A stretch of DNA of 32,056 nucleotides from NCBI GenBank assembly GCA_029251475.1, contig JAQXDF010000016.1:1-32056 (forward strand), written 5' to 3'. Origin of the DNA: Rickettsiaceae bacterium (GTDB lineage: Bacteria > Pseudomonadota > Alphaproteobacteria > Rickettsiales > Rickettsiaceae). A program made the translations under genes and the position numbers. Below are positions 1-32,056 of this stretch, one piece after another. Under the pieces are notes generated by a model. That model was not told the DNA's origin and did not search any database. It was given only the letters and a program-made list of their open reading frames with translations. Each line of letters starts with the position of its first letter. Within the stretch, counting starts at the first letter, position 1.

Positions 1-480
<480 letters not shown>

Positions 481-1022
481 ACTTGAGATCACACGATGCA
501 TGCAGAGTTATTCTTACACGCTTCAGTATTACTCGCGATAATTAATCGCGGTGTGTATTCGCATCAATTTTTTTTTTAAATAAGCTTGCAATAAAGCAAG
601 TCTAATTAACTTTAAAACTGATACTTAGTTTTAATTATTCTTTATCAACTTTTCAAACAGCTACAAGCTTCGTCGTTGCTTGTGTGAGAATTTTTATACA
701 TAGATCCCCGACCATTGTCAAACACTATTTTCAAAAAAATCAGAATAATTCGCTTTTTTTTGCTTTTCTCTCGGATAATTATTTCTCTATATATAAGTAG
801 TGATAAGAATGATCCTTATATTTCAATAAATGTCATTATCGAAGGAAGCTTTATACTTAGGCTATTGCTTGCAAGATTATTAGCAGCTCTTTATAATAAA
901 AAAATATAAGGTAATTATCCATGAATCTACAACGACCGCAATCATACATATAGCAAGACGTTTGGATAAATTAATTATTCAGAAAATAAAAGGAAATCAT
1001 ATTTTATAAATCAAAGCACATT

Positions 1023-1619
1023 ATGTCTTCTACAAAATCAAAACTCACTTCCCTACAGCGCAGCCTTAACTATCTGCATGTTGATGAGTTAAAAACTTAT
1101 TGCAAAAAGCTTGAGCTTTCGCAAAAAGGAACAAAACCAACGCTAACTTCTAGAATAATGCATTTTCTTAAAACTGGAGAAAAAACTGAAACACCAAGTT
1201 ATCCAGCCGTTTCCTGCGCAAAAGGCAGAAATATTCCAGAAATAAAATGCGAGAGTCTAATGCTAAAAGGAGGCTATAAAAACGACCTAAAAACTCGTAT
1301 ATTCTTCAAATCACTTATTGGGGATTATTTTCATTTTACAGCCTTTGGCATTGACTGGCTTAAAGAACAATGGATGAAAGGCAAGCCACCTACATATAAA
1401 AAATTTGCCGATATGTGGAAAAAAGAATATGCATATAGACAAGAAAATGGCAGCTCTCCCAAAACAGAATGGGCATATATTATATTTGTAAAAGAATATA
1501 CAAAAAACAATCCTCATGCCAACACAAAAGAAATTTTATCTAATTGGCAAACTGAACGACTCAATAACAAAGAATTAGTAGATCAATTCTTTATACAGCA
1601 TTTTCAAGAATCAAATTAA
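1023..1619 (+). CDS. SAP-domain / DUF6434-like protein
   Basis: N-terminal SAP-like helix-extended loop-helix (LHVDELKTYCKKLELSQKGTKPTLTSRIMHFL), followed by a DUF6434-like block (YFHFTAFGIDWLKEQWMKGKPPTYKKFADMWKKEY). Confidence 0.7.
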   Translation: MSSTKSKLTSLQRSLNYLHVDELKTYCKKLELSQKGTKPTLTSRIMHFLKTGEKTETPSYPAVSCAKGRNIPEIKCESLMLKGGYKNDLKTRIFFKSLIGDYFHFTAFGIDWLKEQWMKGKPPTYKKFADMWKKEYAYRQENGSSPKTEWAYIIFVKEYTKNNPHANTKEILSNWQTERLNNKELVDQFFIQHFQESN

Positions 1620-1766
1620 CCAAAACCAACTTTTAAAAACTAGACCTCCGAATCTATAGAAAAAAGACATGACAATCAAATACGTGCACTAAAAGCTGAT
1701 ATTTACACATAGAGATATTTCTGTTATGATCAGTGATGTAAAAATTCAGTTATCTTTAGTCCGTAT

Positions 1767-2294
1767 ATGTCTATATTAAAAATATTCACAGCGCCTGATC
1801 CTGTGTTAAGAAAAAAAGCTAAGCCCATTAAATGCGTAGATAATGACATACGCAAGCTTATGGACGATATGCTAGAGACTATGTACGAAGACAAAGGCGT
1901 GGGGCTAGCTGCGAATCAAGTGGGGTCCTTGGATCGCATTTTGGTTTTGGATTTACAAAAAGACGATGAAGATAAAAGACCAAAAGGATTTTACCCTTTA
2001 TATATCGCTAACCCTGAAGTGATATATGCTTCTGACGAAATGGTAGATGGAGAGGAAGGCTGCTTATCTCTGCCAGATCAAAAAATCTTGATCTCTAGGC
2101 ACGAAGATATCAAAATAAAATATCTTGATTATAATAATAAATCTCAAGAGCTTGAGGCAAGTGGTTGGCTAGCACGAGCCATACAACACGAAATGGATCA
2201 CTTGGATGGCAAGCTCGCTATTGATTATTTATCGCCTTTAAAGAAAAGCGTTGCGATCCGCAGATTAACTAAAATCAAAAGACTGTCAGATTAA
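1767..2294 (+). CDS. def: Peptide deformylase
   Basis: GVGLAANQVG, EGCLSLP and HEMDHLDG metal-binding motifs. Confidence 0.97.
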   Translation: MSILKIFTAPDPVLRKKAKPIKCVDNDIRKLMDDMLETMYEDKGVGLAANQVGSLDRILVLDLQKDDEDKRPKGFYPLYIANPEVIYASDEMVDGEEGCLSLPDQKILISRHEDIKIKYLDYNNKSQELEASGWLARAIQHEMDHLDGKLAIDYLSPLKKSVAIRRLTKIKRLSD

Positions 2295-2314
2295 TTGCAA
2301 ATAGGAGAAAACTG

Positions 2315-3235
2315 GTGAATATTATTTTTATGGGCACTCCAGATTTTGCAGCGCCTGCTCTTCAAAATCTGATTGATTCCAAAACACATAATGTTGTAGC
2401 CGTTTTCACTGCAGCCCCTAAAGCCAAAGGTCGTGGACTAAAATTAGTAAACTCTCCTGTTCATAGCTTGGCGCTGAATAATAATATTCCAGTTTATGCC
2501 CCGACTACTTTAAAAAATGAAGCAGCCTTAGAGCTGATAAATTCAATTGATGCAGATATTATAACCGTTGTTGCATATGGTTTTATTGTCCCGCAAAATA
2601 TATTGGATGCTAAAAAATATGGTTGTTTAAATATTCACCCCTCAAAATTACCCAAATATCGAGGCGCCGCTCCTCTGCAACGCACTATAATTAATGGCGA
2701 AACCGAAACAGCTGTATGTATTATGCAAATGGATGCTGGCCTAGATACTGGCGATGTTTTATTGAAAAAAAACTTAAAGCTTAATCCTCGCATCACTCTG
2801 CAAGAACTACATGATAAGTGCGCTAAAATAGGCGGAGAAATGTTGATAGAAACCCTTGATAATATCAAAACACTACCTAGAAAAAAACAGGCAGATAGCG
2901 GCTTATCTTACGCCCATAAATTATCCAAAGAAGAAGGGCTTGTAGACTGGAATGAATCTGCTTTTACAATAGACTGTAAAATTAGAGGCATGAATCCATG
3001 GCCCGGGGTTTATTTTAAATATGATCAAAAAATAATAAAGATACTTTCTGCAGAATACACAAATAAAGAGTACAACTCCTTACCCGGAGAATTATTAGGG
3101 AATGAGTTTGAAGTAGCTTGTGGCAAAGGCACTCTGATTGTTAAATCCTTAAAGCCATCGGGCAAACCAGAAATGCTAGCGACCGACTACCTTAAAGGGC
3201 ATCATCTTGGTAATAACAACTTAAATCAATCATAA
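2315..3235 (+). CDS. fmt: Methionyl-tRNA formyltransferase (GTG start)
   Basis: MNIIFMGTPDFAAPAL, HPSKLPKYRGAAPLQ and GLVDWNESA motifs; directly follows def. Confidence 0.97.
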   Translation: MNIIFMGTPDFAAPALQNLIDSKTHNVVAVFTAAPKAKGRGLKLVNSPVHSLALNNNIPVYAPTTLKNEAALELINSIDADIITVVAYGFIVPQNILDAKKYGCLNIHPSKLPKYRGAAPLQRTIINGETETAVCIMQMDAGLDTGDVLLKKNLKLNPRITLQELHDKCAKIGGEMLIETLDNIKTLPRKKQADSGLSYAHKLSKEEGLVDWNESAFTIDCKIRGMNPWPGVYFKYDQKIIKILSAEYTNKEYNSLPGELLGNEFEVACGKGTLIVKSLKPSGKPEMLATDYLKGHHLGNNNLNQS

Positions 3236-3407
3236 GACTCCCCCCTATAGATCTGTTGTATTTCGCTTACGCAAAATTGATACAAAAATCTCCTATGCAA
3301 GATATTATGGCTATTTACGTGCGCACTTAACAGAAGTCAATTGACCAAATGCCCAACCTAGCTGTATTATAAATGAAACATGATCAAAGGTATCGAAAAA
3401 AATAAAT

Positions 3408-4328
3408 ATGCGTATAGGAATATTATCACGTAGTTCTAAAATTTACTCAACATCTAAACTAGTAGAGGCCGCCAAAGCCAGGGGGCACGAGGTTACGGTT
3501 GTAAACCCTCTAAAATGTTATATGAACATAACATCTAGCAACCCTGATGTTTATTATAAAACAAAAACAAAGCTACAAAAATTGGAATTCGATGCTATAA
3601 TTCCACGTATTGGAGCATCTATAACAGCTTACGCATGCGCTGTTCTTAGGCAGTTTGAAGTTGCTGGGGTGTATGTTGCTAATGGTTCTGTTGCAATAAC
3701 TAGGTCCCGAGATAAACTTAGAGCTCATCAATTGCTAGCTAGAAGGCATGTAGGCATTCCTGTGACAAGTTATGCGCATTCTGGTAACGCAACAAAAGAT
3801 TTGATAGCATCAGTAGGAGGAGCTCCTCTTATTGTTAAAGTAATCGAAAGCACTCAGGGCAAAGGCGTTCTACTTGCTGAAACTCCAAAAGCCGCTGAAA
3901 GCCTCATTGGAGCTTTCTTGTCACTGCACGCAGATTTTTTAGTACAAGAATTCATTAAAGAATCAGATGGCAGTGATATTCGTTGCTTTGTCATAGGAGA
4001 TAAAGTAGTTGCTGCCATGAAACGCCAAGGATCAGAAGGAGAATTTCGTTCAAACTTACATAATGGTGGCAGTGCGGAAATAGCTAAAATTTCACCAAAG
4101 GAGCGTGCTACGGCTGTTACTGCTGCTAAAGTATTAGGTCTAAAAGTAGCGGGAGTTGATTTAGTCCGCTCAAATAGAGGTCCATTAGTGCTCGAGGTGA
4201 ATTCATCTCCTGGACTAGAAGGAATTCAAAAAACTACAGGAAAAGATGTCGCTACAAGTATTATAGAGCACATCGAAAAAGACTCGTTAAAAAAAGCAAT
4301 CATTAAACAACATCATATACAGGGGTAA
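3408..4328 (+). CDS. rimK: RimK-type alpha-L-glutamate ligase (ATP-grasp)
   Basis: [30 protein letters not shown]-terminus; ATP-grasp motifs [38 protein letters not shown] and [13 protein letters not shown]. Confidence 0.93.
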
Positions 4329-4333
4329 AATTA

Positions 4334-5347
4334 GTGTACAAAGATCTAACTATAGATGGAGTTACTATAAAACCAGGACAAAGAAAAAGATTTGAAATGG
4401 ATGTTGCTCAGTTATTCGACCACACTAGCATGACAATCCCTGTAGAAGTTATCCGTGGCAAAGAAGATGGACCAACAATCTTTCTTTCTGCTGCAATTCA
4501 TGGCGATGAACTTAATGGAGTTGAGGTAATAAGGCGCCTTTTATCTCACAAAAAACTATTTTCAAAAATCAAAGGTACAATTATTGCTGTGCCTATAGTA
4601 AATATTTTTGGCTATAATCAGAACACACGCTATCTACCAGACAGGCGTGATTTAAATAGATCATTCCCAGGGTCAAAACAAGGCTCACTTGCAAGTCAAA
4701 TAGCCCAGAAATTCATGACTGAGATTGTTGAAAAATGCGATTATGGAATTGATTTGCATACAGGCAGCGTTCACAGATATAATATGCCGCAAATTAGGGT
4801 ATTATTAGATAACCCAGAAACTAAAGAGTTAGCAGAATCATTTGGAGTGCCCGTAGTATTAAGTGCCGCCCTACGTGAAGGGTCATTGCGCCAAGCTGCA
4901 GCGACTAAAGGAGTTAAAGTTTTGGTGTTTGAGGGAGGAGAAGCTCTAAGGTACGATGAAAAAATAATACGCTCTGCAAAAAATGGAATCATTGCTACCT
5001 TGTGCAGTATAGGAATTCTGGACAAAGAGTTAGTGTCCAAAAAATTGCCGAAGAATCGCGAAGTATTTTACGCTAACTCAAGCCATTGGATCAGAGCCCC
5101 TCATAGTGGAAGTTTACATATCAGGAAAAAAATTGGTAGCAAGGTCCGGAAAGATGAGACGCTCGGAATAATCTCGGATCCATTCGGTATTAAGCAACAT
5201 TACGTAAAATCTACAAGCACTGGTATTGTTATAGGAATAGCTATGATGCCTTTGGTAAATAATGGAGATGCACTATTTCACATAGCTACTTTCGATGATG
5301 CACACGCAGTTGCTAGCGTTGTAGCGGAGTATGACGAGGCCTTATAA
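4334..5347 (+). CDS. Succinylglutamate desuccinylase/aspartoacylase-family protein (GTG start)
   Basis: Zn-carboxypeptidase-like motifs AAIHGDELNG, DRRDLNRSFPG and DLHTGS, plus a C-terminal barrel-like segment (APHSGSLHIRKKIGSKVRKDETLGIISDPFG). Confidence 0.9.
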   Translation: MYKDLTIDGVTIKPGQRKRFEMDVAQLFDHTSMTIPVEVIRGKEDGPTIFLSAAIHGDELNGVEVIRRLLSHKKLFSKIKGTIIAVPIVNIFGYNQNTRYLPDRRDLNRSFPGSKQGSLASQIAQKFMTEIVEKCDYGIDLHTGSVHRYNMPQIRVLLDNPETKELAESFGVPVVLSAALREGSLRQAAATKGVKVLVFEGGEALRYDEKIIRSAKNGIIATLCSIGILDKELVSKKLPKNREVFYANSSHWIRAPHSGSLHIRKKIGSKVRKDETLGIISDPFGIKQHYVKSTSTGIVIGIAMMPLVNNGDALFHIATFDDAHAVASVVAEYDEAL

Positions 5348-5817
5348 TGCATAAAGATGCTTTATTGATAGGATGGAGAGAATGGGCAAAACTACCAGAC
5401 CTAAATGTACCTCTAATTAAAGTAAAAATTGACACCGGTGCAAAAACTTCTGCTCTACATGCATATGACATTCAAAGAATCAAAGAGAATGGCAAGGAAC
5501 TTGTAGAATTCGTAGTTCACCCTGTACAAAAAAATAATCTAATTTGCTGTAAATCACGAGCAGAAATAATTGACATACGCATTATTAAAAGCTCAAATGG
5601 TCATAAAGAAGAGCGCATAGTAATACAATCTCCTATACAAATTGGCTCTCATTATGAGAATATTGAAATAACTCTTACAAATCGAGACATTATGTATCAT
5701 CGTATGCTTTTAGGCCGCGAAGCAATGAAGGGACTCATAATCAACCCTATTAAATCCTATTGCCAAGGAAAGTTCACCTCCAAAGAGGCCGTAGGGGTGT
5801 ATAAGAAATTTATTTAA
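5347..5817 (+). CDS. Retropepsin-like 'ATP-dependent zinc protease' family protein (RimK-associated)
   Basis: IGWREWAKLPDL...VKIDTGAKTSALHA and LTNRDIMYHRMLLGREAM motifs. Start codon overlaps the stop of the preceding gene (TAATG). Confidence 0.88.
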   Translation: MHKDALLIGWREWAKLPDLNVPLIKVKIDTGAKTSALHAYDIQRIKENGKELVEFVVHPVQKNNLICCKSRAEIIDIRIIKSSNGHKEERIVIQSPIQIGSHYENIEITLTNRDIMYHRMLLGREAMKGLIINPIKSYCQGKFTSKEAVGVYKKFI

Positions 5818-5826
5818 GAGAGTAAT

Positions 5827-6204
5827 ATGATTTTGCATTATATTTTTATTGGTTGTGGTGGCGCTCTAGGTGCAATCATGAGAACAGTTATCGGAGAATT
5901 ACTTCCTATAACGATTTTAGGAATATCTTCTCCAATTTTATTAGTTAATATCATTGGCTGTTTTGCCATAGGTTTTTTGACAGAAATAATGACCTTATAT
6001 TGGCCTATTTCTGTTAATATGAAATATTTTTTGATCTCTGGATTTCTTGGAGGATTCACCACATTTTCAAGCTTTATCCTAGAGTTTGGCTTGTTTGTTG
6101 AAAAAAACGAATATATCTATGCCCTATCTTACGCGTTCTTAAGCTTTCTATTAAGCGCTATAGGCTTTTTTGCCGCTGTGAAAATAGTACGACTATTTTT
6201 GTAA
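5827..6204 (+). CDS. crcB: Fluoride ion transporter CrcB/FluC
   Basis: GCGGALGAIMRT, NIIGCFAIGFL and GFLGGFTTFSSF motifs; four hydrophobic segments. Confidence 0.93.
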   Translation: MILHYIFIGCGGALGAIMRTVIGELLPITILGISSPILLVNIIGCFAIGFLTEIMTLYWPISVNMKYFLISGFLGGFTTFSSFILEFGLFVEKNEYIYALSYAFLSFLLSAIGFFAAVKIVRLFL

Positions 6205-6244
6205 CTCTAACAACGACTCTGTTTTTTTGTTGTATAGAAAAAAG

Positions 6245-6274
6245 TTGACATCATGTTGTATAACAACTTATCAT
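6245..6274 (+). promoter_or_regulatory. Putative sigma70-type promoter (TTGACA-N18-TATCAT) with inverted repeat AACAACTTA...TAAGTTGTT overlapping the -10 and downstream
   Basis: TTGACA at 6245-6250, TATCAT at 6269-6274; perfect 9-bp inverted repeat 6262-6270 / 6281-6289; upstream of the lipoprotein ORF at 6310. Confidence 0.5.
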
Positions 6275-6309
6275 AGTAAATAAGTTGTTAATTTTTAAAG
6301 GAGTTATTT

Positions 6310-6501
6310 ATGTCTAATACTATAAAATTATTATTGGTATCTTTATTATTGGTGGGTTGCAAAGGAGCTTATACAAAAGATGGCGGATATAAAAGCGATA
6401 AGAAAACAACTTACAAAGCCTACAGCGAAGTAAGTAAAAACGCCACTGATCATGTTGGCCATGTTACAGATAACGTCTCAAATGCCGTTACAAACTATTA
6501 A
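6310..6501 (+). CDS. Small hypothetical lipoprotein
   Basis: Signal peptide with lipobox (LLLVSLLLVGC); AAAGGAG ribosome-binding site upstream. Confidence 0.7.
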   Translation: MSNTIKLLLVSLLLVGCKGAYTKDGGYKSDKKTTYKAYSEVSKNATDHVGHVTDNVSNAVTNY

Positions 6502-6530
6502 AAACAACAAATCTCGTTCAATTGTTTTTC

Positions 6531-7331
6531 TTATATAAACTTGAGGAATAAATTATTTTCCTCAAGCAAAATTTTTGTTTCTTTTGGATTAATAATTATC
6601 ACGCCTTCTTTTTCAATAGCAACTCCGTTAAACCCATGCTTAGCTAAAAGAGATATTGTATTTGGGCCAATAACTGGTACGTCAACACGCATATCTTGTG
6701 TTATTTTTGACATTTTCACCAACACTCCGCCTTTTTCTTGAACTCTTAGATCACCACAACGCTTAATAAGATTATCAGTCCCTTCTGCAGCCTCAATGCC
6801 AACAACATAACCATTGGCGACTATAACAGACTGTCCCACGTCCATCTCACCTAGAGAGGACATGACCTTTACTCCAATATCAATATCTTCATTATCCGAT
6901 GATGATGGAAAGATGGAGCCAGACATATCTTCATACTGACTCAGCTTTAATATTTCCTGAGGAGAAATGACACGAAGCCCTTTTGATTCTATATAATCTA
7001 TAACCGTTTTAAGCAAGACGTCATCTCCTAAAACTTTATTCTTTAGAATTTTAGCCAACAAAATAGCTCCAGCAAAATCAACTTTTAGAGAGCTGAATTC
7101 AGGACGCTTGATTCCACCTATGACAATAATATTTTCTACTGAATTACTTTTAAAATAATCTATAACACTGCCAACTGAACCCAAAGAGAATTTTTGACAA
7201 GAAAACTCACCAAAGTCACTGTCTGGATCAAGGGCCGCAATAAAACACTCCCCACCTGAATTAACTTGTATTCTTGCTATTTCACGTGGCAGGTCTCCAC
7301 CTCCAGCTATTATTCCTAATTTTGACGCCAT
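6531..7331 (-). CDS. lpxI: UDP-2,3-diacylglucosamine pyrophosphatase LpxI
   Basis: KLGIIAGGGDLPREIA N-terminus; adjacent to lpxA/fabZ/lpxD. Confidence 0.9.
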   Translation of the reverse strand: MASKLGIIAGGGDLPREIARIQVNSGGECFIAALDPDSDFGEFSCQKFSLGSVGSVIDYFKSNSVENIIVIGGIKRPEFSSLKVDFAGAILLAKILKNKVLGDDVLLKTVIDYIESKGLRVISPQEILKLSQYEDMSGSIFPSSSDNEDIDIGVKVMSSLGEMDVGQSVIVANGYVVGIEAAEGTDNLIKRCGDLRVQEKGGVLVKMSKITQDMRVDVPVIGPNTISLLAKHGFNGVAIEKEGVIIINPKETKILLEENNLFLKFI

Positions 7332-8123
7332 TTATTTTTCCTTACTATAACCACAAAAACTACGGGATTTATCTTTCTGTAAAAAATCAGTAATTTCCTG
7401 AATAATTTTATTATCCGGATATTGCTGGCGCGCCATCTGTACACGCTCATTAAAAACATACTTAGAAGATTCATTGAAAATTTCTTTTACAACCTTACTA
7501 GACTCGAGGGATTCTTTTTTATCAAATCCACGTCTATTCATTCCTACCAAATTTATTCCTTCTAGATGCGCTCTATCGCTGCTTGCCAAACCATATGGAA
7601 TTAAATCTCTAACTACAGCAGATACGCCGCCAATCATTGTATGAGGACCAACTCGGCAAAATTGCTGCACCGCAGATAATCCGCCAATAATTGCAAAATC
7701 ACCAACTTCCACATGTCCAGCTAAACTAACATAATTAGCAAAAATCACATTATTGCCAACTATGCAATTATGAGCAATATGTACACCAACCATAAGCAGG
7801 CAATTATCACCTATTTTAGTGACCATATTGCCTTCTTTCGTACCATGCTGAATGGTTACATACTCGCGTATAGTATTATTTTTACCAATAACAATTTCCG
7901 AGTCTTCTCCTTTATATTTTAGCGTCTGAGGATAAGATAATGATGCAAACGGATAAATGACCGTATTTTCTCCGATCGTTACTTTACCTTCTGTTATAAC
8001 ATGAGATTTAATCTCAACATTATCACCTATTACAGTATCCCCACTTATAATGCAGTATGGTCCTATTTTAACATTATTCCCTAGCTTAGCCCCTTCGCCT
8101 ATGATTGCAGTTTGATGTATCAT
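7332..8123 (-). CDS. lpxA: UDP-N-acetylglucosamine acyltransferase
   Basis: Left-handed beta-helix hexapeptide repeats; MIHQTAIIGEGAKLG; AHNCIVGNNVIFANYVSLAGHV; LEGINLVGMNRRGF. Confidence 0.97.
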   Translation of the reverse strand: MIHQTAIIGEGAKLGNNVKIGPYCIISGDTVIGDNVEIKSHVITEGKVTIGENTVIYPFASLSYPQTLKYKGEDSEIVIGKNNTIREYVTIQHGTKEGNMVTKIGDNCLLMVGVHIAHNCIVGNNVIFANYVSLAGHVEVGDFAIIGGLSAVQQFCRVGPHTMIGGVSAVVRDLIPYGLASSDRAHLEGINLVGMNRRGFDKKESLESSKVVKEIFNESSKYVFNERVQMARQQYPDNKIIQEITDFLQKDKSRSFCGYSKEK

Positions 8124-8124
8124 T

Positions 8125-8577
8125 TTATTCCTTAGCTTTGTTTTTTACCATTGCAGTAAATGTGCTTTCTGCGGCTACTGCTCCTTCAACTTCTGCCCTA
8201 GCTTTAAATTTCCATACAGCACCTCTGCTTTGCACTATGCTTGCATATAAAATCAAACTATCACCAGGCTCTACCACTTTTCTAAATTTAGATTCATCAA
8301 TAGACATAAAAAATACTTCTTTGTCCTCTGTGGTTTCCATAGATTTAGCAACAAGTACCGCTGATATCTGAGCCATTGCTTCAATAATCAAAACTCCTGG
8401 CATAACCGGTCTACCGGGAAAATGACCTGTAAATTGTGGCTCATTTGCGGTAACATTTTTTATGCCGACAATGGATTCATTAAGTTTTATTTCTGTAACC
8501 CTATCTACCAATAAGAATGGGTAACGATGAGGGATAATCGACATTATCTCTTTGATATCAATTCTCTCTTGTGTCAT
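8125..8577 (-). CDS. fabZ: 3-hydroxyacyl-ACP dehydratase FabZ
   Basis: [39 protein letters not shown]. Confidence 0.97.
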
Positions 8578-9593
8578 TTTGCTTTTCCTTTAATCAAATT
8601 TTTCATTATAATTGTTTGTTTGTGCCAATCTTTAATTGGTACAGCTGGTGTTCCACCCATAACCCCAGCTTCTTTTATATCCTTAATCACTCCTCCTTGA
8701 CCAGATATTTGTACTCCATCAGCAATAGTAATATGCCCAGCAACGCCAACTTGCCCACCAAGAGCACAATATGCCCCAATTGTACTACTTCCTGCTATCC
8801 CCACTTGAGATACTAAAATAGCGCCCTTTTTAATATGAGCATTATGACCAATTTGTACTAGATTATCAATACGGCACAAATCTTCAATGATAGTATCATT
8901 CATTGAACCACGATCAATACAAGAATTAGCGCCTATTTCTACGTCGTTACCTATAATAACGCGGCCAATATGGTATATTTTTTTATGAGCGCCTTTATAA
9001 CTCGAAAATCCAAAACCATCTTGACCAATCTTAGCTCCCGGTAAGATTACTGCATCGTCACCTATGATAGAATGACTTATAGATACATTAGAATCTATAC
9101 GAGCTCTATTACCTATTTTTACCTTATAATCAATAATCGCGCCATTTGCTATGACGCAATCATCTCCAATTTGGGCTTCATCTTCAATCACTACATTATG
9201 ACCAATGTAACAATTTTTACCAATTTTTGCGCTACTGGAAATATAAGCGCTTTTTTCTACGACATTTTTATGAGTTTTGCCTGATGCGTAGAAGATGTCT
9301 ATCATTTTAGCATATATATTATAAGGATCCTCTACCTTAATCAATCTGATATCTGAATCATCAGGCTCGATGAAATCGATTGGAACAATGCATGCCCCGG
9401 CCTTACTTTGCTTAAAATCCCCTATATATTTTTTATTGCTTAAAAAACTAATATCTTGTGGACCTGCTTCCAATAGAGACTTAATAGAATTGATTGATAT
9501 ATCCCGCGAAATAACAAATTCTACCCCTAATTTTTCAGCAATTTCAGATAATTTGTAAGGGCCAAAGTTTTTATAAAAATCTCTATTTGACAT
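8574..9593 (-). CDS. lpxD: UDP-3-O-(3-hydroxyacyl)glucosamine N-acyltransferase
   Basis: LpxD N-domain plus hexapeptide repeats, [40 protein letters not shown] at 9593 preferred over the TTG start at 9611. Confidence 0.95.
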
Positions 9594-9718
9594 GTTGCGC
9601 TCTTTTATCAACTAAATATATTTATTTTAGTATATAGAAGCATCATTCATGAGCCAACTATAAAATATAAACGGCCTTGAAAACAAAGTATTCTGAACAA
9701 TAAATAAAAACTACAATC

Positions 9719-10786
9719 TTACTTATTTTCTTGATGATATTTAATAAAATCTAAAATTTTATTTTTATCTGATGCAGACAAGGGAATGTAGCTGGGTCTA
9801 TCTTTTTTAATATAAGATGTACACGGTTTTACAAAAAGATCCACGCCCTTATAGAATTCTTCAGATAGTCGAGCAGTGATATCAGCATAATTAGCGCATA
9901 TGCTTCTTATTTGCTCGTTTTCTATCGTATCTATAACTTTTCTTTCATCCCCGCCCACATTAGAAACAATTTCGTCAATTTGTTTTTGAGTGTAATCAAA
10001 AACACTGGAGTGTTTTTTTAAAAAAGTTACAACATCACAGTGTTTGCGATTTAAAGACGGATTTTTGTTTTGTGTTATATTGAAATCTTTTGTGATTGGT
10101 ATATCAAAAATAGACATAAAGTCTTCAATAAGAGGTGTGCTTAGAAAACTCTCCGGTTCGTACGGTTTAATTATAATATTGTCTGAACCGATAAGCTGAG
10201 ATAATTCTAAAATATAATTTAAGCTTTTTTGATAATCATCTAGCTTCATGAATTCATCAAATTGCCCATCGTAACTATTAGACACATAGAAATCACCCCG
10301 CTTATATAATTTGCAGTGCTCTGCCCACAGAGACGCTATATATTCAACTGGTGATCGTATATAAACTATAATTTTAACATGATATTTTTCTAAAGGCTTT
10401 TGCTGAAATAAGTTAATATTTTTGTACAAAAATATTAACTCCTCTGAAACCAATATTTTGTCAGAATTTGTTTTTTCTATTTCTGTAAAAAAACTATCAT
10501 AAAGCTTAAGATCATGAATAAATTTTCCATTTGTTACTATTCTATCACCTTGTTTATCTATAATTGGGTAATATAAATTGTATTTTTTTTCTAAGATAAC
10601 CCTATTGTTATATAAGAAATTTTGTAATGTTGTAGTTCCAGTTTTAGGAGCTCCTATATGAAAAAAAATTGTTTTATCTTTTGGTGATTCATTCCAATTT
10701 TCTGTGGATTTTGACTTCTCATTACAAGCAACAGTTAAACCAGTTACAATAAACAGAAAAATTACATTTTTAAATATGCTATACAT
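9719..10786 (-). CDS. Sulfotransferase-family-like protein with lipoprotein signal peptide
   Basis: KTIFFHIGAPKTGTTTLQNFLYNNR matches the PAPS 5'-phosphosulfate-binding loop pattern; N-terminal hydrophobic segment ending in lipobox TVAC. Confidence 0.7.
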   Translation of the reverse strand: MYSIFKNVIFLFIVTGLTVACNEKSKSTENWNESPKDKTIFFHIGAPKTGTTTLQNFLYNNRVILEKKYNLYYPIIDKQGDRIVTNGKFIHDLKLYDSFFTEIEKTNSDKILVSEELIFLYKNINLFQQKPLEKYHVKIIVYIRSPVEYIASLWAEHCKLYKRGDFYVSNSYDGQFDEFMKLDDYQKSLNYILELSQLIGSDNIIIKPYEPESFLSTPLIEDFMSIFDIPITKDFNITQNKNPSLNRKHCDVVTFLKKHSSVFDYTQKQIDEIVSNVGGDERKVIDTIENEQIRSICANYADITARLSEEFYKGVDLFVKPCTSYIKKDRPSYIPLSASDKNKILDFIKYHQENK

Positions 10787-10884
10787 AGAAACTCACTATT
10801 TAAATTTTCAATATAAGTGCTATTAAAATTAACACCACAATATTACTTACAGCCCAGATCTAATACTTAAATATGAATAAATAG

Positions 10885-10959
10885 TGGTGCCGCTAGGGAG
10901 AGTTGAACTCCCGGCCTCATCATTACCAATGATGCGCTCTACCACTGAGCTATAGCGGC
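10885..10959 (-). tRNA. tRNA-Thr (anticodon GGT), CCA encoded
   Basis: Reverse complement GCCGCTATAGCTCAGTGGTAGAGCGCATCATTGGTAATGATGAGGCCGGGAGTTCAACTCTCCCTAGCGGCACCA; acceptor stem GCCGCTA/TAGCGGC, anticodon loop TTGGTAA, T-loop TTCAACT. Confidence 0.95.
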
Positions 10960-11075
10960 CTAATTGATTTTATACGAATTTTATTTTAAATTAGATAATC
11001 TAATATAATGCTGCTAAAATTCAATAGCATTATTAGCATAATATATGATATAGATAAAGAAAAAACTAATTAACT

Positions 11076-11210
11076 ATGCCAGAGAACAAGAAAAAACAGA
11101 CGCCGCCTGTAAGATCCAAGGAGGATCTTGAAAAATCATCGATAGCATTACGCAGAAATTTACAGCGTCGCAAAGTGGGGAAAAACATTGATAAAAAACA
11201 AGGTAACTAA
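11076..11210 (+). CDS. Small basic conserved-looking protein (44 aa)
   Basis: ORF MPENKKKQTPPVRSKEDLEKSSIALRRNLQRRKVGKNIDKKQGN, absent from the supplied ORF track because of length. Stop lies 3 bp before the anmK ATG, and the probable anmK ribosome-binding site lies inside it. 'ALRxNLxRRK' resembles small alphaproteobacterial proteins. Confidence 0.6.
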   Translation: MPENKKKQTPPVRSKEDLEKSSIALRRNLQRRKVGKNIDKKQGN

Positions 11211-11213
11211 ACA

Positions 11214-12311
11214 ATGAGTGACTTATATATTGGCTTTATGAGCGGCACTTCATTGGATGGCCTTGATGCTTCTCTTATTCGTACGGATGGTATCAATGAA
11301 TTTGAGTCCATTGATAATTTGCATTTTCCCTATCCGGTAGAATTCAAAGCTAAAATGCGTGAACTTTTATCAAATATAGGTCCATTTGGAACTCTAGAAA
11401 AACAACTGACTGAGTTTCATATAGACGCAACACATCAATTACTACAGCAGGCAAAACTGACCCCAAAAGATATAAAGGCCATAGGATTTCATGGCCAAAC
11501 CATTTTCCACAAACCAGAAGATGGGATCACTTTGCAAATTGGTAATCCTTATCTACTTGCTGAAAATACATCCATTGATGTGATTTATGATTTTAGAAGA
11601 CGTGATGTTGCCCTAGGAGGGCAAGGCGCTCCATTAGTACCAATTTTTCATAAGCTCCTAATGCAAAATCAGGATTATCCAGTCGCTGTAATCAATATTG
11701 GCGGGGTTGCAAATATAACTTATATAGATGAAAATAATCTTGAAGCTTTTGACACCGGCCCTGGTGGAGCGTTAATCGATGACTCTATGCTCAAATATTA
11801 TAAACAAAATTTTGATAAGGACGGTAAAATAGCGGCAAAAGGCACGGTTGATCATTCTATAGTGCAACACACTTTAACGCATAAATACTTTAGCGCCCCC
11901 TATCCAAAATCCCTTGATCGCAATGAATTTAGCTACTTAAATGAACTGCTTGTAAAACATAAACCTGCAGACATCATAGCAACCTTAACCTACATAACAT
12001 CTACTTCTATCGCTCATGCCCTCAACCAATTGCCTAAACATCCTAAAAAAGTCTTTTTATGCGGTGGTGGCAGTCACAATCTTCAACTTGTTTCATGGCT
12101 TGAAGAAATTCTAATGAAACAGAGCGTCAAATGCCAGATTGCTAATATTTCAGATATAAACCAGTTAGACTCAGACTACATAGAATCCCAGGCATTTGCT
12201 TACCTGGCAGCTAGATTTTTTCAAAACTTACCAAGTGCTTTTCCTTCCACGACTAATGCTGATAAAGCCAATCTATGTGGGTGCTTAGTAAGAGCGAGTT
12301 TGGTCTCTTGA
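11214..12311 (+). CDS. anmK: Anhydro-N-acetylmuramic acid kinase
   Basis: YIGFMSGTSLDGLDASL, GFHGQTIFHKP, DFRRRDVALGGQGAPLVPIFH, NIGGVANIT, FDTGPGGALIDD. Confidence 0.96.
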   Translation: MSDLYIGFMSGTSLDGLDASLIRTDGINEFESIDNLHFPYPVEFKAKMRELLSNIGPFGTLEKQLTEFHIDATHQLLQQAKLTPKDIKAIGFHGQTIFHKPEDGITLQIGNPYLLAENTSIDVIYDFRRRDVALGGQGAPLVPIFHKLLMQNQDYPVAVINIGGVANITYIDENNLEAFDTGPGGALIDDSMLKYYKQNFDKDGKIAAKGTVDHSIVQHTLTHKYFSAPYPKSLDRNEFSYLNELLVKHKPADIIATLTYITSTSIAHALNQLPKHPKKVFLCGGGSHNLQLVSWLEEILMKQSVKCQIANISDINQLDSDYIESQAFAYLAARFFQNLPSAFPSTTNADKANLCGCLVRASLVS

Positions 12312-12478
12312 TATTTTTATCACAATCAATGAATCATCAAATGAAAAATTCTTACAATATAAGTTTTAAATATCATAAATATACTATACAATCTAAACAT
12401 GGGTTATTCCTTGGGGCCATGTAAAACTTTGCCTTAATGAATAATTTTATTGTTAATTTTATAAATGGAGATTTTATT

Positions 12479-12913
12479 ATGTTAAAAAAAATTATGGTAG
12501 CATTCGCAGCTGTTGTTTTACTATCAGGCTGTAGCTGTTCTAAGTATCGTAGCGATCGTACTCTTACTGCAGAACTTGAAAAAACCGCAGGAAGCCGCGT
12601 GCTTTTCGATTTGAATAGCTCAAACCTTACATCAGAAACAAAAGCTACTCTAGCTAACCAAGCAAAATGGTTCTCAGAGCGCAAGACTTTAAAAGTTGTT
12701 ATTGAAGGTCATTGTGATGAAAGAGGAACTAGAGAATACAACATGGCTTTAGGAGAGCGTAGAGCTAACACAGTGAAGCAATTCCTAGTTAAAAATGGTG
12801 TGAGCATGGATAGAATTGAAACTGTTTCTTATGGTAAAGAAAAGCCAGAAGTAATGGGTAACGACCAAGCATCATATGCAAAAAATCGTAGAGCAGTAAC
12901 AACTATTAAATAA
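12479..12913 (+). CDS. pal: Peptidoglycan-associated lipoprotein (OmpA-like C-terminal domain)
   Basis: Lipobox LLSGC; VLFDLNSSNLTSE; VVIEGHCDERGTREYNMALGERRANTVKQFLVKNGV. ATG at 12479 preceded by GGAG. Confidence 0.93.
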   Translation: MLKKIMVAFAAVVLLSGCSCSKYRSDRTLTAELEKTAGSRVLFDLNSSNLTSETKATLANQAKWFSERKTLKVVIEGHCDERGTREYNMALGERRANTVKQFLVKNGVSMDRIETVSYGKEKPEVMGNDQASYAKNRRAVTTIK

Positions 12914-12942
12914 GAAGTTATTACAATACGACTTTAACAAAG

Positions 12943-12976
12943 AAAACCGGTATATTTCGATATACCGGTTTTTTTT
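12943..12976 (+). terminator. Rho-independent terminator of pal
   Basis: AAACCGGTATA-TTTCGA-TATACCGGTTT perfect 11-bp stem followed by a T tract. Confidence 0.9.
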
Positions 12977-12987
12977 ATGCCTTACAG

Positions 12988-13098
12988 ATAGTAGATTTAT
13001 TTGAGCTCGGACGTTGTTACTCCTATCTATCCTACCTCTCCTAGCTTTCTAAGCCTTGCCTATTGCACCTGCTCCCTACTTCATCTAAATTCACTATA
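12988..13098. repeat. Candidate degenerate inverted-repeat element (MITE-like), related ends to 19452-19555
   Basis: Right end ...CTTCATCTAAATTCACTATA is the inverse of TATAGTGAATTTAGATGAAG; left end ATAGTAGATTTATTTGAGCT is a diverged match. The 19452 element also starts TATAGTGAATTTA. Confidence 0.35.
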
Positions 13099-13099
13099 G

Positions 13100-13706
13100 C
13101 CAACTGTTAAGAAAATATATATTACAGAGACAACTGATGAATCACTTGCTCTGTATGGAGGATTGAGTGGCTTCTATTCTAATGGTAATATTGTAATTTC
13201 TATACACAAAGAACGAGTCGATAGAATAACCGAAATTACTGAAATATTAGTACACGAACTTACTCATGGTTTATAAATAAAGCCTACAATAATAATTTAA
13301 AGCCATATGTTGTAAACGACAACAAGGCAGAGCAATTACAAGCAGATCTCTTGCTCTAAAAATTCTTGGCATTATAAAAGAGATAGCTCCTCCACTAGAG
13401 GATATACCTTCTATATTAATGCATTGTACTAGAGAAGGCAGCCAAGAGTTTAATCTTCTAGGTTACCCCGAAACAAAATGGGTATCAGAAATACCAGCAT
13501 ATTTTATAAAGGAGTTATCTATAAGAATACTCGTAGAAAAGGAAGAAGAATTAACGCTAATAAAACATCAAGATTCTATAATGCCGATTATAGAAAATGC
13601 TATTATTATGAGTGACTGTAGAGAATCCCTAGATTCTATTATAGAGTCTGTCGTTGAATTAAGCTGTGCTGGAGCAGAAGAACAGGACTATTCAACTGAC
13701 TTCTAA
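13100..13706 (+). pseudogene. Degraded zinc metallopeptidase (HExxH) with frameshifts
   Basis: Frame 1 (13100-13276): PTVKKIYITETTDESLALYGGLSGFYSNGNIVISIHKERVDRITEITEILVHELTHGL*. The next frame continues INKAYNNNLKPYVVNDNKAEQLQADLLL; a third frame continues LKILGIIKEIAPPLEDIPSILMHCTREGSQEF...YPETKWVSEIPAYF... Confidence 0.7.
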
Positions 13707-13895
13707 AGCAATCAGTTGAGTTGTTTCAAATGCATTACTGGATGGATGCCGGGGAATTAATCTTTGGAAGCAATTATTTATTGTTGCCTCGAGTTATTAA
13801 AGCCTAGTGACCTTTCAACTCTATTACATTTTAGTTTCAACGCAAATTATCAGAGAGCTAGTGCCCCAAAAAATTCACCAATAGCATATTATGCA

Positions 13896-13922
13896 TAAAA
13901 AAAGGGAAGCCTAAGCTTCCCC
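13896..13922 (-). terminator. Rho-independent terminator of the downstream-oriented beta-barrel gene
   Basis: Minus strand: GGGAAGC-TTAG-GCTTCCC followed by TTTTTTT. Confidence 0.85.
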
Positions 13923-13952
13923 TCTTTCTTAAAGAACTTTTTGTAGAGTGGA

Positions 13953-14531
13953 TTAGATACTAAATCTTACACCAGCACCGATATTATGTCCTTTGATTTC
14001 AACGCCTTTGTGGCCATTGAATTGCTTAGTTTTACCTAAAGATTTGTAGCTGTAAGTTAGATCAAGATCTACACCAGTAGATACTTCATAAGCAGCACCA
14101 ACATAACCAGCAAAAGCTGCACTATATTTGTTTTTTGCTTTTACAGTAGAAGTTGCAGCAGTTCCAGAAGCTTTAGCGCCTACTTTACTTATACCAACAC
14201 CAGCACCAACAAACATTTTTACCATGTCTGCATCGAAAACATCATAAAAACCGTTGAACATTAATGCATCAGCTTTAGCTTTGTATTTTAGGTTAGTTTT
14301 TTTGAAAGTTGGGTTAACAAAGTGAGTGAAAGTCATATCAACTCTTGCATTTTCCATGATTTTGTAACCAGCACCTAAGCCAAAAGAAAAATCGTTGTTA
14401 GATTTTGCTTTTTTAACTTTATCCATTTTTGACCAACCACCTTCAGCTTTAAGATAGTAATCATCCATTGCATAAGCAGATGAAGTTGAAATAATTGCAG
14501 CAGCTGCAGTTGCTAATAAAATCTTTTTCAT
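13953..14531 (-). CDS. Outer-membrane beta-barrel protein (opacity/adhesin-like, about 8 strands)
   Basis: Sec signal MKKILLATAAAAIISTSSAYA; alternating amphipathic strands; GAGVGISKVG; C-terminal GHNIGAGVRFSI. Paralogous to 29974-30555. Confidence 0.8.
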   Translation of the reverse strand: MKKILLATAAAAIISTSSAYAMDDYYLKAEGGWSKMDKVKKAKSNNDFSFGLGAGYKIMENARVDMTFTHFVNPTFKKTNLKYKAKADALMFNGFYDVFDADMVKMFVGAGVGISKVGAKASGTAATSTVKAKNKYSAAFAGYVGAAYEVSTGVDLDLTYSYKSLGKTKQFNGHKGVEIKGHNIGAGVRFSI

Positions 14532-14839
14532 AATATCCTCTATTATAGTTTTTAATAATTAAATATACCGCCAACAACAAAATTAAGTTCGCAGCCGACA
14601 GCTACATACTAACTAATCAATTAATCACAATCAAGCACAATACACTAAAGATATCTAGGTAAGCATACTTGTGATGCAAAATTATCACATTAAAACCCGA
14701 GATACAAAGACAACTACACTTTTTCAACCTGTATTAGTTACTAATATTTAATTATCAAAAGGCCCGAGCCATAGCCCTAAAAAATTTGAACCTAATATAT
14801 AAAACTTATTCTAAGGTATTCATCAAGGCCAGTTCTTTT

Positions 14840-15274
14840 CTACTCTTCTGCAACGCTAGACAAATCAGAATTTAGTAGCTTTTCTAATGATTTTTGACAA
14901 ACTCCATATTTTTGCCAAGAGCATAGCTGGCAGTTTTGCAAAAACTTCTTAACACTCATATTTTCTTTAATACGTAATTTCGCTTCTTTCCAGCTAATTA
15001 CTTCTCCATGAACAAGTTGCAGGGATTCTTTATATGAATAATCAAGATGCCTGATTTTATCTTGAGTTTTGCAGATTGTGTCGTTTAATTTATTTGGGCA
15101 AGGCGTACAAATATCATCCATAGACTCGACAACTTCTATTGGAGAATCTTCATCTTGAGTTAAAGTTTCGGATATATTCTTGTAGTTTCTAACAAAATCA
15201 GGTGAATAGCCCTTGCCACTAAAACCAAGTGTGCACATAAAATGATGCGGACGAAATTTAATCGGCTCAGCCAC
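14840..15274 (-). CDS. DUF1284-like cysteine-rich protein
   Basis: KFRPHHFMCTLGFSGKGYSPDFVRNY N-terminus and cysteine pattern CTPCPN...CKTQ...CQLCSWQKYGVC. Confidence 0.75.
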   Translation of the reverse strand: MAEPIKFRPHHFMCTLGFSGKGYSPDFVRNYKNISETLTQDEDSPIEVVESMDDICTPCPNKLNDTICKTQDKIRHLDYSYKESLQLVHGEVISWKEAKLRIKENMSVKKFLQNCQLCSWQKYGVCQKSLEKLLNSDLSSVAEE

Positions 15275-15810
15275 TACTTACTTTTTAATAGTTTCACAGA
15301 TGATGCCATAAAAATAGCCTTTACAATTCCTGGCACAATAAATGGATATAAACCAAATTCAAGAGAGTTTTCCACGCCAACAGAAAAGGCTAAATAGGGT
15401 ATACCAATCATATATATAGATATAGATCCAATCATACTATACACGGTAAGTTTTAACCAACTATCCTCACCGAACTTTTTTCTTAATGTAGTCACTAGGT
15501 AAGTGCACAGAACCATGCCAAATAAATACCCACCCGAACAACCAAATAATATCGAAAAACCAGAAGTATATTCGGCAAACACTGGAGCTCCCAATGATCC
15601 TATCGTTATATAACCAATAATTGCCTGCAAAGCTTCTGACCTTTTGTAACAAAGCGCTATTAAAAGAACAGCAGAAGTATGGAGAGTAATCGGCACAGGA
15701 TTCAGCGGAATTTGAACCTGCGCAGCAAGGAATATGAGCAAAACACCCATAGAAACCCTTAATGCTTTGCTATCAATAATAGATTGAGCTGTTCTTGATA
15801 TTAACTGCAT
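15274..15810 (-). CDS. bioY: Biotin transporter BioY
   Basis: QIPLNPVPITLHTSAVLLIALCYKRSEALQAIIGYITIGSLGAPVFAEYTSGFSILFGCSGGYLFGM; hydrophobic. ATG at 15810 preferred over the ORF-track start, which overlaps the upstream gene. Confidence 0.88.
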   Translation of the reverse strand: MQLISRTAQSIIDSKALRVSMGVLLIFLAAQVQIPLNPVPITLHTSAVLLIALCYKRSEALQAIIGYITIGSLGAPVFAEYTSGFSILFGCSGGYLFGMVLCTYLVTTLRKKFGEDSWLKLTVYSMIGSISIYMIGIPYLAFSVGVENSLEFGLYPFIVPGIVKAIFMASSVKLLKSK

Positions 15811-15838
15811 AAAATTACTCTCGATATAAAATCTACAA

Positions 15839-16414
15839 TTAGCGAATCGCCTGAAATTTTTGGTTGTTAACAAAACGTACTATAGTAGATAGTAACATTG
15901 AAAACGCAGCTACATACAATAATTTCCATGAAATTTCTCTGATTCCCATATCTGCAATTTTATTTAATGCAAAGTTAGTTTTTAATACAAAGAAAGAACT
16001 CATAGCTAGACCGTCTATCACAGCTGCAACACTAATTGATAAGAAACTAGCCATAGTGAAACTCATTTTTTCCTTTAAAGAAACGAACAAGTTTAAAGAT
16101 ACCAACATTGAAATAACAACAGAAACTAAAGAGCCTAAAGCTAGCAAGCTAATCAATGTACCATTTAAATAATAAGAATCTTGATAAGATATAGCCAACC
16201 CCAATAAAGTTGCTCCAAATAATCCGTTTAATGCGTATTGCTTGTTCCATTTTGAAGCAATCATATTCATTACAAGCCCTGTTACCACAAACACCATAGA
16301 ACATTGATAAATTGCTTTGCAAAAATTTAACATAACCAACAATGCAGTTAAAGCCAAGATTGATCCAAGATATAGTTTGTTTTTTGAAATTATATTATTA
16401 TACATAAAATTCAC
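15839..16414 (-). CDS. Multi-pass membrane protein, VUT/queuosine-precursor-transporter-like
   Basis: About six hydrophobic segments; C-terminal block AAVIDGLAMSSFFVLKTN...ISWKLLYVAAFSMLLSTIV resembles VUT/YhhQ; adjacent to bioY. Confidence 0.5.
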   Translation of the reverse strand: MNFMYNNIISKNKLYLGSILALTALLVMLNFCKAIYQCSMVFVVTGLVMNMIASKWNKQYALNGLFGATLLGLAISYQDSYYLNGTLISLLALGSLVSVVISMLVSLNLFVSLKEKMSFTMASFLSISVAAVIDGLAMSSFFVLKTNFALNKIADMGIREISWKLLYVAAFSMLLSTIVRFVNNQKFQAIR

Positions 16415-16509
16415 TCTCTATTAATTTATTGTTTATTTCTAAAATTACTGATCCTCATATTAGCAGGATATTGGACTTAGTAAAATACTTTATTTTAAGT
16501 TTTTTATTT

Positions 16510-17655
16510 TTAGAGCATTCTAGGAACAAGATAATTATGTAGTAGCAATCCTTTGCTAGTAAGAGCCAAATGCTCCTCGTCCATATCAACCAAACCTTGT
16601 TTAATATAATGCTGAGTTGTTTTGAGATTTAAAACATCCTTCAAATGACTTTTTGTTATTTGTTGAAATTTCTTCGCCGATATTCCAGTCTCAAGGCGCG
16701 TTCCCATCATAAACGCCTCTTCTATTATTTCATGTGGTAGCAAACTACTATTAGTCTGAATACCATGGCCATATTTATTGACAGATTGCAGCCAATTATC
16801 TGGTTTATTCGTCATCATCACAGCCTTAATACCATCTGTTTCATGCAGGCGACTATGAGCCCCAGGCCCAATACCTATATATTCATCGTAATTCCAATAA
16901 CATAAATTATGAATACATTCTTGCCCTTCATGTGCATAATTTGATATTTCATATCGCCTATAATTATTCTGCTCTAGGTAAGAATTGGTCCATTCATACA
17001 TATTTGCTGCCAAGTCGCTTGATGGCAATATTAACTTTCCATCATTAAAATCCCTATAAAATGCAGTGCCTTTTTCTATTGTAAGCTGGTATAGAGATAT
17101 ATGACCATTCGCCAAACTTAAAGCAAACTGCATTTCCTTTTTCCACTGCCCTAAGGTTTGGTTAGGGATCGCGTATATCAAATCGAATGAGTATCTATCA
17201 AATATTTTAGAAGCAGATTCAATAGCACTAATAGCCTCTTTTGCTGAATGTTTACGACCTAAAGCTTCCAAACCTTTTTGCTGAAAAGATTGCACGCCAA
17301 TAGAAACTCTATTTATACCAGCAAGCTTGAACTCTTTAAATTTTTGCGCTTCATAGGAAGTAGGATTTGCTTCAAGAGTCACTTCTGTAGATGAATCTAG
17401 TTTTGCCAAATCAGAAATTTTTTGTAAAATTGCTTCAACCGTAGCAGGCATCATCAAGGAAGGAGTTCCTCCCCCAAAAAATACTGACTTAACATGTCTA
17501 CCTTTTATTTTTTCAGCAAAATAATCTATTTCTTTTACATAAGACTGAAGCCATATTTCATGATCTATAGAATTAGATAAATGCGAATTAAAATCGCAGT
17601 ACGGACATAAAGATAGGCAAAATGGCCAATGGACATAAATGGAAATGGGGGGCAT
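16510..17655 (-). CDS. hemW: Radical SAM family heme chaperone HemW
   Basis: ISIYVHWPFCLSLCPYCDFNSH (CxxxCxxC), FFGGGTPSLM, RVSIGVQSF, YEISNYAHEGQECIHNLCYWNYDEYIGIGPGAHSR. Confidence 0.93.
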   Translation of the reverse strand: MPPISIYVHWPFCLSLCPYCDFNSHLSNSIDHEIWLQSYVKEIDYFAEKIKGRHVKSVFFGGGTPSLMMPATVEAILQKISDLAKLDSSTEVTLEANPTSYEAQKFKEFKLAGINRVSIGVQSFQQKGLEALGRKHSAKEAISAIESASKIFDRYSFDLIYAIPNQTLGQWKKEMQFALSLANGHISLYQLTIEKGTAFYRDFNDGKLILPSSDLAANMYEWTNSYLEQNNYRRYEISNYAHEGQECIHNLCYWNYDEYIGIGPGAHSRLHETDGIKAVMMTNKPDNWLQSVNKYGHGIQTNSSLLPHEIIEEAFMMGTRLETGISAKKFQQITKSHLKDVLNLKTTQHYIKQGLVDMDEEHLALTSKGLLLHNYLVPRML

Positions 17656-17661
17656 GTTTTT

Positions 17662-18177
17662 TTATTTATATAAGATATTTAACTTCACAGCGTCAACATC
17701 AATGATATCCTCTATGGAATCTTTAATCACTTTTATATCGCCTTCATTTTTTACTTTACCCCAAATATGCACGACTTGATTTGTAGTCTCAATGTGTAAT
17801 TCATATCCCGGCGCAATTTTATCGTTCAGGGCTAAATATTTTATTCTTCCTTTAGATTTAGCTGTAATAAAAGCATCCGACAAGAACTCTTTGCTATTTT
17901 TCACTTTCAATTTATCAATATTAACATCAGTAACGCCTTTCACGCTAGAAGCAATTTCTGTTATATGATGCACTTGCAGAGTTGTATCTACCATGCCCAC
18001 AAGCCTAACTACTCCATTTCTAGATGACGCCTTGATCTTTGCAGGAATATCATTTTCCTGATTCATCGCGTTATATACTGCTTTTGTAATTTCCATATCT
18101 TGTGTTATACTGGCCATCCCCAAATTCGGAAAGAACATAGAGATCACCAATAAACAGCCTGATAGACTTTTTTTCAT
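17662..18177 (-). CDS. BON-domain exported protein
   Basis: N-terminal signal; two BON-like units (IKASSRNGVVRLVGMVDTTLQVHHITEIASSVKGVTDVN; LHIETTNQVVHIWGKVKNEGDIKVIKDSIEDIIDVDAVKLNI). Confidence 0.8.
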   Translation of the reverse strand: MKKSLSGCLLVISMFFPNLGMASITQDMEITKAVYNAMNQENDIPAKIKASSRNGVVRLVGMVDTTLQVHHITEIASSVKGVTDVNIDKLKVKNSKEFLSDAFITAKSKGRIKYLALNDKIAPGYELHIETTNQVVHIWGKVKNEGDIKVIKDSIEDIIDVDAVKLNILYK

Positions 18178-18382
18178 TTTTCCTCGTACTCAGCCTGGTG
18201 TTATTTTTATCAATTATAACAATAAATAGCTTAATGTACAAATTATTTCAAAAATTATTAAAAAAGTAATATACTATACATTTAAGCAAGGCCAGAATGC
18301 CCCATTATGTCTTATTTTAAATTGACAGCACTGCGCAATAATCTTAAATTACCCATATAAATTAACTTATACACCAAAAGAA

Positions 18383-19411
18383 ATGACTCATTTTTTAAAA
18401 AAAATTCTAAATAACCTACCTTGGGTTTTTGTTATCATAGCCTTAGTATTTCTAGGAAAAGGCCACTTTAAATTAAAGAAAGAAATAGCTCTACTACAGC
18501 CAAAGCTAGAAAAGTTTGAAAAAAGCGAGAATAATATCAATTCTTTAGTAGATACTTTTAATTTATTCGATTCAGAAGAAATAATTCATGAAAAATTAGA
18601 CAAACTTGATTTTATTTCAAATGAAGTTTTACAAAAAGGCTCTTTAGAAATGAAAAAAAATCGAGCAATATTCACTGGCATAACAAGAGACAATGGAGAG
18701 TACCTACCAAGCCTTATCAAAATGATAGAGCATTTAGGGAATAATTTTGCTGATTATAGAGTCATTTTATTTGAAAACGATTCTAGCGATACGACCAAAA
18801 TGATACTAAAATACTGGTCTCATATTAATCCTAAAATTAAAATAATTTCTAAGAATTTCCATAATGTAAAAAGGCCTTCAATCAAATTTATGGCTGAAGC
18901 AAGAAATTACTATGTTAATGAATTAAACAAAGAAGAATATGATTCTTTTGATCTGGTAATTCCAGTAGATATGGACATGAAATATGGAATAGATATAAGA
19001 GGCATTCAAGACTCTTTTAGTAAATCACATCAATGGGATGCAGTATGTTCCAACGGGATATCTAATAGCAAAGGCGAGATGTACGATGCATTCGCATTTC
19101 GCAGTGAAGAGTTTCCGTATAGCCCTAAAGAATATGGTGAAAAATATAACAAAAATTATTGGGATTTTCGAGGCAATATCTCAAACATACAAAGGGTCTA
19201 TAACCCGAAAGGAGATTTAATCAAAGTGAATTCTTGCTTTGGTGGTTTAGCTATATACAAAAAATCTCTGTTCAAAGAGTGTGACTATGATTCTGATGGA
19301 GACTGCGAACATGTATTTTTACATAAATGTATGAAGAGTAAGTATGATGCTAGGATATTCATGAATCCAGCACAAATCATGCGGTATTTGCATTATAAAG
19401 ACAAAAAATAA
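18383..19411 (+). CDS. Membrane-anchored glycosyltransferase (GT-A-like)
   Basis: N-terminal TM (WVFVIIALVFLG) plus stem; IFTGITRDNGEYLPSLI, VILFENDSSDTT, LVIPVDMDMKYG (DxD-like), CFGGLAIYKKSLF. Confidence 0.7.
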   Translation: MTHFLKKILNNLPWVFVIIALVFLGKGHFKLKKEIALLQPKLEKFEKSENNINSLVDTFNLFDSEEIIHEKLDKLDFISNEVLQKGSLEMKKNRAIFTGITRDNGEYLPSLIKMIEHLGNNFADYRVILFENDSSDTTKMILKYWSHINPKIKIISKNFHNVKRPSIKFMAEARNYYVNELNKEEYDSFDLVIPVDMDMKYGIDIRGIQDSFSKSHQWDAVCSNGISNSKGEMYDAFAFRSEEFPYSPKEYGEKYNKNYWDFRGNISNIQRVYNPKGDLIKVNSCFGGLAIYKKSLFKECDYDSDGDCEHVFLHKCMKSKYDARIFMNPAQIMRYLHYKDKK

Positions 19412-19451
19412 CCGGACACTCTCAGGACACTCCTCTGATTATTTACCCTAT

Positions 19452-19555
19452 TATAGTGAATTTAATTGGAGTTTGAGTAGGAATAACGAGGAAGCACTAT
19501 AGATAATAGGCGACCGAGGAAATGACGACCTTCAAACTTCAACTTAAACACTATA
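19452..19555. repeat. Imperfect inverted-repeat element (about 104 bp, MITE-like or bidirectional hairpin)
   Basis: TATAGTGAATTTAATTGGAGTTTGAG (19452-19477) versus the inverse of CTTCAAACTTCAACTTAAACACTATA (19530-19555). Confidence 0.6.
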
Positions 19556-19619
19556 TTACGCTGCTTTTGCCTCGCGATAATCCATACAATTATGGCAAGA
19601 TTACTATGATTGTATTAGA

Positions 19620-20882
19620 TTATGTTTTGCAATTAATCCGGTCGACAATCTCATCTCTAAAATGCCTTATCAAACCCTGAATAGGCCAAGCAGCAGCATC
19701 GCCAAGAGCACAAATAGTATGTCCTTCAACCTGCTTTGTTACATCCAGAAGCTCATCTATCTCTTCAACTCTAGCATTACCCTGCACAAGGCGCATCATT
19801 GTTCTCCACATCCAACCAGTGCCCTCTCTACATGGGGTGCATTGGCCGCATGACTCATGCATATAAAATTTACTTAGGCGCGCAATTGCGTAGATTATAT
19901 CAGTTGATTTATCCATTACAATTATACCGCCTGTACCAAGACCTGAACCCACATTACGCAGCGAATCAAAATCCATAGTAACCGTTTGGGCAATATCTTT
20001 TGTAATCATTGGAACAGATGATCCACCTGGAATTATAGCCTTTAGATTATCCCATCCTCCACGAACACCACCAGCATGGGTTTCTATTAACTCTTTAAGC
20101 GGTATACCCATTTCTTCTTCAACTGTGCATGGCTTGTTTACATGCCCAGAAATACAAAATAATTTGCTACCTGTGTTTTTTTCTTTGCCCAGGCTAGAAA
20201 ACCATTCCGCACCACGCCTTAAGATCGTTGGAACAACAGCAATTGATTCTACGTTATTTATAGTTGTTGGACATCCATAAAGCCCGGCCCCTGCAGGAAA
20301 TGGAGGCTTTAAACGAGGTTGCCCCTTTTTACCCTCTAAACTTTCAAGCAAAGCTGTTTCTTCACCGCAAATATATGCTCCTGCACCACGGTGCAAGTAA
20401 ATATCAATATCGTATCCTGATCCACAAGCATTCTTACCAATTAGATTTTCTTTATATGCTTCATCAATAGCGTTTTGTAGAACTATTGCTTCATTATAAA
20501 ATTCACCGCGAATGTATATGTAGCAACTATGCGCACCAATAGCAACGCTAGCTAAAACACAGCCTTCAACAAGTTTGTGCGGATCGCGTCTTAATATTTC
20601 TCTATCTTTACAAGTGCCCGGTTCAGATTCATCTGCATTAACCACTAAATATGATGGTTTTGGATGATCTTTAGGCATAAATGACCACTTCATTCCAGTA
20701 GAAAAGCCAGCTCCACCACGACCTCTGAGGCCAGAATTTTTAACCTGGTCAACTAGCCAATCTCTTCCTTTTTGAATCAAAGATTTCGTATTATCCCAAT
20801 CGCCACGTTTCATTGCAGCCTTGAGGTAGGGAGATTCACTACCCTGCAAATTTGTAAAAATTTTATCTTTTTCTGCGATCAT
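19620..20882 (-). CDS. nuoF: NADH-quinone oxidoreductase subunit F
   Basis: [56 protein letters not shown]. Confidence 0.97.
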
Positions 20883-20964
20883 ATTTTTTATTTATTATTA
20901 AATGAATTATGAATTCCCATATTATCGAGGATGACATTTATTATTAACATTTTGCTTTTCCTAG

Positions 20965-21471
20965 CTACGCACCTTTTCTCATTTGCGATAAAATTTCTTC
21001 TACCTTCTTTTCATCTAAATCTTCGTAATAATCATCATTAATTTGAACCAATGGAGCATTAACACAAGCTCCTAAACATTCTACTTCGGAAATAGAAAAT
21101 AATTTATCCTTGGAAGTTTCGCCACATTTTGTTTTTGCATGTTTTTCGCATGCTTTCATTATGTCTTCAGCTCCCCTGAGCCAACATGGCGTAGTACCGC
21201 AAACTTGTATGTGATACTTCCCAACCGGCTTAAGATTATACATACTATAGAAAGTCGCCACCTCATAAACCCGCATATATGGTTCTGAAATATAATTTGC
21301 AACATATTCCATAGCTGCCACTGAAAGCCAACCATCATTTTGTTTTTGTGCCAAATCTAGTAACGGTAACATCGCACTTTTCTGCCTGCCTTCTGGATAT
21401 TTAGCAACTATTGCTTTTGCTAATTTTAAATTCTCTTCATTAAAAGCAAATTCTTCTTTTGATTTTATCAT
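20965..21471 (-). CDS. nuoE: NADH-quinone oxidoreductase subunit E
   Basis: [55 protein letters not shown]. Confidence 0.97.
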
Positions 21472-22646
21472 CTATCAACCTCACCAAATACAATATCAAG
21501 GCTAGAAAGCACAGATACTACATCTGCCATTAAGTGACCTCGCGTCATAAAATCTAAACCCTGCAAATGCGCAAACCCTGGCGCTTTGATTCTGCATCTA
21601 TATGGTTTATTACTTCCATCTGCATATAAATATACACCAAATTCTCCTTTAGGGGCTTCAACCATAGCGTAAGCCTCGCCGGCTGGAACATTATATCCTT
21701 CAGTATATAGCTTAAAATGGTGAATCATATCTTCCATTGAATTTTTCATATCCCTTCGCTTTGGCGGTGAAATCTTCATATCCAATGACCTGACTTCACC
21801 CTCTGGCATTTGTTTTATACATTGATCAATTATACGAACTGATTGATACATTTCTTCTATGCGGACCAAATAGCGATCATAGCAATCTCCGCTTTTGCCT
21901 ATTGGAACATCAAAATCCATCTTATCATAAACTTCATAAGGGTTACTCTTGCGTAAATCCCACTCTATACCAGAGCCTCTGAGCATTGGTCCTGAAAACC
22001 CCCAATCCATAGCCTGTTTTTGGCTTACAACTCCTACGCCGACCAATCTTTGCTTCCATACACGATTATTATTCAGCAATGTTTCAACGTCTGCTAGCTG
22101 TTTTAAAAACTGGTTATTGAATATTTCTATATCTTCAAGCAAACCGTTTGGCAAATCCGATGCAACACCTCCAGGACGAAAATAATTCGCATGCATACGC
22201 GAACCAGAAACTCTTTCATAAAATTCCATTATCTTTTCACGCTCTTCAAATAACCAAAGAAGTGGCGTAGTTGCCCCAAGATCCACTGCCTGAGTGCCGA
22301 TATTCATTGTATGATTTAAAATTCTTGTTAATTCTGAAAATAATACTCGAATATATTGCGCTCTTTTTGGTACTTCGCATTTTAACAACTTTTCAACCGA
22401 CAAAGCAAAAGCATGCTCCTGACACATTGGAGATACATAATCAAGGCGATCAAAATATGGTACTGCCTGAGTATAAGTTTTATGCTCAATGAGCTTTTCT
22501 GTACCCCTATGAAGCAAACCAATATGAGGATCAGCTTTGTTAATTACTTCACCATCCATTTCAAGAATAAGACGCAATACACCATGTGCTGCTGGGTGCT
22601 GCGGTCCAAAATTAATAGTGGTTGTTTTATTTTCTGTATCTTTCAT
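21468..22646 (-). CDS. nuoD: NADH-quinone oxidoreductase subunit D
   Basis: [83 protein letters not shown]. Confidence 0.98.
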
Positions 22647-22673
22647 AATGTATTTTTATTTTCCTATTTCCTG

Positions 22674-22729
22674 GGCTGCTTCATAAATTTATATAGCCAT
22701 TGCGAGTAATCAAAGATTATGAAGCAATC
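22674..22729. repeat. 56-bp repeat, copy 1 (contains 30-nt hairpin 22699-22728)
   Basis: GGCTGCTTCATAAATTTATATAGCCATTGCGAGTAATCAAAGATTATGAAGCAATC; 53/56 identical to 23694-23749; bounded by TGCTTCATAA...TTATGAAGCA. Confidence 0.9.
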
Positions 22730-22747
22730 CAAAAATTTCTGCACCAT

Positions 22748-23320
22748 TTAGACCAATAATTTACTAGTAATTCCTGAAGCTGTTAACTTAGAACTATCAA
22801 ACCAATCATTATATAACTCCTTATTCATCTCAAATAAATCATTTTGCAGCTCTAAAAACTCTTCTGTTAAAAATAAATTATCTTTTCTAGTTTTTAGTCG
22901 TTTTTTTCTCTCTTCAAGCGGACAATAAATACCAATAAATTTAATATTATTTCCTTTTAAATAATCCAAATAGTACTTTGCTAATTCTGCAGAATCAGGG
23001 CCATCCAAAGCCGTATCAATTACTATACTAAATCCTAATGATAATAATTCTTGAGCCGTGGCTAGAAAGATTGATGCAACAACTTTTCTACGAGCCAATC
23101 TATTATTATTAAATAAACCTTTGAGACCATCATCCTGATTATCTGTACCAGGGATATTTTCAACAAACTGAAAATTTTTACCAAAAATTGTGCTATAAAA
23201 TTCTGCCGCTTTATCTATTTGCATATGTACAAATTTATTATTCGACTGTATGCAAATCTCCTTTGCTATGGTTGATTTTCCAGAACATGATGGTCCATTT
23301 AATATAATGACTTGATTCAT
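22748..23320 (-). CDS. P-loop kinase-like protein (chloramphenicol phosphotransferase-like/AAA family)
   Basis: QVIILNGPSCSGKSTIAKEI Walker A; GFSIVIDTALDG; IGIYCPLEERKKRLKTRKD lid-like segment. Confidence 0.75.
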   Translation of the reverse strand: MNQVIILNGPSCSGKSTIAKEICIQSNNKFVHMQIDKAAEFYSTIFGKNFQFVENIPGTDNQDDGLKGLFNNNRLARRKVVASIFLATAQELLSLGFSIVIDTALDGPDSAELAKYYLDYLKGNNIKFIGIYCPLEERKKRLKTRKDNLFLTEEFLELQNDLFEMNKELYNDWFDSSKLTASGITSKLLV

Positions 23321-23353
23321 AATCTCCTTTGCTAGTAAATTTTCCTTTTTTAG

Positions 23354-23383
23354 ATTGCCGCGGTAGCTTCGCCACCTCGCAAT
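23354..23383 (-). repeat. 30-nt hairpin repeat, diverged copy 3 (inverted relative to copies 1 and 2)
   Basis: Minus strand ATTGCGAGGTGGCGAAGCTACCGCGGCAAT; same stem/loop lengths as copies 1 and 2, flanked by GTC...CTA as in copy 2. Confidence 0.75.
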
Positions 23384-23416
23384 GACGAGGGCACGTCAAC
23401 TAATAAAGCAATTTAG

Positions 23417-23704
23417 TTAAATGACATCTTTATATAAATCTTCCCAATTTGGATTCATACTTTCTATTAATAACAACTTTTTCCTACGATCACCACCTTT
23501 AATCTGTTTTTCCCTCTCGATTGCACTATACATAGTGTTATGCAGTTCATAAAACACTAGTATTTTACAGTTATATTTTTTAGTAAAACCTTGGATCACT
23601 CCTTGTTTGTGATCATAAATTCGTTGTACAATATCAGAAGTGACCCCTGTATATAAAGTTCCATTTTTTTTATTAGTTATAATATAAACGACAGGCTGCT
23701 TCAT
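23417..23704 (-). CDS. Stand-alone GIY-YIG nuclease superfamily protein
   Basis: VYIITNKKNGTLYTGVTSDIVQRIYDHKQGVIQGFTKKYNCKILVFYE...AIEREKQIKGGDRRKKLLLIESMNPNWEDL. Confidence 0.93.
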   Translation of the reverse strand: MKQPVVYIITNKKNGTLYTGVTSDIVQRIYDHKQGVIQGFTKKYNCKILVFYELHNTMYSAIEREKQIKGGDRRKKLLLIESMNPNWEDLYKDVI

Positions 23705-23749
23705 AAATTTATATAGTCATTATGAGTAATCAAAGATTATGAAGCAATC
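23694..23749. repeat. 56-bp repeat, copy 2 (contains 30-nt hairpin 23719-23748; overlaps the GIY-YIG start codon)
   Basis: GGCTGCTTCATAAATTTATATAGTCATTATGAGTAATCAAAGATTATGAAGCAATC; 3 mismatches to copy 1, spaced exactly 1020 bp. Confidence 0.9.
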
Positions 23750-23758
23750 TAGTCAATA

Positions 23759-24358
23759 TTATTTCTCTGCTTTTTCATCACCAGGTAATTTATATTCACC
23801 TGGGCCTTGCCATGGGGACGAGAAGTCAAAATTCCTGAATTCTTGTTCTAATAAAACTGGTTCATACACTACTTTCTCTAGCGCCTCATCGTATTTCACC
23901 TGTAAATGACCAGTTAGAGGGAAATCCTTACGAAGCGGGTGTCCAACAAAGCCATAATCAGTCAGTATTCTTCTCATATCTGGGCATTCATCAAATATAA
24001 TACCAAACATATCAAAAGCTTCACGTTCATACCAACAAGCAGCACTATACAAAGATACTACTGAGGTTGCATTAGCATCTTCTTCTAATTCTATTTTAAA
24101 TAATATGCGCTTGTTTAATTTCAGGCTAAGCAAACTATACACTACTTCAAACCTATTAGGTCTGGATGGAAAATCTGCTGCAAATAGATCCGTAAGAATA
24201 GTAAAGCGCAGATCCTTATTATCTTTTACGAATTTTAAAATTGGGGTTAAATCTTTACCAGAAACTTTATATGATTGGTCAAAACCTTCAACGGATAAGG
24301 AGATAAGATTTATTTTACTATCTTGCGCAAATTGATCGATAATTTCTGAAAATTTCAT
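23759..24358 (-). CDS. nuoC: NADH-quinone oxidoreductase subunit C
   Basis: LTDLFAADFPSRPNRFEVVYSLLSLKLNKRI, CWYEREAFDMFGIIFDECPDMRRILTDYGFVGHPLRKDFPLTG. Confidence 0.97.
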   Translation of the reverse strand: MKFSEIIDQFAQDSKINLISLSVEGFDQSYKVSGKDLTPILKFVKDNKDLRFTILTDLFAADFPSRPNRFEVVYSLLSLKLNKRILFKIELEEDANATSVVSLYSAACWYEREAFDMFGIIFDECPDMRRILTDYGFVGHPLRKDFPLTGHLQVKYDEALEKVVYEPVLLEQEFRNFDFSSPWQGPGEYKLPGDEKAEK

Positions 24359-24361
24359 GCC

Positions 24362-24883
24362 TTACCCTTTAAATTTACTAGTTCTACGAATTTTCTTTTG
24401 CAATTGCATAAGGCCATAAATCAAAGCTTCCGCAGTTGGTGGGCATCCTGGAACATATACATCGACTGGTACTATGTTATCGCACCCTCTAACTACAGAA
24501 TATGAATAATGATAATATCCTCCTCCATTAGCACAGCTACCCATTGAGATAACATATTTAGGCTCAGCCATTTGGTCATAAACCTTGCGCATTGCAGGCG
24601 CCATTTTATTTGTTAAAGTGCCAGCAACTATCATTAAATCAGCCTGACGCGGACTTGGACGAAACAGGAATCCAAATCTATCCATATCATAACGACTCGC
24701 GGCCGCTTGCATCATTTCCACTGCGCAACAGGCAAGCCCAAAGCTCATTGGCCATAGTGAATTTGATCTAGCCCATCCGATCAGATCATCTACCTTTGTT
24801 ACAACAAATCCACGATCAGACATTTCTTCGTTTAAGAAATTATTCTGACTAGTTAAATTTGGCTCTTTTAATTCTTTTTTCAT
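24362..24883 (-). CDS. nuoB: NADH-quinone oxidoreductase subunit B
   Basis: [61 protein letters not shown]. Confidence 0.98.
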
Positions 24884-24886
24884 AAT

Positions 24887-25261
24887 CTATTCCCAATCAA
24901 GAGCGCCTTTTTTCCATTCATAAATAAAGCCGAATGTTAATACTAACAAAAATACCATCATTGACCAAAAACCAAATAAACCCAGAGCCTTTAAATTAAT
25001 CGCCCAAGGGATTAAAAATGCAACTTCAAGGTCAAAAATAATAAACAAAATAGCTACCAAATAAAAACGTATATCAAACTGACCTCTAGCATCTCCGAAA
25101 GCATCGAAACCACATTCATAGCTGGTTAATTTGTCTCTTTGTGGCTTAGATTTAGCTAAAATCTTAGGTAGAATGGCAACAACGATAGAAACCAAGGTTG
25201 CGAGTCCTAAGAATACTGCAATCGGAAGATATTCTGCTAAAAAATCTGTATGTACTAGCAT
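24887..25261 (-). CDS. nuoA: NADH-quinone oxidoreductase subunit A
   Basis: [40 protein letters not shown]. Confidence 0.97.
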
Positions 25262-25408
25262 GTTATTTTGAGTTTACTTGAATCTTTAAATTAATATTCT
25301 TATCTACCATTAGCTACACTAAAAATTAAATATTTTCAATGCTAAAGTCACTTTGTAGCAATATGTCCTAAAAATAAATAATTCATATGACAAAAATTGT
25401 CGAGTTAT

Positions 25409-26647
25409 TTAAAAACTAGCAATAGCATTACCCGCTGCAAAACCAGAAGACCAAGCCCATTGAAAGTTATATCCTCCCAGCCATCCTGTAACATCCATGA
25501 CTTCACCTACAAAAAACAAGCCTGGAACTTTTTTAGACTCCATTGTCTTTGAAGATAATTCTTGGGTATCGACGCCGCCAGCTAATTCTTGGGTATCGAC
25601 GCCGCCAGCTGTCACTTCTGCCTTAAGATACCCTTCGCTACCACTAATAAATGCATCGAAATTATGGATTAAATACGCTATATCTTGCAATCTATTTTTA
25701 CTAAGATCTGTGATCGATTTATTAAAGTCTGGATTCAGCAATGCCAAATTGTCGACTAATCTATTAGTTAAATAGGCTTTTAGATAGTTTGTCACAGTTT
25801 GCTTGCTGTTTTTATCAGCCACAAACAAGTCCTTTAGATTTATTTTAGGCAATAAATCTATTGATATTTTTTCATCTTCAAATTTCTCTAAATACGAGGA
25901 TATTTGCAAAATTGATGGACCACTTAACCCCTTATGCGTAAATAATAATCCTTCGGAAAAGCTGGTCTTATTATAATGAACAGTAGCAAAATTAGATACT
26001 CCTCTTAAATCTAGAAACAAATCCTTTTGCCCCTCAGAAACAATAAGAGGAACCAAGGCAGGCCTGGTGTTTATAATATTTAAGCAAAATTTCTTAGCAA
26101 TTCGATAACCAAAGTCACTAGCTCCTATTTTTGGAATAGATAACCCGCCGGTTGCAATAATAAGATTATTGCTGCTAAATACACCTTGATTGCTTTGAAC
26201 TATAAATGATTCGTTTTTTACGATATCTGTAATCTCACAAGATAATTCGATCTGAACTTTGGCCTTGTTGCACATATCAATTAGCATATCAATAATCTGC
26301 TTTGAAGAACCGTCGCAAAATAATTGCCCTAAAGTTTTTTCATGATACGCTATGCCATAAGCCTCTACCATACTAATAAAATCGTGCTGCGTATATTGTG
26401 ACAAAGCCGACTTTACAAAATGGGGATTGCGACTAAGAAAATTAGCGCTAGTTGTGTTGATATTAGTAAAATTACATCTACCACCTCCAGAAATACGAAT
26501 TTTTTCTCCTATTTTACTAGTATGCTCAACAAGAAGAACCTTCTTGCCATTTTTTCCAGCGCTAATTGCTGCCATAAGCCCTGCAGCTCCGGCACCTACT
26601 ACTATAACATCGTACATAAATTGTTTATTGGGTATATGACATAACAA
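25409..26647 (-). CDS. NAD(P)/FAD-dependent oxidoreductase, HI0933/BaiN-like flavoprotein
   Basis: VIVVGAGAAGLMAAISAGKNGKKVLLVEH, GEKIRISGGGRCNFTN, LLFTHKGLSGPSILQIS, PGLFFVGEVMDVTGWLGGYNFQWAWSSG. Confidence 0.93.
   Translation of the reverse strand: MLCHIPNKQFMYDVIVVGAGAAGLMAAISAGKNGKKVLLVEHTSKIGEKIRISGGGRCNFTNINTTSANFLSRNPHFVKSALSQYTQHDFISMVEAYGIAYHEKTLGQLFCDGSSKQIIDMLIDMCNKAKVQIELSCEITDIVKNESFIVQSNQGVFSSNNLIIATGGLSIPKIGASDFGYRIAKKFCLNIINTRPALVPLIVSEGQKDLFLDLRGVSNFATVHYNKTSFSEGLLFTHKGLSGPSILQISSYLEKFEDEKISIDLLPKINLKDLFVADKNSKQTVTNYLKAYLTNRLVDNLALLNPDFNKSITDLSKNRLQDIAYLIHNFDAFISGSEGYLKAEVTAGGVDTQELAGGVDTQELSSKTMESKKVPGLFFVGEVMDVTGWLGGYNFQWAWSSGFAAGNAIASF
25557..25610. repeat. Perfect 27-bp tandem duplication inside the flavoprotein gene
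   Basis: AATTCTTGGGTATCGACGCCGCCAGCT twice in tandem; encodes AGGVDTQEL twice. Confidence 0.98.
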
Positions 26648-26794
26648 CGTAATATAAGTTTTATTTACTATTTAATCAACAACCGAATCACCACATTAGT
26701 TTTTTAACAAACGACCAGTCTAACTTTTTATGTAGATCAACTTCTCATAGGAGAGTATAATTAATTCTTAATTAAACATAGTCCCCAATAACTT

Positions 26795-27202
26795 ATGCCA
26801 TCTACCCTATCTATAATTATATTGGCCGCTTTAGCCATAGGAGTATTTTTTATTATACGGCGCTTTAGCTCGTACAAAAAGCCTGAGCATATCGTGGTAC
26901 ACGATCCAGAAGCACAAGCTGCCTATGATAAAAAACACGCTGAGAAAAATGAGGAAATCAATTTAAGCCTAGAGGAAAGAATAGAACTATCTTGGCAATT
27001 TCTTACGGATATTACTGAAAAAATATTAAATAAATTCTCAAAACCAGATCAAGACAAAGTTTATCAATCAGGTAACTTGCTAGCAAAGAACGGCGCCAAA
27101 TATAATCACAATGTCGAACAAGAGCTAAGCCTAACGAACAAGCAAGTCAAAACTCAGGTCATTGAACAAAATGCTAATAAAAACAAAGAGCGCTCTAGGT
27201 AA
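26795..27202 (+). CDS. Single-pass membrane protein, possibly DUF2660-like
   Basis: N-terminal TM (LSIIILAALAIGVFFIIRRF) followed by a charged soluble domain (SLEERIELSWQFLTDITEKILNKFS...AKYNHNVE). The family name is a recollection of a Rickettsiales-restricted DUF and is tentative. Confidence 0.55.
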   Translation: MPSTLSIIILAALAIGVFFIIRRFSSYKKPEHIVVHDPEAQAAYDKKHAEKNEEINLSLEERIELSWQFLTDITEKILNKFSKPDQDKVYQSGNLLAKNGAKYNHNVEQELSLTNKQVKTQVIEQNANKNKERSR

Positions 27203-27224
27203 TCTATAACGCTTTTTGTGTTTA

Positions 27225-28472
27225 TTACTTTTTCAGATCAATAAAATTTTTGTCAAAAATTACTACCATAACATAAGTAACTATGGCAAATATTCCAACA
27301 TAAACTACTGGAAATAACTGCCAGCCAAACTCATGAAATAGCAAGAAGCATACATAATTAGCCGATCCAGACATTAGCATTGATCCCGTTGTGTGACCTA
27401 AACCCATTCCTCTATACCTTTCATTTGTCTGAAAAGCTTTAAGCATTACTCCATGAGCCAAGGCATTAAAGGGAGCTACCGACACTGCTAGCAAAAGCCA
27501 AGATAGAAGGCTTAAATTTAACAGCTGATAATTTATAGAAATCATCAAGCAGATACATGCACATAGAGTAGTAATCGCACTAGTTGTGATTACGGGCACG
27601 CAACCGAATCGATCCGCTAATAAACCAGATATTGGCATCGAAACTCCAAAAGCTAGCACCACAACCACAGAGAATGTAGTAATAACATTATGTATATTAG
27701 GTATAACCAAAGGTAGATATACTTTCATAAGAATAATAGATACTTGATAGGTAGCGCCAAATCCCCCGGCAAGAAAAATTACACATACCAAGCTTGCCCA
27801 ACGTTTTTTTATAAATGACCATACGCTATGAAATTCCATTTCCTTAGATTGGGATTCAACAAAATCTGGAGTCTCTTCTAAGAATTTACGAAAATACATA
27901 GTAAGCATAGCCAATGGGACGGATAGTAGAAATGGAATTCTCCACCCCCAATCTGGGAATATAGATGAATTAAAGAAATTAGTAGAAGCAATAGCAAGTA
28001 ATAGCCCCATCACGCCTGTGGCTCTAGTAAATGATGATGCAGTATATTGGCGATCCTTACCAAAATGCTCGATGACATAAATAGCAGCTCCATCATATTC
28101 TCCGGCAGTAAAAAATCCCTGGAAAAACCGACAAACCACCAAAGTATAGGTACTCAACTCGCCTATTGAGCTATATTCAGGCAAACTACCAATTATCAAT
28201 GTCGGCAAAGCAATACCGATCATGGTCATGCGCAAGGAAATTTTTCTTCCATATTTATCGCCAATATTACTAAAAAAAAGTGATCCTAATGGTTTAGCTA
28301 AATACGAAAGAGCATAAATAGCAAATACATATAAAAGATTTGAAATTTTACTATCTGCCGGGAAAAATTTAGTTGCGATTATTCCTGCAGAAAAGCCATA
28401 TAGGCTATAATCATAATATTCTACAATCGTACCTAAAAAAGCACCTGTTACCTTTTTTTTACGCTGCTTCAT
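27225..28472 (-). CDS. MFS transporter (ProP / metabolite:H+ symporter-like)
   Basis: GAFLGTIVEYYDYSLYGFSAGIIATKFFP, GSLFFSNIGDKYGRKISLRMTMIGIALPTLIIGSLP; 12-TM pattern. Confidence 0.9.
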   Translation of the reverse strand: MKQRKKKVTGAFLGTIVEYYDYSLYGFSAGIIATKFFPADSKISNLLYVFAIYALSYLAKPLGSLFFSNIGDKYGRKISLRMTMIGIALPTLIIGSLPEYSSIGELSTYTLVVCRFFQGFFTAGEYDGAAIYVIEHFGKDRQYTASSFTRATGVMGLLLAIASTNFFNSSIFPDWGWRIPFLLSVPLAMLTMYFRKFLEETPDFVESQSKEMEFHSVWSFIKKRWASLVCVIFLAGGFGATYQVSIILMKVYLPLVIPNIHNVITTFSVVVVLAFGVSMPISGLLADRFGCVPVITTSAITTLCACICLMISINYQLLNLSLLSWLLLAVSVAPFNALAHGVMLKAFQTNERYRGMGLGHTTGSMLMSGSANYVCFLLFHEFGWQLFPVVYVGIFAIVTYVMVVIFDKNFIDLKK

Positions 28473-29062
28473 TGCTTCTCTCTTTGTTTTCTTTCTTCTT
28501 TTATTATGCTTTGAATTTCTTTAACCGCTCGGTCAAAATCATCATTTACAACCGTGTAATCATACTGTGTTGCTTGCTTTATTTCTTCCTGAGCAAGATT
28601 TAAGCGCCTATCTATTATTTCTTGACTATCCTGAGCCCTTAACTTTAATCTACTTTCTAAACTATCCAGATCTGGCGGCGTAATAAATATACTAACAACT
28701 TGATCTCTAGATTTTTTCATTATCTGATACGCTCCTTGAGAATCAATGTCAAATAATACATCTAGATTTTTTGCTAATTTTTCCTCTACCGCAAACAGAG
28801 GAGTTCCATATGAATTTCTATAAATTTCAGCCGTTTCTAATATATGGTTGTCGTCAATCATCTGGTCGAAATCTGATTTACTTTTAAAAAAATAGTGAAC
28901 TCCCTCAACCTCGCCAGGCCTTGGCGACCTAGTTGTAGCTGAAACAGACAGGGATAACTTATCATCTTCTTCTAGTAATTTTTTCGCGATAGATGTTTTC
29001 CCTCCACCAGATGGAGCGGATAAAATAATTATCAGAGCTTTATTTTTCAAAAAACTTGCCAT
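28469..29062 (-). CDS. gmk: Guanylate kinase
   Basis: IILSAPSGGGKTSIAKKLL, SATTRSPRPGEVEGVHYFF, DVLFDIDSQGAYQIMK; ATGA overlap with the MFS gene. Confidence 0.96.
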   Translation of the reverse strand: MASFLKNKALIIILSAPSGGGKTSIAKKLLEEDDKLSLSVSATTRSPRPGEVEGVHYFFKSKSDFDQMIDDNHILETAEIYRNSYGTPLFAVEEKLAKNLDVLFDIDSQGAYQIMKKSRDQVVSIFITPPDLDSLESRLKLRAQDSQEIIDRRLNLAQEEIKQATQYDYTVVNDDFDRAVKEIQSIIKEERKQREKQ

Positions 29063-29115
29063 ATCATTTAAAAATCAATTACATATCAATAATTTGCATA
29101 CAATAAAGCTATAAC

Positions 29116-29886
29116 ATGAAAAAAACAATAATTATTACAGGCGCATCAAGCGGTCTTGGTGCTGCATTAGCTATTAAATACTCAGAATCTAAGAATAATT
29201 TATTCCTTTTTGGCAGGTCCAGCGAGAGATTACAAAAAATATCTGATCTCTGCAAAAATAATGGCTCAAGCGTGACAACCTTAATTGTAGATATTACAGA
29301 CGCTAATTTGATGCAAAAATCTTTAAAGAAAATCACTAAAACCCACTCTGTTGATATTGTAATCGCCTGCGCTGGAGTTTCTGCTGGCACATTAAGTGGC
29401 CCAGAAACGCCAAACCAAGTTAATAAAATTTTTACCACAAACTTAAATGGCGTTCTAAATACAGTAATGCCGTTAATACCTCACATGATTCAAAAACAAT
29501 CTGGTAATATTGCGATTATTAGCTCTATGGCTGGATTACTAGGCCTATCTAGCGCTCCATCATACTCTGCAAGCAAAGGCGGTGTTCGTATGTTTTCTGA
29601 CGCACTTAATGGGTATTTAAAAAAATATAATGTTCATGTTTCTACGGTGATACCAGGTTATATCAAAACTCCTATGACTGAAGTGAATAATTTTCCAATG
29701 CCCTTACAAATAAGCGCAGAGCAAGCTGCTGATAAAATAATTCATGGCATAGGTAAAAATAAAGGCGTAATAGCATTCCCCATAATTATTTACTTTATCT
29801 TAAAAATACTAGGACTGCTGCCTAGCGCAATAATGTCCTATATAAACTCAAAATTGCCAGGAAAACCAGCCTTTGAAGAAAAATAG
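29116..29886 (+). CDS. SDR-family oxidoreductase
   Basis: IIITGASSGLGAALAIKYS (TGxxxGxG), ACAGVSAG, SSMAGLLGLSSAPSYSASKGG (YxxxK). Confidence 0.93.
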   Translation: MKKTIIITGASSGLGAALAIKYSESKNNLFLFGRSSERLQKISDLCKNNGSSVTTLIVDITDANLMQKSLKKITKTHSVDIVIACAGVSAGTLSGPETPNQVNKIFTTNLNGVLNTVMPLIPHMIQKQSGNIAIISSMAGLLGLSSAPSYSASKGGVRMFSDALNGYLKKYNVHVSTVIPGYIKTPMTEVNNFPMPLQISAEQAADKIIHGIGKNKGVIAFPIIIYFILKILGLLPSAIMSYINSKLPGKPAFEEK

Positions 29887-29973
29887 TCAATTTAATGTCA
29901 TTATTATTTACAGCCATGAATAATACACTAATATGGACATACACAAACACATAACTTAAAAGCATTTAGAACT

Positions 29974-30555
29974 ATGAGAAAAATTTTATTATCTACTTTA
30001 GCTACCGCTCTATTATCAGCAACTGCTGCACATGCAAGCAATAGTGACTACTATGTAAAAGCTCTGCTTGGTTACAACCAATTAAACAAGACCAATAATG
30101 CCAGCGCAAAAAAATCAGCATCTTATGGAATTGGAGCTGGATATTATGCAATGGATAATTTAAGAACAGATTTTACTTTTGAGCGTTTAATAAATAATAG
30201 CTTTAAAGATGGAACTAAAAAAATCAAAGGGGATGCTAATACATTTTTATTGAATGGCTTTGTCGATATATTTGACATAAGTCTCTTTAATGTTTTTATT
30301 GGAGCTGGTATTGGCCTTGGCCAAGTAAAAGCGGAAATTTCAGGAGATACTAATGCAGCAAATAATGGTTACGCTAAATCAAAATATAATACTGCTTACG
30401 CAACATATATAGGTACTTCTATTGAATTTTTTCCAAAACTAAATGCGGAACTAATTTACAGCTATAAAATAATTGGTAAGTCAAAAGAAGTTAACAATAA
30501 ATCGGTAAAACTTTCTGGTCATAATGTCTCAGTTGGCCTTAGACTTGACATCTAA
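29974..30555 (+). CDS. Outer-membrane beta-barrel protein (paralog of 13953-14531)
   Basis: Signal MRKILLSTLATALLSATAAHA; same domain layout and C-terminal GHNVSVGLRLDI. Confidence 0.8.
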   Translation: MRKILLSTLATALLSATAAHASNSDYYVKALLGYNQLNKTNNASAKKSASYGIGAGYYAMDNLRTDFTFERLINNSFKDGTKKIKGDANTFLLNGFVDIFDISLFNVFIGAGIGLGQVKAEISGDTNAANNGYAKSKYNTAYATYIGTSIEFFPKLNAELIYSYKIIGKSKEVNNKSVKLSGHNVSVGLRLDI

Positions 30556-30562
30556 TTAAACA

Positions 30563-30605
30563 TTTATGTGCAATACATCACTAAGCATGGTCTATTGCAC
30601 ATAAA
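30563..30605. repeat. Perfect 13-bp inverted repeat (long hairpin) downstream of the beta-barrel gene
   Basis: TTTATGTGCAATA (30563-30575) / TATTGCACATAAA (30593-30605), 17-nt loop, no T tract. Confidence 0.7.
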
Positions 30606-30756
30606 GCGTTGTACCATCACCTAATCCGACCATTTTGTTACAAAAAAATAAATTTCATACTAAGTATTGGCATTTTTTACATTATGCTTTTACCTGAGGC
30701 AATAATTATACTATTTTCACTCCATTCTAAATTATTAAACTATTATTTGCTTTCAC

Positions 30757-31974
30757 ATGATATTTCATAGACTAGTTATAACTATTTTCTTTCTTATTCA
30801 ACCAATGTTCGTTTCCGCAGCTGACATTCAGAGTAATGCAGAAACCCAGTGCAAAGAAACTGTTGCAAAAGATCGCTTATTAAGCGGATGGTATTCGTGG
30901 AATCCCTATCAATTTAACAAGGTAGTTGCAGGGACAGATTATCTTACTGGATTGGATATAACCGTTGTTAAAAAGCTAGCAGATAAACTCGGAGTAACCG
31001 TAGAATATGCCTTAACCGGATGGGGGAAACATCAAAAAGACCTAAACGAGGGGGAGCGAGACATGGCTGTTGGGGCCACCTACACCCAAGAAAGAGCTGA
31101 ATATGTTTATTTTTCAACTCCCTATAGATTTGAAGAAAACTCATTATTTACTTTGGTTAATAGCAGCAAAAATCTTGATTTCTCATCTATTTCTGATCTT
31201 TTATCTCAAATACGCAGCACAAATTATAAATTGGGCGTTACTAAAGAGTTTATTTATGCAGACTCTCAAATAAACCTGTTTATCAGCGATCAAACAAATC
31301 AAGACATTATAAAAGAATATAGTGATGACGTTGAAGCGTTAGGAGGGTTGCTAAAAGGTGAAATTGATGGTTTTATAACTGATCGCGTTGTTGGGTCTTC
31401 AGCTATTTTAAATCATAAAGCTACTGCCTTAGTTAAGGAAGTGCAGCTATATATAAAAAGCCCAATTCACTTTATCTTCAGTAAAAAAACCGTTCCTCTT
31501 GATTTAGTAGATAAATTTAATCAAGGAATTAAAGAATTCATCAAGAGTACCGAATATAATGATATTATTAAAGCTTATCTTTACCCAGTAATCTTAGTAC
31601 AAACCGTTAACTCACAATGGTTTTACATCTTAGGAATCATCGGGTGTTTTTCCTTCGCCGTATCAGCAGTTGCAATTGTAGCGAGAGAAAATGGCACTTT
31701 ATTTGTTACTTGTTTAATGGCTATAATTCCATCTATTGGAATTGGCATAGTGCGTGACATTTTGATAAATAGAGATGAAATTGGATTATTTCTAACCCCT
31801 TCTTATATATATTATAGTATATTGGTGGTTTTCATCGGCTTTGCATTTATACGCCTTCTAGAATGTTATAACAAAAATTTCTATGAAGATGAAGTAATGA
31901 TCAAGTTTTGGGATAGTGTTTTAGTAATTGGAGACGCACGGCGTTGTTGCATGGCGGTTGAAAAAGGTAGGTAG
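30757..31974 (+). CDS. Periplasmic solute-binding (SBP_bac_3-like) domain fused to TRIC/UPF0126-like membrane domain; 3' end apparently truncated
   Basis: Signal peptide; LSGWYSWNPYQF...LTGLDITVVKKLADKLGVTVEYAL...RDMAVGATYTQERAEYVYFSTPY (SBP_bac_3); then WFYILGIIGCFSFAVSAVAIVARENGTLFVTCLMAIIPSIGIGIVRDILINRDEIGLFLTPSYIYY (TRIC first repeat, RDIL motif). Confidence 0.65.
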   Translation: MIFHRLVITIFFLIQPMFVSAADIQSNAETQCKETVAKDRLLSGWYSWNPYQFNKVVAGTDYLTGLDITVVKKLADKLGVTVEYALTGWGKHQKDLNEGERDMAVGATYTQERAEYVYFSTPYRFEENSLFTLVNSSKNLDFSSISDLLSQIRSTNYKLGVTKEFIYADSQINLFISDQTNQDIIKEYSDDVEALGGLLKGEIDGFITDRVVGSSAILNHKATALVKEVQLYIKSPIHFIFSKKTVPLDLVDKFNQGIKEFIKSTEYNDIIKAYLYPVILVQTVNSQWFYILGIIGCFSFAVSAVAIVARENGTLFVTCLMAIIPSIGIGIVRDILINRDEIGLFLTPSYIYYSILVVFIGFAFIRLLECYNKNFYEDEVMIKFWDSVLVIGDARRCCMAVEKGR

Positions 31975-32056
31975 TTGCGCTATTAAAGTACGTATGAAAA
32001 AATACAGAAAAGAGCGCAACTGGTCGCAATATAACCAGAACTTAAAGAAAATAGCA
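31940..32056 (+). mobile_element. Probable 5' end of an IS element (IS5-like), continues off the right edge
   Basis: CGGCGTTGTTGCATGG resembles IS5-family terminal repeats; partial ORF from 31994, MKKYRKERNWSQYNQNLKKIA, resembles IS5-type transposase N-termini. The left boundary is a guess. Confidence 0.5.

What the first reader, a model, noticed from the sequence alone, without database searches (positions are those of the whole stretch)
22674..23749. GIY-YIG nuclease gene whose start codon lies inside a repeat, with a gene-less copy of the same repeat 1020 bp away: candidate repeat-plus-nuclease mobile unit
Seen: on the minus strand copy 2 (23694-23749) ends ...TTTATGAAGCAGCC and this ATG AAG CAG CC is the start of the GIY-YIG ORF (MKQP...). 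Copy 1 (22674-22729) carries the same ATG AAG CAG CC, but it runs MKQPRK-stop (22664-22684), like a solo 5' end without the gene. The diverged hairpin copy 3 (23354-23383) sits just past the GIY-YIG stop codon in the opposite orientation, so inverted copies bracket the nuclease gene. Known: REP elements can be mobilised by RAYT (Y1-HUH) transposases, and GIY-YIG enzymes include homing endonucleases. Inference: this stand-alone GIY-YIG protein may act on, or spread with, these palindromic repeats.
Basis: partly seen in the sequence, partly recalled or inferred. Interest (0 to 1): 0.75.

Follow-up and report, generated by a model that had tools for sequence, protein, structure and literature searches.

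The report
Repeat-framed GIY-YIG nuclease cassette in operon
A tiny DNA-cutting enzyme gene framed by short palindromic repeats has landed inside a respiratory operon of a Rickettsia-like bacterium, and the same enzyme family is framed by matching repeats in many unrelated bacteria, which makes it the best candidate partner for a repeat class thought to have no enzyme.

Summary
The 56-bp repeat is real (two copies, 95% identical, unique in this genome). Its 3' part and "copy 3" are members of a widespread REP class, the CGTC-tagged palindromes, (C)GTCATTGCGAG…GCAATCC. The two repeats enclose a 1.1-kb insertion (GIY-YIG gene, REP, kinase gene) between nuoC and nuoD; eleven same-genus relatives have a compact, repeat-free junction. 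The association is general. In 80 GIY-YIG loci from several phyla, 74/78 genes have a CGTC REP within 200 bp and 58/78 on both sides, against 15% and 1.5% of other genes nearby. REP type tracks one protein position just after the catalytic glutamate (Gly with ATTGCGAG REPs; Trp/Tyr/Phe with long-stem REPs): 84/84 loci in the discovery set, 52 of 53 informative held-out loci, the other mixed. This fits a nuclease that recognises its own REP. From memory, the Ssn ssDNA nucleases of Neisseria (2025) belong here; the N. gonorrhoeae homologue (58% identical) is flanked by dRS3 repeats. So this is a new member of a known kind. The unresolved part is whether the nuclease spreads the REPs: insertions are shown, cleavage and transposition are not. 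The start codon inside a repeat is a local detail.

The parts
23417..23704 (-). Stand-alone GIY-YIG nuclease gene, 95 aa; catalytic-type residues Y7, Y18, R28, H32, E65, N84 intact; recognition-type motif K69-G70-G71-D72-R73
   Evidence: ORF; PF01541; invariant columns; AlphaFold2 model pLDDT 96.1 with GIY-YIG structures as best PDB matches
23694..23749 (.). 56-bp repeat copy 2 (nuoC side); holds a degenerate ATTGCGAG-type REP (23716-23749, + strand, GTCATTATGAG...GCAATC) plus the nuclease start codon
   Evidence: hairpin z = -3.8 as ssDNA
22674..22729 (.). 56-bp repeat copy 1 (nuoD side); ATTGCGAG-type REP at 22696-22730 (+) plus a copy of the first 11 nt of the nuclease gene (MKQPRK-stop)
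23353..23387 (-).
22748..23320 (-). CPT/AAA_18/AAA_33-type P-loop kinase gene carried in the same insertion; role unknown
   Evidence: ORF; Pfam PF07931 49.7 bits; no homologue in the other fetched loci
22655..23757 (.). Approximate extent of the insertion between nuoD (start 22646) and nuoC (stop 23759); absent from 11 same-genus relatives
   Evidence: junction comparison

Best explanation
This is a REP-nuclease cassette: a small GIY-YIG nuclease (related to the Neisseria Ssn family) together with its cognate CGTC-tagged REP palindromes, inserted with a passenger kinase gene between nuoC and nuoD. Shown: the insertion; the framing of the gene by REPs; the family-wide association; and the match between REP type and a protein motif beside the active site. 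Inferred: the protein recognises its own REP hairpin, probably as single-stranded DNA at forks or during DNA uptake, and nicks it; the broken, hairpin-bearing ends are repaired by recombination or template switching, which now and then copies a REP or the whole REP-nuclease-REP cassette to a new site. Copy 1 is most simply a duplicate of copy 2 (REP plus gene start), either a remnant of a tandem second cassette or a by-product of the insertion.
For: Framing: 74/78 GIY-YIG genes have a CGTC REP within 200 bp and 58/78 on both sides, against 112/752 and 11/752 other genes in the same loci. A sequence-agnostic test gives the same: a repeat of score >=18 between the two 250-bp flanks in 56/78 genes and 2/570 control windows. 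Strict long-stem REPs: 100 of 181 lie within 300 bp of the gene, 0 in reversed sequence. Nearest REPs are inverted around the gene in 84/106. Specificity: residue 71 Gly with ATTGCGAG REPs 41/41 and aromatic with long-stem REPs 43/43 (one of the 41, L075, is a Ser-Asn-Arg variant of the Gly motif); held-out alphaproteobacterial loci 14/14 and 38/39, the exception mixed. Genome level: CGTCATTGCGAG present three times or more in 12/15 genomes with a Gly-motif nuclease and 11/241 genomes without any match (Fisher 4e-12). Insertion: 11 of 11 readable same-genus junctions are empty. In another genus 3 genomes have REP-gene-REP between tuf and an epimerase gene; gene-less sister sites carry no ATTGCGAG REP there, and one (L232) is bare apart from a short leader. 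In L121 and L128 the first 54 and 34 nt of the downstream gene (an epimerase; nuoE) are duplicated around the cassette. Tandem cassettes occur in L064. Fold.
Against: No target duplication separable from the REP at the window locus, and clear long duplications in only 2 of 102 two-sided loci. REP-rich genomes without a detected nuclease (G016, G104, G276). The protein is one nuclease domain with no known strand-transfer activity. The window genome has only two exact CGTCATTGCGAG copies, so the REP is not proliferating here. The specificity match could reflect few ancestral splits: the best tree needs 7 switches, but AU p = 0.10 for a single Gly clade. Empty sister sites could be losses rather than sites before insertion.
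Confidence: 0.72

Rival explanations
1. Ssn-like regulator or defence nuclease that uses REPs as dispersed cutting sites, for example to modulate natural transformation. REPs spread by other means and the nuclease gene is only kept near its targets.
For: From memory, Neisseria Ssn cuts ssDNA at its repeat and modulates transformation. The N. gonorrhoeae homologue (L095) is 58% identical and flanked by dRS3. REPs persist without a nuclease in some genomes.
Against: Does not by itself explain why the gene is framed tightly on both sides (median 26 and 17.5 nt) or why gene and REPs appear and vanish together at a site.
Confidence: 0.45
2. Homing-endonuclease model: the nuclease cuts REPs that already exist and is copied into them by repair, so that the gene comes to lie inside a REP or REP dimer.
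For: Gene framed by REPs in inverted orientation in 84/106; free-standing GIY-YIG homing enzymes exist (own knowledge).
Against: Empty sister sites have no REP: 0 of 11 at nuoC-nuoD, and no ATTGCGAG REP at the gene-less tuf-epimerase sites.
Confidence: 0.15
3. The gene is a passive passenger in REP-rich intergenic DNA, and the 56-bp pair is a local duplication.
For: The 56-mer is unique to this locus.
Against: Other genes in the same REP-bearing loci are framed in only 1.5% of cases, and REP type tracks the protein motif.
Confidence: 0.05

Closest known systems
Ssn, site-specific ssDNA GIY-YIG nucleases of Neisseria (Nat Commun 2025; recalled from memory, paper not held)
   Same: Same small GIY-YIG family; the N. 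gonorrhoeae homologue L095 is 58% identical and flanked by dRS3 palindromes
   Different: The window protein has the Gly-type motif and ATTGCGAG REPs, while Neisseria has W-x-R-x-W and ATTCCC REPs. Here the gene is a recent insertion in an operon with a passenger kinase. Cleavage untested.
CGTC-tagged REPs (Di Nocera 2013, PMC3733652; includes Rickettsia RPE-4 and RPE-6 and Neisseria dRS3)
   Same: CGTC tag, stem starting AT, CCA-like tail, inverted pairs; alphaproteobacterial distribution
   Different: That paper states that CGTC REPs lack a dedicated transposase; here they frame a GIY-YIG gene family. In the window genome they are rare and partly degenerate.
RAYT / REPtron (Y1-HUH TnpA-REP with GTAG REPs)
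   Same: Single-domain nuclease gene framed by inverted REPs that match it, with gene-less REPs elsewhere
   Different: Unrelated catalytic fold (GIY-YIG, not HUH) and a different REP tag
UPF0213 / YhbQ-like GIY-YIG proteins (PDB 1zg2, 1ywl)
   Same: Nearest solved relatives by sequence and fold
   Different: Function unknown; no repeat association was tested for them here

Membership tests
GIY-YIG nuclease | Pfam GIY-YIG domain above cut-off | tested here: met
   62 bits against a cut-off of 22.6
GIY-YIG nuclease | Catalytic Tyr/Tyr/Arg/Glu/Asn retained | tested here: met
   Y7, Y18, R28, E65, N84 invariant
GIY-YIG nuclease | GIY-YIG fold | tested here: met
   Model pLDDT 96.1, best matches 1zg2, 1ywl, Slx1, UvrC N-domain
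Ssn family | Close homologue of the Neisseria protein that lies beside the dRS3 repeat | tested here: met
   L095, 58% identity, dRS3-type REPs within 300 bp; that this gene is the published Ssn is from memory
Ssn family | Cuts ssDNA specifically at its repeat | not testable with these tools
   needs purified protein
CGTC-tagged REP | CGTC tag + stem opening with AT + CC(A) tail | tested here: met
   Met by copy 3 (CGTCATTGC...GCAATCT, tail diverged); copies 1 and 2 have a GCC or GTC tag
CGTC-tagged REP | High copy number in the host genome | tested here: not met
   Two exact CGTCATTGCGAG in G000; many in relatives (G019 21, G034 77)
RAYT / REPtron | Y1-HUH transposase and GTAG REPs | tested here: not met
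   GIY-YIG protein, CGTC-type REPs
Homing endonuclease | Empty allele carries the target site | tested here: not met
   No REP in 11 empty nuoC-nuoD junctions
Insertion sequence / MITE | Terminal inverted repeats with target-site duplication | tested here: inconclusive
   REPs inverted around the gene; long duplications outside the REPs in only 2 of 102 loci; in the window only the 56-bp direct repeat that itself contains the REP

The most novel reading that the evidence does not exclude
Stand-alone GIY-YIG (Ssn-type) nucleases are the dedicated partners that spread CGTC-tagged REPs, the missing counterpart of RAYTs. They move REP-nuclease-REP cassettes into new sites and read their own REP with a short specificity motif (Gly or aromatic at position 71) next to the catalytic glutamate.
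Probability: 0.4. Interest if true: 0.85.

Novelty: new member of a known kind. Interest (0 to 1): 0.62.

Why it matters
CGTC REPs are short repeats found mainly in alphaproteobacteria, and their survey paper concluded that they lack a dedicated enzyme (PMC3733652). A nuclease family whose genes are framed by, and matched in type to, these REPs across phyla turns that open question into a bench test. The one-position code (Gly against Trp/Tyr/Phe) gives a direct prediction of which enzyme reads which repeat, also useful for choosing sequence-specific ssDNA nucleases.

Tried and rejected
Start codon in REP as a family rule: rejected (9/106). The 56-mer as a genome-wide repeat: rejected. Kinase as a regular cassette partner: no homologue in the other loci. 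Homing into existing REPs: not supported by the empty sites. Long target duplications as a general hallmark: only 2 of 102; the masked direct-repeat excess over controls is modest and partly shared by inverted repeats. Independence of the REP/motif switches: best tree 7 joint switches but only 1 on well-supported branches, AU p = 0.10, so not claimed. The Ssn paper was sought by DOI and by phrase and is not held. A relaxed hairpin search missed the ATTGCGAG type because its stems are imperfect.

Full report
What is there. The window is a contig of a 1.2-Mb genome; the named record closest to its nuclease is a Rickettsiaceae MAG. The 56-mer core occurs nowhere else in the genome.

The repeats are REPs. 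The 3' 34 nt of each 56-mer and the whole of copy 3 fit (C)GTCATTGCGAG...GCAATC, copy 2 with two changes. This is the CGTC-tagged superfamily of Di Nocera et al. 2013: CGTC tag, stems opening with AT, tails near CCA, mainly in alphaproteobacteria, including Rickettsia RPE-4 and RPE-6 and Neisseria dRS3. [quoted passage not shown] The rest of the 56-mer is an outer stem (TGCTTCATAA/TTATGAAGCA), so the whole folds as one imperfect hairpin; I read it as a decayed head-to-head REP pair (inference). The first 11 nt of the nuclease gene lie inside copy 2, so copy 1 carries a gene-start remnant.

It is an insertion. In eleven same-genus genomes with a readable junction, nuoC stop and the nuoD FGPQ motif are 55-218 nt apart with no nuclease; the window has 1145 nt. 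The closest homologues (69-73% identical) sit in other contexts: near autotransporter-like genes and other unrelated genes in G007 (L038) and G019 (L005). A gain in this lineage is the simple reading; loss in all relatives is possible but less economical.

The association is general. 80 loci from a genome-wide scan (several proteobacterial classes, Planctomycetota, Nitrospirota, Elusimicrobia, Chlorobi, Firmicutes, Bipolaricaulota) were tested. Of 78 genes with enough flank, 74 have a CGTC REP within 200 bp and 58 have one on both sides; for 752 other genes in the same loci the numbers are 112 and 11. A test that assumes no repeat sequence agrees: 56/78 against 2/570. The nearest REPs are inverted around the gene in 84 of 106 two-sided cases, and sit a median of 26 and 17.5 nt from the matched gene ends. 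The window's heads-inward arrangement is the second commonest (22/106). In the class, 12 of 15 genomes with a Gly-motif nuclease have three or more CGTCATTGCGAG copies, against 11 of 241 genomes with no match to the protein. Exceptions such as G016 (322 copies, no nuclease found) show that the REPs can exist without it, or that assemblies lose the gene.

REP type tracks the protein. Genes framed by the asymmetric ATTGCGAG REP encode ..EKQIKxGSRxxK.., and genes framed by REPs with long perfect stems encode ..EKxxKxWxRxWK..: 41/41 and 43/43 (L075, with Ser-Asn-Arg, was counted with the Gly type). I fixed the rule (residue aligned to window position 71: Gly, or Trp/Tyr/Phe) and applied it to new alphaproteobacterial loci L118-L205: 14/14 informative Gly genes have ATTGCGAG REPs; 38/39 informative aromatic genes have long-stem REPs and the other has both; 28 predicted genes had no REP by these criteria and 7 could not be typed. 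In the predicted structure the position is the turn after the helix that carries the catalytic Glu65, a sensible place for DNA reading (inference). On the best tree built without these columns REP type and motif switch together 7 times, but the 95-aa tree is weak and a single origin of the Gly type is not rejected (AU p 0.10).

Signs of movement. In one alphaproteobacterial genus, 3 of about 27 genomes carry REP-gene-REP between tuf and an epimerase gene; gene-less sites have no ATTGCGAG REP there, and L232 is bare apart from a short leader. In L121 the first 54 nt of the epimerase gene, and in L128 the first 34 nt of nuoE, are repeated on both sides of the cassette, so that the downstream gene stays whole. 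These look like long target duplications but are rare (2/102). L064 has two cassettes in tandem, which suggests how copy 1 in the window, REP plus gene start without a gene, may have arisen.

Relation to what is known. From memory, a 2025 paper described Ssn, GIY-YIG nucleases that cut ssDNA at a repeated sequence in Neisseria and have thousands of homologues with their own target sequences; it is not in the library and I could not check how far it covers REPs or movement. The N. gonorrhoeae homologue here is 58% identical and lies among dRS3 repeats. I therefore call the finding a new member of that kind. What I did not find in the searched library is the link to the CGTC REP superfamily, the residue-71 rule, and insertion of whole cassettes with duplication of gene starts. 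Cleavage, and any causal role in spreading the REPs, remain untested.

Noticed in passing
G000:C24:27859-27870 (L003 about 1430-1440): The only other exact CGTCATTGCGAG in the genome overlaps the apparent start of uvrC, the genome's only other GIY-YIG gene.
   Followed up: partly
G157 (12 matches), G374 and G327 (8 each): Single genomes hold many stand-alone GIY-YIG paralogues; those fetched from G157 lie near REPs of different types, suggesting several nuclease-REP pairs side by side.
   Followed up: partly
L136, L143, L156, L172, L173, L180, L181: Genes with W-[SP]-R or Y-P-R motifs tend to lie by REPs with a CTTG loop, perhaps a finer level of the specificity code.
   Followed up: no
L008 (964-1950): A Trp-motif GIY-YIG gene is flanked by four copies of a 174-nt repeat instead of simple REPs.
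   Followed up: no
window 25553-25606: A tandem 27-bp duplication (AGATAATTCTTGGGTATCGACGCCGCC) lies inside the flavoprotein-like ORF 25409-26647 and duplicates GGVDTQELA in frame.
   Followed up: no
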